Positions 1 through 64,000 of a stretch of DNA of 64,000 nt are shown piece after piece. The stretch spans positions 62,001-126,000 of the forward strand of contig JAFSOA010000001.1 in NCBI GenBank assembly GCA_017447265.1. The letters are read 5' to 3'. How positions within the stretch are numbered: the stretch's first letter is position 1; each line of letters opens with the position of its first letter. The notes under the pieces were generated by a model. That model was not told the origin of the DNA. It was given only the letters and a program-made list of their open reading frames with translations, and made no database searches. The position numbers were made by a program, and so were the translations under genes. Source of the stretch: Bacteroidales bacterium (GTDB lineage Bacteria > Bacteroidota > Bacteroidia > Bacteroidales > UBA932).

Positions 1-371
1 GCCATGATGTCTTCAATCTGGAACGGGTTGTCGAATTTCGGCAGCACATTGTCGACGACTTTCTTGTAAAACTCGTGGCAGGAGGCCTGCGTTTCGCCCA
101 GATACGGCGGCATGGCGGCTTCGCCGTAGCCCGTGTAGCCGTCCCAGCTGAGGCGCGTGATGACGATGGGCGTGGTGGTGCGGGAGCTGCCCGAGATGGT
201 GAAGGTGAACTTCATGATGCCCTGGAAGTCTTCCCAGGCCAGTTCCAGTTTCTTGCTGCCCGATTTCTTCTTGGCGGCATCCGCCTTGGCGAAGAGGTTC
301 GCGGGGTTGAAAAGCGCGGCGCCGGCCGTCAGCAGGCCCGCCGTCTTGAGGAATGTTCTGCGATCGCTCAT
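1..371 (-). CDS. L-Ala-D/L-Glu (dipeptide) epimerase, N-terminal part
   Basis: Only the first 123 or so codons are inside the window; the gene runs off the left edge. The protein starts MSDRRTFLKTAG, a good twin-arginine signal (RRTFLK), followed by a hydrophobic stretch ending near residue 28, so export to the periplasm is expected. The mature start (KKLELAWEDFQGIMKFTF, then ITRLSWDGYTGYGEAAMPPYLGET) looks like the capping domain of enolase-superfamily muconate-cycloisomerase/dipeptide epimerases. The gene just upstream encodes an NlpC/P60 peptidase that would release L-Ala-D-Glu from muropeptides, and this enzyme would convert it to L-Ala-L-Glu. The same pairing is known in Bacteroides. The catalytic Lys/Asp residues lie outside the window, so the exact specificity is inferred from context. 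Confidence 0.8.
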   Translation of the reverse strand, partial: MSDRRTFLKTAGLLTAGAALFNPANLFAKADAAKKKSGSKKLELAWEDFQGIMKFTFTISGSSRTTTPIVITRLSWDGYTGYGEAAMPPYLGETQASCHEFYKKVVDNVLPKFDNPFQIEDIM

Positions 372-406
372 ATTGGATAATAATTTATTGTGTCAGTTTT
401 GTTTGC

Positions 407-432
407 GATTCCGGGTCAAGCCCGGAATGACG
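407..432 (-). repeat. 26-bp palindromic repeat, copy A
   Basis: On the minus strand this reads CGTCAT, arm TCCGGG, loop CTTGA, arm CCCGGA, ATC. The perfect 7-base arms are 409-415 and 421-427. It abuts the stop codon of the NlpC/P60 gene at 433 and lies between it and the epimerase. Two further copies are at 33120-33145 and 55693-55718. The arms differ between copies but stay complementary in each. Confidence 0.8.
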
Positions 433-1467
433 CTAGAAGTACACGCCGCTCTTGGCGATGGATACGACGCCCTTTCCGCAGTCCTGCTGGCCGATGATGC
501 GGCAGGCGCGGATGACTTTGCGGCTGTAGTAGTCGGGTTCGCCCTCGATGAGGCTGTTGATGCGCACGACCTGCGAGGAATGGATGATCTTGCCGTCGCC
601 CATGTAGATGGCCACATGCGTGATGCGCTCGGGCTTGTCTTCCGTGGCTTCGCGGCCGAAGAACACCAGGTCGGCCGGCTGGAGCTTGTCCAGGCCTTCC
701 GACACGTCGACCGGCTCGCCGGTCTTGTACTGCTGCGAGGCGTTGCGCAGCAGCATGTAGCCGTTGAGGAAATAGACCGTCTTGGCAAAGCCGCTGCAGT
801 CCACGCCCTTGATGGAAGTACCGGCCCAGAGGTAGGGCACACCGACAAAGGTCTTGGCGGTTTCGAGGATCAGCTGGCGGGCTTTCTCCACGTCGCGCTG
901 CGGGGCGCCGGCCGGAACGACGGCCGCGCGGCTGTCGACCCAGGTGCGGAGGTCCGTCACGTCGGCGGTCGGTACGAAGGCGCGCCGGCCGGTGGGGAGA
1001 TCCACCTCCGTATATTTGCCCGTGGTGCCCACATACTCCACGATGTCGCCCCAGACGCCGTCGCTCACATGGTTGGCGTCAGGCGTGGGCGCGTCGAGGA
1101 AGAAAGTATAATAATTGGTGACGATCCGGCGCGGGGTTTCTTTCCAGGTGTCGAGGCGCGCCTGGTCGATGGGCACGATGGCCATCTCGTTGACCCAGGC
1201 CTTGTAGCCGTCCGGGGTCTCGATGTTCACCCAGTAGTCGTTGTCGTGGTAGTGCACCTTGACGGGCGTGCCCATCAGGGCCTGGGTGCCGAGCTCGGCG
1301 GAATACGCGGGATCCTCCCGCATGTTGATGACGGAAAGGGCGGCGAAGGCCAGGCCGTTTTCGTCTTCCCGCTCAGGTTGCGGGGCGGGATCCTGTACTT
1401 TCTTTTCGGGGGATGCGCAGCCCAGGACGAGTGCGGCGCACAACAGGAGGAAGAGAGATTTTTTCAT
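433..1467 (-). CDS. NlpC/P60 peptidoglycan dipeptidyl-peptidase lipoprotein
   Basis: A 344-residue lipoprotein. I chose the ATG at 1467 because it gives a clean signal MKKSLFLLLCAALVLGC with lipobox LVLGC; a start five codons upstream would only add MNVET. After the signal come two SH3-like bacterial domains (about residues 40-190) and a C-terminal NlpC/P60 domain with nucleophile C224 in GVDCSGF and H284 in THVAIYMGDG. This architecture matches Bacteroides gamma-D-glutamyl-L-diamino-acid endopeptidases that cut muropeptides to L-Ala-D-Glu. The downstream epimerase gene, 61 bases away and probably co-transcribed, supports cell-wall peptide recycling. It acts in the periplasm, attached to a membrane. 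A TACATTTG promoter element lies 36 bases upstream of the start. Confidence 0.9.
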   Translation of the reverse strand: MKKSLFLLLCAALVLGCASPEKKVQDPAPQPEREDENGLAFAALSVINMREDPAYSAELGTQALMGTPVKVHYHDNDYWVNIETPDGYKAWVNEMAIVPIDQARLDTWKETPRRIVTNYYTFFLDAPTPDANHVSDGVWGDIVEYVGTTGKYTEVDLPTGRRAFVPTADVTDLRTWVDSRAAVVPAGAPQRDVEKARQLILETAKTFVGVPYLWAGTSIKGVDCSGFAKTVYFLNGYMLLRNASQQYKTGEPVDVSEGLDKLQPADLVFFGREATEDKPERITHVAIYMGDGKIIHSSQVVRINSLIEGEPDYYSRKVIRACRIIGQQDCGKGVVSIAKSGVYF

Positions 1468-1502
1468 GGTTTCAACGTTCAAAAAGCCGTTCCTACAACC
1501 AA

Positions 1503-1510
1503 CAAATGTA
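1503..1510 (-). promoter_or_regulatory. -7 promoter element for the NlpC/P60 gene
   Basis: The plus-strand CAAATGTA is TACATTTG on the minus strand and fits the Bacteroidota TAnnTTTG element. It would start transcription about 25-30 bases before the ATG at 1467. No strong -33 TTG is visible at the usual distance. Confidence 0.5.
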
Positions 1511-1526
1511 ATAAAAAAAACGAATC

Positions 1527-1580
1527 ATTCGCCACAAAACCCCTTCATTCGCCCCTAAAACCCGGCTTTTCGCCACAATC
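1527..1580. repeat. Three direct repeats of TTCGCC(A/C)C, 20-21 bp period
   Basis: TTCGCC occurs at 1528, 1548 and 1569. The first two copies are followed by CACAAAACCC and CCCTAAAACCC, the third by ACAATCC. The spacing of two helical turns between the divergent nlpC and acp promoters suggests a regulator-binding array. A LytTR regulator, a family that binds paired direct repeats about 21 bp apart, is encoded next to acp. Which protein binds is inference. Confidence 0.5.
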
Positions 1581-1616
1581 CGGCGAAGGGCGCATACAAA
1601 CAGGGGCGGAGATGCT

Positions 1617-1624
1617 TACCTTTG
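1617..1624 (+). promoter_or_regulatory. -7 promoter element for the acyl carrier protein gene
   Basis: TACCTTTG matches the Bacteroidota TAnnTTTG element and lies 29 bases before the acp ATG. No clear -33 element is seen, which would fit a promoter that needs an activator at the repeats just upstream. Confidence 0.6.
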
Positions 1625-1653
1625 CCGCCGATAAATATTAAAATCTGAAAAAA

Positions 1654-1896
1654 ATGGAAAAAGCTACGATTGAAGAGAAAGTCGTCAACATCATCTCCAA
1701 CAAACTTGGTTGCCCTCAGGAAGAGGTCGTGCCCGCCGCCAGCTTTACGACGGATCTGGGTGCTGATTCGCTCGACACGGTCGAACTGATCATGGACTTC
1801 GAGAAAGAGTTCGGTCTGAAAATTTCCGACGAAGACGCGATGGGTATCAAGACGGTGAACGACGCCATCGAGTACATCGCTGCCCGCGCCAACTAA
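1654..1896 (+). CDS. acpP: Acyl carrier protein
   Basis: 80 residues, the usual length. The phosphopantetheine attachment motif [10 protein letters not shown] is present, with the serine at about residue 39, followed by the typical acidic helix ([15 protein letters not shown]). It carries growing acyl chains in the cytoplasm. It has its own promoter and is separated from the fabH-fabF-fabZ-fabG operon only by the opposite-strand LytTR gene, so it is a plausible dedicated carrier for that operon. Whether it is also the general ACP of the cell cannot be told. In many Bacteroidales the housekeeping ACP gene sits beside fabF and rnc, and no rnc is seen here. Confidence 0.95.
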
Positions 1897-1908
1897 TAAG
1901 AGGTATCG

Positions 1909-2751
1909 CTATGAGGCGGTCCGGCCCATTCTTTCCTGGATCGCCTCGTAGTAACTCTTTGAAACCGGAATCTTTTTGGCTTCCGGATGCGAAAGCTCCA
2001 GAAACACACGCGCATTTTCCCGCTTGAGCTGCGTCACGTTGTCAAGATTGACGATGAATGAACGGTGGCAGCGGATGAAAGAGGTTCCTTCCAATTGTTT
2101 TTCGAGTCGGGTGGTGCGGCAGCGCATCAGATAGTTGAGCAGCTTGCCATCCAGTTCGTAACGGATCTCGACGTAGTTGTCCTGGGACCCGATGTAATAG
2201 ATACGGTCGGACGGAATCGAAATCTTCAGCGCTCCGGTGTAGTCATAGAAATGGATGACCGACGTATTTTGTGCAGGTGTTTCCGCTTTCAGCCTGAGTT
2301 CCAGCGCCTCAATATCTTCCGACTTGGCCTTGTTGGCCGCCAGCAGCGTGAAGATGATGTAGGGAATGGCCAGGATGAGTCCCACGCAAAGGGACGTGTA
2401 GGCCACCAGGCGCAGCGTGATCGGGATATCCGAATGGAACCAGTGGCGCGTAAAAAGCAGATAGACCACGGCGATCACGATGAATTCGGCCAGCACCCAG
2501 AGCAGGTACCTGCGTACCGACACCGTATGGGTGAGCTGATGGAGCATCAGGCTGATCTTGCTGAGCAGCAGGATACCGATGCTGGAGAGGTAGAAAAGCA
2601 GCGTGGGCAACAACACATCCGGCCCCAGTCCGATCCACACCGTCTCCGAAAAAGGATGGTAGGTGAGGAGGAAAACCAGGGAAAACGCCACCACAAAGGC
2701 GACGGATTCCAATAGGAACTTTCTGTGAAGTAGATATTTAGGTGCTTCCAA
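1909..2751 (-). CDS. Membrane-anchored LytTR-family transcription regulator
   Basis: 280 residues. Four hydrophobic segments (about residues 12-30, 40-62, 82-100 and 112-138) form an N-terminal membrane domain, followed by a short charged linker and a LytTR DNA-binding domain (about 175-278; IYYIGSQDNYVEIRY, FIRCHRSFIVNLDNV, KKIPVSKSYY). There is no receiver domain, so it is not a classical response regulator; the membrane part probably senses a lipid or membrane signal or a partner. It sits tail-to-tail with acp and head-to-head with fabH, which makes it the likely local regulator of the fatty-acyl cluster. That role is inference from position. Confidence 0.85.
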   Translation of the reverse strand: MEAPKYLLHRKFLLESVAFVVAFSLVFLLTYHPFSETVWIGLGPDVLLPTLLFYLSSIGILLLSKISLMLHQLTHTVSVRRYLLWVLAEFIVIAVVYLLFTRHWFHSDIPITLRLVAYTSLCVGLILAIPYIIFTLLAANKAKSEDIEALELRLKAETPAQNTSVIHFYDYTGALKISIPSDRIYYIGSQDNYVEIRYELDGKLLNYLMRCRTTRLEKQLEGTSFIRCHRSFIVNLDNVTQLKRENARVFLELSHPEAKKIPVSKSYYEAIQERMGRTAS

Positions 2752-2777
2752 GGCGATTCGGTTTCAACACTAGAGCG

Positions 2778-2785
2778 CAAAAGTA
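2778..2785 (-). promoter_or_regulatory. -7 promoter element for the LytTR gene
   Basis: Plus-strand CAAAAGTA reads TACTTTTG on the minus strand, a TAnnTTTG match, 27 bases before the LytTR start codon. I see no comparable element for fabH on the other strand in this 71-base divergent gap. Confidence 0.5.
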
Positions 2786-2822
2786 GCAAATTTTACTGAA
2801 TAACCCTTTACCCATCCCATAT

Positions 2823-3791
2823 ATGAAAATCATAGGAACAGGAAGTGCGCTTCCCGAACACATCGTGACAAACGAAATGCTGGCCGGGTTCCTCGATACG
2901 AGTGACAACTGGATCACGACCCGCACCGGCATCCGCACCCGCCGGCTCCTGAGCACGGAGACGCTCCGTGAACTCGCCCTGGAAGCCGCCCGGAAGGCCA
3001 TCACATCGTCCGGCCTCCGTCCCGAAGATATCGATTACCTCATCTGCTCGAACGTGGCCAACAGCTACGTGTCTCCTTCTCTGGGCAGCATCATCCTGGG
3101 CCAGCTGGGCTGCAGCTGCCCGACCTTCGACATGAACGGCGCCTGCGCGGGCCTGGTCTATTCGCTCGACGTGGCCGACGCCTTCCTCAAGGCGAAGAAT
3201 ATGAAAAACATCCTGGTGGTGGCCGCGGAACAGCCGTCGCGTTTCTGCAACTGGCACGACCGCGCCACGTCGGTGCTTTTCGGCGACGGTGCCGCCGCAC
3301 TGGTGGTCACCCAGGGCGAAGGCTTCAAGGACTTCCGCCTGACCGGCAACACCCACACCGAGGTGATGTACTACAAGCGCGAGATGCAGCGCACACCCTA
3401 CGACCGGGTGGAAGAGAAGACCGAGCCGCTGGTGATGAACGGGCGCGAGGTGTTCCGCCTGGCGGTGGAATCCTGCATCGATGACGTCGACACGCTGCTC
3501 GAACGCAACGGCATGACGGGCGACGACATTGACCTCTACCTCCTTCACCAGGCCAACATGCGCATCATCGAGTGCATCCGCGAGCACCTGGCACAGCCGA
3601 AAGAGAAATTCCCCACAAATATCCAGAAGTACGGCAACACCTCTTCCGCCAGCGTCGGCATCCTGATCGACGAGCTTTCACGCGCCGGTGAGCTGAAGGA
3701 AGGCCAGACGGTGATGCTCAGCACCTTCGGCGGCGGCTTCGTGACCGCGGCAGCCATCCTGGAATGGTCGGACATCAATTATGCCAAGTAA
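2823..3791 (+). CDS. fabH: 3-oxoacyl-ACP synthase III (KAS III)
   Basis: 322 residues, usual for FabH. The condensing-enzyme triad is complete: C108 in DMNGACAGL, H242 in LLHQANMRI and N272 in YGNTSSAS. FabH starts chains by condensing an acyl-CoA primer with malonyl-ACP. The primer used cannot be read from sequence. It is the first gene of a tight plus-strand operon and ends one base before the chosen fabF start. The operon also holds fabF, fabZ, fabG, etfB, etfA and an acyl-CoA dehydrogenase, so the product may feed a specialised rather than the general acyl pool. Confidence 0.93.
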   Translation: MKIIGTGSALPEHIVTNEMLAGFLDTSDNWITTRTGIRTRRLLSTETLRELALEAARKAITSSGLRPEDIDYLICSNVANSYVSPSLGSIILGQLGCSCPTFDMNGACAGLVYSLDVADAFLKAKNMKNILVVAAEQPSRFCNWHDRATSVLFGDGAAALVVTQGEGFKDFRLTGNTHTEVMYYKREMQRTPYDRVEEKTEPLVMNGREVFRLAVESCIDDVDTLLERNGMTGDDIDLYLLHQANMRIIECIREHLAQPKEKFPTNIQKYGNTSSASVGILIDELSRAGELKEGQTVMLSTFGGGFVTAAAILEWSDINYAK

Positions 3792-3792
3792 G

Positions 3793-5031
3793 ATGAAAAG
3801 AGTCGTCATTACCGGCCTGGGCTGTATTTCTCCCCTGGGCAACAACGTAGAAACCATGTGGGCGGAACTGCTCAAGGGCAGCTGCGCCATCGATTATATC
3901 CACTCGCTCGACGCGACGGAACTGCCGGTCAAGATTGCGGCGGAAGTGAAAGATTTCCGGCCGGAAGACTTCGGCATCGACCGCGCCATGATCCGCCACA
4001 ACGACCGTTATGCGCTCTATGCCATCGCCGCCACGGCGCAGGCTATGCGCGACAGCGGCCTGGAGGTGGGCAAGGACATCGACCCCACCCGGCTGGGCTG
4101 CGCCATCGGCTCGGGCGTGGGCGGCATCCAGACGTTCTGCCGCGAGCATGCTTCGCTGCTGCAGAACGGCAGCCGCGGCGTCTCGCCGCTCTTCATCCCT
4201 GAGATGATCGCCAACATCGCTTCCGGCAACACGGCCATCGTCTTCCACGCCGAAGGACCGAACCTTCCCGTGGTGACTGCCTGCGCGACGGGCACGCACT
4301 CCGTGGGCGAAGCTTACCGCATGATCCGCGAGGGCCGCGCCGAAGCCATGATCACGGGCGGTGCCGAGGCGGCGGTCTGCGAGATCGCCATCGCGGGCTT
4401 CTCCAACAGCAAGGCCCTGACCACGAGCGAAGATCCCATGGCGGCCTCCCTGCCGTTCGACGCCCGCCGCAAGGGTTTCGTGATCGGCGAGGGCGCCGGC
4501 GTCATGATCCTTGAAGACTATGAGCTGGCCCGCCGCCGCGGCGCACACATCTACGCCGAGGTCTGCGGCTACGGCAACAGCTGCGACGCCTACCACTACA
4601 CGGCACCGCGTGCCGATGCCAAATGCGCCACGAACTGCATCAAGTGGGCCCTCGAAGAGGCCGGCTACCGCGAAGGTGAAAAACTCTATGTCAACGCCCA
4701 CGGAACCGGCACCCCGCTCAACGACAAGGCCGAAACCCTGGCCCTCAAGCAGGCCCTGGGTGAAGCCACCGCGCGCAAGGCGGTCATCAGCAGCACCAAA
4801 TCCATGATGGGCCATATGCTCGGCGCCACCGGCGCCGTCGAGCTGGTCATCTGCGCCAAAACCCTGCAGACGGGCCATGTGGCGCCGACCATCCACCTCG
4901 ACGAGCCCGATCCGGAGTGCGACCTCGACTACACGCCGCACACGGCCCGCGACTACGCTGCCGACCTGACCATCAGCAACTCCTTCGGCTTCGGCGGACA
5001 GAACGCATGCGTAGCCCTGCGAAGAATCTAA
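3793..5031 (+). CDS. fabF: 3-oxoacyl-ACP synthase II (KAS II)
   Basis: 412 residues from the ATG at 3793 (MKRVVITGLG), one base after the fabH stop. An in-frame ATG at 3781 would add MPSK and overlap fabH. The Cys-His-His set of elongating ketosynthases is visible in VTACATGTHS, NAHGTGTPLND and KSMMGHMLGATGA, together with the conserved lysine of the last motif and the C-terminal GFGGQNA. It elongates acyl-ACP with malonyl-ACP in the cytoplasm. The complete catalytic set argues against a chain-length factor. It is translationally close to fabH and followed 28 bases later by fabZ. Confidence 0.93.
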   Translation: MKRVVITGLGCISPLGNNVETMWAELLKGSCAIDYIHSLDATELPVKIAAEVKDFRPEDFGIDRAMIRHNDRYALYAIAATAQAMRDSGLEVGKDIDPTRLGCAIGSGVGGIQTFCREHASLLQNGSRGVSPLFIPEMIANIASGNTAIVFHAEGPNLPVVTACATGTHSVGEAYRMIREGRAEAMITGGAEAAVCEIAIAGFSNSKALTTSEDPMAASLPFDARRKGFVIGEGAGVMILEDYELARRRGAHIYAEVCGYGNSCDAYHYTAPRADAKCATNCIKWALEEAGYREGEKLYVNAHGTGTPLNDKAETLALKQALGEATARKAVISSTKSMMGHMLGATGAVELVICAKTLQTGHVAPTIHLDEPDPECDLDYTPHTARDYAADLTISNSFGFGGQNACVALRRI

Positions 5032-5059
5032 GTGAAATCAATCATTGAAAAACAACGAT

Positions 5060-5476
5060 ATGACACGAGAAGAAATCAAGAACTACCTGCCCCATCGCGA
5101 GCCGATGCTGCTGGTTGACGACGTGACGATGGAAGGCGACACCGCCATCGGGCACTACCATGTGCGCGGAGACGAATTCTTCGTGCAGGGACATTTCCCG
5201 GGCTATCCGGTGGTCCCCGGCGTCATCCTCTGTGAAATCATGGGACAGTGCTCCGCCCCGCTGATGCTCGCCGAGCTCCCGGGCCGCCTGACCTTCTATG
5301 CCGGCATGAACGACGTGCGCTTCAAGAACCAGGTGCGTCCCGGCGACACCGTGACCGTCACGAGCCACATCGCCAACCGCCGCGGCCTGACCTTCTTCGT
5401 CGACGCCGAGGCCAAGGTCGACGGCAAACTCTGCGTCAAGGGCAGTCTGATCTTCATGTTGGTCGATAAGCAATAA
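5060..5476 (+). CDS. fabZ: 3-hydroxyacyl-ACP dehydratase, FabZ type
   Basis: 138 residues from the ATG at 5060 (MTREEIKNYLPHREPML); an in-frame TTG at 5045 is a less likely start. The hotdog-fold motif GHFPGYPVVPGVI holds the catalytic H45, and E59 follows in ILCEIMGQ. It removes water from 3-hydroxyacyl-ACP to give trans-2-enoyl-ACP. Only three bases separate its stop from fabG. The product would be the substrate of an enoyl reductase. No FabI, FabK, FabL or FabV is present in the window, and the operon instead continues with ETF and an acyl-CoA dehydrogenase. Confidence 0.92.
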   Translation: MTREEIKNYLPHREPMLLVDDVTMEGDTAIGHYHVRGDEFFVQGHFPGYPVVPGVILCEIMGQCSAPLMLAELPGRLTFYAGMNDVRFKNQVRPGDTVTVTSHIANRRGLTFFVDAEAKVDGKLCVKGSLIFMLVDKQ

Positions 5477-5479
5477 GCC

Positions 5480-6229
5480 ATGAAACTCCTCGAAAACAAG
5501 ACAGCCCTCATCACCGGCGCATCGCGCGGTATCGGGCGCAGCCATGCCCTCCTGTTCGCTGAAGAGGGTGCGAATATCATCTTTACTGATCTGCAGGCCA
5601 ACGAGAACAGCGAGTCGCTGCTCTCCGAACTCCGCGCCAAGGGCGTGCGGGCCGATTTCCTGGCCTCCAACGCTTCGGATTTCGCCCAGGCCCAGGAAGT
5701 GGCCCAGTGGGTGGAAGCCAACTACGGCCGTCTCGACGTGCTGGTCAACAACGCCGGCATCACCCGCGACCAGTTGATCCTCCGCATGAGCGTGGAAGAC
5801 TGGAACCTGGTGCTCGAAGTCAACCTCCGTTCGGTGTTCAACTACACGAAGGCCTTCGCGCCGCTGATGATGAAGCAGCGCAGCGGCTCCATCATCAACA
5901 TCAGCTCCATCGTGGGACTCAACGGCAACGCGGGCCAGTGCAACTACGCCGCGTCCAAGGCCGGCATCATCGGTTTCACGCGCTCCATCGCCAAGGAACT
6001 CGGCTCGCGCGGCATCCGCTGCAACGCCGTGGCGCCCGGTTTCATCGAGACCCCGATGACGCGCCAGCTCTCCGAAGACGTCCGCAAGGAGTGGATGAAG
6101 CAGATTCCCCTGCACCGCGGCGGTCTCGACACCGACGTGGCCCACGTGTCGCTCTTCCTGGCCAGCGACCTGGCCGGCTATGTGACCGGACAGGTCATCA
6201 GCTGCGACGGCGGCCTGGCCATCAACTAA
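5480..6229 (+). CDS. fabG: 3-oxoacyl-ACP reductase (short-chain dehydrogenase)
   Basis: 249 residues, classical SDR length. The nucleotide-binding TGASRGIG (residues 12-19), NNAG (90-93) and the catalytic S143, Y156 and K160 (YAASK) are all present, and the C-terminus VTGQVISCDGGLAIN is typical of FabG. It reduces 3-oxoacyl-ACP to 3-hydroxyacyl-ACP, normally with NADPH. As the fourth enzyme of the cluster it completes condensation, reduction and dehydration. The remaining step, enoyl reduction, would have to be done by the downstream dehydrogenase or by an enzyme encoded elsewhere. Confidence 0.92.
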   Translation: MKLLENKTALITGASRGIGRSHALLFAEEGANIIFTDLQANENSESLLSELRAKGVRADFLASNASDFAQAQEVAQWVEANYGRLDVLVNNAGITRDQLILRMSVEDWNLVLEVNLRSVFNYTKAFAPLMMKQRSGSIINISSIVGLNGNAGQCNYAASKAGIIGFTRSIAKELGSRGIRCNAVAPGFIETPMTRQLSEDVRKEWMKQIPLHRGGLDTDVAHVSLFLASDLAGYVTGQVISCDGGLAIN

Positions 6230-6260
6230 TATCCCGTACGAATCCAAGCATCAACAGAAT

Positions 6261-7061
6261 ATGTCTTTCAAAATAGTAGTTTTGGCCAAGCAGGTTCCCG
6301 ACACGCACAATGTCGGAGCCGATGCCATGAATCCGGACGGCACCGTGAACCGGGCCGCCCTGCCGGTGGTCTTCAACCCCGAAGACCTGAAAGCCCTGGA
6401 AATGGCGCTGCGCGTCAAAGACCAGCTGCCCGACGCCACGGTCACCGTGGTGACCATGGGCCCGCCCCGCGCCGCCGAGATCGTCAAAGACGCCCGCAAC
6501 CGCGGCGCCGACGACGGTGTCGTGCTGAGCGACATGCGTTTTGCCGGTGCCGACACGCTGGCGACTTCCTATGCCCTTTCGCAGGCTGTCAGGCAGCTGG
6601 GCAAAGTCGACCTGATCTTCGGCGGCCGCCAGGCCATCGACGGCGACACCGCCCAGGTCGGCCCGCAGGTGGCTGAGAAACTCGAGATTCCGCAGGTGAC
6701 CTATGCCGAAGAACTGATCGCCGTCAACACCCGGGAGATTACCATCCGCCGTCGCCTCGAACACGGCACGGAGTGCGTCAAGGCACAACTGCCCGCCCTC
6801 GTGACGGTCACTTCCGCCGGCGCCGACTGCCGCTTCCCTAACGCGCACCGTATGCTGCGGCTGGCCAAGGATGAAGTCCGCATGATCAATGCCGACAGCA
6901 TTGACGCCGACATGGAGCGCCTGGGCCTCAAGGGCTCGCCGACCAAGGTGAAGAAGATTGAAAACGTGGTGCTCGCCCACAAGGAGTCGGTGGTGCTCGA
7001 ACCCACCGAGGCCGCGCTCAATGAACTTTCGGCCACGCTGATCCAGGAGCACATTTTGTAA
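6261..7061 (+). CDS. etfB: Electron transfer flavoprotein, beta subunit
   Basis: 266 residues. The start VVLAKQVPDT, then VTMGPPRAAE and DLIFGGRQAIDGDTAQVGP are hallmark EtfB stretches; the last resembles the form seen in clostridial and related ETFs paired with short-chain acyl-CoA dehydrogenases. It forms a heterodimer with the EtfA encoded 19 bases downstream and shuttles electrons between the acyl dehydrogenase and a redox partner. Whether this ETF is electron-bifurcating cannot be settled from the sequence alone. It is co-directional with the fab genes, with only a 31-base gap after fabG. Confidence 0.93.
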   Translation: MSFKIVVLAKQVPDTHNVGADAMNPDGTVNRAALPVVFNPEDLKALEMALRVKDQLPDATVTVVTMGPPRAAEIVKDARNRGADDGVVLSDMRFAGADTLATSYALSQAVRQLGKVDLIFGGRQAIDGDTAQVGPQVAEKLEIPQVTYAEELIAVNTREITIRRRLEHGTECVKAQLPALVTVTSAGADCRFPNAHRMLRLAKDEVRMINADSIDADMERLGLKGSPTKVKKIENVVLAHKESVVLEPTEAALNELSATLIQEHIL

Positions 7062-7080
7062 TTTCTCAATCCTGAAAACG

Positions 7081-8103
7081 ATGAACAACGTATTAGTATA
7101 TTGCGAACTGTCGGAGAAAAACACCATCGCCGACATCAGCCTCGAGCTCTGCACCAAGGGCCGCCAGCTGGCCACCCGCCTGGGTTGCCGCCTGCAGGCC
7201 GCCGTGCTGGGCAGCCAGGTGAAAGCCGCTGCCGAATCGCTCTATCCCTACGGCGTGGACGACGTGTTTCTGGCCGACGATCCCCGTCTGTCTCCCTATC
7301 GCACCCTGCCGCATTTCGACGTGCTGTCAAAACTCATCCGGAAGGAACAGCCGCAGATCGTGCTCTTCGGCGCCTCGAGCGTGGGCCGCGACCTCGCCCC
7401 GCGCATCGCCTCGTCGCTGCGCTGCGGCCTGACCGCCGACTGCACCCAGCTGGAAATCGGACCGCACGACGATCCCAAGACCGGCAAGCACTACGAAGAT
7501 GTCCTGATGCAGATTCGTCCGGCTTTCGGCGGCAACATCATCGCCACCATCGTCTGCCCGGAGACCCGGCCGCAGATGGCAACCGTCCGTGAGGGCGTCA
7601 TGAAGAAAGAGGTTTTCGATCCCGCGCACAAGGGTACCATCATCCCGGTCGCCGTGGAGGCGTCGCTCGCCGCCGCCGACCAGGCCGTGCAGATCCTCAG
7701 CCGGGAGATCGAAGAACAGAAGATCGACATTAAGGGTGCCCAGATCATCGTGGCCGGCGGCTACGGCATGGGCAGCAAGGAGAACTTCCAGCTGCTCCAC
7801 CAGTTCGCCCGCCTGATCGGCGCCAGCGTCGGCGCGACCCGCGCTGCCGTGGATGCCGGTTTCACCGAGGCTGAGCGCCAGATCGGCCAGACCGGCGTGA
7901 CCGTCCGTCCGAAGCTCTACATCGCCTGCGGCATCAGCGGCGCCGTGCAGCACCGCGCCGGCATGGAGCAGAGTGCCAAGATCATCAGCATCAACACCGA
8001 TCCGGAAGCGCCGATCAACGCCATCGCCGACTACACCATCGTCGGTGACGTGATGACGGTCATTCCGCAATTTATGGCTTGTTATAAAAATAATCTGAAG
8101 TAG
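7081..8103 (+). CDS. etfA: Electron transfer flavoprotein, alpha subunit
   Basis: 340 residues. The C-terminal FAD domain is clear: AGGYGMGSKENF (about 225-236), VGATRAAVDAG (250-260), QIGQTGVTVRPKLYIACGISGA (267-288) and API..ADY..VGD near 310-323. It is longer at the N-terminus than the minimal FAD domain, as expected for full EtfA. It pairs with EtfB and delivers or accepts electrons from the acyl-CoA dehydrogenase encoded two bases downstream. An etfB-etfA-dehydrogenase trio occurs by itself in other Bacteroidales; here it is appended to fatty-acid synthesis genes. Confidence 0.93.
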   Translation: MNNVLVYCELSEKNTIADISLELCTKGRQLATRLGCRLQAAVLGSQVKAAAESLYPYGVDDVFLADDPRLSPYRTLPHFDVLSKLIRKEQPQIVLFGASSVGRDLAPRIASSLRCGLTADCTQLEIGPHDDPKTGKHYEDVLMQIRPAFGGNIIATIVCPETRPQMATVREGVMKKEVFDPAHKGTIIPVAVEASLAAADQAVQILSREIEEQKIDIKGAQIIVAGGYGMGSKENFQLLHQFARLIGASVGATRAAVDAGFTEAERQIGQTGVTVRPKLYIACGISGAVQHRAGMEQSAKIISINTDPEAPINAIADYTIVGDVMTVIPQFMACYKNNLK

Positions 8104-8105
8104 TT

Positions 8106-9749
8106 ATGAATTTCTATACCGATAACGAGCGTCTGTCGTTCTATCTCCACCATCCCGACATGGAACAGGTGGTCGCCGTGCGCGAAAAGAACTTTGCCGA
8201 AGCCGGCCAGCATCCCGAAGCGCCCGCTTCCGCCGAAGAGGCCGTGAACCAGTACGACATGGTGATGAACCTGGTGGGTGAAATCGCCGGCGAGGTCATC
8301 GCGCCGAACGCCGAAGAAGTCGACCATCTGGGTCCGAAGCTCGAGAACGGCCGTGTCGAATATGCACCCGGCACGCGCCGCAACCTCGACGCCCTCATCC
8401 AGGCAGGCCTCTACGGCATCTCGCTGGAGCGCCGCTACAACGGACTCAACTTCCCGCGTGCCGCCGTGGTCATGGCCGCCGAGATCATCGCCCGCGCCGA
8501 CGTGGGCTTCGCTACCATCTGGGGCCTGACCGACTGCGCCGACACCATCCAGGAATTCGGTTCCGACGAACTGAAAGAAAAATACCTGCCCCGCATCTGG
8601 CAGGGTGCCACCTGCTCGATGGACCTCACCGAGCCGGATGCCGGCAGCGACCTGCAGTCCGTGCGCCTGAAGGCCACGTATGACGAGGCGGCCGGCTGCT
8701 GGCGCCTGAACGGCGTGAAGCGCTTCATCACCAACGGCGACGCCGACCTGCACCTGGTGCTGGCCCGCAGCGAGGAAGGTACCAACGACGGCCGCGGCCT
8801 GTCGTACTTCGTGTTCGACAAGGCCGATGGCGGCATGACCGTGCGCCGCATCGAGAACAAGATGGGCATCAAGGGTTCCCCGACCTGCGAGCTGCAGTTC
8901 ACCAATGCACCGTGCCAGATCGTGGGTGAACGCCGTCTGGGCCTCATCAAATATGTGATGTCGCTGATGAACGGCGCCCGCCTGGGTGTCGCTGCCCAGT
9001 CCATCGGCCTGTGCGAGGCTGCCTGCCGCGAAGCCGAGGCTTACGCCGCATCCCGCGAGCAGTTCGGCCATCCGATCCGGGATTTCGTGGCGGTCCGCGA
9101 CCTGCTCGACCGTATGCGCGCCCGCACCGACGGTGTCCGCAGCCTGATGTACGAGACTGCCCGCTATGTGGACCTGGCCACCAGTTCCAAACCGGCCTCC
9201 CGCATCGCCGACATCCTCACCCCGCTGGTCAAGCTCAACGCCAGCGAGTACGCCAACCAGTGCGCCTACGACTGCATCCAGGTGCATGGCGGCAGCGGCT
9301 TCATGAAAGAGTATGCGTGCGAGCGCCTCTACCGCGACGCGCGCATCCTTTCCATCTACGAGGGCACGAGCCAGTTGCAGGTGGTGGCCGCCATGAAGGG
9401 CATCGCCTCCGGCGCTTATCTGAAGCAGATTGAAAGCTACGACGCCCGCGTGAGCGCGGCGCTGGGCACCACGCCCGATGCGGTGCAGGAGAAATGCCTC
9501 GGCACGCTCCGCCAAGCCACCGTGCTCTACCAGCGCTTCTACGACATGGCCGCCGGCGACGGCACCTCGACCGAGCGTTTCGAACACTGCACCCGTTCGC
9601 TGACCGAGGTCCTGAGCTACATCGTCATGGGCTACCTGCTGCTGCTCGACAGCCAGCGCGACGCCCGCTTCCTGCCTTCCTGCCGCTACTTCGTCCGCGA
9701 AGCCATCGGCCAGGCCTCCCGCTTCGTCGCAGAGCTGGAAAACTGCTAG
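8106..9749 (+). CDS. Acyl-CoA dehydrogenase, long form
   Basis: 547 residues, longer than the 380-residue classical family and similar to long forms that carry extra N- and C-terminal regions. Recognisable motifs are CSMDLTEPDAGSDL (about 170-183), NGVKRFITNG (202-211), the catalytic glutamate E419 in IYEGTSQLQ and QVHGGSGFMKEY. It interconverts acyl and trans-2-enoyl thioesters with FAD, using ETF. In this operon it could oxidise acyl chains or run in reverse as the missing enoyl reductase after FabZ; the direction is not known. It is the last gene of the operon and is followed by a strong terminator. Specificity for CoA versus ACP thioesters cannot be judged here. Confidence 0.88.
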   Translation: MNFYTDNERLSFYLHHPDMEQVVAVREKNFAEAGQHPEAPASAEEAVNQYDMVMNLVGEIAGEVIAPNAEEVDHLGPKLENGRVEYAPGTRRNLDALIQAGLYGISLERRYNGLNFPRAAVVMAAEIIARADVGFATIWGLTDCADTIQEFGSDELKEKYLPRIWQGATCSMDLTEPDAGSDLQSVRLKATYDEAAGCWRLNGVKRFITNGDADLHLVLARSEEGTNDGRGLSYFVFDKADGGMTVRRIENKMGIKGSPTCELQFTNAPCQIVGERRLGLIKYVMSLMNGARLGVAAQSIGLCEAACREAEAYAASREQFGHPIRDFVAVRDLLDRMRARTDGVRSLMYETARYVDLATSSKPASRIADILTPLVKLNASEYANQCAYDCIQVHGGSGFMKEYACERLYRDARILSIYEGTSQLQVVAAMKGIASGAYLKQIESYDARVSAALGTTPDAVQEKCLGTLRQATVLYQRFYDMAAGDGTSTERFEHCTRSLTEVLSYIVMGYLLLLDSQRDARFLPSCRYFVREAIGQASRFVAELENC

Positions 9750-9800
9750 GCTGCGGCCGCTGCAACGGACGCATCTGACTGTCAGCCGATTATGCAAAGT

Positions 9801-9832
9801 GATCCCCCTCAAAACGAGGGGGATCAACTTTT
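9801..9832 (+). terminator. Intrinsic terminator of the fab-etf operon
   Basis: A perfect 10-base stem GATCCCCCTC / GAGGGGGATC (9801-9810 with 9816-9825), loop AAAAC, is followed by AACTTTTAT. It lies 51 bases after the acyl-CoA dehydrogenase stop codon. Confidence 0.85.
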
Positions 9833-10122
9833 ATAAACAGCTGAAGGTCAACTGCGTACATTGCAGCGCCGATGTCACAGCGGGACAAATACACTTTTTG
9901 GAACGAATATTTCGAAATATTTACATTTTTTCAATGGAATATTTGCTGTTTTCGACATTTTCCTTTTCTTGACGAGCGAAGTTTTGTCCCATCGTCTGGG
10001 TAAGATAATGAAACAGTTTTTCTAGATAACGGCATACACTATTCTGTAGGTGTGACTACGATCGGATTCTTCGGGAAGTGTTTCGTATATATTCCAGCGG
10101 TGTCATCTTTAAAGACTACTAA
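9833..10122. other. AT-rich gene-free stretch with a 16-bp palindrome
   Basis: No credible coding frame is seen. The composition is much more AT-rich than the neighbouring genes. It contains a perfect palindrome AATATTTCGAAATATT (9906-9921) and runs of T and A around 9921-9970. It could hold an operator or a small RNA, but nothing proves either. Confidence 0.4.
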
Positions 10123-10155
10123 TTGGCATGCGAAAACGAAGAAATCGTATCTTTG
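10123..10155 (+). promoter_or_regulatory. Promoter of the EamA permease gene
   Basis: TTGG at 10123 serves as -33 and TATCTTTG at 10148-10155 as -7, with a 21-22 base spacer. The expected transcript starts just before the ATG at 10171. This rules out the in-frame TTG at 10123 as a translation start. Confidence 0.75.
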
Positions 10156-10170
10156 CGCCATCAAAAAGTC

Positions 10171-11070
10171 ATGGCCAAGGAAAAACTAGCGGGACATCTG
10201 GCGGTCGGGGGTGCGTATGTCATCTTCGGGCTGAACCTTGTGTTCTGCAAGGATATCGCCAACAGTGCGCTGGTGCCGCCGATCGTGCTCTTCGCTTTCC
10301 GGGCGCTGGGGGCGACGGCACTGTTCTGGCTGATTTCCCTGTTTCTGCCGAAAGAAAAGATTGAACCCGGTGACTTCTGGAAGATCGCGCTGGCCTCGCT
10401 GCTGGGGCTGTTCCTGACACAGTTTACCTTCCTGCTGGGCATCACCATGGTCAGTGCCATCGACGCGGCTATCCTGGGCACGCTGGGCCCCATCTTCACG
10501 ATGATCTTCGCCTTCCTGTTCCTCAAGGAACCCATCACGGGCATGAAAGCCGGGGGTGTGGCCCTGAGCTTCGGCGGCATCCTCTATCTGATCCTGCACT
10601 CGGTCCACGACGGCGGCGCCAGCGCCACCAGCCCGGCCGGCATCGTGCTCCTGCTGCTCAACAGCCTCTGCTTCGCCCTCTACCTAGCCTTGTTCCGGCC
10701 GGTCATCGCCAAATACAACGTAGTGACGTTCATGAAGTGGATGTTCCTCTTCTCGCTGCTGATGTGCCTGCCCTTCGCGGCCAAGGGACTGTTGACCACC
10801 GACTACGCCGCCATCACCCCGAAAGTGGGACTGGAAATCGGTTATCTCGTCTTTTTCGCCACCTTCGTGGCCTATTTCCTGATTCCCTACGGGCAGAAGC
10901 GCATCCGCCCCACGTTGGTCAGCATGTATTCCTACCTGCAGCCCGTCCTGGCCACCGCCCTGAGCATCATCCTGGGCGTGGACGCGCTCACCTGGCAGAA
11001 GATCCTTGCCACCGCCCTGGTCGTCGGTGGCGTGGTCCTCGTCAGCAAGAGCCGTGCGGCTCGAGCCTAG
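10171..11070 (+). CDS. EamA/DMT-family membrane permease
   Basis: 299 residues starting MAKEKLAGHLAVGGAYVIFG, with about ten hydrophobic segments and the two EamA repeats typical of drug/metabolite transporters (first half to about residue 140, second from about 155). FLTQFTFLLGITMVSAIDAAILGTLGP and IRPTLVSMYSYLQPVLATALS match the conserved repeat ends. It is an inner-membrane exporter or importer of an unidentified small metabolite. It has its own TATCTTTG promoter and is convergent with ilvE; the two stop codons overlap within CTAG at 11067-11070. The position beside the leucine operon hints at amino-acid export, but that is speculation. Confidence 0.85.
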   Translation: MAKEKLAGHLAVGGAYVIFGLNLVFCKDIANSALVPPIVLFAFRALGATALFWLISLFLPKEKIEPGDFWKIALASLLGLFLTQFTFLLGITMVSAIDAAILGTLGPIFTMIFAFLFLKEPITGMKAGGVALSFGGILYLILHSVHDGGASATSPAGIVLLLLNSLCFALYLALFRPVIAKYNVVTFMKWMFLFSLLMCLPFAAKGLLTTDYAAITPKVGLEIGYLVFFATFVAYFLIPYGQKRIRPTLVSMYSYLQPVLATALSIILGVDALTWQKILATALVVGGVVLVSKSRAARA

Positions 11071-12098
11071 TCAATATAGTGGCACCATCCGTGGGTGTCT
11101 TCGATTTCGCCGAACTGGATGCCGGTGATCTGTTTGTAGAGTTTCTGGCAGGTGGCGCCGACGCTGCCGTCGGGACCGTAGCGGAAGCTGCGGGTGACGG
11201 TGTCTTCTTCCAGCACGGGCTTGACGTCGATGTGCGAGATAGGCGTGATGACCACGGCCGTACCGCAGCCCGCCGCCTCTTCGAACGTCGAGAGCTCCTC
11301 GAAGGGCACCGGGCGCTGCTCGACCTTCATGCCCATGTCGGCCGCCACTTCGCGCAGGGTTTTGTTGGTAATGGAGGGCAGCACACTGTCGGACAGCGGC
11401 GTGACGTAGGTGTTGTCCTTGATGCCGAAGAAATTGGAGGACCCGAACTCGTCGACGTATTCGCGCGTGGCGGAATTAAGGTACAGCAGTTCCGTGTAAC
11501 CCTGTGCGTGGGCGCGCTGGTAGGGCACGAAGGTCGTCGCGTAGTTGCTGCTGATCTTGTAGGAGCCTGAACCTTTGGGCGCCGCCCGGTCGTAGTTGCC
11601 CGGGATGACGGCGGCGCAGGACTTCAGGTAATCGCCGTAATACGAGCCCACGGGCGCGCACATCACGGCGAAGATGGCTTCCGGATAGGGCACCAGCTGC
11701 ATCTGCGGATGCACGGCGAAAAGCAGCGGGCGGATGTACATGGAGGCGCCGTAGCCGTAGGGCGGAAGGAACTCCATGTTGCCCTTGACACACATGCGGC
11801 TCATCTCAAGAAAAAGATCCTCGGGCGGCTCGGGCATGCCGAGATACTTCGCGGAGCGGACCATGCGGGCCGCGTTCTGGTCGGCGCGGAACATGGCGAT
11901 GCGGCCGTCTTTCTGCCGGAAGGTCTTGAAGCCTTCGAAGACGGAAATGGCGTAGTGCAGGCACTGTGCATAGGGTTCGAGCGTGAAGGAGAAGTTTTCG
12001 GTGGTGGTGGCCGGCGACCACTGTCCGTCCTTGAAATAGGACAGGGCGATGGTCCGGGTGCGGTAGGCGTCGAAGCCCAGGGTTTTCCAGTCTATCAT
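11067..12098 (-). CDS. ilvE: Branched-chain amino acid aminotransferase
   Basis: 343 residues from the ATG at 12098 (MIDWKTLGF); upstream in-frame codons belong to leuB. It is a fold-type IV PLP enzyme of the longer BCAT form: PLP lysine K181 in SGSYKISSNYA, then GYTELLYLNSATREYVDEFGSSNFFG, and PITNKTLREVAADMG near the C-terminus. It converts 2-oxo acids to leucine, isoleucine and valine with glutamate as donor. It is the last gene of the leuA-leuC-leuD-leuB-ilvE operon, 10 bases after leuB, and completes leucine synthesis. It should share the leucine attenuator upstream of leuA. Confidence 0.92.
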   Translation of the reverse strand: MIDWKTLGFDAYRTRTIALSYFKDGQWSPATTTENFSFTLEPYAQCLHYAISVFEGFKTFRQKDGRIAMFRADQNAARMVRSAKYLGMPEPPEDLFLEMSRMCVKGNMEFLPPYGYGASMYIRPLLFAVHPQMQLVPYPEAIFAVMCAPVGSYYGDYLKSCAAVIPGNYDRAAPKGSGSYKISSNYATTFVPYQRAHAQGYTELLYLNSATREYVDEFGSSNFFGIKDNTYVTPLSDSVLPSITNKTLREVAADMGMKVEQRPVPFEELSTFEEAAGCGTAVVITPISHIDVKPVLEEDTVTRSFRYGPDGSVGATCQKLYKQITGIQFGEIEDTHGWCHYID

Positions 12099-12108
12099 AG
12101 CGATCAGT

Positions 12109-13179
12109 TTAATGGTTGTCTTTGAGGTAGTTGGCAATCCAGTCGCCGACTTCCGAGGTCGTGCAGGCCTTTCCTTCGGCGGCGAGGTCTTCTGTCAGGA
12201 TGCCTTCTTCCAGCGAGGCGGCGACCGCGGTCCGGATGGCGCGGCCTTCCTCCATCCGTCCGAAGGCGTATTCAAACAGCATGGCAGCCGACAGGATGGC
12301 CGCCAGCGGGTTGGCGATATTCTTCCCGGCCGCTTGCGGCCAGGAACCGTGGATCGGTTCGAAGAGCGAGGTATGCTCGCCGATCGATGCCGAGGCCAGC
12401 AGGCCCATCGATCCCGGGATGCAGCTGGCTTCGTCGGTGAGGATGTCGCCGAAGGTGTTTTCGGTGACCAGCACGTCGAAGGCCTTCGGGTCGCGGATCA
12501 GCTGCATGGCGGCATTGTCCACATACATGTAGTCGACCTGTACCTCCGGATGGAGGGGCTCCATCTCGCGGGCCACCTGGCGCCAGAGGCGCGAAGTTTC
12601 CAGCACGTTGGCCTTGTCCACCACCGTCAGGTGCCGGCGGCGCCGGGCGGCGCAGGAGAAGGCGAGCGCGAGGATGCGTTCCACTTCCGCGCGGGCGTAG
12701 ACGCAGGTGTCGTAGGCCAGGTCGCCGTTGTCGCGACGGCCCTTCTCGCCGAAGTACATTCCGCCCGTCAGCTCGCGGACACAGAGGAAATCGGCCCCTT
12801 CCACCCGCTCGCGCTTGAGGGGTGAGCGGTCGACCAGGGCCGCGAAGGTCTCGATGGGACGCAGGTTCGCATACAGGCCGAGGCGCTTGCGCATGGCCAG
12901 CAGGCCCTGCTCCGGGCGGACTTTCGCCGTGGGATCGTTGTCGTAGCGCGGATCGCCCACCGCCCCGAAGAGTACGGCGTCGCTCGCCATGCAGAGGGCG
13001 TGCGTTTCCTCCGGATAGGGATTGCCGCAACGTTCGATGGCTTCGGCGCCGATCGGGCCCGTCCCGTACCGGACGGTATGGCCGAAACGCCGGCACACGG
13101 CGTCCACCGCCTTGACGGCCTGGGCGGTCACTTCCGGGCCGATGCCGTCGCCCGGCAAAAGAGCAATGTTATAGTGCAT
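12109..13179 (-). CDS. leuB: 3-isopropylmalate dehydrogenase
   Basis: 356 residues from the ATG at 13179 ([17 protein letters not shown]). The family motif GDGIGPEV near the start, [10 protein letters not shown], the conserved GGMYFGEKG and the Mg/substrate region [13 protein letters not shown] are present. It oxidises and decarboxylates 3-isopropylmalate to 2-oxoisocaproate with NAD. Its start overlaps the end of leuD by 11 bases, which suggests translational coupling in the leucine operon. The length and motifs match LeuB rather than isocitrate dehydrogenase. Confidence 0.94.
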
Positions 13180-13774
13180 GTTCTCGCGATTCTTCAAAAG
13201 ATTCTATCTTGTCCTGCTGGAGCACGAGGTAGTCGATGTCGTCGAGGGCGTTCAGCAGGCAATATTTCTTGTATGCATTCAGTTCGAAGTGTTCACTGCG
13301 GCCCGTAGCCAGGCTGGTTACGGTCTGGGCGGGCACGTCGACCCGGACCCGGGCCGAAGGATCGGCTGCGACGGTGGCGAACAGTTCCTGCAGGAAATCC
13401 TCCGACACGACGACGGGCAGTACGAAGTTGTTGAGCTCGTTCTGTTTGTGGATGTCGGCGAAGAAGCTGGATATCACGACTTTGAAGCCGTAGCCTGCCA
13501 GCGCCCATGCCGCGTGTTCCCGGCTCGAGCCGGAGCCGAAATTGCGGCCGGCCACCAGGATATCGCCGCCATAGCGCGGATCGTTGAGGACAAAGGAGGG
13601 ATCGGGTGTGCCGTCAGCGCGGTAGCGCCAGTCCCGGAACAGGTTCTCGCCGAAGTAGCGTTCGTCGCGGGTCGTCGCTTTCAGGAAGCGGGCCGGGATG
13701 ATCTGGTCGGTGTCGATGTTCTCCTGGCGAAGGGGCACGCAGGTGCTTTCTAGGATGTTGAATTTCTGTTTCAT
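13169..13774 (-). CDS. leuD: 3-isopropylmalate dehydratase small subunit
   Basis: 201 residues from the ATG at 13774 ([15 protein letters not shown]). The swivel domain is recognisable by [15 protein letters not shown] and [17 protein letters not shown]. It forms the isopropylmalate isomerase with LeuC, converting 2- to 3-isopropylmalate. The leuC stop overlaps its start (ATGA at 13771-13774) and its own end overlaps leuB, so the three cistrons are tightly coupled. Confidence 0.94.
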
Positions 13775-15135
13775 AGCGTTCGGGGATCTGAGATGACGCC
13801 GGTGACGGCGGCGGCCGCGGCGACGAGCGGACTGGCGAGGAGGGTGCGGGCGCCGGGGCCCTGCCGGCCCTCGAAATTGCGGTTGCTGGTCGAAATGCAA
13901 TATTTGCCGGAGGGAATCTTGTCGTCGTTCATGGCCAGGCAGGCGGAGCAGCCCGGCTGCCGGATGGCAAAGCCGGCCTCGGCGAGCATCTGGTCGAGCC
14001 CTTCGGCCACGATCTGCCGCTGCACTTCCCATGAGCCGGGGACGAGCCAGGCCTCCACACCGGGTGCCTTCTTCCGGCCTTTGACCACGGAGGCGAAGGC
14101 CCGGAAATCTTCGATGCGGCCGTTCGTGCAGGCCCCCAGGAACACGTAGTCGACTGGTTTTCCGAGCAGGCGTTCTCCGCTCCGGAATCCCATATATTGC
14201 AGAGCTTTGGGCGATGCGTCCGCTGGGATCGTCCCGTCAATGGGCATCCCCATTCCGGGATTCGTGCCATAGGTGATCATCGGGGGGATCGCTGTCGCAT
14301 CGAAGACCCTTTCCCGGTCGAAGACCGCGTCCTCGCCGCTGCGCAGCGTCCGCCAGAAAGCCAGCGCCCGGTCCCAATCTGCGCCCTTGGGTGCGTATTC
14401 TTTGTCTTTCAGGTAAGCAAAAGTGACTTCATCGGGCGCGACCATGCCTCCGCGGGCGCCCATCTCGATCGAGAGGTTGCAGAGGGTCAGCCGGCCTTCC
14501 ATCGACAGCCCGCGGACCGCACTGCCGGCGTATTCCGCAAAGTAGCCCGTGGCGCCGGAAGTCGTGAGCTGCTGCATGAGGTAGAGCGCCAGGTCCTTGG
14601 CCGTGACGCAGGGGCCCGGCGTGCCTTCGATGCGGATGCGCATCGTCCGGGGTTTCGGCTGCAGGATGCACTGCGAGGCCAGTACCATCTCCACTTCGCT
14701 GGTGCCGATGCCGAAGGCCACGGCGCCCACCGCGCCGTGCGTGGAGGTATGGGAGTCGCCGCAGACGATGGTCATGCCGGGCAGCGAAAGACCTCTTTCC
14801 GGCCCCACCACATGGATGATGCCGTTGCGGGGGTCCATCATCCCGTAGTGTGTCAGGCCGAATTCCGCTGCGTTGCGCGCGAGGGCGTCCACCTGCGCCC
14901 TGGACACCGGATCCGCGATGGGCTTGTCCTGGTCGTGCGTCGGCGTGTTGTGGTCCGGCATGCAGAAGATCCGTCCGGGACGCAGGGGCCGCAGGCCGCG
15001 GTCACGCAAGCCGTCGAAGGCCTGCGGGCTCGTCACTTCGTGGCAGTAGAGCCGGTCTACATAGAGCTGGTCAGGCCCGCCGTCCACGTGCTGCACCACA
15101 TGGGCGTCCCAGATCTTATCGAAGAGCGTATTCAT
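13771..15135 (-). CDS. leuC: 3-isopropylmalate dehydratase large subunit
   Basis: 454 residues, aconitase superfamily. The [4Fe-4S] ligands are visible in [14 protein letters not shown] and [11 protein letters not shown], and [15 protein letters not shown] and [12 protein letters not shown] are the typical LeuC active-site stretches. The shorter length and the separate LeuD subunit distinguish it from aconitase. It starts immediately after the leuA stop (TAG then ATG) and overlaps leuD by four bases. It acts in the cytoplasm in leucine synthesis. Confidence 0.95.
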
Positions 15136-16632
15136 CTATTTGTTGGCGAATTTGTTGATACAGTCGATATAAGCCTCTACGGAAGCGGCCACGATGTCGG
15201 TGTTGGCGCTGAAACCGTAGTAAACCTTGCCCTCATGCTCCACCTGCATGTGGACCTTGCCCACGTCGTTCGAGCCCTTGGTGATGTTCTGGATGGTGAA
15301 TTCCTTGAGCACCATGGGGCGCTTGATGATTTCCTTCAGCGCGTTGATGGCGGCGTCGACGGGACCGTTGCCGACCGCGGCCGCCTCGAATTTTTCGCCG
15401 GCGATGTCCAGGCCGATGCTGGCCACGGGGCGCACGCCCACGCCGCTGGTTACCTGCAGGAAATCGAGTTTCACATGATGGTCCTCGCGGCGGTCGATGC
15501 CGGTGAGCACCAGCAGGTCTTCGTCGCCGATGTCTTTTTTCTTGTCGGCCAGGCGCAGGAACGCCTGGTAGGTCTGGTCGAGTTTCTCGTCCGACAGTTT
15601 GACGCCGAGGGTTTCCAGCCGGGTGCGGAGGGCGGCGCGGCCGCTGCGGGCCGTCAGGACGATGGCGTTGCCGTCAAGGCCGATGTCCTTGGGATCGATG
15701 ATCTCGTAGGTGCTCATGTCCTTGATGACCCCGTCCTGGTGGATACCCGAGGAGTGGGCAAAGGCGTTGCGGCCCACGATGGCCTTGTTGGCCTGGACGG
15801 GCATGTTCATCAGGCTCGACACGGTCCTGCTCAGGAGATAGATCTTCTTGGTGTTGATGTTGGTCTCCAGGGCGATGTCCTTGTGGCTCCTGAGGATCAT
15901 GGCGATCTCTTCGAGCGCGGTATTGCCCGCCCGCTCGCCGACGCCGTTGATGGTGACTTCGCACTGGCGCGCCCCGTTGAGCAAAGCCGCCATCGTATTG
16001 GCCGTCGCCATGCCCAGGTCGTTGTGGCAGTGGGTCGAAATGATGGCTTTGTGGATGCCGTCCACATGTTCCATCAGGTAGCGGATCTTGGCCCCGTATT
16101 CGTCGGGCAGGCAGTAGCCCGTCGTGTCGGGGATGTTGACCACCGTCGCCCCGGCCTTGATCACGGCCTCGATCACGCGGGCGAGGTATTCGTTTTCGGT
16201 GCGGCCGGCATCTTCGGCATAGAACTCCACGTCCTCCACATAGCGCTTGGCGTATTTGACGGCCCGCACGGCCCGCTCGATGATCTCTTCCCGGTTGGAG
16301 TTGAACTTGTAGCGGATGTGGCTGTCGGAGGTGCCGATGCCGGTGTGGATGCGCTTGTGCTTGGCATGCTGCAGGGCCTCGACCGCCACGTCGATGTCTT
16401 TCTCCACGGCCCGTGTCAGGCCGCAGATGGTGGGCCAGGTCACGGCCTTGGAGATTTCCACTACGGAATTGAAGTCGCCGGGGCTCGAAATGGGAAATCC
16501 GGCTTCGATGATATCGACGCCCAGCTCCTCCAACGCCTTGGCGATCTGGATTTTTTCAATGGTGTTGAGTTGGCAGCCCGGAACCTGTTCGCCGTCCCGT
16601 AGCGTCGTGTCGAAGATGTAAACTCTTTCCAT
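15136..16632 (-). CDS. leuA: 2-isopropylmalate synthase
   Basis: 498 residues from the ATG at 16632 ([19 protein letters not shown]). The HMGL-like TIM barrel carries TTLRDGEQ and the metal-binding [14 protein letters not shown], followed by a C-terminal LeuA regulatory/dimer domain from about residue 370 ([13 protein letters not shown]), where leucine feedback normally acts. It condenses acetyl-CoA with 2-oxoisovalerate, the first committed step of leucine synthesis. It is the first structural gene of the operon and lies directly downstream of a leucine leader peptide and attenuator. The C-terminal domain and the leucine leader argue for leucine synthesis over citramalate synthesis. Confidence 0.93.
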
Positions 16633-16658
16633 TTTATGCAATTTCAAATCGAAATCAT

Positions 16659-16692
16659 AAAAAAACCTTCCCGAAGTGACTCGGGAAGGTTT
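16659..16692 (-). terminator. Attenuator terminator of the leucine operon
   Basis: On the minus strand a perfect 12-base stem (16681-16692 pairing with 16663-16674, loop of six) is followed directly by seven T residues (16659-16665), 27 bases before leuA. The RNA segment from 16728-16721 (CGGGTAGG) can pair with CCTTCCCG of the left arm at seven of eight positions, giving a competing antiterminator. Confidence 0.85.
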
Positions 16693-16734
16693 CAATTTAT
16701 TACATATCGCTATGTCCACGCCTACCCGGCCGCG

Positions 16735-16791
16735 TCAAATCTTGACGAGGAGCAGCAGCAGGGACAGGGACAGGGCGAAATACGAACGCAT
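16735..16791 (-). CDS. leuL: Leucine-rich leader peptide of the leu operon
   Basis: An 18-codon frame reads MRSYFALSLSLLLLLVKI and then TGA. Seven of the 18 residues are leucine, five of them consecutive, followed closely by Val and Ile. It lies between a promoter and the attenuator terminator upstream of leuA. Ribosome stalling on the leucine codons would keep the codon region (16762-16774) from pairing with the segment just after the stop and so favour the antiterminator. This is the classical amino-acid attenuation design; the role is inferred from structure and position, not by homology. Confidence 0.8.
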   Translation of the reverse strand: MRSYFALSLSLLLLLVKI

Positions 16792-16811
16792 GCTCAGTGC
16801 TTTTTCACCAG

Positions 16812-16843
16812 CAAAGTAACAAATTATAAGTTGAATTTGCAAA
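16812..16843 (-). promoter_or_regulatory. Promoter of the leu leader-leuA transcript
   Basis: On the minus strand TTTGC (16839-16843) and TTACTTTG (16812-16819), 19 bases apart, fit the Bacteroidota -33/-7 pattern with two mismatches in the -7 element. The start would lie about 12-15 bases before the leader-peptide ATG. Confidence 0.6.
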
Positions 16844-16867
16844 TCTTTTTTCGCGAGCGGCAGAAGA

Positions 16868-17752
16868 TTATTTCACCGGCTCCATATGGATGATGATGTG
16901 GGACTCGGGGCCGAAGTGTTCGTGGAAACGACGCTCCACTTCGGTGGCTTTCTCGTGGGCTTCGGTCAGGGTCATACGACCGTCGAGGCGGATGTGGACC
17001 TCGGCGGCGATGCGGTTGCCGATCTGCCGTGTGCGGAGCTTATGGGGATCGCTCACGCCGTCCACGCCCAGGATGATGTCGAGCATCACCTTCTCCGTCT
17101 TCTCGGGCAGGGACTGGTCGGTCAGCTGGCCGAAACTCGGACCGAGCAGGTCCCGGGCCACCTTCACCAGCATGGCACCCACCACGATCGAGGCCAGGGG
17201 ATCGAGCACCGTCCAGCGGTCGCCCAGCAGGATGGCACCGCCGATGCCGATGGCCGCGCCGATGGATGAAAGCGCGTCGGAACGGTGGTGCCAGGCATTG
17301 GCCCGGAGTGACGGGGACTTCAGTTTTTCTCCCTGGATGCGCGTATACTGATAGAGGGCTTCCTTGGTGACAATGGAGAGGAGTGCTGCCCAAAGGGCCA
17401 GTTTCCCGGGTGCCGGCAGGTCTTCGCCACGGATCCAGGCGGCCAGTTTGGTGGCCCCCGAGACCACGATGCCGATGGCGGCCGCGGCCAGCGTCAGGCC
17501 GATGAACAGCGTCGCCACCGTCTCGTATTTGCCATGGCCGTAGTCATGGTCTTTGTCTTCCGGCCGGCCGCTGATGCGAACGAAGACCAGCACCACGATA
17601 TCGGTCAGGAAGTCCGACACGGAGTGTACGGCGTCCGAGATCATGGCGGCACTGTGGCCCACAATGCCGGCCACGAATTTCAGGCACACCAGCAGCAGGT
17701 TGACCACACTGCCTGCCAGGGTTACGCGTGTGATTTCTTTTTCCCGAGTCAT
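16868..17752 (-). CDS. Cation diffusion facilitator (zinc/iron/cobalt-type exporter)
   Basis: 294 residues with about six membrane helices in the first 210 residues and a cytoplasmic C-terminal domain ending MEPVK. CDF metal-site motifs are present: SDAVHSVSD in helix 2, DKDHDYGHGKYET after helix 2/3 and a matching HxxxD in helix 5 (NAWHHRSDALSS). It exports divalent cations from the cytoplasm in exchange for protons. The metal cannot be decided. The -7 element TATCTTTG ends only four bases before the start codon, so the mRNA may be leaderless. Its gene ends just upstream of the leucine-operon promoter. Confidence 0.9.
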   Translation of the reverse strand: MTREKEITRVTLAGSVVNLLLVCLKFVAGIVGHSAAMISDAVHSVSDFLTDIVVLVFVRISGRPEDKDHDYGHGKYETVATLFIGLTLAAAAIGIVVSGATKLAAWIRGEDLPAPGKLALWAALLSIVTKEALYQYTRIQGEKLKSPSLRANAWHHRSDALSSIGAAIGIGGAILLGDRWTVLDPLASIVVGAMLVKVARDLLGPSFGQLTDQSLPEKTEKVMLDIILGVDGVSDPHKLRTRQIGNRIAAEVHIRLDGRMTLTEAHEKATEVERRFHEHFGPESHIIIHMEPVK

Positions 17753-17756
17753 TGTT

Positions 17757-17764
17757 CAAAGATA
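17757..17764 (-). promoter_or_regulatory. -7 element of the CDF gene, four bases from the ATG
   Basis: Plus CAAAGATA is a perfect TATCTTTG on the minus strand. The ATG follows after AACA, so transcription would start at or near the start codon. Confidence 0.65.
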
Positions 17765-17786
17765 CGCAAGAATTCTCGAAAAATAC

Positions 17787-17794
17787 TATCTTTA
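17787..17794 (+). promoter_or_regulatory. -7 element of the glutamine synthetase gene
   Basis: TATCTTTA lies 23 bases before the ATG at 17818 and departs from TATCTTTG only in the last base. It is divergent from the CDF promoter 22 bases away. Confidence 0.6.
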
Positions 17795-17817
17795 CGCCTT
17801 CAAAATTTTGTAGCGTT

Positions 17818-19998
17818 ATGAGCATAGACCGCACCGATCTGGTGAGGAAGGCTTTCGGCAAGAAGGCGCCCGCCGTGGACATCCCCGAGCAGAAGATTTC
17901 TGACTATTTCGCCGAGCGTGTCTTTGACCGCTCCAAAATGCGGAAGTATCTTGATCCCAAAACCTTGCAAGCACTCTTCGAGTGCATCGACGAGGGAAAA
18001 CCCCTGGACCGCAAAACCGCCGACGGCGTGGCCCGCGGCATGAAAGAATGGGCCCTTGAAAACCATGTGACCCACGTCACGCACTGGTTCCAGCCGCTGA
18101 CGGAAGGCACTGCCGAGAAACACGATTCGCTTATCGAGCTCGACGGCCGCGGCGGCGTCATCGAAATGTTCGACGGCAGCTCGCTCGCCCAGCAGGAGCC
18201 GGACGCTTCCTCGTTCCCCAACGGTGGCATCCGCGCCACCTTCGAGGCGCGCGGCTACACCGCCTGGGATCCCACCTCGCCCGTCTTCATCCAGGAAGAC
18301 ACGCTCTGCATCCCCACGGTGTTCATCGCCTATACCGGCGAGGCCCTCGACTACAAAACCCCGCTCAAGCGCTCCATCAAGGCCGTCAGCGACGCCGCCG
18401 TGCCCATCTGCCGGCTCTTCGATCCGAAGGTCAACCAGGTGAAGAGTTACCTGGGTTGGGAGCAGGAATATTTCCTGGTGGATGAGGAACTGTTCGCCGC
18501 CCGTTCCGACCTGATGATCACGGGCCGGACGCTGATGGGGCACATGTCTTCGAAGAACCAGCAGCTCGGCGACCACTATTTCGGCGCGATTCCCGCCCGC
18601 GTGGCCGCCTTCATGCGTGAACTGGAGGTCGAAGCGCTGCGGCTCGGCATTCCGCTCAAGACCCGGCACAATGAAGTGGCGCCCAACCAGTTCGAGATGG
18701 CCCCGATTTTCGGGGAAGCCAACCTGTCGAACGACCAGAACCAACTGGTGATGAATGTGATGCATGCGGTGGCCCGCCGCCACGGCTTCGTGGTGCTGCT
18801 GCACGAGAAGCCCTTCGACGGCATCAACGGCTCGGGCAAGCACAACAACTGGTCGCTGGGCACCGACACCGGCCGCATGCTGATGGCGCCGGGCAAGGAT
18901 GCCGAAGGCAACCTGCTCTTCCTGACCTTTTTCGTCAACGTGCTGGCTGCCGTGCAGCGCCACAACGCCCTGCTGAAAGCCAGCATCGCCAGCGCCACCA
19001 ACGCCCATCGCCTCGGTGGTCACGAGGCGCCGCCGGCCATCATCTCGGCTTTCCTCGGCCGGACCATGACCGCCGTGCTCCGCAAGATCCTCGAAGTGCC
19101 TTCAGACACCCCGATCCAGATCGCGGGCAAGAAGGGACGCAGCGTGGGCCTGATTGAAATCCCCGAGATTTTCGTCGACAATACGGACCGCAACCGTACC
19201 TCGCCCTTTGCTTTCACCGGCAACCGTTTCGAGTTCCGCGCCGTGGGCTCCAGCGCCAACTGCGCCGGCGCCCTGACCGTACTCAATGCGGCCGTCGCGG
19301 AGCAGCTGCTCGATTTCAAGCTTGCACTCGACAAAGAACTGGCTGCCGGCAAGACCCTGCAGGTGGCCGTGATGGACAGCCTCAAGCCCATCATCGCCTC
19401 GGTCATCGACGTGGTCTGCTTCGACGGCAACGGCTACTCGGAAGAGTGGCAGCTTGAGGCGAAGCGCCGCGGCCTCGACGTGGAGACCCGCGTTCCCGAG
19501 ATGTTCAAGGCCTTCACCCGCCCCGAATCCGTGGCCATGTTCACCCGTACCGGCGTCTATACCGAGAAGGAGCTGCTGGCCCGCAACGAGGTGAAATGGG
19601 ATACCTATACGAAGAAAGTACAGATCGAAAGCCGCGTGATGGCCCGCATGGCCGTCAACCACATCATCCCCGCCGCGCTGGAATACAAGACGCGCCTGCT
19701 CAAGGAAGTGGCGCTCAACCAGCAGGTGCTGGGCTCGCAGGAGGGGTGCGGCACGGAACTCGACCTGATCCACCGCATCGGCGCCTACATCGAGGAAATC
19801 AGCGACAAGGCCGAGGCCATGCGCCAGAACCGCAAACGTGCCAATGCCATCGAGGGCGAGTACGAGAAAGCGATGGCCTACTACGGCATCGCGCAGGAAA
19901 TCATCGCCCTGCGCCGTCCCATCGACAAGCTCGAGGAACTGGTGGACAACCAGCTCTGGCCCCTGCCGAAATACCGCGAGTTGCTGTTCATCAGCTAG
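17818..19998 (+). CDS. glnN: Glutamine synthetase, type III
   Basis: 726 residues, the length of the GSIII family common in Bacteroidota. The start at 17818 (MSIDRTDLVRKAFG) lies behind a -7 element. GSIII hallmarks include THWFQPLTE, GWEQEYFLVDEE, HNEVAPNQFEMAP, NDQNQLVMNVMH, FDGINGSGKHNNWSLGTD and NRTSPFAFTGNRFEFRA. It makes glutamine from glutamate, ammonia and ATP. The neighbouring minus-strand carA product uses glutamine as nitrogen donor, so the placement suits nitrogen supply to arginine and pyrimidine synthesis. It is convergent with carB with a 34-base gap. Confidence 0.96.
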   Translation: MSIDRTDLVRKAFGKKAPAVDIPEQKISDYFAERVFDRSKMRKYLDPKTLQALFECIDEGKPLDRKTADGVARGMKEWALENHVTHVTHWFQPLTEGTAEKHDSLIELDGRGGVIEMFDGSSLAQQEPDASSFPNGGIRATFEARGYTAWDPTSPVFIQEDTLCIPTVFIAYTGEALDYKTPLKRSIKAVSDAAVPICRLFDPKVNQVKSYLGWEQEYFLVDEELFAARSDLMITGRTLMGHMSSKNQQLGDHYFGAIPARVAAFMRELEVEALRLGIPLKTRHNEVAPNQFEMAPIFGEANLSNDQNQLVMNVMHAVARRHGFVVLLHEKPFDGINGSGKHNNWSLGTDTGRMLMAPGKDAEGNLLFLTFFVNVLAAVQRHNALLKASIASATNAHRLGGHEAPPAIISAFLGRTMTAVLRKILEVPSDTPIQIAGKKGRSVGLIEIPEIFVDNTDRNRTSPFAFTGNRFEFRAVGSSANCAGALTVLNAAVAEQLLDFKLALDKELAAGKTLQVAVMDSLKPIIASVIDVVCFDGNGYSEEWQLEAKRRGLDVETRVPEMFKAFTRPESVAMFTRTGVYTEKELLARNEVKWDTYTKKVQIESRVMARMAVNHIIPAALEYKTRLLKEVALNQQVLGSQEGCGTELDLIHRIGAYIEEISDKAEAMRQNRKRANAIEGEYEKAMAYYGIAQEIIALRRPIDKLEELVDNQLWPLPKYRELLFIS

Positions 19999-20032
19999 GA
20001 TATACCGGGTCGGGCCGGCAAGACAAAACAAG

Positions 20033-23000
20033 TCAAGCCTGATATTCATCCCACGCCTTCACCGGCAGCGCGTCAAGCGTGAGGCTGCAGAAGGCGTGGA
20101 TGAAAGCGGAGGCCAGACGGCTGTTGGTGATCAGCGGAACGTTGAAATCGATGGCCGCCCGGCGGATGCGGTAGCCGTTGGACAGTTCCCCGTGCGTGAA
20201 GTCGCGCGGGATGTTGACGACCAGGTCGACCTGGCCGGTCTGGATGAGCGTGACGGCGTCGGACCCGTCCAGGGCAGGCACGCCGTTCTCCGCCAGAAAG
20301 CGGCGGGTGCCTTCCGTAGCGTAAATGGGCAGGCCATGGCTGTGCAGCAGCCGGCAGGCGGGCAGCAGGTCGGCTTTCTGGATGGCGTCGCCTGATGAAA
20401 GCAGGACCGCCTTTTCCGGAATCCGGTGTCCGACCGAGAGCATGGCCTTGAGCAGCGCCTCGTTGAAGTTGTCGCCGATGCAGGCGACTTCGCCCGTGGA
20501 GGCCATGTCGACCCCAAGCACGGGATCGGCCTGGTTGAGCCGCGAGAACGAAAACTGGGACGCCTTGATGCCGACGTAGGGGAGTTCGAACGCGTCGAGG
20601 GTGACGGCCGGGGGCGTCTCCCCGGTCATGCAGCGGATGGCCAGCTCGATAAAATTGATTTTCAAGACTTTGGATACAAACGGGAAGCTGCGTGAAGCAC
20701 GCAGGTTGCATTCGATGACCTTGATGCCGTTGACGTCGGCCAGGAACTGGATGTTGAAAGGTCCGGTGATGTGGAGTTCGGCTGCGATGGCCGCCGCTAT
20801 GCGCCGGATGCGGGCTGCCGTCACGCCGTAGAGTTTCTGCGGCGGGAACTGGATGGTCGCGTCGCCCGAATGAACGCCCGCGAATTCGATGTGTTCCGAG
20901 ATCGCATGGACCAGGATGCGACCGTGGTCGGCCACCGCGTCGAACTCGAGTTCCATGCAGCGCTGCATGAAGCTGCTGATGACCACGGGATGCTCTTCCG
21001 AAATCTCTACGGCGAGTTCCAGGAAAGTATGCAGGTCGGCGTCGCTGTAGCAGACGTTCATCGCTGCGCCCGAAAGGACGTAGGAGGGCCGGACGAGTAC
21101 GGGATAGCCCACTTCGGCGATGAAAGCGCCGATGTCTTCCATCGTGGTGAGTTCCCGCCAGCGCGGCTGGTCGATGCCCAGGCGGTCCACCACCTGCGAG
21201 AACTTGTTGCGGTCTTCCGCCCGGTCGATGTCGAGCGCGTCGGTGCCCAGGATGGGGATGCCGGCTTCCTTGAGCGGCAGGGCCAGGTTGTTCGGGATCT
21301 GTCCGCCCACGCTGACCACTACGCCATAAGGCCGCTCGACGGCGCAGATTTCCAGCACGGTCTCGAGACTGAGTTCGTCGAAGTAGAGCCGGTCACAGCT
21401 GTCATAGTCGGTCGAGACGGTTTCGGGGTTGTAGTTGACCATGACGGCCTGCCAGCCCTGCTTGCGGAGCGTATTCACGGCATTGACGCCGCACCAGTCG
21501 AATTCCACGCTGCTGCCGATGCGGTAGGCGCCGGAGCCCAGGACGATGACGGTGCGCGCGCCGAAGGCCGGCGCAAAGTCGTTTTTCGTGCCGTTGTAGG
21601 TGAGGTAGAGGTAGTTGGTTTCGGAAGGGAACTCGGCGGCAAGGGTGTCGATCTGCTTGATGCAGGGATGCAGGCCGAGGGCTGTGCGGCGCTGGCGGAC
21701 GGCGGCCTCCGGGCAGTGGAACACCCGGCCGATCTGGATGTCGGAGAAACCCTGCCGCTTCGCTTTCAGGAAGAGCTCGCAGCCCACGGCTTCGAGCGAC
21801 GGACAGGCCTCGAGGGCCCGGTAGGTGGTTTCCAGGTTGTCGAGTTTGTCGAGAAACCACTTGTCGATGTGTGTCAGTTCATGGATCCGGTCCACGCTGT
21901 AGCCCGATTCGAAGGCCGCGGCGATGGCGAAGATGCGGGTGTCGGTGGGGTTGCGCAGTGCGTCGTCCAGGTCCTCCACCTTGTAAGGCTTGTTGCACAC
22001 GAAGCCGTTGGCACCCTGTCCGATCATCCGCAGGCCTTTCTGGATGGCTTCCTCGAAGGTCCGGCCGATGGCCATCACTTCGCCGACGCTCTTCATGCTC
22101 GAGCCGATCTCCCGCGATACGCCTTTGAACTTGGCCAGGTCCCAGCGGGGAATCTTGCACACCACATAGTCGAGGGCCGGTTCGAAGAAGGCGGGCGTGG
22201 TGCGGGTCACGGCGTTCTTGAGTTCGAACAAGCCATAGCCCAGGCTGAGCTTGGCCGCCACGAAGGCAAGGGGATAGCCCGTGGCCTTCGAAGCCAGGGC
22301 GGAGGAGCGGCTGAGCCGGGCGTTGACCTCGATCACGCGGTAGTCTTCGCCGTCGGGGCTGAATGCGTACTGGACATTGCATTCGCCCACGATGCCGAGG
22401 TGCCGTACGATGTCGATGGCCTTTTTCCGCAGGAAGTGGAACTCGGTGTTGGTGAGGGTCTGTGACGGAGCCACGACGATGCTTTCACCGGTATGGATGC
22501 CCAGCGGGTCGAAGTTCTCCATGTTGCAGACCGTGATGCAGTTGTCGCAGCTGTCACGGACTACTTCGTATTCGATCTCTTTCCAGCCCTTGAGCGATTT
22601 TTCGACCAGCACCTGGGGCGAGAAAGCGAAGGCTTTGCCGGCCACGGCGTCGAGTTCCTGCTCGTTGTCGCAGAAGCCGGAGCCGAGTCCGCCGAGCGCA
22701 TAGGCGGCCCGCACGATCACGGGGTAACCCACCTGTTCCGCGGCGGCCCGCGCTTCCGCGAGCGAGGCGGCGGCGTGCGAGCGGATGGTCTTTACCTGGA
22801 TCTCGTCGAGGCGGCGCACGAACAGGTCCCGGTCCTCCGTGTCGATGATCGACTCGACGGGCGTGCCGAGCACCCGGACGCCGTGTTCCGCGAGAAAGCC
22901 GCTCCGGTGGAGGGCGATGCCGCAGTTGAGGGCGGTCTGGCCGCCGAACGAAAGGAGGATGCCCTGCGGCTGCTCCTTCTCGATGACTTTCTCTACGAAA

Positions 23001-23212
23001 CCGGGCGTCACCGGCAGGAGATAGAGTTTGTCGGCGATGCCTTCCGAGGTCTGCACGGTGGCGATGTTGGGGTTGATGAGCACGGTCTCGATGCCTTCTT
23101 CCCGCAGCGCCTTGAGCGCTTGCGAGCCGCTGTAGTCGAATTCACCGGCTTCGCCGATCTTCAGGGCGCCGGAGCCCAGCAGCAGCACTTTCCGTATGGT
23201 TTTGTCGAGCAT
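20033..23212 (-). CDS. carB: Carbamoyl-phosphate synthase large chain
   Basis: 1059 residues, standard length. Two homologous halves each have pre-ATP-grasp and ATP-grasp domains (first VLLLGSGALKIGEAGEFDYSGSQA, second TVIVLGSGAYRIGSSVEFDWCGV), followed by a C-terminal MGS-like allosteric domain from about residue 930 (LPIYATEGTRRFLAENG). It makes carbamoyl phosphate from bicarbonate, ammonia and two ATP. It is the last gene of the arginine operon, three bases after carA. The placement suggests that this copy is controlled with arginine synthesis. Confidence 0.97.
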   Translation of the reverse strand: MLDKTIRKVLLLGSGALKIGEAGEFDYSGSQALKALREEGIETVLINPNIATVQTSEGIADKLYLLPVTPGFVEKVIEKEQPQGILLSFGGQTALNCGIALHRSGFLAEHGVRVLGTPVESIIDTEDRDLFVRRLDEIQVKTIRSHAAASLAEARAAAEQVGYPVIVRAAYALGGLGSGFCDNEQELDAVAGKAFAFSPQVLVEKSLKGWKEIEYEVVRDSCDNCITVCNMENFDPLGIHTGESIVVAPSQTLTNTEFHFLRKKAIDIVRHLGIVGECNVQYAFSPDGEDYRVIEVNARLSRSSALASKATGYPLAFVAAKLSLGYGLFELKNAVTRTTPAFFEPALDYVVCKIPRWDLAKFKGVSREIGSSMKSVGEVMAIGRTFEEAIQKGLRMIGQGANGFVCNKPYKVEDLDDALRNPTDTRIFAIAAAFESGYSVDRIHELTHIDKWFLDKLDNLETTYRALEACPSLEAVGCELFLKAKRQGFSDIQIGRVFHCPEAAVRQRRTALGLHPCIKQIDTLAAEFPSETNYLYLTYNGTKNDFAPAFGARTVIVLGSGAYRIGSSVEFDWCGVNAVNTLRKQGWQAVMVNYNPETVSTDYDSCDRLYFDELSLETVLEICAVERPYGVVVSVGGQIPNNLALPLKEAGIPILGTDALDIDRAEDRNKFSQVVDRLGIDQPRWRELTTMEDIGAFIAEVGYPVLVRPSYVLSGAAMNVCYSDADLHTFLELAVEISEEHPVVISSFMQRCMELEFDAVADHGRILVHAISEHIEFAGVHSGDATIQFPPQKLYGVTAARIRRIAAAIAAELHITGPFNIQFLADVNGIKVIECNLRASRSFPFVSKVLKINFIELAIRCMTGETPPAVTLDAFELPYVGIKASQFSFSRLNQADPVLGVDMASTGEVACIGDNFNEALLKAMLSVGHRIPEKAVLLSSGDAIQKADLLPACRLLHSHGLPIYATEGTRRFLAENGVPALDGSDAVTLIQTGQVDLVVNIPRDFTHGELSNGYRIRRAAIDFNVPLITNSRLASAFIHAFCSLTLDALPVKAWDEYQA

Positions 23213-23215
23213 GTC

Positions 23216-24289
23216 TTATAAGCGGGCTATGAATTCGTCGAAGAGGAATTCGGTGTCGACGGGGCCGCTGGAGGCCTCGGGATGAAACTGGGCGGAGAAA
23301 AAGGGCCTGGTCCTGTGCCGGATGCCCTCGTTGGTGCCGTCGTTCATGTTGACGAAGAGCGGTTCCCAGTCCGGGTCAAGGGTGGCGGTGTCGACGGCGA
23401 AGCCGTGGTTCTGCGAGGTGATGAAGCAGCGTTCGGTGCCGCACATGCGCACGGGCTGGTTGTGGCTCCGGTGGCCGAACTTGAGCTTGTAGGTCTTCGC
23501 TCCGGCCGCCCGGCCGATGAGCTGGTTGCCCATGCAGATGCCGAAGACGGGCCGCTGGCCGCGGAGGGCTTCCTGCAGGTGCGCGACGGTGGCGGCGCAG
23601 TGTTCAGGATTGCCCGGGCCGTTCGACACGAAGATGCCGTCGGCGTCGATCCGGTTGAAATCGCAGTCCCAGGGCACCCGTACCAGCTCGATGCCCCGGT
23701 TCACGAGACAGCGGATGATCTGGTGCTTCACGCCGCAGTCGACCAGCACCACGCGTTTCCGGCCCCGGCCGTAGTGCTGGACGTCCCGGCAACTGACCCG
23801 TGCTACCTGGTTTTCGAGGTTCGGGTCGGCGATGGAAGCGGGACGGGGCGCCCCGTCCGGCACGATGGCGCCGAGCTTCGCGCCTTCGTCGCGGAGCAGT
23901 TGCACCAGCGCCCGGGTGTCGATGCCGCAGATGCCGGGGACCCGCTGCTCCTGCAACCACTGGTCGAGGCTCTTGACGGCGTCCCAGTGACTGTATTTTT
24001 CACTGTAGTCCGAGATGACGAGGCCCTGCACATGGATGCGCTCCGACTCGAAGCGCGAGCACAGGCCCAGCTCGTCGAATTCCATCTCGGGGATGCCGTA
24101 GTTGCCCACCAGCGGGAAACTTACACAGAGAATCTGCCCGCTGTACGACGGGTCGGTGAGGCTTTCTGGATAACCCACCATGGCGGTCGAGAAGACGATC
24201 TCGCCCTCCGACGGGCCGTCATAGCCGAAGCTCCAGCCGGGAAACTCCCGGCCGTCCTGCAGCAGAAGGGTGGCTTTTTTTCGCAGCAT
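23216..24289 (-). CDS. carA: Carbamoyl-phosphate synthase small chain
   Basis: 357 residues. The N-terminal CPSase small-chain domain (TLLLQDGREFPGWSFG, VFSTAMVGYPESLTDPSYSGQ) is followed by a class I glutamine amidotransferase domain with the nucleophile cysteine in VFGICMGNQLIG and the catalytic histidine in QFHPEASSGP. It supplies ammonia from glutamine to CarB. The gene follows argH by 13 bases and precedes carB by three. Both domains look intact. Confidence 0.96.
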   Translation of the reverse strand: MLRKKATLLLQDGREFPGWSFGYDGPSEGEIVFSTAMVGYPESLTDPSYSGQILCVSFPLVGNYGIPEMEFDELGLCSRFESERIHVQGLVISDYSEKYSHWDAVKSLDQWLQEQRVPGICGIDTRALVQLLRDEGAKLGAIVPDGAPRPASIADPNLENQVARVSCRDVQHYGRGRKRVVLVDCGVKHQIIRCLVNRGIELVRVPWDCDFNRIDADGIFVSNGPGNPEHCAATVAHLQEALRGQRPVFGICMGNQLIGRAAGAKTYKLKFGHRSHNQPVRMCGTERCFITSQNHGFAVDTATLDPDWEPLFVNMNDGTNEGIRHRTRPFFSAQFHPEASSGPVDTEFLFDEFIARL

Positions 24290-24302
24290 GGCTCCGGGCG
24301 GT

Positions 24303-25619
24303 TTACCAGGCGGCGGCCTTTTCCATGACGGCCGCGATGGCTTCGTTGCAGAGATGGCCGAGGCTGCCCAGGTGGGTGTGGCCCAGGTCGCCGGCTTTCA
24401 GCGCGGCCGGGGCGGGGCCGCTGTAATGGAAGCGGCCTTCGTTCACCTCGACGCCGACCTGCCGGTAGGCGTCGCGGAACGGCGTGCCGGCCAGGACGCG
24501 GCGGTTGACTTCTTCCACGGTGAAGAGGGTCTCGTAGCGGGGATCTTCAAAAATGTGTGTGTTCACCTGGAGATGTTCCAGCATATAGCCGGTCATCTGC
24601 AGGCAGTCGTGCGTCTTTTCCAGCGCGGGGAAGAGGATCTCTTTCAGGAGCTGGAAGTCGCGGTGGTAGCCGTGGGGCAGGTTGCTGGCGAGCAGGGCGA
24701 TCTCGTTGGGGCAGGCCAGGATCTGGTTGCAGCGGCCGCGGACGATCTCCCACACGTCGGGATTCTTCTTGTGGGGCATGATGCTCGAGCCGGTGGTCAG
24801 TTCGTCCGGGAAGTGGATGAAGCCGAAATTGGGGCTCATGCAGAGCACGCAGTCTGCAGCGAATTTGTTGAGGGTGAGTGCGATGCAGCTGAGCGCGCCG
24901 GCGGCTGCCAGTTCGCATTTGCCCCGGCCCAGCTGGGCGGCGATGCTGTTGTAGACGGGTGTGTCGAAGCCCAGCAGCTCCGTGGTCATGGCGCGGTCCA
25001 GCGGAAAGGAATTGCCGTAGCCGGCGGCGGAGCCCAGCGGGTTGCGGTTCACGATGCGGTAGGCAGCCCCCAGCTGCACCATGTCGTCGGCCAGCGCTTC
25101 GGCATAGGCGCCGAGCCAGAGTCCGAACGACGAAGGCATGGCCAGCTGTCCGTGGGTATAGCCGGGCAGCAGCACTTCCTTGTGCGCTTCGCTCAGCTGC
25201 TGGAGCTGCCGGAAAAGCGCCAGCATTTCTTCGCGCAACTGGCGCAATTCGTCGCGCAGGAAGAGCTTGATGTCCACCAGCACCTGATCGTTGCGCGAGC
25301 GCCCGGCGTGGATTTTCTTTCCCAGGTCGCCGAGGCTGCGGGTGAGCAGGAGCTCCACCTGCGAGTGGATGTCCTCCACGTCGTCCTCCACCTGGAAGTT
25401 GCCGGCCTGGACGGATACGGCGATATCGTTGAGGCCTTCCAGGAGAAGATCCAGTTCGTGGGCGCTGAGCAGGCCGATGTGTGCCAGCATCCGGATGTGT
25501 GCCCTGGATCCTTCGATGTCGCAGGCGGCGAGCCGCAGGTCGAGGATCCGGTCCTCTCCGACGGTGAACCGGTCGACGGCTTCGGTGGCGGAAGTGCCTT
25601 TATTCCATAATGTTGCCAT
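24303..25619 (-). CDS. argH: Argininosuccinate lyase
   Basis: 438 residues. The fumarase/aspartase-superfamily signature is present as TGSSIMPHKKNPD, with AGRSRNDQV and LPGYTHGQLAMPSSFGLW from the ASL active site. It splits argininosuccinate into arginine and fumarate. It lies 26 bases after the deacylase gene and 13 before carA in the arginine operon. An N-terminal MATLWNKGTSATEAVDRFT matches the family start. Confidence 0.96.
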   Translation of the reverse strand: MATLWNKGTSATEAVDRFTVGEDRILDLRLAACDIEGSRAHIRMLAHIGLLSAHELDLLLEGLNDIAVSVQAGNFQVEDDVEDIHSQVELLLTRSLGDLGKKIHAGRSRNDQVLVDIKLFLRDELRQLREEMLALFRQLQQLSEAHKEVLLPGYTHGQLAMPSSFGLWLGAYAEALADDMVQLGAAYRIVNRNPLGSAAGYGNSFPLDRAMTTELLGFDTPVYNSIAAQLGRGKCELAAAGALSCIALTLNKFAADCVLCMSPNFGFIHFPDELTTGSSIMPHKKNPDVWEIVRGRCNQILACPNEIALLASNLPHGYHRDFQLLKEILFPALEKTHDCLQMTGYMLEHLQVNTHIFEDPRYETLFTVEEVNRRVLAGTPFRDAYRQVGVEVNEGRFHYSGPAPAALKAGDLGHTHLGSLGHLCNEAIAAVMEKAAAW

Positions 25620-25645
25620 AGGCTTATTCGCGTGGCCGGCGGATC

Positions 25646-26740
25646 TTACAGATTGTCCGACAACGCTTCAATGAAGTGAATATACTGTTTGATACCCTGG
25701 TTGATTTCACTGACGAGGATGTATTCGTCGGCATGGTGGGAACGGGCGGAGTCGCCGGGACCCATTTTGACGGCATCGCAGCGGAGGATGGTCCAGTCGG
25801 AAGTGGTGGGCGACGAATAGGTCTCGATGTCCAGGGCCTTGATGGCCTTGCGCAGGGGCGAATGCAGGGGTGTGGCCGAGGCACGGTTGCGGAGACCGCG
25901 GGGCAGGATGTGGCTTTGGCAGACAGCCTGCAGTTCGTCGACGATCTGCTGCGGGGTGTAACATTCGTTCGGCCGGACGTCCACTACGAAGCGGCAGCGG
26001 TCGGGAATCACGTTGTGGGCCGTTCCGGAGCTGATCTGGGTGGCGTTGAGGCGGACGGGCCCCATCTCGGGCGACACCTGGGAGAAATGATGGCTGCGCA
26101 GGCGGGCGATGTCGTCCAGGGCGATGTAGAGGGCGTTGACGCCTTCGCCGCGGGCGGCGTGGCCGCTCACGCCGACGGCTTCGCAGTCGAGTACCACCAG
26201 GCCCCTTTCGCTGGTGGCCGCCTTCATGCCGGTCGGCTCACCCACGATGGCCCAGTCGGGCGCGGGAATCCAGCCTTCCGAGCCCGGCGCCAGGGAGAAC
26301 GGCCCGTGCGGGCCGAACAGCCAGCTGATGCCGTCGGGACCGCCGCATTCTTCTTCGCGGACCAGCATCAGCACGAGGTTGAAGGGGATAGGGTGCTGGC
26401 AGAAGTAGCGGAAAGTGGCCAGCATGGCGACGACGCTGCCGCCGTCGTCGTTGGAGCCCAGGCCCCAGACGATATCGGATGAGGTGCCCGGATCGTACGG
26501 GTCATGCGTGTAGCCCTTGGCCGGCGGCACGGTGTCGAGATGGGCCACCAGGGCCAGGGTTTTCTTGGCCGGGTCGGGGGTCGTGGCGGTGGCCACGACA
26601 TTGCCTTGCGGCATCGAGTAAGGCAGGCCGTTCTGGTCGAGCCACCAGCCTATCCAGGCTGCGGCGGCTTCTTCGTTGAACGATTCGGAAGGAGCGTGGA
26701 CCAGTTTCCGCAACAGGTCAATGCAGTCGTTGTTATTCAT
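25646..26740 (-). CDS. M20-family N-acyl-ornithine/citrulline deacylase
   Basis: 364 residues of the M20 metallopeptidase/deacylase family. The dinuclear zinc motifs are visible: VAHLDTVPP, GSNDDGGSVVA and REEECGGPDGIS. The arginine-operon position and the family point to removal of an N-acyl group in arginine synthesis. In Bacteroidales the pathway often carries N-succinyl intermediates and the deacylation takes place on acyl-citrulline, so the precise substrate (acetyl or succinyl, ornithine or citrulline) is open; no carbamoyltransferase gene is in the window to help. Its start overlaps argG by eight bases. ArgE-like is a fair label. Confidence 0.82.
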   Translation of the reverse strand: MNNNDCIDLLRKLVHAPSESFNEEAAAAWIGWWLDQNGLPYSMPQGNVVATATTPDPAKKTLALVAHLDTVPPAKGYTHDPYDPGTSSDIVWGLGSNDDGGSVVAMLATFRYFCQHPIPFNLVLMLVREEECGGPDGISWLFGPHGPFSLAPGSEGWIPAPDWAIVGEPTGMKAATSERGLVVLDCEAVGVSGHAARGEGVNALYIALDDIARLRSHHFSQVSPEMGPVRLNATQISSGTAHNVIPDRCRFVVDVRPNECYTPQQIVDELQAVCQSHILPRGLRNRASATPLHSPLRKAIKALDIETYSSPTTSDWTILRCDAVKMGPGDSARSHHADEYILVSEINQGIKQYIHFIEALSDNL

Positions 26741-27947
26741 GGAAAGGAAGTTCTTGGGGATGATTGCCGTAATAGACCCGCATCGGGGTTGACATCAGTT
26801 TGATGAAGCCCTTGGCTTCTTCGGCGTTCCAGCCTTTCTGCGTTTCGCCGTACTCGCCGAGTTTCGACTTGACGAGGTCGTTGGGAGAGTCGACACCTAC
26901 GGTCGAGAAGCTGCATGGCTTGAGTTCCAGGGTCACGGTGCCCGTGACGTTGCGCTGGCTGCTTTCGAGCAGGGCTTCGATGTCGCGCATGACGGGTTCC
27001 ATGTACTGGCTTTCGTGGAGGAACATGCCGTACCATGTGCCCACCTGGTCTTTCCAGTACTGCTGCCACTTGGAGAGAGTGAATTTTTCGAGGTACTTGT
27101 GGGCGACGATGATGAGCATGGGGGCGGCGGCTTCGAAGCCGACGCGTCCCTTGATGCCGATGATGGTGTCTCCCACGTGGTTGTCGCGGCCGACACCCCA
27201 GGCGGATCCGATCTGTTCGACGGCCTGGATAGCAGCCACCTTATCGCTGTATGCCTTGCTGTTGACGCTGCTGATCTCGCCGTGGTCGAAGCCGATTTCC
27301 AGCTGTTCGCTGCCCGTTTTTCGCACTTGTTTGAGGTAGGCGCTTTCGGGCAGTCCCTGTTTCGAGTCGAGGATCTCGCCGCCGCAGATCGAGGTGCCCC
27401 AGAGACCGACGTTGTACGAGTATTTCATTTTGGCGAAGTCGGCGGAGAAACCATGGGCGTTGAGGTAGGCCACTTCTTCCTGCCGGGAGAGGTTGCCGTC
27501 ACGGGTCAGGGTGATGATTTCCATGCCGGGGCACATCACGAGGAACACCATGTCGAAGCGGACCTGGTCGTTGCCGGCGCCGGTCGAGCCGTGGGCGATG
27601 GCATCGGCGCCGACCTGCTGGGCGTAGCGGGCGACGGCCATGGCCTGGAAGAGGCGTTCGGACGAGACGGAGATGGGGTAGGTGCCGTTGCGGAGGACGT
27701 TGCCGAAGATCATGTATTTCAGGCTCCTGGCGTAGTATTCCCGGGTGATGTCGATGGCGGCGAACCGGGTGGCGCCGAGCTGGTAGGCGTTCTTTTCGTT
27801 GGTTTTCAGCTGTTCGGGGCTGAAGCCGCCGGTGTCGGCGCACACGGCGTGTACTTCGTAGTCTTTCTCGTGCGAGAGGTACATCACGGCGTACGAGGTG
27901 TCGAGGCCGCCGCTGTAGGCTACTACTACGATTTTCTTCTTATTCAT
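26733..27947 (-). CDS. argG: Argininosuccinate synthase
   Basis: 404 residues from the ATG at 27947 (MNKKKIVVVAYSGGLDTS); another in-frame ATG at 27962 would add MNNNN. The PP-loop YSGGLDTS, the STGAGNDQVRFD stretch and the EITLTRDG region fit ArgG. It ligates citrulline and aspartate with ATP. It overlaps the deacylase gene by eight bases. About 100 bases separate it from the upstream GNAT gene; that gap holds a dispersed repeat that could affect expression within the operon. Confidence 0.95.
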   Translation of the reverse strand: MNKKKIVVVAYSGGLDTSYAVMYLSHEKDYEVHAVCADTGGFSPEQLKTNEKNAYQLGATRFAAIDITREYYARSLKYMIFGNVLRNGTYPISVSSERLFQAMAVARYAQQVGADAIAHGSTGAGNDQVRFDMVFLVMCPGMEIITLTRDGNLSRQEEVAYLNAHGFSADFAKMKYSYNVGLWGTSICGGEILDSKQGLPESAYLKQVRKTGSEQLEIGFDHGEISSVNSKAYSDKVAAIQAVEQIGSAWGVGRDNHVGDTIIGIKGRVGFEAAAPMLIIVAHKYLEKFTLSKWQQYWKDQVGTWYGMFLHESQYMEPVMRDIEALLESSQRNVTGTVTLELKPCSFSTVGVDSPNDLVKSKLGEYGETQKGWNAEEAKGFIKLMSTPMRVYYGNHPQELPFHE

Positions 27948-27984
27948 ATTGTTGTTGTTCATCTGTTATCGCTACGCTTCACGC

Positions 27985-28030
27985 TGGTTTTTGTCCCGCT
28001 CGCTAAAAATGCTCGCGGCTCCAAAAACCA
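27985..28030. repeat. Dispersed inverted-repeat element, copy 1
   Basis: Nine-base arms TGGTTTTTG (27985-27993) and CAAAAACCA (28022-28030) enclose a 28-base core starting TCCCGCTCGC and ending TGCTCGCGGCTC. Copy 2 at 57622-57668 has almost the same core but arms TGTTTTTCG / CGAAAAACA, still fully complementary. It lies between the GNAT and argG genes. Confidence 0.7.
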
Positions 28031-28048
28031 CCCGTTCCGCTTCGCTTC

Positions 28049-28609
28049 TCAATCGCCGGGATGGTGTATTTTCAAGTGTTCCTTCGGGTCATACAGCAGT
28101 CCCGTGCAGAGGCAGACGCGGTAGTTATGCTCCTGCAGGACCGGAAAGTTGCGGCAGCCTTCGCATCCTTTCCAGAATTCGACATCGTCGGTCAGGTCGT
28201 CGTAGGTGACGGGACGGAAGCCGAATTCGTAGTTCATCTTCATGACGGCGGCGGAGGTGGTCATCGAAAAGATCTTGGCGTCGGGAAAGAGTTTGCGCGA
28301 GAGGATGAAGGTCTGCTCCTTGATGCGCCGGGCGATGCCCAGGGTGCGGTATTTTTCGGGTACGATGAGGCCCGAATTGGCGACGAAACTCTTGCCGCCC
28401 CACGATTCGATGTAGGAGAAGCCGGCGAACTGGCCGTCTTCGGTCAGGGCGATCACGGCCTTTCCGGCCAGGATCTTGTCCTGGATGTATTCGGGCGTAC
28501 GCAGGGCGATACCGATCTTGTCGCCGAGCGACGACAGGTACAACTCGTGGCACACGTCGGCTGCGTAGGAAAGGTGGCGCTTGTCGGCCACCAGTACCTG
28601 GGTGTTCAT
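28049..28609 (-). CDS. GNAT acyltransferase, candidate N-acylglutamate synthase
   Basis: 186 residues from the ATG at 28609, one base after the argR stop; a GTG three codons upstream would overlap argR. The GNAT core is suggested by GLIVPEKYRTLGIARRIKEQ (acyl-CoA pyrophosphate loop region) and MKMNYEFGFRPV. It is cysteine-rich near the C-terminus (KGCEGCRNFP, CLCTG). In Bacteroides a GNAT gene sits between argR and argG in the same order and is thought to start arginine synthesis by acylating glutamate. I therefore infer N-acylglutamate synthase activity; the acyl group is unknown. Confidence 0.75.
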   Translation of the reverse strand: MNTQVLVADKRHLSYAADVCHELYLSSLGDKIGIALRTPEYIQDKILAGKAVIALTEDGQFAGFSYIESWGGKSFVANSGLIVPEKYRTLGIARRIKEQTFILSRKLFPDAKIFSMTTSAAVMKMNYEFGFRPVTYDDLTDDVEFWKGCEGCRNFPVLQEHNYRVCLCTGLLYDPKEHLKIHHPGD

Positions 28610-28610
28610 G

Positions 28611-29069
28611 TCATTCACTTTTGTCCATCAGTTTGGTCTGGATGCCCGGGATGAAACCCTCGAGGAAGGCCAGGAGGTTTTCGAAGGAGGTGTTTTCGCG
28701 CAGGACGAGGAGCAGGGTGTCGTCGCCGGCGATGGTTCCCATCAGGGCGGAATGCCGGTGTGCGTCCACCAGCGCGCCGACCATGTTGGCACAGCCCGGC
28801 AGGGTCTTTACGATGCCCATCTGGCCGGAATAGTCGATGGTGAGGATGCTTTCCGACGCCCGGCTCTGCTGTCCATGCCCCGGGAGTACATAATAGTAGC
28901 CGCCCGCCGCATCGTGCTGCTTGGTGATCTGGAGTTTCCGCAGGTCACGCGAGAGCGTGGCCTGCGTGGTCTGAATACCTTCTTTTGCCAGCATGGTGGC
29001 AAGTTCTTCCTGGTTTTCGACCTTGTGCGTCCGGATGATTTGTTGAATGATGGCCGTGCGGTTATTCAT
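28611..29069 (-). CDS. argR: Arginine repressor
   Basis: 152 residues, the family length. An N-terminal winged helix (KVENQEELATMLAKEGIQTTQATLSRDLRKL, read in pieces across residues 15-48) is followed by a C-terminal oligomerisation/arginine-binding domain with GTIAGDDTLLLVLR. It represses arginine genes when arginine is bound. It is the first gene of the arginine operon and its promoter region is covered by ArgR-box-like AT-rich repeats, so autoregulation of the whole operon is expected. Confidence 0.93.
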   Translation of the reverse strand: MNNRTAIIQQIIRTHKVENQEELATMLAKEGIQTTQATLSRDLRKLQITKQHDAAGGYYYVLPGHGQQSRASESILTIDYSGQMGIVKTLPGCANMVGALVDAHRHSALMGTIAGDDTLLLVLRENTSFENLLAFLEGFIPGIQTKLMDKSE

Positions 29070-29142
29070 ATATTATGCAATTATTCGTTTATTTATGCGT
29101 TTCTGGCGGCAAATTTAAGCATAATTATACGGATAATCCAAA
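29063..29142 (-). promoter_or_regulatory. argR promoter with overlapping ArgR-box-like repeats
   Basis: On the minus strand TTTG (29139-29142) and TAAATTTG (29110-29117), 21 bases apart, form a good -33/-7 pair. GCATAA-type words occur in the spacer (29119-29131, with TATACG) and downstream near 29085-29098 and 29066-29079, each followed by an AT-rich half-palindrome ending in ACG or ATG. They resemble ArgR boxes in being AT-rich imperfect palindromes with TGCATA/TGAAT halves. Confidence 0.65.
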
Positions 29143-29215
29143 TTTTTATGCAGAATTTTTTCGCCGGAGCCGCCGAAGGGTGTTTTTTCGTGCCGGCCGG
29201 GGCACGGGATTCGGC

Positions 29216-29245
29216 TTGCAGCAATCCGTATTTTTATTATCTTTG
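29216..29245 (+). promoter_or_regulatory. Promoter of yraN and the following genes
   Basis: TTG at 29216-29218 and TATCTTTG at 29238-29245, 19 bases apart, are a near-perfect Bacteroidota promoter. Confidence 0.75.
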
Positions 29246-29274
29246 TAGAATGTGAAACCCATAAAGCAAGTGTT

Positions 29275-29643
29275 TTGAAAAAGAGCGAGACGGGAAGAAG
29301 AGGAGAGGACCTGGCCCTGGACTGGCTGCTGGCACGCGGACTGAGGCTGCGCGACCGGAACTGGCGGGGCGGGCACAAGGAGCTCGACCTGGTGATGGAG
29401 AGTGCCGACCGGCTGCACGTGGTGGAAGTCAAGACCCTGACGCCGCCCCTGCAGCATCAGCCCTATGAAAATGTAGATGCCGCCAAGCAGTCCCGGCTGG
29501 TCGCGGCGGCCCGCCAGTACGTTGCCGAGCAGCAGGTGCGCAAGGAGGTGCAGTTCGACGTGGTGTCGGTCGTGCTCGACGGCGGACAGACGACGGTCGA
29601 ATACATCCCGGAAGCTTTTTATCCGATACGAAGCAAGTATTAA
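29275..29643 (+). CDS. yraN: YraN/UPF0102 family nuclease-fold protein
   Basis: 122 residues, the family length. GRRGEDLALDWLLARG and RNWRGGHKELDLV with VVEVKTL carry the conserved E, D and ExK residues of the restriction-endonuclease-like fold. The function in the cell is not settled; a role in DNA processing is often assumed. The frame begins with TTG at 29275; the ATG at 29250 is followed at once by TGA, so TTG is the most likely start, 29 bases after a strong -7 element. The next gene follows after 12 bases. Confidence 0.85.
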   Translation: MKKSETGRRGEDLALDWLLARGLRLRDRNWRGGHKELDLVMESADRLHVVEVKTLTPPLQHQPYENVDAAKQSRLVAAARQYVAEQQVRKEVQFDVVSVVLDGGQTTVEYIPEAFYPIRSKY

Positions 29644-29655
29644 CAGAGATCCTAT

Positions 29656-30753
29656 ATGAACCATAATCATTATTGTATCATCATGGCGGGCGGCATCGGC
29701 AGCCGCTTCTGGCCTATGAGCCGCCAGACCCGCCCCAAGCAGTTCATCGACATCCTGGGCATCGGCAAGACCTTCCTGCAGATGACCTACGAGCGCTATG
29801 CGCAGATTGTACCGGCCGAGAACATCCTGATCGTCACGGCCGAGCGCTACCGCGACCTGGTCAGGGAACAGCTGCCTGCAATGCCTGACGAGAACATCCT
29901 GCTGGAGCCCTACAAGCGCAACACAGCCCCCTGCGTGGCCTACGCGACCTACAAACTCTACAAGAAGAATCCGAAAGCCACGGTCATCGTGGCCCCGGCC
30001 GACCACCTGATCATCGGCGACATCCAGTTCAACGACACGATGCGCGCCGCCTTGAAGGCCGCCGAGCACAGCGACCGCCTCTACACCATCGGCATCGAGC
30101 CCACGCGTCCCGAGACCAACTACGGATACATTCAGATCAACAAGGCCTTCTCCGAGAAAGTGGGCACGCACGACTCCTTCCAGGTGAAGACGTTCACCGA
30201 GAAGCCGAATGCCGAGCTGGCCAAAGTCTTCCTCGAGACCGGCGAGTTCTTCTGGAACTCCGGCATGTTCATCTGGAGCCTCAAGTCCATCAAAAACGAG
30301 CTGGAGCGCTGCCTCCCCGAGGTGACGACGCTTTTCCACGGCGGCGAGGAATACTATTACACGGAGGGAGAGGATGCCTTCATCCGCCGCGTCTACGAAG
30401 ACTGCCCGGCCATCTCCATCGACTACGGCGTGATGGAAAAGACGCAGAAGGCCTGGGTGTTCCTGTCCGACTTCGGCTGGACCGACTTGGGAACCTGGGA
30501 ATCGGTCTACGAGCAGGTGCCCAAGGACAGGCAGGGCAACGTGCTGAGCGCCGAGGTGCGCATGGTCGACGATGTGGAGAACTCCGTGATTCTCGAGACC
30601 AACACCGGCAAGATGGTCGTGGCCCGCGGTTTCGACCAGATGATGGTGGTCGACATGCCCGACGTGCTGCTGGTATGCCACCGCGACGACAAGACCATCA
30701 AGGATATCGTCACCGACCTGACGGTGAAAGACAAAATTGACCGTTATCTCTAG
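29656..30753 (+). CDS. manC: Mannose-1-phosphate guanylyltransferase
   Basis: 365 residues. The nucleotidyltransferase signature IMAGGIGSRFWPMSR and RPKQF (residues 9-30) is followed by ENILLEPYKRNTAPC, VAPADHLI and the sugar-binding VKTFTEKPNAE and GEFFWNSGMFIW. It makes GDP-mannose from mannose-1-phosphate and GTP. It lacks the C-terminal phosphomannose-isomerase domain of bifunctional enzymes. It feeds glycan or capsule synthesis in the cytoplasm. It probably shares an operon with yraN upstream and arginine deiminase one base downstream. Confidence 0.93.
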   Translation: MNHNHYCIIMAGGIGSRFWPMSRQTRPKQFIDILGIGKTFLQMTYERYAQIVPAENILIVTAERYRDLVREQLPAMPDENILLEPYKRNTAPCVAYATYKLYKKNPKATVIVAPADHLIIGDIQFNDTMRAALKAAEHSDRLYTIGIEPTRPETNYGYIQINKAFSEKVGTHDSFQVKTFTEKPNAELAKVFLETGEFFWNSGMFIWSLKSIKNELERCLPEVTTLFHGGEEYYYTEGEDAFIRRVYEDCPAISIDYGVMEKTQKAWVFLSDFGWTDLGTWESVYEQVPKDRQGNVLSAEVRMVDDVENSVILETNTGKMVVARGFDQMMVVDMPDVLLVCHRDDKTIKDIVTDLTVKDKIDRYL

Positions 30754-30754
30754 T

Positions 30755-32026
30755 ATGAAAAATACCCGTCTGACAATCAACGTCCAGTCTGAGATCGGTG
30801 CGTTGGAGGCCGTGCTGTTGCACACCCCGGGCACCGAAGTGGAAAACATGACCCCGCGCATGGCGCAGCGGGCCCTCTACAGCGACATCCTGAACCTCTC
30901 GATCGCCCGGAAAGAATACGAGCAGATCGAGGGCTTGCTCTCGCAGGTGGCCCGGGTCTACCAGGTCCGCGACCTGCTGGCGAAGGTGCTCGACCAGCCG
31001 GAAGCGCGGCGCGACCTGATTTCCCGCATCTGCATCGCCGAGCAGGCGGGCGGCAGTTTCGACACCTTGATGGCCATGCCCACGGCCAAGCTGGTGACGG
31101 CCCTGATCGAGGGCCTGCCCGCCCAGATCGACACATTGACGGCTTTTCTCAACGAAGATTACTATTCGCTGTTCCCGCTCTATAATTTCTATTTCACCCG
31201 TGACTCCTCGGTCACCATCGGCAACCATGCGCTGATCTGCCGCATGGCCAACCAGGTCCGGACCCGCGAGGCCATGATCATGGACGCCATCTACCGCAAG
31301 AGCGGCGCCTTCGACTGCGGCACCATCGACCTTTCGAACGTGGTGCCGGCCCGCGGCAAGCTCTTCATCGAGGGCGGCGACGTGCTCGTGGCGCGCGACG
31401 ACATCCTGGTCATCGGCAACGGCATGCGCACCAGCGCCGCCGGCATCGACGCGCTCCTGCATCGCCTGGGCGACCTCTGCCCGCATGGCGTCAAGCACGT
31501 CATCGTGCAGCAGCTGCCTTCCGAACCCGAATCGTTCATCCACCTCGACATGGTGTTCACCCTGCTGGACCGCGACCAGTGCATGATCTTCGATCCCCTC
31601 ATCCTGCGGGACCGTTCCTACAAAACGGTGCATATCACCATGGAGGACGGACAGGTACGCAACATCAGTGCGGTGTCGGGCATCCTTCCGACGCTCCGGC
31701 GGCTGGGCATGGACCTGGAGCCGGTGCGCTGCGGGGGCTCGACGGACAGCTGGGTGCAGGAGCGCGAGCAGTGGCACAGTGGCTCGAACCTCTTTGCCGT
31801 CGCACCGGGCAAGGTGCTCTGCTACGCCCGCAACGAAGCCACGCTCCGGGAGCTCGACAAGCACGGTTTCGCGGTGCTCAGCGCCCGCGACGTGATCGCC
31901 GGCAAGAAGAAGCTGGCCGACTACGCCAAGTGCGCCGTCACCATTCAGGGCTCGGAGCTGCCGCGTGGCGGCGGCGGAGCACGCTGCATGACCATGCCGC
32001 TTTCGCGAAAGGCGGTTGAATGGTAA
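30755..32026 (+). CDS. arcA: Arginine deiminase
   Basis: 423 residues from the ATG at 30755, one base after the manC stop. Guanidino-modifying motifs are complete: FTRDSS, FIEGGDVLV, HLDMVFTLLD and the C-terminal GGGGARCMTMP with nucleophile C411. It hydrolyses arginine to citrulline and ammonia. The arginine-synthesis operon lies close by on the other strand, so arginine is both made and broken down here. No ornithine carbamoyltransferase, carbamate kinase or arginine/ornithine antiporter is visible, so a full deiminase pathway is not shown by this window. Confidence 0.9.
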   Translation: MKNTRLTINVQSEIGALEAVLLHTPGTEVENMTPRMAQRALYSDILNLSIARKEYEQIEGLLSQVARVYQVRDLLAKVLDQPEARRDLISRICIAEQAGGSFDTLMAMPTAKLVTALIEGLPAQIDTLTAFLNEDYYSLFPLYNFYFTRDSSVTIGNHALICRMANQVRTREAMIMDAIYRKSGAFDCGTIDLSNVVPARGKLFIEGGDVLVARDDILVIGNGMRTSAAGIDALLHRLGDLCPHGVKHVIVQQLPSEPESFIHLDMVFTLLDRDQCMIFDPLILRDRSYKTVHITMEDGQVRNISAVSGILPTLRRLGMDLEPVRCGGSTDSWVQEREQWHSGSNLFAVAPGKVLCYARNEATLRELDKHGFAVLSARDVIAGKKKLADYAKCAVTIQGSELPRGGGGARCMTMPLSRKAVEW

Positions 32027-32045
32027 CGGATAATCATTATCTTTG
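32016..32045 (+). promoter_or_regulatory. Promoter of pheS
   Basis: TTG at 32016-32018 and TATCTTTG at 32038-32045, 19 bases apart. The -33 element lies inside the last codons of arcA. The pheS ATG follows 23 bases after the -7 element. Confidence 0.75.
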
Positions 32046-32068
32046 CGCTCGTAATTTTTGAAAGTGTC

Positions 32069-33106
32069 ATGGCAATATCCAACGAGAAGATCGAACAGAT
32101 GATGGCCTCCATCCAGGAGCTGAAGGCGGCCAGGGAACAGGAAATCGAAGATTTGCGCGTGAAATGGCTCGGCCGCAAAGGCGAGATCACGCAGCTGTTC
32201 GACGAGTTCCGTACGGTGGACAAGGAGCAGAAGCGCGAATTCGGCCAGCGTCTCAACGCGCTCAAGAATGCGGCGACCGCGAAGATCGAGGAGCTGCGCA
32301 CCATGCTCGAGGAGATGGCCGGCCCTGCCGCCGCTTCCTTCGACCTCACCAAGCCGGGCGACCTGCAGGAACTGGGTGTGCGCCACCCTATTTCGGTCAC
32401 CCGCGAAGAGATCATCTCCATTTTCAGCAAGTTCGGATACAGCGTGGCAGAAGGTCCGGAGATCGAGGACGACTGGCATGTGTTCAGCGCGCTGAACTTC
32501 CCGCCGGAGCACCCTGCCCGCGACATGCAGGACACCTTCTTCGTGCAGCCCGAAGGCGACAACCCCATTCTGCTGCGCACCCACACCTCTTCGGTGCAGG
32601 TCCGCACCATGGAGCGGATGCGTCCGCCCATCCGTGTCATCTGCCCGGGCCGCGTGTTCCGCAACGAGGCCATTTCCGCCCGCGCGCACTGCATCTTCCA
32701 TCAGGTGGAAGGCCTGTACATCGACAAGAACGTCTCGTTCGCCGACATGAAGCAGGCCATCCTGCTTTTCGCGCAGGAGATGTTCGGCGCCGACACGCAG
32801 ATCCGCATGCGGCCGTCGTACTTCCCGTTCACGGAGCCGAGCGCCGAGGTGGATGTCAGCTGCAACATCTGCAAGGGCAAGGGCTGCAATGTGTGCAAAG
32901 GTACCGGCTGGCTCGAGATCCTGGGCTGCGGCATGGTCGACCCGAACGTGCTCCGCGCCTCCGGCATCGATCCGGAAGTCTACAGCGGTTTCGCTTTCGG
33001 CATGGGCATCGAGCGTATCGCCATGCTCAAGTGGCAGGTCAAGGACCTCCGCAATTATTTCGAAAACGACATCCGTTTCCTCCGGCAGTTTGAGGCCGCC
33101 ATCTAA
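32069..33106 (+). CDS. pheS: Phenylalanyl-tRNA synthetase alpha subunit
   Basis: 345 residues. An N-terminal coiled-coil tRNA-binding region (about 1-90) is followed by the class II catalytic core with HPISVTREEIISIF, LLRTHTSSVQVRTM, GRVFRNEAISARAH and the C-terminal GFAFGMGIERIAML (motif 3). A four-cysteine insertion (CNICKGKGCNVCKGTGW, about 270-286) is seen in a subset of PheS proteins. It charges tRNA-Phe together with PheT, which is not in the window. It has its own promoter and a strong terminator. Confidence 0.96.
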   Translation: MAISNEKIEQMMASIQELKAAREQEIEDLRVKWLGRKGEITQLFDEFRTVDKEQKREFGQRLNALKNAATAKIEELRTMLEEMAGPAAASFDLTKPGDLQELGVRHPISVTREEIISIFSKFGYSVAEGPEIEDDWHVFSALNFPPEHPARDMQDTFFVQPEGDNPILLRTHTSSVQVRTMERMRPPIRVICPGRVFRNEAISARAHCIFHQVEGLYIDKNVSFADMKQAILLFAQEMFGADTQIRMRPSYFPFTEPSAEVDVSCNICKGKGCNVCKGTGWLEILGCGMVDPNVLRASGIDPEVYSGFAFGMGIERIAMLKWQVKDLRNYFENDIRFLRQFEAAI

Positions 33107-33119
33107 GTCGGTTCTCATC

Positions 33120-33145
33120 CGTCATGCCGGACTTGATCCGGCATC
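33120..33145 (+). repeat. 26-bp palindromic repeat, copy B
   Basis: CGTCAT, arm GCCGGA, loop CTTGA, arm TCCGGC, ATC, 13 bases after the pheS stop. The arms differ from copies A and C but remain perfectly complementary. Confidence 0.8.
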
Positions 33146-33153
33146 TTATCCGT

Positions 33154-33200
33154 CGCCATCCTCACCAGAGCCGGTATTTGAGGATGGCGGCCGTTTTTTT
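33154..33200 (+). terminator. Intrinsic terminator of pheS
   Basis: A perfect 11-base stem CGCCATCCTCA (33154-33164) with TGAGGATGGCG (33179-33189), loop of 14, then GCCG and seven T residues (33194-33200). Confidence 0.85.
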
Positions 33201-33242
33201 CGCCCTTCATCCTCACTGGAGGCCGCTGGTGAGGACGGAAAT

Positions 33243-33273
33243 AAAAATAGCAGCAACCGGGAAGGCTGCTGCT
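33243..33273 (-). terminator. Hairpin terminator beyond the tRNA region
   Basis: Stem AGCAGCA (33249-33255) with TGCTGCT (33267-33273), extended by an inner CC/GG pair. On the minus strand it is followed by ATTTTTATTT. On the plus strand it is also followed by T5, so it may work in both directions. Confidence 0.6.
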
Positions 33274-33279
33274 TTTTGC

Positions 33280-33302
33280 TTTGAGCGGAAAACGAGACTC
33301 GA
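33280..33302 (-). repeat. Duplicate of the tRNA-Gly 3' end (23 bp exact)
   Basis: Identical over 23 bases to 33449-33471, which covers the T-arm end and acceptor 3' strand of tRNA-Gly plus flanking AAA. The offset is 169 bases. The DNA between the two copies (33303-33410) is very GC-rich with small hairpins (CCGCC/GGCGG near 33350 and CCCCCT/AGGGGG near 33370) and has no credible gene. Confidence 0.7.
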
Positions 33303-33414
33303 GCCCGCGCGATGCGCGGGCATCACTCGCGATCGTTGCGTTACCCCCCGCCGCCTCCGGCGGCTGCCCCCTCAGGGGGCTTCGGGTCGCTCCTTCGAGC
33401 CTCGTCCCGCAAAA

Positions 33415-33447
33415 CAAATAAAGCCAACCTTGCGGCTGGCTTTTTTG
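33415..33447 (-). terminator. Terminator of tRNA-Gly
   Basis: On the minus strand AAGCCAGCC, loop GCAA, GGTTGGCTT, then TATTTGTTTT, directly after the tRNA 3' end. The stem has eight or more pairs with one G-T. Confidence 0.75.
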
Positions 33448-33452
33448 TTTTG

Positions 33453-33525
<73 letters not shown>

Positions 33526-33582
33526 CTTGGGAATGCAAAGGTACGAACTTTTTTTACACTCCCAAATTTTTTTTCAAGTAAT

Positions 33583-33891
33583 TCATCGATTATCCGACGA
33601 AATGTAGCTGCGAAGGGCCTCGACATAGGAGGCAAAGGCATTCCTTCCCTGATCGGTGATGCGGCAGACCGTCTGCGGCATCTTGCCCTTAAATCCCTTT
33701 GTCACTTCGATATAGCCCGCCTGCTGCAACTTGTCGAGCTGCACGCTCAAGTTGCCCGATGTCGCGCCCGTCTCTGCTTTCAGGTAGACGAAGTCCGCAC
33801 TGCCCGCATCGAGGAGGATGGACATCACCGCCAGGCGAAGCTCCGAGTGGAGCAGGGGATCCAACGGCTTGAAGAGTTTGCTCTCGGGCAT
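33583..33891 (-). CDS. Small winged-helix transcription regulator
   Basis: 102 residues of the stand-alone winged-helix type (MarR/PadR-like fold, similar to family HTH_34). HSELRLAVMSILL and ETGATSGNLSVQLDKLQQAGYIEV mark the HTH, and the wing is KGFKGKMPQTVCRIT. Such proteins usually act as dimers that regulate an adjacent membrane protein gene. Here the partner is the membrane protein encoded three bases upstream in the same operon. The ligand is unknown. Confidence 0.82.
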   Translation of the reverse strand: MPESKLFKPLDPLLHSELRLAVMSILLDAGSADFVYLKAETGATSGNLSVQLDKLQQAGYIEVTKGFKGKMPQTVCRITDQGRNAFASYVEALRSYISSDNR

Positions 33892-33894
33892 GGC

Positions 33895-34512
33895 CTAGGC
33901 TTTTGCTTTGCGTTGGAGAATCACACCCGGGATGATCAGGGCGAATACGCCCAGAATCAGGAAGGTAAGGATCTGGACAGGCGCGCCGTCGGGTACCAGG
34001 AGCACGAAAAGCACAGACAGGGCCGTCGCCAGGACAGAGCCTGCCGTGACCGGCCTGCAGTTCATTACGGCGCCCGAGATGGCACCGCAAAGCCCCATCA
34101 TCATGGTGACCAGCAGGGTCAGGTTGACGGTGACGATGCCCTCCATGTGCGCGGAATAGCGGATCAGCGCGACCGCCCAGAGCAGCGCATAGAAACCCGT
34201 GGTGAAGATGCCGAACCACATCCAGACCTTGCCGAGGATGCGGCTGATTTCGGTGGCGGGCACTTTTTCACGGTTGCGATTCATCTGGTAAGTGAAGAAA
34301 CCGCCCAGGGCCGACATGGCGAACCAGAGGAGATTCCAGACCGGGGTGCCGGTCCTGGTCCAGAGGGCCCAGATGACAACGGAGGTTGTAGCCACGAGGG
34401 AACCCCAGAGGATCATCGGCTTGCCGGAGTTTTTCGCCATCGTGCGGCGGCTGCGTTCAATGGTCTCCGTAATCAGACGGAGGCTGCTTTCGGCTGAGAA
34501 GTTGTTTTCCAT
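33895..34512 (-). CDS. Membrane protein of unknown function paired with the HTH regulator
   Basis: 205 residues with about five hydrophobic segments (roughly 33-51, 57-75, 95-115, 125-150 and 160-198) after a soluble 30-residue N-terminus beginning MENNFSAESSLRLITETIERSRR. No catalytic motif is seen. The same type of N-terminus and helix layout occurs in Bacteroidota proteins encoded next to small winged-helix regulators, but I cannot name a function. The long 5' leader (about 110 bases) includes a 12-base palindrome GAATGGCCATTC at 34568-34579. Confidence 0.7.
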   Translation of the reverse strand: MENNFSAESSLRLITETIERSRRTMAKNSGKPMILWGSLVATTSVVIWALWTRTGTPVWNLLWFAMSALGGFFTYQMNRNREKVPATEISRILGKVWMWFGIFTTGFYALLWAVALIRYSAHMEGIVTVNLTLLVTMMMGLCGAISGAVMNCRPVTAGSVLATALSVLFVLLVPDGAPVQILTFLILGVFALIIPGVILQRKAKA

Positions 34513-34629
34513 TTTCTTTTTTGTTTTTCAAGTTTCACAATCCCTCCTCCAGGGGAGGCGTAAAAAATGAATGGCCATTCGGATCCGTCGCTTTCCCGTT
34601 GCGCACCGGTTCAGTTTTGAATCACAGTG

Positions 34630-34661
34630 CAAATATAAACCAGTTTATTTTATAAACCAAA
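34630..34661 (-). promoter_or_regulatory. Promoter of the membrane protein-HTH pair
   Basis: On the minus strand TTTG (34658-34661) and TATATTTG (34630-34637) are 20 bases apart, a good match. It leaves a leader of about 110 bases before the start codon at 34512. Confidence 0.6.
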
Positions 34662-34718
34662 TCTTTTTGCAAGTTTTTTCAAAATAATTTTCATCCCTTC
34701 CTTTTATGCGCTTTTTAC

Positions 34719-34726
34719 TATCTTTG
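34719..34726 (+). promoter_or_regulatory. -7 element of the outer-membrane protein gene
   Basis: TATCTTTG, 20 bases before the ATG at 34747. No clear -33 TTG at the expected position. Confidence 0.65.
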
Positions 34727-34746
34727 CAGCCAATAATTTGACAATC

Positions 34747-35430
34747 ATGAAAAAGATCATTCTTTTCCTTCTTTCCATATGTCTGCTGACACCTGCTTTC
34801 GCCGATGAGCGCGACCGGGCCATCATCGCCGCGTCGTCCGACGACCGGGTGCAGCTCGAAGTCTTTTCTCGCATTGGCTACGGCTTCCACATCGTGCAGA
34901 CCGCTGCCTACAAGCCTCGGGTCAGCGGCGAGTTCTTCTTCAACGCCCTGCAGCTGGATGTGTTTCCGACGGACTGGCTGGGTCTGTCGCTGGGTGTGGA
35001 CTGCGCCTTCGACCGCTTTACTGCGAGTGGTTCGGAGTTTTTTCTGGACTATGAACGGCGAATCCAGGCCTACACGCCCGACACCCAGGCGCCCTACGGC
35101 TCGAAGCTCTATGGTGGTTTCAAGAATTTCAGCCTCAGATCGCCGCTCATGGTGCGGGGCATCATCGGCGACTTCAAGGCTTCGGTGGGCATCGAGGCCG
35201 ACCTGAACTTCTCCGGCACGGCCTATTATACCTATAAGATTAACAACAAGACGACACGCGTGAGCGAGAACAAGGGCTGGCTCAACCGTTTTTCCGCTGC
35301 CTTCGTGGTCAGCGCCACCTACTGCGACATGGGTTTCTTCGTGAAATTCTATCCGGGATTCGCCCCCTTGCTCCCTGCCGGCAGCGTTCCGGTCAACTAC
35401 TGGACGATCGGCTTCGTCTACGGAATGTAA
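34747..35430 (+). CDS. Small outer-membrane beta-barrel protein
   Basis: 227 residues from the ATG at 34747. A Sec signal peptide MKKIILFLLSICLLTPAFA is followed by DERDR. The mature part alternates hydrophobic and polar residues with aromatic-rich strands (FSRIGYGFHIV, FFFNALQLDVFP, AAFVVSATYCDMGFFVKFYPGF, YWTIGFVYGM) and ends in a barrel-like strand, so an eight-stranded or similar outer-membrane barrel is likely. No specific family is recognised. It is transcribed alone from a TATCTTTG promoter and is convergent with the propeller lipoprotein. Confidence 0.7.
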   Translation: MKKIILFLLSICLLTPAFADERDRAIIAASSDDRVQLEVFSRIGYGFHIVQTAAYKPRVSGEFFFNALQLDVFPTDWLGLSLGVDCAFDRFTASGSEFFLDYERRIQAYTPDTQAPYGSKLYGGFKNFSLRSPLMVRGIIGDFKASVGIEADLNFSGTAYYTYKINNKTTRVSENKGWLNRFSAAFVVSATYCDMGFFVKFYPGFAPLLPAGSVPVNYWTIGFVYGM

Positions 35431-35456
35431 GTTCGTAAGAGCCTGCCCCCTCAGAA

Positions 35457-36293
35457 TCAGAAAGAGAAGCTGAAGCGGTAGAGGACGGACTCGTCTTCGT
35501 CGTTGCCGACCCAGACGCAGTTGTGGGCGCGGTCGACGCAGATGGATTCGGCGTTGTCGATGAAGGAGATGTCGTAGCAGGTCACCAGTTCGAAATCTCC
35601 TGCCTTGAAGACGAATATCTTCGCGGCGTCGGAGTCGGCGACCCAGAGCCAGTCTTTCGGGGCGTCGTAGAAGAGCCCGGCGGTTTCCTCGATCAGGGAT
35701 GTTTCGCCGCAGAGGCTGACGCGCCGGACCAGCGTGCCGTCCGTCTTGTAGAGCCAGACCAGGGCGTCTTCCTGGCTGCCGACGAAGAACATACCTTCCT
35801 TATACCAGGCGATGCCTTCGAGCCCGTTGTTGTCGAAATCCCGCTGAACGGCCTCCGCTACATAGAAGAGCGTGTCGAGGACGTTGTAGTCAGGCGCCGC
35901 GACATGACAGACCATCTGGTCGCCTTCCACGACCACGAACAGGTCGCCCGTGGCGGGATCGATGGTGATGCCCTCAAAGTCCAGGTTCGTGCGCAGTACG
36001 GGGGTGACGCTGCCCGAGAAGGAGATCCGGCACAGGACTCCCTCGTCGCTGACGGACCAGAAGCCGGTGGTATCCTGGTTCATGCAGAGGCCCGACATCT
36101 CCTTGAACGGGACTTTCAGGGTCTGGCAGGCTCCCATGACCGGCAGGTTGGCGTTGTGGCTGCCCGGCTTCTTGCCGGTATGCTTGCTTTCGGTCTGGCC
36201 GGGGCCGATGGTCGTCGGGATCGAGTGGTCGGCGCAGCAGGTGCAGGCGCCGGCGAGCAGCACGGCGAGAACAAGCAGGAGGAACTGCTTCAT
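35457..36293 (-). CDS. SdiA-regulated/YjiK-like beta-propeller lipoprotein
   Basis: 278 residues. The signal MKQFLLLVLAVLLAGAC ends in a lipobox LAGAC. The rest fits the SdiA-regulated (YjiK) propeller family: FKEMSGLCMN, NLDFEGITIDPATGDLFVVVEGDQMVC, NNGLEGIAWYKEGMFFVGSQED and FIDNAESICVDRAHNCVWVGNDED. These proteins are cell-surface or periplasmic and their ligand is unknown. It is the third gene of a minus-strand operon with the DeoR regulator and a permease, so it may be part of the sugar-utilisation region, perhaps as an accessory binding protein. That link is inferred. Confidence 0.75.
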   Translation of the reverse strand: MKQFLLLVLAVLLAGACTCCADHSIPTTIGPGQTESKHTGKKPGSHNANLPVMGACQTLKVPFKEMSGLCMNQDTTGFWSVSDEGVLCRISFSGSVTPVLRTNLDFEGITIDPATGDLFVVVEGDQMVCHVAAPDYNVLDTLFYVAEAVQRDFDNNGLEGIAWYKEGMFFVGSQEDALVWLYKTDGTLVRRVSLCGETSLIEETAGLFYDAPKDWLWVADSDAAKIFVFKAGDFELVTCYDISFIDNAESICVDRAHNCVWVGNDEDESVLYRFSFSF

Positions 36294-36297
36294 GGCC

Positions 36298-37167
36298 TTA
36301 TTCCCGGCTGAAGATCAGGACGCAGCTGATGGCCGCCACGATGCCGATGAGCTGCGGCGTGGTCGGAACGGCGGCGTAGAGGATGAGGGAGATGACGCAC
36401 ATGATGACCGGGGCGCACGCGTCGGCCAGCGGCGCTACGATCATGGCCTTGCCGTAGCGGTTGGCATACACCAGCGTGAAGGCACCGATGGAGTTGAGGA
36501 TCTGGACGAAGAACACCTTGGTCAGTTCACCCCAGCCCTGCGCGGTCATGCTGGTGCCGTCGCCCATGAGCAGGGCCACGGGAATCATCAGCACGGCTGC
36601 GATGGCCATGTACACGAACACGCTTTCGGCATCCGGCGTGGAATTGTTGGCCAGCTTCATGACGAAGGCCTGGATGCCCCAGCAGATGAACACTACGGAG
36701 GCATACACGATCCAGATCCAGCTCCGGGCCGCGCCGCCGTCCGTATTGTCGGGCAGGGCGAAGCACACGAGGGCCACGAAAGCCAGAACGATGCCCAGGA
36801 CGCCCAGCCGGGAGACCCTTTCCTTCAGGAAAAGGGCCGACAGCAGCACGGTCACGATGGGTGCTACCGAGATCATCGGCATCACCAGGTAGGCCGGCGC
36901 GTAGTCGAGGGCCAGGAAGAGCACGAGCTGCCCGCCGGCACCCAGCAGGCCCACGGCCATGCTCAGGAGCGCAGGCTTGGGGCGGATGTCCAGCTTGAAT
37001 TTGATGTTGAAGAGGGCGGCCAGCGCGCAGGGAACCATGCTCAGGGCCCATACGACGTAGATCAGGTTCTTGGGTAGGGAAGTCTGGTCGGAAAAAGCGC
37101 CCCATACGCCCCAAGTAATCATGGTGATCAGCGCATAGAGCAGCCAGTTGTGTTTTTTCTCCGTCAT
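36298..37167 (-). CDS. EamA/DMT-type inner-membrane permease
   Basis: 289 residues with ten predicted membrane segments arranged as two EamA repeats (YALITMITWGVWGAFSDQT at the N-terminus, SWIWIVYASVVFICWGIQAFVMKL starting the second). It differs in sequence from the permease at 10171-11070. It lies between the DeoR regulator (16 bases upstream) and the propeller lipoprotein (four bases downstream), divergent from a GalNAc-type catabolic operon. It is a candidate inner-membrane sugar importer for that pathway, since no other sugar transporter is visible. Confidence 0.8.
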   Translation of the reverse strand: MTEKKHNWLLYALITMITWGVWGAFSDQTSLPKNLIYVVWALSMVPCALAALFNIKFKLDIRPKPALLSMAVGLLGAGGQLVLFLALDYAPAYLVMPMISVAPIVTVLLSALFLKERVSRLGVLGIVLAFVALVCFALPDNTDGGAARSWIWIVYASVVFICWGIQAFVMKLANNSTPDAESVFVYMAIAAVLMIPVALLMGDGTSMTAQGWGELTKVFFVQILNSIGAFTLVYANRYGKAMIVAPLADACAPVIMCVISLILYAAVPTTPQLIGIVAAISCVLIFSRE

Positions 37168-37183
37168 GGTATTATAAAATGTG

Positions 37184-37975
37184 TCAGTTGTCGATGTCTA
37201 CGATGTGCAGCGTGATGCCCGTCTTTTCGAGGTAGGCTTTCAGGTCGGGCGAGATCTTGCTGTCGGTGATGATGGTGTTGATCTTGTCGAGCGAAGCGAT
37301 GTGGGCGAAGGTCCGTCGCCCGAACTTGCTGGAATCGAACACGGCGATCACTTCCTTGGCGGAGGCGATCATGGCCTGGTTGAGGCTGGCTTCCTCCAGG
37401 CTGGGCGTGGAGATCCCGTCCGTGATGCTGATGCTGTCGACACCCAGGAAGAGCTTGTCGCAGAAGATGTTCTTCAGGGCATATTCAGAAATCATCCCCA
37501 CGGTGGAGTGGGAGACCGCCCGCATGGCCCCGCCCAGGACGATGACCGTGAATTTGCCATAGCTGTTCAGGGTGATGGCGATGTCAAGCGCATTGGTGAT
37601 GACGGTCAGGTTGTTGACCTTCTCCAGGTTCTTGGCGATCTCCATGGTGGTCGTGCCCGAGTCGAAGATGATCCGTTCGCCGTCGTGCACGAGCGAGGCG
37701 GCATACTGACCGATGAGCTGCTTCTCCCGCGCGTGGAGCTGCTGCTTGTGGCTGATCGACAGATCGTCGTAGTCGCCGGTCTGGTGGAGGACGATGGCGC
37801 CGCCTTTTACGCGAACCAGCAGCTTGCGCTCTTCCAGGACCGCCAGGTCCTTGCGGATGGATACCTCTGATACGCCGAAGGTGTCCACCAGGTTGGACAC
37901 ATGGACACGGCCCTCCGTATGGAGCATGTTCAGGATCTTGCTTCTTCTTTCCTCAATGGAGTACTTTCTTTTCAT
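37184..37975 (-). CDS. DeoR-family transcription regulator, AgaR-like
   Basis: 263 residues. The N-terminal DeoR HTH (RRSKILNMLHTEGRVHVSNL and VSEVSIRKDLAVLEERKLLVRVKGGA) is followed by the sugar-phosphate-sensing domain (ILGGAMRAVSHSTVG, IFCDKLFLGVDSI, AVFDSSKFGRR). Such regulators repress sugar catabolic genes until a phosphorylated sugar binds. It diverges from agaS-kbaZ-pfkB, and the gap holds repeated AAAACTTTCG words close in form to the TTTCG repeats bound by E. coli AgaR. Its role as regulator of this GalNAc/tagatose locus is a strong inference. Confidence 0.88.
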   Translation of the reverse strand: MKRKYSIEERRSKILNMLHTEGRVHVSNLVDTFGVSEVSIRKDLAVLEERKLLVRVKGGAIVLHQTGDYDDLSISHKQQLHAREKQLIGQYAASLVHDGERIIFDSGTTTMEIAKNLEKVNNLTVITNALDIAITLNSYGKFTVIVLGGAMRAVSHSTVGMISEYALKNIFCDKLFLGVDSISITDGISTPSLEEASLNQAMIASAKEVIAVFDSSKFGRRTFAHIASLDKINTIITDSKISPDLKAYLEKTGITLHIVDIDN

Positions 37976-38005
37976 AATAGGTGTGGGGGAATTTGGAACT
38001 TTGTC

Positions 38006-38140
38006 CGAAAGTTTAACTTATTTTTCTTAATATTTTGCTTTGGTTCGAAATTTCTGCTGCAAGTTAGTAAATTTTAGTTTCGCAACAAAAAATTTCTTTT
38101 CAAAACTTTCGAAAAACAATCGAAAACTTTCGTTTCAAAG
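38006..38140. promoter_or_regulatory. Candidate DeoR/AgaR operator cluster
   Basis: AAAACTTTCG occurs twice in direct orientation at 38102-38111 and 38123-38132 (21-base period), the second continuing TTTC. An inverted copy, CGAAAGTTT, lies at 38006-38014. Further TTCG words are at 38044 and 38079. The TTTCGTTTC core agrees with what is known of AgaR sites in E. coli. The region lies between the divergent regulator and agaS genes. Confidence 0.6.
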
Positions 38141-38153
38141 ACAAATCCTGAAG

Positions 38154-38183
38154 CAAAGTTACGAAAATTAATAAATTTTGCAA
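38154..38183 (-). promoter_or_regulatory. Candidate promoter of the DeoR-permease operon
   Basis: On the minus strand TTG (38181-38183) and TAACTTTG (38154-38161), 19 bases apart. It would give a leader of about 175 bases that passes through the operator repeats. Confidence 0.5.
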
Positions 38184-38192
38184 TAAAATATG

Positions 38193-38222
38193 TTGAAAAA
38201 TAAAATTTTTATTTTAGATTTG
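38193..38222 (+). promoter_or_regulatory. Promoter of the agaS-susCD operon
   Basis: TTG (38193-38195) and TAGATTTG (38215-38222), 19 bases apart, with the agaS ATG 26 bases further on. Confidence 0.7.
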
Positions 38223-38248
38223 CACTGTCAACCTAAAATACCAACAGT

Positions 38249-39379
38249 ATGGTCAAAGTAGACTGTCATACCATCCGTGAGATTGAGCACCAACCGAAAA
38301 TGTGGATGGAGACCTTTGGGATTGTCGCGGCCATGAAGGCCGAAGTCGAACGTTTCGTCGCCGGCAACCAGATCAATAGAGAAACCCGTATCGTGCTGAC
38401 CGGTGCCGGTACCTCCGCATTCATCGCCGACACGGCGGCCTGCCTCTTCATCCGGGACGGCTACGACCGGGCGCGTTCGGTTGCTACGACCGACATCGTC
38501 TCCGCGCCGGAATCGTTCCTGAGCCCGGATGACAAACTCTTCGTCTCTTTCGCCCGCTCGGGCAACAGCCCCGAGAGCGTGGCGGCCTACAGCATCGCGC
38601 GCAAGTACTGCCACGACGCCCGGCACCTGATCATTACCTGCAACCCCGACGGCTGCCTGGCCCGCCAGGCCGATCCGGAAAAGGACTGCGTGGTCGTGCT
38701 TCCGGACGGGACCAATGACCGGAGCCTGGCCATGACGAGCAGTTTCTCCTCGATGCTGGTGGCGAGCCTGCTCTGCAAGAATATCGCGACGCTCGATGCC
38801 GAGCGCGCAAAACTCGAAGCTGCGGCTGCTTTCGCGGCGCGCATCCTTGAAAACGATGTGCAGGAAGCGCTTGCCGGCATGACGGCCAAGACTGTCCGCC
38901 GCGCCGTCTTCCTCGGATCGGGCGCCCTCAAAGGCATTGCCTGCGAATGCCATCTCAAACTCCAGGAACTCACCGACGGCCAGATCATGTGTTCCTTCGA
39001 TTCGTTCCTGGGCCTCCGCCACGGACCGAAAGCCGTGATCAACGAAGAGACGCTCGTGGTCTACCTGCTGAGCGACGACCCGTACACGCGCCAGTACGAA
39101 TTCGACCTGATTGACCAGGTGGACAAGGAGAACCGCCCGGCCGGCCAGATCGTCGTCTCCCTCGTGCCCTCCGGCATCACCGAAGGCATCGACTGCGAAA
39201 TCGACGCGCCCGACTCGGAAGCCCTGATGGCCGGCGAGTATAAATATGTGCCGTATGTCCTGGCCGGACAGCTGCTCGGATATTACTTCTCCCTGTCGAA
39301 GGGGCTGAATCCCGACGCGCCGTCCGTGCGCGGAACGATCTCCCGCGTGGTCAACGGCGTCACCATTTACCCTTATTGA
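38249..39379 (+). CDS. agaS: SIS-domain sugar-phosphate isomerase/deaminase, AgaS-like
   Basis: 376 residues with two SIS domains: RIVLTGAGTSAFIAD and SFARSGNSPESVAAY in the first, AVFLGSGALKGIACECHLKLQEL and the FLGLRHGPKAV loop in the second. This is the AgaS/GlmS-like layout without a glutaminase domain. AgaS proteins deaminate and isomerise galactosamine-6-phosphate to tagatose-6-phosphate. The next two genes (KbaZ-like and a PfkB kinase) are the expected following steps, which supports this role. It is the first gene of the catabolic operon, behind a clear promoter. Confidence 0.88.
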   Translation: MVKVDCHTIREIEHQPKMWMETFGIVAAMKAEVERFVAGNQINRETRIVLTGAGTSAFIADTAACLFIRDGYDRARSVATTDIVSAPESFLSPDDKLFVSFARSGNSPESVAAYSIARKYCHDARHLIITCNPDGCLARQADPEKDCVVVLPDGTNDRSLAMTSSFSSMLVASLLCKNIATLDAERAKLEAAAAFAARILENDVQEALAGMTAKTVRRAVFLGSGALKGIACECHLKLQELTDGQIMCSFDSFLGLRHGPKAVINEETLVVYLLSDDPYTRQYEFDLIDQVDKENRPAGQIVVSLVPSGITEGIDCEIDAPDSEALMAGEYKYVPYVLAGQLLGYYFSLSKGLNPDAPSVRGTISRVVNGVTIYPY

Positions 39380-39403
39380 TAGAAAGCATCACACATTCGC
39401 CAT

Positions 39404-40651
39404 ATGAAAGACAAGATGAATGAAATCCCCCGTTTGAGAAAGCTGCTGGACCGCATCCAGGAGCTCAAACAGCAAGGTCACAAGCCGATGTCGCTGCTGG
39501 CTGTCTGCCCCAATTCCCCCGCCGTCATCAAAGCGGCTTTCCGGGCTGCCAAGCGCAACAACGCGCCGATCCTGTTTGCGGCCACCCTCAACCAGGTGGA
39601 CGGCGACGGCGGCTATACCGGCATGACGCAGTACGACTTCGTGCGCGTGATGCGGGCCGAAGCCCGTCGCAACAACTATACCGGTATCTATCTGGCCTGC
39701 ATCGACCACGGCGGGCCCTGGCTCAAGGATATCCAGACCCTCGAAATGTGGCCGTACGAGAAGGCGATGGCCGGTGTCAAGCGTTCCTATGAAGACGCGC
39801 TGATGGCCGGTTATGAACTCATCCATGTCGATCCCACCGTCGACCGCTTCCTGCCCGCCGGCAAGACCATCGACATCGAGGTGGTGGCGGCGCGGACCAT
39901 CGAACTGATCACCCATATCGAAAACTTCCGCAAGGCGAAGGGCCTGGCTCCGATCGCCTATGAGGTGGGCACCGAAGAAGTCCATGGCGGCCTGGCCGAC
40001 ATGACGGTGTTCAACAAGTTCCTGACCCTGCTGAAAGCCGGCCTGAAAGAGAATGGCTGCGAAAGCGCCTGGCCCTGCTTCGTCGTGGGCAAGGTGGGCA
40101 CCGACCTGCATACCACCTTCTTCGATCCGGCCGTCGCCCGCCAGCTGACCTCGACCGTGGCCAACTATGGCAGTTTCATCAAGGGCCACTACACCGACGA
40201 CGTGGAAAACCCGGAAGAATATCCGCTGACAGGCATGGGCGCCGCGAATGTGGGCCCGGAATTCACCGTGTCGGAATTCAACGCCCTGGAAGAACTGGAA
40301 GCCGTGGAAACCGCGCTGTACAAGGAAGGCCGCGTAGCCATGCAGTCCCACATGACGGAGACCCTCAAGCGCCTGGTGGTCGCATCGGGCCGCTGGAAGA
40401 AATGGGTGCACGGCAGCGAATCGCCCGACGATTTCGGCTCCATCACGCCGGAGCGCCAGCGCTGGCTCATCCAGACGGGCGCCCGCTACATCTGGCAGAA
40501 GCCGGAAGCCATCGCCGCCCGCCGCATGCTGTATGACAACCTGAACGACAATGGCATCGATGCGGAAGGCATCGTCCTCTCGACCATCGAGCGCGCCATC
40601 GACAAATACTACGTTGCATTCAATCTGGTCAACCTCAACGCAAAACTCTGA
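39404..40651 (+). CDS. kbaZ: Tagatose-bisphosphate aldolase non-catalytic subunit, GatZ/KbaZ-like
   Basis: 415 residues, the size of GatZ/KbaZ. PMSLLAVCPNSPAVIKAA, YLACIDHGGPWLKD, YEVGTEEVHGGL and WPCFVVGKVGTDLHT are typical. In enterobacteria the protein supports the class II aldolase KbaY, which splits tagatose-1,6-bisphosphate. No KbaY/GatY gene is present in the window, so the catalytic partner must be elsewhere or this protein has its own activity. It follows agaS by 24 bases and its TGA overlaps the pfkB ATG. Confidence 0.87.
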   Translation: MKDKMNEIPRLRKLLDRIQELKQQGHKPMSLLAVCPNSPAVIKAAFRAAKRNNAPILFAATLNQVDGDGGYTGMTQYDFVRVMRAEARRNNYTGIYLACIDHGGPWLKDIQTLEMWPYEKAMAGVKRSYEDALMAGYELIHVDPTVDRFLPAGKTIDIEVVAARTIELITHIENFRKAKGLAPIAYEVGTEEVHGGLADMTVFNKFLTLLKAGLKENGCESAWPCFVVGKVGTDLHTTFFDPAVARQLTSTVANYGSFIKGHYTDDVENPEEYPLTGMGAANVGPEFTVSEFNALEELEAVETALYKEGRVAMQSHMTETLKRLVVASGRWKKWVHGSESPDDFGSITPERQRWLIQTGARYIWQKPEAIAARRMLYDNLNDNGIDAEGIVLSTIERAIDKYYVAFNLVNLNAKL

Positions 40652-41601
40652 TGAAAACGATTGACATCCTGGCCGTCGGCGAACTGAACGTCGACCTGCT
40701 CCTCAACCGGATCGCGGGCTTCCCCGAGGTCGGCAAGGAGATCTTCGCCCAGGACATGACCCTGACGCTCGGCAGCTCCACCGCCATCTTCGCGGCCAAC
40801 GCCGCCACGCTGGGTCCCCGCGTCGCCTTCGTCGGCATGATCGGCCGTGACGGTTTCGGCGAGCTCGTCCGGAACAGCCTCCGGGAAAGGAAGGTCGACG
40901 TCTCCTGCCTCATCGAGGCGGAAGGTGCGGCCACCGGCCTGACCGCCATCCTGAACTACGGCAACGACAGGGCCAACGTCACCTATCCCGGCGCCATGAG
41001 CCTGATGGGCGTGAAAGACCTGGATCCCGCCGTCATCGCACAGGCGCAGCACGTGCACATCTCCTCAGTGTTCCTGCAGGAGCAGCTGCACAAGGACCTG
41101 GCCGGGATCGTGCGCTTGGTCAAGCGCTGCGGCGCCACGCTCTCGATGGACGTGCAGTTCGACCCGGCCGAGACCTGGGAATTCGACTGCGCCGCCATCC
41201 TGCCCTATGTGGACGTCTTCATGCCCAACGAGCAGGAGATCATGGCCATCACCGGGAAAGACAGTGTGGACGCTGCCGTCGAGGCCATTCTGCCGCATGC
41301 GCATGTGATTGTGGTGAAGATGGGTACGAAGGGCTCGCTGCTGGTTACGCCCGAGGGACGGAAGCAGCTGCCGGCCACGCTCAACGAAAACGTCGTCGAC
41401 GCGATCGGCGCCGGCGACAGCTACGATGCCGGCTTCGTCTCGGCATTCGTCCGGGGCAAGAGCCTGGAAGAATGCCAGCGCATCGGCAACCTGACCGGCG
41501 CCGTCAACACCACGGCGGCCGGCGGTACCGGCGCTTTCACCTCGCTGGAGGCTGTTGAGAAAGCCGCCCTGAAACACTTTGGCCAGAAACTGGGATTATG
41601 A
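40651..41601 (+). CDS. PfkB-family sugar kinase, probable tagatose-6-phosphate kinase
   Basis: 316 residues. The ribokinase fold is marked by DILAVGELNVDLLLNRI at the start, GMIGRDGFGELVRNSL and the catalytic GAGDSYDAGFVSAFVRG near residue 252-268. The position after agaS and kbaZ suggests phosphorylation of tagatose-6-phosphate to the bisphosphate. PfkB proteins are broad and sequence alone does not fix the substrate. The start overlaps the kbaZ stop by one base and the stop overlaps the next gene (ATGA), so it is translationally coupled on both sides. Confidence 0.85.
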   Translation: MKTIDILAVGELNVDLLLNRIAGFPEVGKEIFAQDMTLTLGSSTAIFAANAATLGPRVAFVGMIGRDGFGELVRNSLRERKVDVSCLIEAEGAATGLTAILNYGNDRANVTYPGAMSLMGVKDLDPAVIAQAQHVHISSVFLQEQLHKDLAGIVRLVKRCGATLSMDVQFDPAETWEFDCAAILPYVDVFMPNEQEIMAITGKDSVDAAVEAILPHAHVIVVKMGTKGSLLVTPEGRKQLPATLNENVVDAIGAGDSYDAGFVSAFVRGKSLEECQRIGNLTGAVNTTAAGGTGAFTSLEAVEKAALKHFGQKLGL

Positions 41602-43583
41602 AAACACGCGCGCATATCCTCCTGGGCCTGACGGCCGCTCTGTTCCTGCTGGCGGGCTGTACGGGCCGCCCGTCGGAGACGGACGCCCCGCAGGTCGCGG
41701 AGATCGTCGAACTGGCCTCCATCCGGATGGGCGGAGCACCGGTCGAATTTACGCCGGTTGCGGAACGCATCGAGAAGGTCAGCGACGTTTTCGGCGCCGG
41801 ACTCAGCACTGTGTCGGACGCCCGCTCCGAAAACGGCCTGGAGCGCCGGATCAGCGTCACGCGTTACGAGCAATTCCCGGCCACGTGGGTGGTGCGGGTG
41901 GCTTATACCAACGCGTCCGGGCGCGACCTGGCGGTGGACGGCTGGTCGGTCTGCAACGTGAAAATAGCCGCAACGGGCGACGAACCGAGCTTCTGGTCGT
42001 TCCAGGGCCAGTCTACCGAAGAGCGTGCCGACTGGATCCTGCCGGTTTCCGATGGTTTCTACCAGCGGAACTACATGGGCATGAACGACCCTGACTACGG
42101 TGGCGGCATTCCGGTGGTCTGCCTCTGGCGCAGGGATGCCGGCGTGATGGTGGGCCATCTCGAGCCGCATCCGGAGCTGGTGAGCCTGCCGGTCTGCATG
42201 AAGGCGGGCGAGAACTGCGCGACGGCGGGTGTCGTGAAGGAATACGACACGCCGTACGCCCTGTCCGCGGGCGCTACGCTCGAGACCTGCATGGCGTTCA
42301 TCTCGGAGTTCCGGGGTGACTGTTTCCAGCCGCTTCGCACCTATGCACAGCTGCTCGAGAAGCAGGGCGTGGTGATGCCGGAGAGCGAACCCGCTGCCTT
42401 CGAACCGGCCTGGTGTGCCTGGGGCTACGAACGGCGGTTCACGATCGATGAGATCCTGGGCACGCTGCCCAAGGTCAAGGAACTGGGCTTCAAATGGGCC
42501 ACGCTCGACGACGGCTACCAGATCGCCGAGGGCGACTGGGACCTCACGCCCGTGCGTTTCCCCAACGGCGACGCCGACATGAAGCGCATCGTGGACGCAA
42601 TCCATTCCTATGGCCTGAAAGCCGAACTGTGGTGGGCGCCGCTGGCAGCCGATCCTGGCACGGCTTTCCTGCAGCGCTATCCCGCTTCCGTCATCCTCGA
42701 CAAGGAGGGCAAGCCGCAGGGAATCTCCTGGTGGGACAGCTGGTACCTGTCTCCGCTCGATCCGGACGTCATCCGCGAGCAGAAAGCGCTCGTGGCGAAG
42801 TTCATCGGCGAGTGGGGCTTCGACGGCCTCAAGCTGGACGGCCAGCACATGAATGCCGTCGCGCCGGACTACAACCCCGCGCATCATCCCGACGATCCGG
42901 AGAAGGACGTCCGGGAACTGCCGACCTTCTTCAAGATGATCTACGAGACGGCCCGTGGCGTCAAGCCGCATGCCGTGCTGCAGTTCTGCCCGTGCGGCGA
43001 CTGCTTCTCCGTATTTCATCTTCCGTATGTCAACAAGACGGTTTCCTCAGATCCCGGCAGCAGCTGGCAGATCCGCACGAAAGGCTACGTGCTCCGCGCA
43101 CTGGCGCCCCATACCGCCTATTATGGCGACCACATCGAGCTGTCCGACGACGAGAACGACTACCCGACGCACCTGGGCATCGGCGCCGTGCCGGGTACCA
43201 AGTTCACCTGGCCCAAGGACAACCCGTATGTGAAACACTCTTATCTGCTGACGCCCGAGAAAGAGGCCCTGCTGAAGAACGCCCTGGCCATCTATGATGC
43301 GAAGCGGCTCTCCGAAGGGGAATTCGTCCCGGGCCTGTACGATGTGGGCTACGATTTCCCCGAGACCTACGTGATCCGCAAGGACGGCGTGATGAACTAT
43401 GCCTTCTATGCGCGCGGGCAAAAAGTGGAGCAGGTAGAGCTCCGCGGCCTGGAACCGGGCTGCGACTACCGGATCGTGGACTACTACAACCATGTGGACC
43501 ATGGCATCGTCAAGGCTTCGGACAAGACGGTCCTGGACATTCCTTTTGAACATGCACTGCTTTTGGAAGCAATCAAACAATAA
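41598..43583 (+). CDS. GH36/GH27-like alpha-galactosidase or alpha-N-acetylgalactosaminidase lipoprotein
   Basis: 661 residues. The signal ends in lipobox FLLAGC, so the enzyme is lipid-anchored and probably surface or periplasmic. The catalytic TIM barrel is of clan GH-D: WATLDDGYQIAEGDW, ELWWAPLAADPG, and nucleophile D414 in GLKLDGQHM (the KxD motif), with D485 in SSDPGSSWQIR as candidate acid/base. Clan GH-D enzymes release terminal alpha-Gal or alpha-GalNAc. Linkage to GalNAc catabolic genes and a GH109-like gene makes blood-group-type or mucin glycans likely targets. Its start overlaps the pfkB stop. Confidence 0.82.
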   Translation: MKTRAHILLGLTAALFLLAGCTGRPSETDAPQVAEIVELASIRMGGAPVEFTPVAERIEKVSDVFGAGLSTVSDARSENGLERRISVTRYEQFPATWVVRVAYTNASGRDLAVDGWSVCNVKIAATGDEPSFWSFQGQSTEERADWILPVSDGFYQRNYMGMNDPDYGGGIPVVCLWRRDAGVMVGHLEPHPELVSLPVCMKAGENCATAGVVKEYDTPYALSAGATLETCMAFISEFRGDCFQPLRTYAQLLEKQGVVMPESEPAAFEPAWCAWGYERRFTIDEILGTLPKVKELGFKWATLDDGYQIAEGDWDLTPVRFPNGDADMKRIVDAIHSYGLKAELWWAPLAADPGTAFLQRYPASVILDKEGKPQGISWWDSWYLSPLDPDVIREQKALVAKFIGEWGFDGLKLDGQHMNAVAPDYNPAHHPDDPEKDVRELPTFFKMIYETARGVKPHAVLQFCPCGDCFSVFHLPYVNKTVSSDPGSSWQIRTKGYVLRALAPHTAYYGDHIELSDDENDYPTHLGIGAVPGTKFTWPKDNPYVKHSYLLTPEKEALLKNALAIYDAKRLSEGEFVPGLYDVGYDFPETYVIRKDGVMNYAFYARGQKVEQVELRGLEPGCDYRIVDYYNHVDHGIVKASDKTVLDIPFEHALLLEAIKQ

Positions 43584-43604
43584 ATATCACCTAAATATTA
43601 ATTT

Positions 43605-46538
43605 ATGATGAGACGATTGATCCTTCTCTTCGCCTTGCTGCTGACAGCGATGCAGCTGAACGCGCAGATTACGGTCAAGGGTACCGTCACCTCCCAGGAG
43701 GAAGGCCCCATGATCGGAACCAGCGTCGTTGAAAAAGGCACGATGAACGGCACGGTCACCAACGAGGATGGTTCCTACACCATCACCGTTGCCAACGGAA
43801 ATGCCGTTCTGATCTTCACGACAATCGGTTTCAAAACCGTGGAAATCCCGGTTCAGAATCGTGCGGTCATCAATGTAAACCTCGAAGTCGACCAGCAGTT
43901 GCTTGACGAACTGGTCGTCGTGGGTTATTCCGCCAAAACGCGCTCTGAAATTACGTCCGCAGTCTCCGTCGTCGGAGCAGAAAAGCTCAACGACGTCGTG
44001 ACCAGCGACCTTTCCCACATGCTCCAGGGCAAAGTGGCCGGTGTCTCCGTCATCAACAGCAGCGGTCTGCCGGGTTCCTCCGCATCCATCCGCATCCGCG
44101 GTACATCATCCCTGAACGCTCCGCAGGAGCCGCTCTACGTGGTCGATGGCATCATCGGCGGTTCGTATGATCCGAACGACGTCGAGTCGGTGACCGTCCT
44201 GAAGGATGCCGGTTCCACGGGTATGTACGGTGCTCAGGCCAACGGCGGTGTCATCGTCGTGACCACCAAGAAAGCGAAAAGCGACCAGCTGCAGTTCAAC
44301 TGGAAGTCGACGGTCGGTCTGGTCCAGCCCGATTTCAGCCGCCAGCGCCTGATGAACTCCCGCCAGCTGTACCAGTACTATCGCGAGTACTACCGCGATC
44401 CGGAGACGGGCCTCGTGGACGATGTGGCCATGCAGTCTGTCGCTCCGAAGTCGGTGATGGACACCGATACGGACTGGCGCGGCCTGGTTTACCGGAATGC
44501 GCTGCAGCACAGCCACTATTTCTCCGTAGCAGGCAGGACTGAAAAGAACTCCTTCTACAACAGTATCTCGTACTACGACGAGCAGGGTACCCTGAAATAT
44601 ACGGGCTACAAGAAAGTCAACATCCGTTCGAACAACACCATGTTCCTGACGAAATGGCTGACGATGACCCACAACCTCAACGTCTGGGCCGACACACAGG
44701 ATCAGCCGGACGACCTGCTGGTCTACTACGTGCTCCAGGGTGTCGCATGGGACAGCCCGTATGACGAAGAAGGCAACCTCCGTCCGTTCACCGGCCGTAC
44801 CGACCTCTACTCCCGCTACGACAAGAACCCGTTGATCGGTTATTCCGACCGCCAGAAAGACTCCCGCACCTCGAAGAGCTTCGGCGTGGACTATGACTTC
44901 GTGATCAACGCACAGATTACTCCCTGGCTCTCCTTCGTGTCGCAGAACCGTGTCAGCGCCAGCGCCGCTTCCTTCGATTACCACCGTACCGCCGACGTAG
45001 AGTACATGCAGCCCGGTGACCAGGTGGAAGGCGAACAGTCGCTCGACTATGGCGGCATCACCACCAACATGTTCAAGGTCAACAAGGACTGGGGCAAGCA
45101 CTCGTTCGACGCCCTCGTCGGCTACGAGGCACAGCGCTCCCGCTACCAGTATGTGCGGGGTGAAGGCAAGGGCCTCCCGTACGGCCTTTACGTGTTGAGC
45201 GTGGCTTCCGACAGCAAGGACGTCGCCGGATCGTATTCGATCTCCGGCATGCAGTCCTTCATCTCCCAGGCCAGCTACAATTACGCTTCCAAATATTTCG
45301 TCAACGCTTCGTTCCGTATCGACCAGTCCTCGACCTTCAACAAGCAGAACCGCACCGCCATGTTCCCGAGCGTTTCGGGTGCATGGGTGATCAGCAACGA
45401 GGATTTCTTCGACAACTCCCTCTTCACCAACCTCAAACTGAAGGTCAGCTGGGGCAAGACGGGTATGAAGGACATCGGCGCCAGCAAATATCTCGAGGCC
45501 TTCTCCTACAGCACGCAGTATGACAACCACTCCGCTGCTACGGCAACGCAGATGGCCAATGCCAATCTGAAATGGGAGCAGACCACCCAGTTCAACATCG
45601 GTGCCGAGATCGGCCTCCGCGACTGGCTGTCCCTCGACCTGAACTGGTACCGCAACAAGACCAACGACCTGCTCGTGTACCGCGACCTCCCGCCGTCCGG
45701 CGGCTTCTCGCAGCAGTGGCAGAACCTGGGTTCCGTGATCAATACCGGTTTCGAGGCCGCTGTCAACGTGACCCCGGTCAAGACCCGCGACTGGCGTTGG
45801 GACGTGGACTTTGAAATCGCCTACAACAAGAACTGGCTGACCGGCTTCGGCGAAGGCGTGACCGTCACCAAGTCGAATTACTCCGGTGTGTCGCAGGTCT
45901 ACCACGACGGCGGCCAGCTGGCCACCTGGTACCTCCGCGAATATGCCGGTGTCGACCCGCAGACGGGCCGCAACACCTACATCGATGCGAACGGCCAGAA
46001 GACCTTCGACTACTCTTCCGCCCGTTACATCGAGGCAGGCTCGCCGATCATCCCCTGGCAGGGCGGTCTTTCGACGGCCTTGAACTGGAAGAACTTCAAG
46101 CTGTCGGCTACCAGCAACTTCGTCTGGGGCAACCAGCTCTACGGCCGCAGCCGTGCCAGCGAACTGGCCATCTGGGTCGAGAACTCCCTGCTGCCTTCCA
46201 ACGAGGACAAGATCTGGCGCCGTCCCGGCGACATCGCCACCATCGGCTCGCCGTCCTACGCACCGGCCACCCTGTACCACACGGGTTATCTGGTGCCCGG
46301 CAACTATTTCAAGATCCGCAACATCACCCTGTCCTACACCCTTCCCAAGTCGGTCATGAAGAAATGCGGCCTGACCTTCTCGCTCTCCTGCGACAATGTG
46401 GCCACCTTCACGACGGTCTGGGGCGGTGACCCTGAAGTGGACATGACGGGTTCGGGCCTCATCGGTACCATCGAAGGCATCGACGACCGCTACCCGAACA
46501 AGCGCCAGTACGTTTTCCAGGTTAACTTCACTTTCTAA
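43605..46538 (+). CDS. susC: SusC-family TonB-dependent outer-membrane receptor
   Basis: 977 residues. After a signal peptide (MMRRLILLFALLLTAMQLNA) come a CarboxypepD-regulatory-like domain (QITVKGTVTSQEEGPMIG...VEIPV, about 22-90), a TonB box region (LLDELVVVGYSAKTR), the plug with VAGVSVINSSG and SIRIRGTSSLNAPQEPLYVVDG, and a long beta barrel ending in VFQVNFTF. It imports oligosaccharides with the SusD lipoprotein encoded 12 bases downstream. It is somewhat short for SusC (usually about 1000-1100), but no break is seen. It lies 21 bases after the GH36-like gene in the same operon. Confidence 0.95.
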   Translation: MMRRLILLFALLLTAMQLNAQITVKGTVTSQEEGPMIGTSVVEKGTMNGTVTNEDGSYTITVANGNAVLIFTTIGFKTVEIPVQNRAVINVNLEVDQQLLDELVVVGYSAKTRSEITSAVSVVGAEKLNDVVTSDLSHMLQGKVAGVSVINSSGLPGSSASIRIRGTSSLNAPQEPLYVVDGIIGGSYDPNDVESVTVLKDAGSTGMYGAQANGGVIVVTTKKAKSDQLQFNWKSTVGLVQPDFSRQRLMNSRQLYQYYREYYRDPETGLVDDVAMQSVAPKSVMDTDTDWRGLVYRNALQHSHYFSVAGRTEKNSFYNSISYYDEQGTLKYTGYKKVNIRSNNTMFLTKWLTMTHNLNVWADTQDQPDDLLVYYVLQGVAWDSPYDEEGNLRPFTGRTDLYSRYDKNPLIGYSDRQKDSRTSKSFGVDYDFVINAQITPWLSFVSQNRVSASAASFDYHRTADVEYMQPGDQVEGEQSLDYGGITTNMFKVNKDWGKHSFDALVGYEAQRSRYQYVRGEGKGLPYGLYVLSVASDSKDVAGSYSISGMQSFISQASYNYASKYFVNASFRIDQSSTFNKQNRTAMFPSVSGAWVISNEDFFDNSLFTNLKLKVSWGKTGMKDIGASKYLEAFSYSTQYDNHSAATATQMANANLKWEQTTQFNIGAEIGLRDWLSLDLNWYRNKTNDLLVYRDLPPSGGFSQQWQNLGSVINTGFEAAVNVTPVKTRDWRWDVDFEIAYNKNWLTGFGEGVTVTKSNYSGVSQVYHDGGQLATWYLREYAGVDPQTGRNTYIDANGQKTFDYSSARYIEAGSPIIPWQGGLSTALNWKNFKLSATSNFVWGNQLYGRSRASELAIWVENSLLPSNEDKIWRRPGDIATIGSPSYAPATLYHTGYLVPGNYFKIRNITLSYTLPKSVMKKCGLTFSLSCDNVATFTTVWGGDPEVDMTGSGLIGTIEGIDDRYPNKRQYVFQVNFTF

Positions 46539-46550
46539 ATCCGGAATTCC

Positions 46551-48110
46551 ATGAAAAAGATATTTTCCATCCTGCTCGCCCTGGCAGTGTCAAGCTGCCT
46601 GTTTACGGCCTGCAATCTCGACATCGCTCCCGCTGACTCCCTGACCGGCGAGCAGATGACCGCATCTCCTTCGGGCCTGGAAGACATCCTCAACGGCTGC
46701 TACGCCACCATGAAGGACGATACCGATGAAAGCAACTACTGGTGGGGCCGCCAGTACTACCAGCTGGCCGACTTCGCCTCCGACGACGTGGTCTACGGAC
46801 ATGAAACCTCCGACGACCTGAACATGATCTTCCGTTACGACGAGCGCTCTTCCGTGCTCGGCAACTTCCGCAGCTTCTGGGCGCTGAACTACAAGCTCAT
46901 CTATTCCTGCAACGTGGCCCTCGCAACCATCGCGCAGAAAGAGGATCTGACGGAGCGTGACATTTACCTTCGCGGTGAGGCCGAATTCTTCAAGGCCTTC
47001 TGCATGCACGCCCTCCTGAAGAACTACGCCAAGCAGTATGATCCGGCAACGGCTACGACCGACCTGGGCATCATCCTCCGCATGGACAGCTCCGACTCGG
47101 AGCTCAAGGACCGCTCCACGGTGGCCGAGAGCTACGATGAGATCATCAACCTGCTGCTCAAGGCCGAGCAGGACTTCATGGCCGGTGATTTCCCGGATCG
47201 TGCCTCGAACAAGGGCTTTGCATCGCTGGGCGCCGCCCAGGCCATGCTCTCCCGCGTCTACATCTTCACCCAGGACTGGCAGAAGGCAGCCGAATATGCG
47301 ACCAAGGTAATCAACAGCGGCGTGTATGAACTCGAGTCTGCCAAGCGGTTCCCGAGCTATTTCACCGAGACCTACAACCGCGACGAGACCATCTGGTGCA
47401 TGAAGATGATTGCCACCGACGACCAGGGAAGCGCGGCTGTCGCTTCGATGATCTACAACGGTGCTTCCGGTTGCTGGGGCGAGGAAGGCTACAGCAAGCC
47501 CCTGCTGGATGAGATGAACTTCGAGAAAGACCAGTACATCGACGTGGACTGCCGTTTCAGCTTCGTCTGCGCGCCTTACCTGAAGAACGGTCTGATCCTC
47601 TATCCTTGCTCCAAGCACACCTGGCAGGACGGCATTGCGACGCTCTGCTCGCATCCGCTCCTCCGTCTGGCAGAGGTCTATCTCAACCGGGCCGAAGCCT
47701 ATGCGCACATGGGCAATGAAGCCGGCGCACTGGCTGACCTGAACGAGATCATCGACCACCGTATGGACTATGACGTGGCAGCCACGAAGGGCTTCTCGCC
47801 GAGCGACTACCACCTGACCGCCGCCAGCGTCAAGTCGAACCTGGTTGACCTGGTCCTCACACAGAAGCGCGTCGAACTTTCCTTCGAAGGCTTCCGCATC
47901 TACGACCTGCTCCGCAACAAGAAAGACGTGATCCGCAACTACTGGGGCTTCCACACCAACTATGTCAACGGCCAGAGCACGGGTATCGCTCCCGGTCTCG
48001 ACGCGCCGGGTGTCACGACCAAGTGGAGCTACGGCCGTCTTCTTTGCCCGATTCCCCAGCAGGAAATCCTCAACAACCCTGCATGCACTCAGAATGAAGC
48101 TTATAAATAA
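46551..48110 (+). CDS. susD: SusD-family starch-binding-like outer-membrane lipoprotein
   Basis: 519 residues, SusD length. Lipoprotein signal with lipobox LFTAC. The TPR-rich SusD fold is indicated by SGLEDILNGCYATM, AEFFKAFCMHALLKNYAKQYDP, PLLRLAEVYLNRAEAYAHMG and LTQKRVELSFEGFRIYDLLR. It binds glycan at the cell surface and caps SusC. It follows susC by 12 bases and precedes a third surface lipoprotein. Confidence 0.95.
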   Translation: MKKIFSILLALAVSSCLFTACNLDIAPADSLTGEQMTASPSGLEDILNGCYATMKDDTDESNYWWGRQYYQLADFASDDVVYGHETSDDLNMIFRYDERSSVLGNFRSFWALNYKLIYSCNVALATIAQKEDLTERDIYLRGEAEFFKAFCMHALLKNYAKQYDPATATTDLGIILRMDSSDSELKDRSTVAESYDEIINLLLKAEQDFMAGDFPDRASNKGFASLGAAQAMLSRVYIFTQDWQKAAEYATKVINSGVYELESAKRFPSYFTETYNRDETIWCMKMIATDDQGSAAVASMIYNGASGCWGEEGYSKPLLDEMNFEKDQYIDVDCRFSFVCAPYLKNGLILYPCSKHTWQDGIATLCSHPLLRLAEVYLNRAEAYAHMGNEAGALADLNEIIDHRMDYDVAATKGFSPSDYHLTAASVKSNLVDLVLTQKRVELSFEGFRIYDLLRNKKDVIRNYWGFHTNYVNGQSTGIAPGLDAPGVTTKWSYGRLLCPIPQQEILNNPACTQNEAYK

Positions 48111-48119
48111 GTCACTGTC

Positions 48120-48968
48120 ATGAAAACGATCAGAATATTCTTTACGGCCCTTGTCCTTTCGGTCTGCTCCCTGACGGCTTGCGTCCATCTCGGAGACCTC
48201 GACCTAGAACCCATTCCGGACATCTCGTTCACCTACGATTGCTCGGGCCTGACCTATACCTTCACTTCGGCCGACGCTTCCGATGTCAAATGGAATATCG
48301 TGGGCGAGACCGAAGGCAGCGGCGAAGTCTTCACCTATACTTTCCGCAAACCGGGCAGCTACTGGGTGTCGATGAGCGGCAACTACAACGGCGAGATGCA
48401 GACCGTCTCGACCAAGATTCTCGTCGCCAAGGCCTCTGCCGTCAAGCTCGACGACGGAACCATCGCCGACTGGGATGCCGTGACCTATCCCGACTTCATG
48501 CTCTACGGCAATGACGGCGTGAGCTACGGCAAGTTCGACTACGATGCGAACTACATCTACTTCATGTTCGTCCTCGAAGAACAGGATATGTTCGACATCA
48601 ACCAGGCCATCTGGAACCTCCGTCTCGACGCCGACGACAACAGCCAGACCGGTTATTCCACGAAGAGCCTCGGCTGCGAGTGGTACTACGAAGGCAACTG
48701 CTGCGGTGATGAGCCCTGGGATGACTGGTACATCGGCGGCGACGACCTGGAGTGGACCGATACGGTGAAGGAAGTGATGGGTACCCGTGGTACGACGCCT
48801 GACGGCAAGTTCTTCTTCGAACTCGGCATCAGCCGCAAGACGTTCGGTGTCAAGACGGCCGCCGTGGCCTTCTTCACCAAGTTCTACAACTCTGATTGGG
48901 ATGACGCCGTAGCCTTCAGCGACGAAAACGGCAACACCTCGATCCATCTGGCTCTCGACAAGAACTAG
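48120..48968 (+). CDS. PKD-domain surface glycan-binding lipoprotein (SusE/F position)
   Basis: 282 residues with lipobox LTAC. Residues about 35-105 look like a PKD/Ig-like domain (TYTFTSADASDVKWNIVGE...FTYTFRKPGSYWVSM). Residues about 110-282 resemble a carbohydrate-binding beta-sandwich of the CBM9/DOMON-like type (DGTIADWDAVTYPDF, NLRLDADDNSQTGYST, FFELGISRKTFG). Genes at this place in a PUL usually encode surface glycan-binding proteins. The glycan is unknown. The gene lies nine bases after susD and two before the phosphatase. Confidence 0.75.
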   Translation: MKTIRIFFTALVLSVCSLTACVHLGDLDLEPIPDISFTYDCSGLTYTFTSADASDVKWNIVGETEGSGEVFTYTFRKPGSYWVSMSGNYNGEMQTVSTKILVAKASAVKLDDGTIADWDAVTYPDFMLYGNDGVSYGKFDYDANYIYFMFVLEEQDMFDINQAIWNLRLDADDNSQTGYSTKSLGCEWYYEGNCCGDEPWDDWYIGGDDLEWTDTVKEVMGTRGTTPDGKFFFELGISRKTFGVKTAAVAFFTKFYNSDWDDAVAFSDENGNTSIHLALDKN

Positions 48969-48970
48969 AC

Positions 48971-50107
48971 ATGCGCAAGCATTTTCTTCTCTGGTTGGTT
49001 CTCGCCGTTACCGCCCTTTGCGGCTGCTGCCGCAAAGGGTCGGGACCGGCGTTGCTGAGCTACACCACGCCGTATCCATACGAAACGGTGACGGTGCAGC
49101 AGCCGCCCGTGACCAACGAAGTCCGCAATGTCATCTTCCTGATCGGCGACGGCATGGGCCTCGAGCAGGTCAGTTGTGCGTGGGTGCTGAACCACGGCAA
49201 GCTGAATCTCGACAACATGACGGTACTGGGCCTGTCCCGGACCTACAGCCTGAGCGACCTGATCACCGACTCTGCGGCGGGCGGCACCGCCCTGGCCGTG
49301 GGGGAGAAGACCGCCAACAGCCATGTCGGCACCGACCCGGAGGGCCGGCCGCTGTACTCGATGCTGGTGAAGGCGCAGGAGGCCGGGAAGAAGACGGGCG
49401 TCGCCGTGACCTGCCACCTGGCAGATGCGACGCCGGCCGACTTCTGCTGCCACAGTGACGACCGCTACAAGTACGACGAGGTGATTGCCGGCTACGCGGT
49501 CAGCGGAGTTGACTACATCGCCGGCGGCGGACGGGACTATTTCTGCAAAAACCGCAAGGACGGCCGCGACATCGCCGACGAAATGGCCCGCAAAGGCTAT
49601 GCGGTGGCGACCGATGAGGTGGCGTTGATGGGGGCGGGCCTGCCGATCCTGGCCCTGCTTTCCGACGACAACCTTCCCGTGGCTCTGGAGCGGGGCGACC
49701 TGTTCCGCCACATGGTGGCCAAAGGCCTGCAGGAGCTGTCCGCACAGAGCGGTGACAAGGGCTTCGTCTTCATGATCGAAGGATCGTCCATCGACGACTG
49801 GCAGCACGAGAACCGCATCGACAAGGCGATGGAAGAACTCCTCGACTTCGACCGTACGCTGGGCGACGTCCTGCAATGGGCGGCGGCCGACGGACATACG
49901 CTCGTCGTCGTGACGGCCGACCACGCAACGGGTGCTCTCACCCTGCAGGACGGCAATTTGCAGGAAGGCCGCATCGAAGTGGCCTTCGGCAACGATTCTC
50001 ACAACGGCATCGCCGTGCCCTATTATGTCTGGGGCCCGGGCAGCGACCGCTTCGGCGGCATCCTGGAGAATGCCGAACTGGGTAGACTGATCACATCTTT
50101 TATTTGA
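48971..50107 (+). CDS. Alkaline phosphatase (PhoA family) lipoprotein
   Basis: 378 residues with a lipoprotein-like signal (TALCGC). Active-site motifs are IFLIGDGMGLEQVS, TDSAAGGTALAVGEKT with nucleophile S101, VVVTADHATGAL and NDSHNGIAVPYYVWG. It is a periplasmic or surface phosphomonoesterase. It lies in the PUL operon two bases after the binding protein and is the last gene before a hairpin. It may dephosphorylate a glycan or sugar phosphate before uptake. It could also act on another ester; sulfatases have a different signature (C/SxPxR), which is absent. Confidence 0.88.
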   Translation: MRKHFLLWLVLAVTALCGCCRKGSGPALLSYTTPYPYETVTVQQPPVTNEVRNVIFLIGDGMGLEQVSCAWVLNHGKLNLDNMTVLGLSRTYSLSDLITDSAAGGTALAVGEKTANSHVGTDPEGRPLYSMLVKAQEAGKKTGVAVTCHLADATPADFCCHSDDRYKYDEVIAGYAVSGVDYIAGGGRDYFCKNRKDGRDIADEMARKGYAVATDEVALMGAGLPILALLSDDNLPVALERGDLFRHMVAKGLQELSAQSGDKGFVFMIEGSSIDDWQHENRIDKAMEELLDFDRTLGDVLQWAAADGHTLVVVTADHATGALTLQDGNLQEGRIEVAFGNDSHNGIAVPYYVWGPGSDRFGGILENAELGRLITSFI

Positions 50108-50136
50108 CGAACATAGGGTTATAATTCGGATGTGGA

Positions 50137-50166
50137 GGCAGGCTCTGACCTTGGTCGGGGCCTGCC
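50137..50166 (+). terminator. Hairpin at the end of the PUL operon
   Basis: GGCAGGC (50137-50143) pairs with GCCTGCC (50160-50166), with an inner CTGACC/GGTCGG stem around a TT loop. There is no strong T run, so termination efficiency is uncertain. Confidence 0.55.
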
Positions 50167-50195
50167 ATTGCTAAGAACCTTATCGTGTTTTTTAT

Positions 50196-50203
50196 TATAT
50201 TTG
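50196..50203 (+). promoter_or_regulatory. -7 element upstream of the GH109-like gene
   Basis: TATATTTG, 33 bases before the ATG at 50237. A TTG at 50168 is further upstream (25 bases) than usual. It suggests that the GH109-kinase pair can be transcribed on its own. Confidence 0.5.
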
Positions 50204-50236
50204 TACCAGAATCAATTCGTTAAGCACATAGCTATC

Positions 50237-51634
50237 ATGAAACGTTCAATCTTCCTTCTTTTCACTGTGTTTGCCCTGCTGGCCTCCGGCTGCTGCAAGC
50301 CCGCCGGCAACATCATCAAGACGCCCGTTCCGGCCCGTCCCGCCGGACAGCAGGACGTCATCGGCCTGACGGCCGATCCCATCGAGACCGTCCGCATCGG
50401 CGTGGTGGGTCTCGGTATGCGCGGTTCCGGTGCTGTCGAGCGTCTTCCGCATGTTCCCGGTGCCGTCATCACGGCCCTCTGCGACTTGCTGCCCGACCGC
50501 GTGGAAGAAAGCAAGGCGATTCTTGAGAAACTGGGCAAGCCCGCTCCTACCGGCTGCTACAGCGGCGAAAAGGAATCCTGGCGCGGCCTCTGCGAGCAGG
50601 AAGACGTTGACCTTGTATACATCTGCACCGACTGGCTCAACCACTATCCCATCGCCATGTATGCCATGGAGTGCGGCAAGCACGTGGCCATCGAGGTGCC
50701 CGCCGCCCTCGACATGGACGAGATCTGGGGCCTGATCAACCAGAGCGAAAAGACCCGCAAGCACTGCATGATGCTCGAGAACTGCGTCTATGACTTCTTC
50801 GAGATGACGACGCTCGAGATGGCCCAGCGCGGCCTCTTCGGCGAAGTGATCCACGTGGAAGGCGCCTACTGCCACAACCTCGACCCGTACTGGGACGAGT
50901 ACTGGAACAACTGGCGTCTCGACTACAACCAGAAGTTCCGCGGCGACGTCTATCCGACGCACGGCATCGGCCCTGTCTGCCAGGTGCTGGACATCCACCG
51001 CGGCGACCGCATGACGACGCTCGTGTCGATGGACACCAAGTCGTTCAACGGCGCCAAGATCGCTTCCAACCATACCGGCATGGAGGTGCGCGAGTTCGCC
51101 AATGGCGACGAGACCTCCACGCTCATCCGCACCGAAAAAGGCAAGACCCTGCTCATCGAGCACGATGTGATGACCCCGCGCCCGTACAGCCGCATGTACC
51201 AGGTGGTCGGTACCGACGGTTATGCCGCCAAGTACCCGATCCCGCAGTACTGCCTGCGTGAGGAGAAACCCGCCGACCAGGTGGACGCCAAGCATATCAG
51301 CGACGAGAAGACCTACAGCGGCGAAGAACTCCTGGCCCTGCAGGCCGGCTACCGCAACGCCATCCTGACGGAGGAACTGGAGCGCGTGGCCAAGGAAGTC
51401 GGCGGTCACGGCGGCATGGACTTCATCATGGACTACCGTCTGGTGTACTGCCTGCGTCACGGCCTGCCCCTCGACATGGACGTCTACGACCTGGCCGAGT
51501 GGTGCTGCCTGGCTCCGCTGTCGCGTGTCTCGCTCGAGAACGGCTGTATGCCGGTCGAGGTGCCCGACTTCACCCGCGGCGCCTGGGACCGTGTGAAAGG
51601 ATTCAGTTTCGCTCTGGCAGAGGAGGACAAATAA
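50237..51634 (+). CDS. GH109-like alpha-N-acetylgalactosaminidase, lipoprotein
   Basis: 465 residues from the ATG at 50237, with a signal ending LLASGC. The NAD-binding Rossmann domain of the Gfo/Idh/MocA fold starts at VRIGVVGLGMRGSGAVERL, and GH109 traits follow: CTDWLNHYPIAMYAMECGKHVAIEVP, ENCVYDFFEMTTLEMAQRGLFGEVIHVEGAYCHNL and DVYPTHGIGPVCQVL. GH109 enzymes use bound NAD to remove terminal alpha-GalNAc, as in blood group A. Secretion with a cofactor usually points to the twin-arginine route, yet this one has a lipoprotein signal without RR. It is followed one base later by a NahK-like kinase. Confidence 0.87.
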   Translation: MKRSIFLLFTVFALLASGCCKPAGNIIKTPVPARPAGQQDVIGLTADPIETVRIGVVGLGMRGSGAVERLPHVPGAVITALCDLLPDRVEESKAILEKLGKPAPTGCYSGEKESWRGLCEQEDVDLVYICTDWLNHYPIAMYAMECGKHVAIEVPAALDMDEIWGLINQSEKTRKHCMMLENCVYDFFEMTTLEMAQRGLFGEVIHVEGAYCHNLDPYWDEYWNNWRLDYNQKFRGDVYPTHGIGPVCQVLDIHRGDRMTTLVSMDTKSFNGAKIASNHTGMEVREFANGDETSTLIRTEKGKTLLIEHDVMTPRPYSRMYQVVGTDGYAAKYPIPQYCLREEKPADQVDAKHISDEKTYSGEELLALQAGYRNAILTEELERVAKEVGGHGGMDFIMDYRLVYCLRHGLPLDMDVYDLAEWCCLAPLSRVSLENGCMPVEVPDFTRGAWDRVKGFSFALAEEDK

Positions 51635-51635
51635 G

Positions 51636-52730
51636 ATGGATGCGCAGCTGCAGCAGATTGTCGGTCACTTTGCCGTGGAAGGCAAGGTGACCGGCATCCG
51701 TCCGCTCGGAAACGGACTGATCAACGACACCTTCCTGGTCGAGACCGGGGGGCCCGACAACTATGTGCTCCAGCGTATCAACCAGTCCATCTTCCGCGAT
51801 GTGGACCTGTTGCAGCACAACATCGACTGTGTGACGCGGCACATCCGCCGGAAGCTGGAGGCGGCCGGCGAGCGCGACATCGACCGCAAGGTGCTTCGCT
51901 TCCTGCCGGAGAAGACGACGGGCAAGAGCTACTGGACCGACGGTACGCAGTGGTGGCGCGTTTCGGTGTTCATCCGCGACGCACTGACCTATGAGGCCGT
52001 GACCCCGGAATATGCCGGCTATGCCGGCGAAGCTTTCGGCCGTTTCGAGGCCATGCTGGCCGACCTGCCCGACCAGCTGGGCGAGCCGATCCCTGATTTC
52101 CACAACATGGAGCTCCGGGCCCGGCAGCTGCGCGAGGCCGTGGCCGCGGATGCGGCCGGCCGGATGGCCGACCCGGAAGTAAAGGCGCTGGTCGAGGCCA
52201 TGTTCGCCCGCGAGGCGGAGATGTGCAAGGCCGAGCGTATGTTCCGCGAAGGCGTGCTGCCCAAGCGCATCTGCCACTGCGACACGAAGGTCAACAACAT
52301 GCTCTTCGACCGCGACGGCAACATCCTCTGCGTCATCGACCTCGATACGGTCATGCCTTCGTTCGTCTTCTCGGACTTCGGCGACTTCCTCCGCACGGCG
52401 GCCAATACAGGCGCGGAGGACGATCCGAACCTCGACAACGTGGATTTCAACATGGAGATATTCCGGGCTTTCGCCAGGGGTTATCTCTCCACGGCCAGCG
52501 CCTTCCTGACGCCGGTCGAGCGGGAAAACCTGCCCTTCGCGGCCACGCTCTTCCCGTATATGCAGGCCGTCCGCTTCCTGGCCGATTACATCAACGGAGA
52601 TACGTATTACAAGATCAAATACCCCGAACACAACCTTGTCCGGACCCGCGCGCAGTGGAAACTGTACGAGGCGGCCTGCGGCCGGCTCGATGAAATGGCG
52701 CTGTTTTTGCAGAAGGAATCCCTCAACTGA
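51636..52730 (+). CDS. NahK-like sugar kinase (aminoglycoside phosphotransferase fold)
   Basis: 364 residues, close to N-acetylhexosamine 1-kinase. The phosphotransferase motifs are the catalytic D216 in ICHCDTKVNNMLFD and the metal-binding CVIDLDTVMPSF, preceded by a nucleotide-binding N-lobe (RPLGNGLINDTFLV, YVLQRIN). NahK phosphorylates GalNAc/GlcNAc at C1. It is encoded one base after the GH109-like gene, so GalNAc is a natural substrate. A C1 phosphate does not enter the AgaS route, which needs a C6 phosphate, so either the site or the pathway differs. It is cytoplasmic. Confidence 0.8.
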   Translation: MDAQLQQIVGHFAVEGKVTGIRPLGNGLINDTFLVETGGPDNYVLQRINQSIFRDVDLLQHNIDCVTRHIRRKLEAAGERDIDRKVLRFLPEKTTGKSYWTDGTQWWRVSVFIRDALTYEAVTPEYAGYAGEAFGRFEAMLADLPDQLGEPIPDFHNMELRARQLREAVAADAAGRMADPEVKALVEAMFAREAEMCKAERMFREGVLPKRICHCDTKVNNMLFDRDGNILCVIDLDTVMPSFVFSDFGDFLRTAANTGAEDDPNLDNVDFNMEIFRAFARGYLSTASAFLTPVERENLPFAATLFPYMQAVRFLADYINGDTYYKIKYPEHNLVRTRAQWKLYEAACGRLDEMALFLQKESLN

Positions 52731-52752
52731 AAAACAAACAGACAAGTTAGTG

Positions 52753-53631
52753 ATGAAAAAGACATTTGTTTCGATGCTGATCGTGCTGCTGGCCGTGCTG
52801 CTGGCCGCACCGCTTTCCGCGCAGGACAAGACCATCAAGCGCAAGGTCGCCATCGGGCGCTTTACCAACGAGACCCAATACGGCAAAGGTATTTTCTACG
52901 ACAAGGACAACGACCCGATGCGCAAGCAGGCGCTCGACATTCTTTCGTCGAAGCTCGCGCAGAGCGGCAAGTTCATCCTGCTGGAGCGGGAAGACCTCGA
53001 TGTGCTTGTGAAGGAAGCCGGGGAGAGCATGAACAAGATCGGCGCCGACTACATCATCCTGGGATCGATCACCGAGTTCGGCCGCAAGAATGAAGGCAAT
53101 GAAGGCGTTTTCACTTCCTCCAAGACCCAGACGGTCGAAGCGGGTGTGAGCGTGCGCCTGGTCGAGGCCGCCACCGGCCTGATCATCTACTCCGACGAGG
53201 CCAAGGGCTATGCCGAGACCACGACCAAGCAGACGCTGGGCCTGGGCGGCACGGCGGGCTTCGACGCCACCCTGAGCGACAAGGCCATCTCCGCCGCGCT
53301 CTCGCAGCTGGTGGAGAACATCATCAACAAATGCATGGACAAGCCCTGGCGTTCCTATCTCCTGGCTGAAGACCAGGGTTCCTACATCATAGCGGGCGGC
53401 GCCTCGCAGGGCCTGGCCGCGGGCGACAAGTTCAATGTCTACAAGAAGGGCCGCAAGGTGAAGAACCCGCAGACCGGCATGGAGATCGAACTGCCCGGTA
53501 CGCTGATCGGCGTGGTGACGGTGCAGATGTCGATCGGCGACACGCCGGAGACCGAGATTTCCTTCTGCTCCTACCAGGGACAGGACATTGACGAGGAGCA
53601 CCTCGACCTCTATTACATCCTTGACGAGTAA
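52753..53631 (+). CDS. CsgG/HfaB-family protein
   Basis: 292 residues from the ATG at 52753. A signal peptide MKKTFVSMLIVLLAVLLAAPLSAQ precedes the CsgG-like fold: VAIGRFTNETQYGKG, ILSSKLAQSGKFILLEREDL, GADYIILGSITEFGRKNEG and SVRLVEAATGLIIYSDEAKG. The usual lipobox Cys is replaced by AQ, so it is probably a soluble periplasmic form. It is the first of four genes in the conserved order CsgG / small lipoprotein / DUF4810 / GNA1162 known from several Gram-negatives. No curli subunit gene is nearby, so curli export is unlikely. The 22 bases after the NahK gene leave room for read-through. Confidence 0.85.
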   Translation: MKKTFVSMLIVLLAVLLAAPLSAQDKTIKRKVAIGRFTNETQYGKGIFYDKDNDPMRKQALDILSSKLAQSGKFILLEREDLDVLVKEAGESMNKIGADYIILGSITEFGRKNEGNEGVFTSSKTQTVEAGVSVRLVEAATGLIIYSDEAKGYAETTTKQTLGLGGTAGFDATLSDKAISAALSQLVENIINKCMDKPWRSYLLAEDQGSYIIAGGASQGLAAGDKFNVYKKGRKVKNPQTGMEIELPGTLIGVVTVQMSIGDTPETEISFCSYQGQDIDEEHLDLYYILDE

Positions 53632-53651
53632 TCCTACAATACGATAAAGAG

Positions 53652-53993
53652 ATGAAAAGATTCCTTCTTCTCCTTTGTGCCGCAACCCTGCTGCTCGCGA
53701 GCTGCGGAACGGGCTCCCATACGGTCGTTTCAGGCCGACCGGATGACGCCGGCGTGGTTTTTACGGATGACAGGAGCTATGCGATCGATGTCAACATCGA
53801 TGGCCGGAACTATCAAGTCAAGACGGTGAAAGACGTCGATTACAAGAAGATGCGCGACATCAAGCGGACGGCCCAGAACATGATTGTCATCAAGCCAGGC
53901 AACCATACCGTCAAGGTTCGCGTCAAGGGGCAGAACGTGCTGACCCAGAAAATCTTCGTTTCAGCCGGCGACACAAAGGTCATCAACCTATGA
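53652..53993 (+). CDS. Small lipoprotein in the CsgG-DUF4810 operon
   Basis: 113 residues with lipobox LLLASC. The mature part is rich in short beta strands (YAIDVNIDGRNYQVKTV, HTVKVRVKGQNVLTQKIFVSAGDTKVINL), like a PEGA or carboxypeptidase-regulatory-like fold, but no family is certain. It probably works in the periplasm with the neighbouring CsgG-like and DUF4810 proteins. Its TGA overlaps the next ATG (53990-53993). Confidence 0.7.
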   Translation: MKRFLLLLCAATLLLASCGTGSHTVVSGRPDDAGVVFTDDRSYAIDVNIDGRNYQVKTVKDVDYKKMRDIKRTAQNMIVIKPGNHTVKVRVKGQNVLTQKIFVSAGDTKVINL

Positions 53994-54448
53994 GACGGCG
54001 CCATCTCGCATTTTTGCTGGCGGCCGGACTGCTGCTTTCTGCTTGCGGTCCGACCGCTGAAGTTTTGTATAACTGGGGCGGTGAGTCCGATGGCGTGACG
54101 CAGTACGAGCGTGTGGCCTACCGCACGTCCGCCAAGCAGAGCCCCGAGAGCATCTGCGCGATGCTGGTGACCTACGAGCAGCTGGTCTCCCGTCCGGGCG
54201 GCTGGCGCCAGGTTCCGCCGCCGGGCATCTGCGCCGAGTACGCCTGGCTGCTGGCGCAGCCGGAAACGGCCGCGATCTTTGCCGAGCATGCAACCAGCCG
54301 CCAGAAGAGCGCGCTGGGCTACGACCCGGCGCAGTTCCAGGACCGGAGCCGCGAGCTCTTCGAGATGGAAATGCGCTACTATCCGGAATCTATCAAGTTT
54401 ATCCAGCCGCTGGCGGCCAGAATCTCCAAACGCCATGACCATGAATAG
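53990..54448 (+). CDS. DUF4810 lipoprotein
   Basis: 152 residues, lipobox LLLSAC. The family pattern is seen in EVLYNWGG near the N-terminus and VPPPGICAEYAWLLAQPETAA at about 76-97. Function is unknown; the gene regularly sits between a CsgG-like gene and a GNA1162 (DUF799) gene, as here. It overlaps its neighbours at both ends, so the four proteins are probably made together and may form an envelope complex. Confidence 0.85.
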   Translation: MRRRHLAFLLAAGLLLSACGPTAEVLYNWGGESDGVTQYERVAYRTSAKQSPESICAMLVTYEQLVSRPGGWRQVPPPGICAEYAWLLAQPETAAIFAEHATSRQKSALGYDPAQFQDRSRELFEMEMRYYPESIKFIQPLAARISKRHDHE

Positions 54449-55124
54449 AATCGTCTATATCCTCCTGGCGACGCTGGTCATCACGTCCTGCGGCTCGACG
54501 GGCCTGACCCGGAGCAGCCTCTATCCCAAAATGTATGAGGAGAAACCGGTTACCCTGCTGGTGATGCCGCCGATCAATAATTCGGCCAATGTCGACGCGA
54601 AGGAACTCCTCTATACCTCCATCAGCCGTCCCCTCGCGGAGGCGGGCTACTATGTGATCTCGCCGTCCCTGGCGATGGATATCCTCAAGCAGGAGAGCGC
54701 CTACGACGCCGAACTGTTCATCGATCAGCCGCTCCAGAAGTTCCGCGACTACTTCGGGGCCGACGCCGTGGTCTTTTCGGTCATCGATTCCTGGGCCAAG
54801 CAGGGCCTCGGCATCAATACGAAGATCCGCTACATCATCAAGTCGACACTGACCAACGACGTCCTCTTCGACCGCAGCTGCGACCTGTACCTCGACCTCT
54901 CGGTCAACTCCGGCAAATCAAGCAGCGAGAAAGGCCTGCTCGGCGTGCTGGTGGAGCTGGCGGTCGGCGCGCTCAATACCGCGCTGACAGACCAGATCGA
55001 AGCCGCCCGCAAGGCGAACTACTTCATCTTCCAGGATCTGCCGGTGGGCAAGTATGACAACCTGTATTTGAAGGATCAGGATTTCTCGGCCGATCCCAAG
55101 GATGTGAGGAGAACGGTCAAATAA
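54435..55124 (+). CDS. GNA1162/DUF799 lipoprotein
   Basis: 229 residues from the ATG at 54435 (MTMNRIVYIL); a second ATG at 54441 is also possible. Lipobox VITSC. The family start TLLVMPPINNSANVDAKELLY and the later GADAVVFSVIDSWAKQG and YIIKSTLTNDVLFDRSCDLYLDL fit the Neisseria GNA1162-type (DUF799) lipoproteins, which have a TolB/CsgG-like N-terminal fold. It overlaps the DUF4810 gene by 14 bases. Its 3' end overlaps the opposite-strand msrC gene by 49 bases. Confidence 0.85.
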   Translation: MTMNRIVYILLATLVITSCGSTGLTRSSLYPKMYEEKPVTLLVMPPINNSANVDAKELLYTSISRPLAEAGYYVISPSLAMDILKQESAYDAELFIDQPLQKFRDYFGADAVVFSVIDSWAKQGLGINTKIRYIIKSTLTNDVLFDRSCDLYLDLSVNSGKSSSEKGLLGVLVELAVGALNTALTDQIEAARKANYFIFQDLPVGKYDNLYLKDQDFSADPKDVRRTVK

Positions 55125-55561
55125 CGCTCATCCACCGCATCGAACGTGTCGAGTTCGGCACTGTCGATGTCGAGTTCCGCTACTACGGCGCCTTTTCGCA
55201 CGATCGGGATCACAATCTCGCTCCGCGAAAGGGCGCTGCAGGCAATATGGCCCGGGAACTGCTCCACGTCGGGCACGATGAGCGTGCGCGCCTCCTTCCA
55301 GGCGGTGCCGCAGACACCACGTCCGTAGCGGATGCGGGTGCAGGCCACGGGGCCCTGGAACGGCCCCAGCACGAGTTCCTCCCCGCTGCCGTCCGGGGTG
55401 GGGCACACCCGGTAGAATCCGGTCCAATGAAATCCCATCTTGGCGTGAATGGCGGCGGCGATGTTGGCCATGTTGGCGATCTCGTCGGTCTCGGCGCCGG
55501 CCAGGGCTTCCACTTCCTGCAGAAGCTCTTCGTAGCGTTGTGCTTTATCCTCTTTTTTCAT
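55076..55561 (-). CDS. msrC: Free methionine-(R)-sulfoxide reductase
   Basis: 161 residues from the ATG at 55561 (MKKEDKAQRYEELLQEV). It is a single GAF domain with the fRMsr pattern: HWTGFYRV, LGPFQGPVACTRIRYGRGVCGTAW and HIACSALSRSEIVIPI, which supply the three conserved cysteines. It reduces free methionine-R-sulfoxide with thioredoxin. The stop lies inside the convergent GNA1162 gene, a 49-base tail-to-tail overlap. Its promoter element overlaps that of the divergent peptidase gene, and the mRNA may have almost no leader. Confidence 0.9.
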   Translation of the reverse strand: MKKEDKAQRYEELLQEVEALAGAETDEIANMANIAAAIHAKMGFHWTGFYRVCPTPDGSGEELVLGPFQGPVACTRIRYGRGVCGTAWKEARTLIVPDVEQFPGHIACSALSRSEIVIPIVRKGAVVAELDIDSAELDTFDAVDERYLTVLLTSLGSAEKS

Positions 55562-55576
55562 ATCTTTGTAAAGATA
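55538..55576. promoter_or_regulatory. Overlapping divergent promoters of msrC and the metallopeptidase
   Basis: Plus strand: TTG (55538-55540), 20-base spacer, TATCTTTG (55561-55568). Minus strand: TATCTTTA (plus 55569-55576), directly adjoining. The two -7 elements form a near-palindrome, so polymerase on one would block the other. The minus-strand -33 is weak. Confidence 0.65.
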
Positions 55577-55591
55577 CATAAATTCCGGGAA

Positions 55592-57604
55592 ATGAAACGA
55601 TTCTTCGCCTTTTTTGCGCTGGCGGCGCTGGTCGTCGGGTGCAGTTCCGATAAAAAGTCATCCCCGGCTGTGCAGCCGATACCCATTGATTCCGTCATCC
55701 CGGGCTTGACCCGGGATCTCGCGCAGCGCGGCATCGACCAGTGCGCGGCGCTGTGGCGGCCGGAAGACGGCAGCCAGGCCGATTTCGAAGCCTTCGTCCG
55801 GGAGTGGCTCGCGACTACGCCCGAAGCGCGCCGCACGCTCTTCGACAAGCTCTCGCGTACCCTCGAGGTTTTCAATACCCAGTACAACCAGCTGACCATC
55901 GAACTGGGGCGGCCCACCGTGCTCTCGGAAGGCGAGCCGGGCGCCATCGACTACCTGCTGGCCGCCTATGATGCGACCGCCCACCATTCCGACGACATGT
56001 TCGCCAGCAAGGTGGCCTTCATCACGATTCTCAATTTTCCGCATTATACCCTGGCCGAAAAGAACGAGCTGGGCGCGGGGTGGGACCGCCTGCAATGGGC
56101 CTACGCGCGCCTGGGCGACGTCTTTACCGAACGCGTGCCCGCGGAGGTGAGCCAGCGCGTCACTTCGGCGCGCAGTGCCGCCGAAGCCTATGTGGATACC
56201 TACAACATCCGGATGGGGCATCTGCTCACCGAGGAAGGGGAGCGCCTCTTCCCGGCGGACATGTCGCTGCTCTCGCACTGGAACCTGCGCGACGAACTCA
56301 AATCGAACTATGCTGACGTGCCGCATGCCGCCGCGAAACAGGAGATGATCTACCGGGTGATGGAGCGCATCGTCACCCAGGAGATTCCCGCGGCGGTGGT
56401 GAACAACCCGTCGTATGACTGGGCGCCGGGCTCGAACCGCGTCTGGAAGGACGGGGCGGAGGTGTCGCTCCCGGCCGAAGGAACGGTCCGCTACGGCCAC
56501 ATCCTCGATCAGTTCCAGGCGTTCCGCGAGCTGGACCGCTGGTGTCCGACGCTGCCTACGGCCATCGCCCGCAACTTCGAGGGCGGCATCGAAATGTCCG
56601 ACGCCGAGGTGGAGGAGTTGTTCGTCCGCTTCCTGTCTTCCGAACAGGTCCGTCGGGTGGGGGCGTTGATCCGGGAGCGTCTGGGCAGGGAACTGCGGCC
56701 CTATGACATCTGGTATGACGGCTTCAAGAGCCGTTCGGCCATTCCGGAAGATCTTTTGACCGCCGAGACGCGCCGCCGCTATCCCGATGCAGCCGCATTC
56801 CACGCCGACATGCCCCGTATGCTGCGCAACCTGGGCTTTGCTGCAGAGGAGGCGCAGTTCCTCGCCGACCGCATCGTTGTCGAGGGCGCGCGGGGCTCCG
56901 GCCACGCCTGGGAGTGCCTGGGCCGCACCGAGCCCGCCCGGCTGCGCACCCGCATCGGGCCGGAAGGCATGGACTACAAGGGCTACAACATCGCCGTCCA
57001 CGAGTTCGGACACAACGTCGAACAGGTGACCGATCTCTATCATATCGACTATTATCCGCTCTTCGGCGTTCCCAACAGCGCCACGACCGAGGCGATGGCT
57101 TTCCTCTTCCAGGTCCGCGACCTGCAGCTGCTGGGCTATGGCCGGCAGGTGATGGACGACAACGCCACGCTGGACATCTTCTGGGGCATGTATGAGATCA
57201 TGGGCGTGAGCCTGGTCGACATGTATACCTGGCGCTGGCTCTATGCGCATCCGTCGGCCACGGCCGCCGAGCTGCGCGATGCGGTGCTGGCGACGGCGCG
57301 CTCGGTCTGGAACCAGTACTACGCGCCGGTCCTCGGCACGCCCGATTCGCCACTGCTGGCCATCTACTCCCACATGCTCAACTATCCGATGTACCTGCCG
57401 AACTATCCCATCGGGCACATCATCCACTACCAGCTGGAGGAACATCTGGCACAGTACGGCAGCGATGCGGCCTTCGCCGCGGAACTGCAGCGCATCTACC
57501 GGCAGGGCCGCCTCACGCCCCAGGCCTGGATGCAGGGCGCCGTCGGCGCTCCCGTCAGCGTCGAGCCGATCCTCTCGGCCGTCAGCCGCATTCTGCCGAA
57601 ATAA
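55592..57604 (+). CDS. Secreted zinc metallopeptidase lipoprotein (HEXXH gluzincin, family uncertain)
   Basis: 670 residues from the ATG at 55592. Signal MKRFFAFFALAALVVGC with lipobox. The zinc site is HEFGH (H470, E471, H474) with a probable third ligand E500 in TTEAMAF, as in gluzincins. The all-helical body and C-terminal YPIGHIIHYQLEEHLAQ recall M2/M3/M32 peptidases, and another M3 enzyme is encoded nearby. I cannot fix the family; dipeptidyl-peptidase III is less likely because it uses HEXXGH. Residues 34-43 (SVIPGLTRDL) are encoded by an inserted palindromic repeat just after the lipid-anchor linker. It acts outside the inner membrane on peptides. Confidence 0.75.
   Translation: MKRFFAFFALAALVVGCSSDKKSSPAVQPIPIDSVIPGLTRDLAQRGIDQCAALWRPEDGSQADFEAFVREWLATTPEARRTLFDKLSRTLEVFNTQYNQLTIELGRPTVLSEGEPGAIDYLLAAYDATAHHSDDMFASKVAFITILNFPHYTLAEKNELGAGWDRLQWAYARLGDVFTERVPAEVSQRVTSARSAAEAYVDTYNIRMGHLLTEEGERLFPADMSLLSHWNLRDELKSNYADVPHAAAKQEMIYRVMERIVTQEIPAAVVNNPSYDWAPGSNRVWKDGAEVSLPAEGTVRYGHILDQFQAFRELDRWCPTLPTAIARNFEGGIEMSDAEVEELFVRFLSSEQVRRVGALIRERLGRELRPYDIWYDGFKSRSAIPEDLLTAETRRRYPDAAAFHADMPRMLRNLGFAAEEAQFLADRIVVEGARGSGHAWECLGRTEPARLRTRIGPEGMDYKGYNIAVHEFGHNVEQVTDLYHIDYYPLFGVPNSATTEAMAFLFQVRDLQLLGYGRQVMDDNATLDIFWGMYEIMGVSLVDMYTWRWLYAHPSATAAELRDAVLATARSVWNQYYAPVLGTPDSPLLAIYSHMLNYPMYLPNYPIGHIIHYQLEEHLAQYGSDAAFAAELQRIYRQGRLTPQAWMQGAVGAPVSVEPILSAVSRILPK
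55693..55718 (+). repeat. 26-bp palindromic repeat, copy C, inside a coding sequence
   Basis: CGTCAT, arm CCCGGG, loop CTTGA, arm CCCGGG, ATC. It is read in frame as part of SVIPGLTRDL in the metallopeptidase gene, within the linker after the lipobox. Confidence 0.8.
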
Positions 57605-57621
57605 GCTTCGCTCCGCGGCTC

Positions 57622-57668
57622 TGTTTTTCGTCCCGCTCGCAGAAAACTGCTCGCGGCTCCGAAAAACA
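57622..57668. repeat. Dispersed inverted-repeat element, copy 2
   Basis: Arms TGTTTTTCG (57622-57630) and CGAAAAACA (57660-57668) enclose a core nearly identical to copy 1 at 27985-28030. The flanks also share CGCTACGC/TTCGCTCCGC-like words, so the full repeat may be about 85 bases. Confidence 0.7.
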
Positions 57669-57703
57669 CCCGCCGCTACGCTCGCTTGCATCAGTCGCGG
57701 AGC

Positions 57704-57800
57704 GCGGGCTATGCGTTGGCCTGGTGGAGTGTTCAGTGTTCCTCGTTGCAGACGCCCTCGGCGCAACGAGGGTCCTGAACACGCCTCAGGAAAAGCCCGC
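57704..57800. repeat. Long four-helix imperfect hairpin between convergent genes
   Basis: Nested inverted arms: GCGGGCT/AGCCCGC (57704-57710, 57794-57800), CCTG/CAGG (57720-57723, 57787-57790), GTGTTCAG/CTGAACAC (57729-57736, 57775-57782), CCTCGTTGC/GCAACGAGG (57741-57749, 57763-57771). It lies in the 241-base gap between two convergent peptidase genes and may act as a bidirectional terminator. No T run follows on either strand, which is unusual for one. Confidence 0.75.
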
Positions 57801-57845
57801 ATAAGCGGAGCGACTTCGATAGCGTGCGCAGATGTTTGCCAGAGA

Positions 57846-59867
57846 CTATTTCAGCCCTCTAGCGCGAAGAAGAGCGTCGGGGTCGGGCTCGGCGCCGCGG
57901 AACTTCTTGTAAAGGGTCATCGGTTCTTCGCTGCCGCCCTTCTCGAGGATGTTGTGGCGGAAGCTCATGGCCGTAGCCGGGTCGAAGATACCTTTCTGCT
58001 TGAAGAGCTCAAAAGCGTCCTTGTCGAGGACCTCCGCCCAGAGGTAGCTGTAGTAGCCGGCGCTGTAGCCGCTGTTGAAGATGTGATTGAAGTAGGTGGT
58101 GCGGTAGCGCGGGATGATCTCGTCGATCAGGCCCATCTCCTTGCATGCCTGCGCCTCGAACTTCACGATGTCGACGCCTTCGACCGAGGCGAGTTCGTGC
58201 CATTTCATGTCGAGGATGGAAGCGGCGCAGAGCTCGGTGGTCATGAAGCCCTGGTTGAAGGTGCGGGCGGCCAGGATCTTGTTGACCAGTTCGTCGGGGA
58301 TGACCTCGCCGGTCTGATAGTGCTTTGCATAGCCCGTCAGCACCTCTTTCTGGAAGGCCCAGTTCTCGTTGATCTGCGACGGGAGCTCCACGAAGTCGCG
58401 GGCCACGGCGGTACCGCTTACCGTTGCATAGTGGCACTGGCTGAGCAGGCCGTGCAGGGCGTGGCCGAATTCGTGGAACATGGTCTCCACGTTGTCGATG
58501 CTCAGCAGCGAAGGCGTGTCTTCGGTCGGCTTGTTGAAGTTGCCTACGTTGACGATGATCGGGCGTACCATCTGGCCCTCGAGGGTCACATACTGTTCGC
58601 GGATGTTGTTCATCCAGGCACCGCCACGCTTGCTTTCACGCGGGAAATAGTCGGTCAGCAGCACGCCGATCAGGGAACCGTCGGCATCGCTCACCTTGAA
58701 GGCTTCCACGTCGGGATGGTATTTCGGCGCATTCTCGATCTTCTCGAACTGCAGGCCGTAGAGCTTCGAAGCGGTGTTGAACACGCCCTGGCGGACGTTC
58801 TCCATCTGGAAGTACGGTTTCACGAGTTCTTCGTCGAGGGCGTATTTGGCCTTGCGGACTTTCTCACTGTAATAGAACCAGTCCCAGGGTTTGATCTTAG
58901 TGCCGACTTTGATCTTGCCGTCGCGGATGTCGGCATCCATCATGGCCTGCATATCCTTCACTTCCTCCTTGGCGCGGGCCACGGCATACTGGAAGATGTT
59001 GGCCAGGAAAGCGTCGACGGTTTCGGGCGTCTTGGCCATCTTGTCGCTGAGGATCTGGGCGGCGGGGGTGTCATAGCCCAGCAGCCGGGCTTTCTCTTCC
59101 TTGAGTTTCAAGATGTTGATGATGATTTCCTTGGTGTCGTACTCATTGCCGTTGTTGCCGCGGGCGGCGAAGGCATGATACATCTTCTCACGGGCGTCGC
59201 GGTCCTCCAGCTGGGCCATCACGTCGCGATACTCGGAGATGGCCACGCCAAACTGATCCTTGAAGGCGTTGTTCTCCTTGAGGAGGTAGTTGCCGAAGCG
59301 GTTGCCCAGGACGGAAAGTTCGGTGTTGATCTCCTTCATCCGGGCCTGGCCGGCCTCATCGAGGGCGATGCCGTTGTCGGCGAACGAACGGTAGACCTTG
59401 TCGAGTACCATTTCCTGCTCGCGCGTCAGGCCGAGCGAGGATTTCTGCTTGTTGACGGCTTCCACTTTCTCGAAGAGGGCCTTGTTGAAGGTGATGTCGT
59501 TGCCGTGCTCCGCCACGAGGGTCGTGGCTTTCTCGACGATGGTCTCGAGGGTCGGTGTGTTGTCGGTCTCGGCGAGGTTGAAAAGCACGCCGGCTACCTT
59601 GGCGAGCAGATGGCCCGACTGGTCGTAGGCGGCGATCACATTGTCGAAGGTCGGAGCCTCGGTGTTGGCGACGATCGCGTCGATCTCGGCGTTGTGCTGC
59701 TTGATACCCTCCTCAAGGGCGGGCAGGTAGTCGCTTTCCTCAATCTGCTCGAAGGGCGGAATGCCGAACGGCGTGTTCCATTCCTCGAAGAAGGGGTTGG
59801 TACGGGTGTTGGTGGTGCATGCGGTCATGGCAATCAGGGCCAGTGCAATGGCGAAAATGCGTTTCAT
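57846..59867 (-). CDS. M3-family peptidyl-dipeptidase (Dcp-like) lipoprotein
   Basis: 673 residues. Signal MKRIFAIALALIAMTAC with lipobox, then NPFFEEWNTPFGIPPFEQI, the usual M3 opening. The zinc motif is HEFGHALHG (H465, E466, H469), followed by the substrate-binding IFNSGYSAGYYSYLWAEVLDKDAFE near the C-terminus, characteristic of Dcp/oligopeptidase A. It removes C-terminal dipeptides or cuts oligopeptides in the periplasm. It is convergent with the preceding metallopeptidase, so two secreted peptidases sit end to end. No clear promoter element was found upstream. Confidence 0.93.
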   Translation of the reverse strand: MKRIFAIALALIAMTACTTNTRTNPFFEEWNTPFGIPPFEQIEESDYLPALEEGIKQHNAEIDAIVANTEAPTFDNVIAAYDQSGHLLAKVAGVLFNLAETDNTPTLETIVEKATTLVAEHGNDITFNKALFEKVEAVNKQKSSLGLTREQEMVLDKVYRSFADNGIALDEAGQARMKEINTELSVLGNRFGNYLLKENNAFKDQFGVAISEYRDVMAQLEDRDAREKMYHAFAARGNNGNEYDTKEIIINILKLKEEKARLLGYDTPAAQILSDKMAKTPETVDAFLANIFQYAVARAKEEVKDMQAMMDADIRDGKIKVGTKIKPWDWFYYSEKVRKAKYALDEELVKPYFQMENVRQGVFNTASKLYGLQFEKIENAPKYHPDVEAFKVSDADGSLIGVLLTDYFPRESKRGGAWMNNIREQYVTLEGQMVRPIIVNVGNFNKPTEDTPSLLSIDNVETMFHEFGHALHGLLSQCHYATVSGTAVARDFVELPSQINENWAFQKEVLTGYAKHYQTGEVIPDELVNKILAARTFNQGFMTTELCAASILDMKWHELASVEGVDIVKFEAQACKEMGLIDEIIPRYRTTYFNHIFNSGYSAGYYSYLWAEVLDKDAFELFKQKGIFDPATAMSFRHNILEKGGSEEPMTLYKKFRGAEPDPDALLRARGLK

Positions 59868-59954
59868 GAAAGTATGGATCGTTGTTAAATGTTTGTATCC
59901 GGATAAAAACGGTTTTAAACGTTTATAATCGTTTCACCGTTCTACAAAAATACG

Positions 59955-59962
59955 TAAATTTG
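59955..59962 (+). promoter_or_regulatory. -7 element of the flavodiiron protein gene
   Basis: TAAATTTG, 26 bases before the ATG at 59989. The upstream AT-rich stretch (59905-59940) has several AAACG/CGTTT words in both directions (AAACGTTT at 59917) that could be an operator. Confidence 0.55.
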
Positions 59963-59988
59963 TCATTCAATCGCCAAAAATCAAGAAT

Positions 59989-61173
59989 ATGATCAAAGAT
60001 ATCTCCACTGCCATCACGTTCATCGGTGTCGATGACAACGACCTCGACCTGTTCGAAAGCCAGTACGACGTACCCGAAGGAATGTCCTATAATTCGTATG
60101 TGATCCTCGACGATAAAGTCGCCGTGCTCGATACGGCCGATGCCCGCAAAGGCGAGGAATGGAAGGCCAACCTGGCCGACGCCCTCGGCGAACGCAAGCC
60201 CGATTACCTGGTGGTCCACCACATGGAGCCCGACCACTCCGCCCTCATCGCCTGGGTGCTGGATACCTATCCTTCCGTCACGCTCGTGGCGACGGCCGCG
60301 GCCCTCAGGATGCTGCCCCAGTTCTTCGAGGGCATCCGGCTCGAAGGCCGCACGCTGGCCGTTAAGGAAGGCGATACGCTCGAACTCGGCAGCCACAGCC
60401 TCCGTTTCTTCATGGCGCCGATGGTGCACTGGCCGGAAGTCATGGTCTCGTACGAGGCATCGGAAAAGGTCCTCTTCTCGGCCGACGCCTTCGGCCGTTT
60501 CGGCGCCATGTCGCACACGGGCTTCCTCGTGTCGGAAGACGACGACTGGGCCTGCGAGGCTCGCCGCTACTATTTCAACATCGTCGGCAAATACGGCGTA
60601 CAGGTGCAGGCGCTGCTCAAGAAACTGGCTGGTGCCGACATCGCGCTGATCTGCCCGCTCCACGGCCCCATCCTCAACGAGAACCTCGGCTATCACCTGG
60701 GCCTGTACCAGACCTGGAGCAGCTATGGGGTGGAAAGCGAAGGCATCTTCGTCGCCCACGCATCGATCCACGGCGGCACGGCCGCCGCGGCTGAAAAGCT
60801 GGCCGACATCCTGCGCGAAAAGGGCTGCCCGAAGGTCTCCGTCGCCGACATCACCCGCGACGACATCGCCGAGTGCGTGGAAGATGCCTTCCGCTACGGC
60901 AAGATGGTGCTGGCCGCCGCGTCGTACGACGCCGGCGTATTCACGCCGATGCACGATTTCCTCTATCGCCTGCAGGCAAAAGGCTACCAGCAGCGTACCG
61001 TCGGCCTGATCGAGAACGGCAGCTGGGCGCCCAGCGCCGGACGTGTCATGAAGGAGATGCTGGGTGCGATGAAAGACATCACCCTCGTCGAGCCGGTAGT
61101 GACTATCCGCAGCCGCCTGCATGCCGAAGACCTCCCGAAACTCGAGGCTCTCGCCGACGCCATGCTGCAGTAA
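59989..61173 (+). CDS. fprA: Flavodiiron protein (FprA-type oxygen/NO reductase)
   Basis: 394 residues. The beta-lactamase-like diiron domain has the ligand set H78-x-E80-x-D82-H83 (HHMEPDHS), H147 (MVHWPE), D166 (FSADAFG) and H225 (CPLHGP). A flavodoxin domain from about residue 250 (GIFVAHASIHGGTAAAAEKL) binds FMN. There is no rubredoxin extension. It reduces oxygen to water, or nitric oxide to N2O, protecting an anaerobe from oxidative or nitrosative stress; it acts in the cytoplasm. A truncated kinase frame starts 10 bases downstream. Confidence 0.94.
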   Translation: MIKDISTAITFIGVDDNDLDLFESQYDVPEGMSYNSYVILDDKVAVLDTADARKGEEWKANLADALGERKPDYLVVHHMEPDHSALIAWVLDTYPSVTLVATAAALRMLPQFFEGIRLEGRTLAVKEGDTLELGSHSLRFFMAPMVHWPEVMVSYEASEKVLFSADAFGRFGAMSHTGFLVSEDDDWACEARRYYFNIVGKYGVQVQALLKKLAGADIALICPLHGPILNENLGYHLGLYQTWSSYGVESEGIFVAHASIHGGTAAAAEKLADILREKGCPKVSVADITRDDIAECVEDAFRYGKMVLAAASYDAGVFTPMHDFLYRLQAKGYQQRTVGLIENGSWAPSAGRVMKEMLGAMKDITLVEPVVTIRSRLHAEDLPKLEALADAMLQ

Positions 61174-61183
61174 TTCTTTTGTC

Positions 61184-61420
61184 ATGATACGACTGGAGAC
61201 CGGCGCACAAATCGGCACCTACCGGGTGGAATGCTTCATCAAGGACGGCGTGTTCAACAGCAATTATGCTGTCGCCGGCCCGCAGGGCGGCCGTTTCTTC
61301 CTGAAACTCTTCGCCCTGGCCGACGAACCCATCGCCCAGCACCACCTCGAAGACTCGGTCCGCTGCAATCCTTCCTCCCTCGGTCCTCGCAACAACCGCA
61401 CCCCCATCGGATACCGGTAG
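61184..61420 (+). pseudogene. Truncated protein-kinase N-lobe remnant
   Basis: A 78-residue frame starts with MIRLETGAQIGTYRVECF, then NSNYAVAGPQGGRFFLKLF, which looks like the start of a serine/threonine protein kinase (glycine-rich loop region and the VAIK-type lysine). It departs from any kinase-like sequence after about residue 58 (DSVRC) and stops after a Pro/Asn/Arg-rich tail. The missing rest (HRD, DFG motifs) is not found on either side. It is probably a remnant left by deletion, though a short functional peptide cannot be ruled out. The start lies 10 bases after fprA. Confidence 0.55.
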
Positions 61421-61432
61421 CTGCGACAGGGC

Positions 61433-62065
61433 TTACAGCAGTTTCCTTAAATCGTCGATGATATAATCGGGAAAAGCGCCGGCCAGCGTGTCGGCGTTTT
61501 GGTTTCCATAGGTCACGGCGCAGGTGTGGCAGCCGGCGTTGCGGCCCATTTCGATGTCGAAGGTCGTGTCGCCCACCACAAGCGTCTCTTCCGGTTTGGC
61601 GCCCAGATGGCCGAGTATGATATACATCAAGTCGGGCGCCGGCTTGGGCCGGGGTGCCGATTCCACGCCGAAGCAGCGCTCCGGCGGGATGAAAGCGTCG
61701 ATGCCCAGCATCTGTACGAGCAAGGCCAGCGAATGCTGTCCGCGCGAGGAGGCGATGGCCATGGGAATGCCGCGGGCGGCCAGGGTTTCCAGGGTCTCCC
61801 TTACGCCCGGGAACAGCCGGACTTCCGGTGCTCCCACGGTGTCGAAGATAGCACGGTAGATGGCTACGGCCCGGTCGGCCTGCGCATCGTCCATGCCCGC
61901 GCCCTGCGTGAAGTTCTCGCGCAGGGGCAGGCCGATGGTGGCGATGAGGGCCTTCTCGTCGACCGCGGGCCAGTCCATGCGGCGCAGCACTTCGTGTGCC
62001 GTGGCCAGGATGCCGCGCAGGGAGTCGCCCAGCGTGCCGTCGAAATCGAAGACAATGGCGGCCAT
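61433..62065 (-). CDS. HAD-family phosphatase, phosphoglycolate-phosphatase-like
   Basis: 210 residues. HAD motifs: FDFDGTLGDS (nucleophile D7, D9), IASSRG (motif II), KPAPDLM (motif III lysine) and VVGDTTFDIEMGRNAG (motif IV), with a helical cap between (about 15-80). It resembles Gph-type phosphatases for small phosphometabolites such as 2-phosphoglycolate; the exact substrate is open. It starts one base after the aldo/keto reductase gene and is the last gene of that operon. Confidence 0.87.
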   Translation of the reverse strand: MAAIVFDFDGTLGDSLRGILATAHEVLRRMDWPAVDEKALIATIGLPLRENFTQGAGMDDAQADRAVAIYRAIFDTVGAPEVRLFPGVRETLETLAARGIPMAIASSRGQHSLALLVQMLGIDAFIPPERCFGVESAPRPKPAPDLMYIILGHLGAKPEETLVVGDTTFDIEMGRNAGCHTCAVTYGNQNADTLAGAFPDYIIDDLRKLL

Positions 62066-62066
62066 G

Positions 62067-63437
62067 TTACAGCGGTGACTGGTCGCGCCGGAGTTGCTCG
62101 GTGTATTTCTCGATGCGGCGCATCTGTCCCGGAATGCCGATGCGTTGCGGGCAAGCGTCCACGCACTGGGCGCAGCCGATGCAATGATCGGCCTGGCGCA
62201 GCTTCTCGAGGTTCCGGTCGAGCGAGACCAGGTAGGCCCGGCGGGCTTTTCGATATTCCGGACTCTGGCGGTCGTCCTCGATGAAGCCCTCGTTCACGCA
62301 TTTGTTGTAGTGGGAGAAGACGCCGGGGATGTCTACGCCGTACGGGCAGGGCATGCAGTACTTGCAGTCGGTGCAGGGGACGAGCGGGAAATCCACGTAG
62401 TCTTCGGCGATTTTTTCAAGCAGCTGCAAATCGCTTTCCGTCAGCGGCTCCAGCGGACAGAAGGTGCTGAGGTTGTCGACCAGATGCTCCTTGTAGGTCA
62501 TGCCGCTGAGGGCGGTCAGCACGCGGGGCATGGTGCCGCAGAAGCGGAAGGCCCAGGAGGCCAGGGAGGCGCCGGGAGCGCGGGCCAGCAGCTGGTCGGC
62601 GGCATGCTGGGGGAGATTGGCCAGCCGTCCGCCGAGCAGGGGCTCCATGATGACCACGGGGATGCCGCGCTTGTCGAGTTCGCCGTAGAGATACACGGCG
62701 TTGACGTTGCGGGCGGAGAGGGTGTGGGCGTGGTTCCAGTCCACATAGTTCATCTGGATCTGGACGAAGTCCCAATGGTATTTGTCGTGCTGGGAGAGCA
62801 GATAGTCGAATACCTGCTGGTCGCCGTGGAACGAGAAGCCGAGGTTGCGGATGCGGCCCGCTTCACGTTCCTTGAGCAGGAAGTCCAGCACGCCGTTGTC
62901 GAAGAAGCGTTTCTGCAGTACCTCCATGCAGTTGAGCTGGCCGGACGTGCCGCCCACGGAGTGGAGGAGATAGTAGTCCAGGTAGTCCACCTGCAGCATT
63001 TCGAGCGAGTGCCGGTACATGTTGAGTGCGTATTCGCGCGAGAAGTCGCCGCGCTGGTTCGACAGCTTGGTGGCGATGGTGTAGCTGCTGCGGGGATGGC
63101 GGCTCAGCGCGATGCCGGTCACGCGTTCCGATTCGCCCTGCCCGTAGACAGGAGCGGTGTCGAAGTAGGTGACGCCGTGCTCGATGGCATAGTCCACCAG
63201 TTCGTTGACCTGTTCCTGGTCGATGATGGTCTTGCCTTCAGCGTCGACGGTGGTGGGCCAGCGCATGCAGCCATAGCCCAGCAGCGACACATCTTCGCCC
63301 TGCGGGCTCTTACGGTAGGTCATGGTGCCGGGTTCTTTCCGGGCGGCTGCGGTGTTCTTGGTGCCGGGTGTGCAGGCGGCGACCGCGACGGCGGCGGTAC
63401 CAGCTCCGAAGGTCTTGATAAAATCTCTGCGTTTCAT
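62067..63437 (-). CDS. Aldo/keto reductase with C-terminal 4Fe-4S ferredoxin domain
   Basis: 456 residues. A twin-arginine-like start MKRRDFIKTFGAGTAAVAVAAC, possibly also lipid-anchored at the Cys, suggests export of the folded Fe-S protein. The AKR barrel has LGYGCMRWP, YFDTAPVYGQGESE and DYYLLHSVGG; the C-terminus carries two cysteine clusters, CTDCKYCMPCPYGVDIP and CIGCAQCVDACPQRIGIP, for [4Fe-4S] centres. The substrate is unknown. It is preceded 12 bases upstream by a polyferredoxin gene, a plausible electron partner, and followed by a HAD phosphatase. Confidence 0.9.
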   Translation of the reverse strand: MKRRDFIKTFGAGTAAVAVAACTPGTKNTAAARKEPGTMTYRKSPQGEDVSLLGYGCMRWPTTVDAEGKTIIDQEQVNELVDYAIEHGVTYFDTAPVYGQGESERVTGIALSRHPRSSYTIATKLSNQRGDFSREYALNMYRHSLEMLQVDYLDYYLLHSVGGTSGQLNCMEVLQKRFFDNGVLDFLLKEREAGRIRNLGFSFHGDQQVFDYLLSQHDKYHWDFVQIQMNYVDWNHAHTLSARNVNAVYLYGELDKRGIPVVIMEPLLGGRLANLPQHAADQLLARAPGASLASWAFRFCGTMPRVLTALSGMTYKEHLVDNLSTFCPLEPLTESDLQLLEKIAEDYVDFPLVPCTDCKYCMPCPYGVDIPGVFSHYNKCVNEGFIEDDRQSPEYRKARRAYLVSLDRNLEKLRQADHCIGCAQCVDACPQRIGIPGQMRRIEKYTEQLRRDQSPL

Positions 63438-63449
63438 GGCGGGTCCTCC

Positions 63450-64000
63450 TTATCTTTCTTTGTGGACTTCGTGTCCTTCTACATAAATGGCGCTGACCGG
63501 GCGGGCCGGGCAGTGGTATTCGCAGGCGCCGCAGCCGATGCACTGTTCGGGATTGACGGCGGGTACCTTTCGTTGGAGATTGGCCTCGCTGGCGACCATG
63601 GTGATGGCACCGGTGGGGCAGTGGCGGGCGCAGTTGCCGCAGCTCACGCCGTCGCGGTTGACGACGCAGTTGTCGGGGATGACCACGGCGTGTCCGATCT
63701 GGATGGCGCTCTTGTCGGCGGCACTTTCGACAGGTTTGATGGCGTCGGCGGGGCAGAGCCGGGTGCAGCGGTTGCAGTCGATGGGGCAGAAGCCCTGGTC
63801 GAAATGCATCTCGGGCTGCATGAGGGTGGCGAGGCGGGCGGAGGGCCTCAGCACGTTATTGGGACAGTTGGTGATGCAGATCTGGCAGGCGGTGCAGTGG
63901 GAATAGAAGTGCTTGCGGCTGATGCTGCCGGCGGGCACGGGGAAGATCTCGCGGGGCGGGATCTGCTTGTCTTCAAGCTGGGCGACGCCTTCGGCGAGTT
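63450..64000 (-). CDS. Polyferredoxin-type 4Fe-4S protein, C-terminal part
   Basis: The frame stays open to the right edge, so the start lies outside; an internal GTG at 63938 is not needed as a start. At least four cysteine clusters are visible: HCTACQICITNCPNNV, CPIDCNRCTRLCP, CGNCARHCPTGAI and CIGCGACEYHCPARPV, each able to hold a [4Fe-4S] centre. It is an electron carrier or part of a larger membrane Fe-S protein. Its stop lies 12 bases before the aldo/keto reductase-ferredoxin gene, so the two are probably co-transcribed and may exchange electrons. Confidence 0.85.
   Translation of the reverse strand, partial: LAEGVAQLEDKQIPPREIFPVPAGSISRKHFYSHCTACQICITNCPNNVLRPSARLATLMQPEMHFDQGFCPIDCNRCTRLCPADAIKPVESAADKSAIQIGHAVVIPDNCVVNRDGVSCGNCARHCPTGAITMVASEANLQRKVPAVNPEQCIGCGACEYHCPARPVSAIYVEGHEVHKER

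Follow-up and report, generated by a model that had tools for sequence, protein, structure and literature searches.

Triclosan and other inhibitors have made enoyl-ACP reductase a classic drug target, and to our knowledge the established enzymes of this kind are only FabI, FabK, FabL, and FabV (InhA being a relative of FabI). Helicobacter pylori FabX, which has a FabK-like fold, is a different kind of enzyme from the dehydrogenase described here. It is reported to act on acyl-ACP in fatty acid synthesis, as a dehydrogenase/isomerase for unsaturated acids that carries a [4Fe-4S] cluster (PMC8626469). Within the acyl-CoA dehydrogenase (ACAD) family, MbtN and RedW (NCBIfam) are named for carrier-bound acyl groups, as proposed here for the ACAD of the present locus, which scores far under their curated cut-offs (41 vs. 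700 and 136 vs. 650 bits, respectively). The best solved matches of its EtfB, EtfA, and ACAD include the Bcd-Etf complex (5ol2) and the caffeyl-CoA reductase-Etf CarCDE (6fah), with which it shares the glycine of the bifurcating site, the catalytic glutamate of the ACAD, and the adjacency of the genes, etfB, etfA, and the dehydrogenase being encoded together as in Bcd-Etf-like complexes. Unlike in these systems, the trio sits among acp and fab genes in a type II fatty acid synthesis (FASII) operon, its ACAD is 547 aa long and includes a PF12186 part at the C-terminus, and the predicted substrate is enoyl-ACP. In the literature searched, no report was found of ETF-ACAD enoyl reduction within a fatty acid synthesis operon.

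The window (the whole stretch of 64,000 nucleotides that was analyzed) carries all the genes that an earlier note had named, as judged by profile scores and ORF coordinates, all but the regulator on the forward strand. A gene for an 80 aa acyl carrier protein (acp, 1654..1896; TIGR00517 98 bits, cut-off 70; PF00550) is followed by fabH (KAS III, 2823..3791; TIGR00747 304 bits, cut-off 292), fabF (KAS II, 3781..5031; TIGR03150 545 bits, cut-off 494), fabZ (3-hydroxyacyl-ACP dehydratase, 5045..5476), fabG (3-oxoacyl-ACP reductase, 5480..6229; TIGR01830 325 bits, cut-off 298), etfB (6261..7061) and etfA (7081..8103), both recognized by PDB matches, and the ACAD gene (8106..9749), which would encode the enoyl-ACP reductase subunit. 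FabZ passes NF000582 (113.2 bits, cut-off 113) and stays under the cut-off of TIGR01750 (103 bits, cut-off 155); its start codon is TTG, with an ATG further in at 5060. The seven genes from fabH onwards are contiguous, with an 11-base fabH/fabF overlap and remaining intergenic gaps of 13, 3, 31, 19, and 2 bases. This part of the operon stands as first described, while the contiguity of acp does not, as an antisense gene for a 280 aa membrane LytTR regulator (1909..2751, reverse strand; PF04397 70 bits; hydropathy) sits between acp and fabH. A terminator had been noted after the last gene, and an 11-pair terminator-like hairpin does lie 3' of the ACAD gene (9800..9826, forward strand); the region holds 8 such sites against a shuffle mean of 7.9, i.e., the chance level, so the hairpin is backed by its strength and place only.

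The best PDB matches of EtfB are CarD, Bcd-Etf, LctB, A. fermentans Etf, and EtfABCX (156-183 bits, vs. 60 bits for human EtfB), and those of EtfA are 5ol2 (289 bits) and 6fah (287 bits), vs. 149 bits for human EtfA. A glycine at position 123 of A. fermentans EtfB, which leaves space for a second FAD, is given as the criterion for bifurcating ETFs (PMC12630350). Gly128 of the window EtfB aligns with this residue, as does a glycine in 46/46 fab-linked EtfBs aligned; since 75/75 standalone EtfBs have it too, it is no marker of the fab-linked kind. Arg254 and His291 of EtfA occur in 45/45 fab-linked EtfAs aligned, and by sequence both subunits resemble bifurcating ETFs. The ACAD scores above the cut-offs of PF02771, PF02770, PF00441, and PF12186 and has the catalytic glutamate (Glu419, within a YEGT motif) that is found in 40/40 fab-linked and 71/71 standalone ACADs aligned. 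It shares only ~31-36% identity with the family's short ACADs, reaches 242 bits against the model of the Bcd-Etf-like acryloyl-CoA reductase AcrC (NF042972, cut-off 640), and matches ACAD-type models only, with no homology to FabI or FabK among the matches listed.

The gene order is kept well beyond the window. The seven-gene run was found in 16/40 genomes of the genus (that of the window and 15 more), a recurrence beyond chance; counted among these are G163, where the contig stops inside etfB with the ACAD unseen, and G153, where the run is without fabG. A scan for EtfB based on two peptide patterns placed etfBA-ACAD next to fab genes in 31/80 loci, a figure that describes the listed loci only, in six gene orders; in 11 of the 31, acp separates etfB from etfA, and three have fabD inside the run (all among the matches listed). 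In a quick ACAD tree, a single branch (SH-aLRT 98) separates 37/37 fab-linked sequences from 71 unlinked ones. Scan loci repeating genus loci (L156, L157, L160, L163, and L164) were left out of this tree and of the FabF tree, as were L040, L144, L148, L159, and L176 (broken or cut ACADs) from the former and L057 from the latter; L173, whose contig starts 99 bases before etfB, was scored as unlinked. The nearest homologues are the standalone etfB-etfA-ACAD trios of Bacteroidales (ACAD ~49-61% identical), which are not fab-linked and lie on the unlinked side of the ACAD tree. Their EtfB has 286-290 aa in at least 61/75 cases, compared with 264-270 aa in 38/46 fab-linked ones, and a loop of their ACAD has 27-28 residues in 68/71, compared with 10 or 4 in 29/40.

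Like operons in sister genomes are occupied by FabK or FabI, which are unrelated single-gene families, while the ETF-ACAD system requires three gene products. Nine of the 40 genus genomes have fabH-fabK-fabF-fabZ-fabG, with a divergent LytTR match in 8/9, two have nlpC|acp|LytTR|fabF-fabZ-fabI, and 0/40 combine two of the operon types (ETF-ACAD, FabK, FabI). The FabK of G135 passes the NCBIfam cut-off (458 vs. 453 bits), and the best matches of the FabI of G154 are FabI models, under their cut-offs. In one FabI locus (G173) the left flank corresponds to that of the window (nlpC 64%, acp 86%, LytTR 65%), and on the right lies an EamA gene with a 93% match to the window; a search of 8 kb at the other FabI locus did not show this right flank, which is present in only 1/5 other operon loci compared. 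Both FabI genomes have a fabF of another lineage (54-56% identity) and a run without fabG and fabH, and the KAS III search of these genomes came back empty; the other fabF lineage and the missing genes point to the exchange of a cassette, not of a single gene. In the FabF tree, the partner reductase switches at least three times. None of the three reductases adjoins the fab genes of G114 (fabH-fabF-fabZ) or G164 (fabF only). Among the matches listed for the genus and scan loci, no fab-linked etfBA-ACAD locus also carries FabI or FabK; in L204, FabI adjoins an etfBA-ACAD of the unlinked group, which counts against the reading proposed below.

At E <= 1e-8, FabI and FabK were found in 0/16 operon genomes of the genus (six of them 92-98% complete), and 26 other operon genomes had neither FabI nor a close FabK in searches that did detect the FabI and FabK controls, which gives 0/42 genomes with the operon in total. 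A 42% identical FabK-like gene is present in 2/26 of the latter; FabK-like genes of ~200-335 bits were not scored as FabK because some genomes (G007, G010) have them besides FabI. In a sample of 149 family genomes, the E. coli FabI query gave only 28-32% matches (47/149), and a query from a relative matched 48/149 and none of the genus genomes of that sample; the FabV model PF12241 matched 0/149, giving no match in any control either. Fisher tests serve as illustration only: p = 0.001 for the genus, p = 0.06 for the family sample alone, and p = 2e-11 when the 42 operon genomes are set against the remaining genomes of that sample, a comparison that mixes two samples. All three ignore shared ancestry and incompleteness of the assemblies (which applies to the genus and operon genomes alike). 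The absence of FabI and FabK is not proof: in 15/149 family genomes, of which five are 96-100% complete, FabI, FabK-like matches >200 bits, and long ACADs are all missing, so that an unrecognized enoyl reductase may exist.

From these sequence data, we infer with a probability of about 0.78 that the run of seven genes codes for a type II elongation cycle in which an EtfAB-driven ACAD performs enoyl-ACP reduction in place of FabI/FabK. The earlier note had offered an ETF-driven substitute for the missing enoyl reductase alongside acyl-chain desaturation for a specialized lipid, and the former is favored because FabK and FabI fill like operons of sister genomes, the operon genomes searched are without FabI and close FabK, and relatives link etfBA-ACAD to acp and fabD. 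The ACAD would run reductively, converting trans-2-enoyl-ACP to acyl-ACP as the last step of each cycle. NADH would reduce the FAD of EtfB, from which one electron would pass via the FAD of EtfA and the ACAD flavin to the enoyl thioester, while the second may go to ferredoxin or flavodoxin (bifurcation), the scheme known from butyryl-CoA dehydrogenase-Etf. The ACP thioester substrate, the reductive direction, and NADH as donor are thus predicted features, and a net reduction of ferredoxin in the course of fatty acid synthesis is the most speculative.

A different division of labor would make the operon a second, special acyl-chain synthase (e.g., for a sphingolipid or polyene side chain), with an ETF-driven reductase, and leave bulk chains to an acpP-fabF pair with further partners. 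Such a second acpP-fabF pair and fabD are indeed present elsewhere in the genome, as are a KdsR-like gene and an FlxB gene, and the 11 genomes of the genus that have no such locus keep FabD (8/11) and FabF (10/11), which also counts against the main reading. In favor of the main reading, these 11 genomes lack KAS III together with FabI and FabK. However, in the window's genome (79% complete, with gaps remaining) the operon fabH is the only KAS III found (PF08541 search), and there is no FabI or FabK match; as far as searched, there is no full separate FAS set. Of the six SDR matches in this genome, one is the operon FabG, and a second, which is FabG-like and passes one FabG model, is better called FlxB (flexirubin type). 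The remaining four were rejected as FabI or FabL (best models YdfG, KdsR, a mycolate reductase, and PRK06197, all under cut-off), and no FabI model appeared among the matches listed for the six. Together with the ordinary FASII appearance of the locus where it carries FabK or FabI, this makes a special synthase unlikely; even in such a synthase, enoyl reduction within the operon would fall to the ACAD.

It is quite improbable that ACAD-ETF works oxidatively, desaturating acyl-ACP for unsaturated or special chains, as H. pylori FabX does by means of a different type of enzyme, while another, unrecognized enoyl reductase completes the cycle. ACADs are reversible enzymes, and the 15 family genomes that have none of the reductases sought make an unrecognized one conceivable; against this stand the filling of like operons by FabI or FabK in 11/40 genus genomes, the lack of either enzyme in the fab-linked etfBA-ACAD loci in hand (among the matches listed), and the nearest solved ETFs, which power NADH-dependent reductions. 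In addition, the operon contributes the sole KAS III found in 12/16 operon genomes of the genus, which lessens the case for desaturation toward a specialized lipid. That a catabolic or CoA-specific trio simply adjoins the fab genes would fit the related trios outside this operon type, which are not fab-linked (71/108 rows of the ACAD tree), but is rendered very improbable by the linkage of the whole ACAD group to fab genes through six gene orders and by the 11 loci in which acp parts etfB from etfA (both among the matches listed), as well as by a separate Bcd-EtfB-EtfA that lies elsewhere in the genome, next to lysine-fermentation-like genes.

The regulator had been described as lacking a receiver domain, in agreement with the domain search; its hydrophobic stretches lie inside residues 10-142, with the LytTR domain C-terminal. 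Among the matches listed for the EtfB scan, a LytTR match is divergent from fabH in 27/28 type 1-4 loci (in the 28th the contig begins within fabF), with only 23-33% identity outside the window's operon type. Linkage alone is seen for the regulator; it may sense the state of the membrane, as the earlier note suggested, and its control of the operon is among the most speculative parts of this account. The Bacteroides-type -7 box, TAnnTTTG, occurs between LytTR and fabH; in the window's type it faces LytTR only, and in several other loci there is also a copy ~40-55 bases 5' of fabH. No conclusion rests on these boxes.

If the main reading is true, these bacteria would have a new way of making fatty acids, as the last reduction is normally carried out by quite different enzymes; the ETF-driven reductase would constitute an additional, unrelated class of enoyl-ACP reductase and connect flavin-based electron transfer with fatty acid synthesis. 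Tentatively, and at somewhat less than even odds, a bifurcating EtfAB-ACAD could form a further multi-subunit class in which NADH ends each elongation round with concurrent reduction of ferredoxin; membrane lipid synthesis would then help to conserve energy in these bacteria, and FabI inhibitors should have no effect. The ETF-driven reductase would account for the ability of a group of uncultured Bacteroidales from rumen and gut to manage without FabI and FabK.

The operon was annotated with NCBIfam and Pfam models, which placed acp at 1654–1896, a LytTR gene on the antisense strand at 1909–2751, and fabH-fabF-fabZ-fabG-etfB-etfA-ACAD (ACAD, acyl-CoA dehydrogenase) at 2823–9749, with etfB at 6261–7061 and ACAD at 8106–9749. 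All genes of the acp-to-dehydrogenase run described in the earlier note are present, but the LytTR gene parts acp from fabH. From fabH to ACAD, an 11-base overlap is followed by gaps of 13, 3, 31, 19, and 2 bases. A hairpin of 11 pairs lies 3′ of ACAD (9800–9826); as terminator-like sites in the region are at chance level, only its strength and position count in its favour. The regulator was rightly described as a membrane protein without a receiver, being predicted as membrane-bound by hydropathy and having no receiver-domain match in Pfam.

An operon-type FabF (84–100% identity) was found in 16 of the 40 genomes of the genus sample, and all 16 loci share nlpC, acp, LytTR, and fabH-fabF-fabZ as far as etfB. 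ACAD is visible in 15 of them, the contig of genome G163 stopping within etfB; the operon of G153 is without fabG, and two-piece genes were seen in G172 (fabH), G103 (ACAD), and G170 (ACAD, at a contig end). Nine of the remaining 24 genomes carry fabH-fabK-fabF-fabZ-fabG, in eight cases beside a divergent LytTR match (26–38% identity), while in G154 and G173 fabF-fabZ-fabI is preceded by nlpC, acp, and LytTR genes 64–91% identical to the window's. None of the three reductases adjoins fabH-fabF-fabZ in G114 or fabF in G164, and no such locus was found in 11/40 genomes. Within the genus sample, FabI occurs in G154 and G173 only and FabK in the nine fabK-operon genomes only; further weak FabI-query matches (27%) land on fabG. 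In G173, fabI is followed, after two other genes, by an EamA gene sharing 93% identity with its counterpart on the right side of the window's operon; the exchanged cassette there thus sits between matching flanks. In G154, no EamA turned up over 8 kb to the right of fabI, and the gene adjoins the operon in one of five other operon loci compared. The FabI cassette has a fabF from a different lineage and is without fabH and fabG, and neither G154 nor G173 has a KAS III (FabH-type) match; the exchange thus involved a cassette, not a single gene. A 68-row FabF tree shows at least three switches of reductase type.

The search for fabI and fabK, which the earlier note proposed for the window's genome, found neither (E ≤ 1e−8) in the 16 genus operon genomes, of which six are 92–98% complete and the window's own (G000, with the window at C7:62001-126000) is 79% complete (2.13 Mb). 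With a joined query, which detected the controls FabI (G010, G154) and FabK (G135), neither FabI nor a close FabK was found in 26 further operon genomes; a FabK-like gene at 42% identity is present in two of the 26, those of loci L175 and L180. This absence covers FabI and close FabK, and FabV may still occur in operon genomes; none of the other matches of the own genome to SDRs, the family including FabG-like reductases, was named as an enoyl reductase. The operon KAS III is the sole such match in 12 of the 16 genomes, FabD was found in 36/40 genus genomes, and KAS III in neither G164 nor the 11 no-locus genomes. The latter (G015, G080, G149, G150, G151, G152, G155, G161, G162, G167, and G176) also have no FabI or FabK match, with FabD kept in 8/11 and FabF in 10/11. 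No genome of the 149-genome family sample has both FabI (48 genomes) and FabK above 400 bits (25 genomes).

Elsewhere in the own genome, a flexirubin/aryl-polyene-like cluster (G000:C17:55000-87000; loci L154 and L057) contains an FlxB reductase match (397 bits, cut-off 340) and several KAS-like matches. A separate Bcd-EtfB-EtfA set (G000:C4:28000-46000; L058) is 30–42% identical to the window's and adjoins genes resembling those for lysine fermentation to butyrate. A KdsR-like (3-ketodihydrosphingosine reductase) SDR at G000:C15:221707-222258 (L004), with 321 bits under the cut-off of 400, hints at sphingolipid synthesis.

Fifteen of the 149 family genomes, five of them 96–100% complete, have no FabI, no FabK-like match above 200 bits, and no long ACAD (> 500 bits). 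Either fatty acid uptake or an unrecognised enzyme could account for these, and the absence of FabI and FabK alone is therefore no proof of an ACAD role. A further 25 family genomes have a long ACAD with neither FabI nor a FabK-like match above 200 bits, and the neighbourhood of the etfB-etfA-ACAD trio was not fab-linked in any of the six examined. The flank, KAS III, and FlxB results weaken the case for ETF-ACAD as enoyl reductase.

The window's EtfB scored 156–183 bits against bifurcating ETFs vs. at most 60 bits against canonical ones. PMC12630350 describes one glycine as telling the two apart; the bifurcating-type residue is present in the window's EtfB and all 46 fab-linked EtfBs aligned, and also in 75/75 standalone ones, and is thus no marker of the fab-linked type. 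Arg and His in conserved EtfA motifs and the Glu of ACAD are kept in the alignments. Judging from these residues and the bifurcating-type EtfB, NADH would likely be the electron donor and ACAD would likely act reductively on the enoyl thioester, with ferredoxin possibly being reduced alongside. EtfB measures 264–270 aa in 38/46 fab-linked vs. 286–290 aa in at least 61/75 standalone proteins, and an ACAD loop has 10 or 4 residues in 29/40 fab-linked sequences instead of 27–28.

GTDB species genomes were scanned with an EtfB alignment via two peptide patterns (at least 80 loci), and this gene-order comparison across Bacteroidales, which the earlier note had called for, showed that the fab-linked trio recurs, in 31/80 loci among the matches listed. 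Among these same matches, the 31 comprise the window's order (5), LytTR followed by fabHFZG-(acp)-etfBA-ACAD (9, acp found in 5; one contig begins within fabF and one stops within ACAD), by fabH-fabF-fabZ-etfB-acp-etfA-ACAD-fabG (11), or by fabHFZG-fabD-etfBA-ACAD (3), as well as acp-fabF-fabH-etfB(-etfA-ACAD) (2, one cut after etfB) and etfBA-ACAD-fabHFZG (1); by their titles, the loci belong to uncultured Bacteroidales, Bacteroidia, Bacteroidetes, and Lentimicrobiaceae, and for several the source given is rumen, colon, rectum, or faeces. In 28/28 other family loci examined, some on short contigs, the 6 kb around the trio contain no fab gene on the same strand. A quick ACAD tree (108 rows) placed 37 fab-linked sequences on one side of a branch and 71 others opposite (SH-aLRT 98); fab linkage is thus a property of an ACAD subfamily, retained through several rearrangements. 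A point against the reductase role is one unlinked-group locus (L204:9045-13604; Bacteroidales, isolate CSSed165cm_466), in which FabI lies directly upstream of etfB-etfA-ACAD.

An open-access literature search, with most subscription papers and all preprints outside its scope, found no paper on ETF-ACAD as a FASII enoyl reductase. The first option of the earlier note, an ETF-driven dehydrogenase in place of the missing enoyl reductase, has good support that is comparative rather than biochemical: the bifurcating-type ETF-ACAD would be a reductase recruited into FASII, in operons whose counterparts in sister genomes have FabI or FabK.
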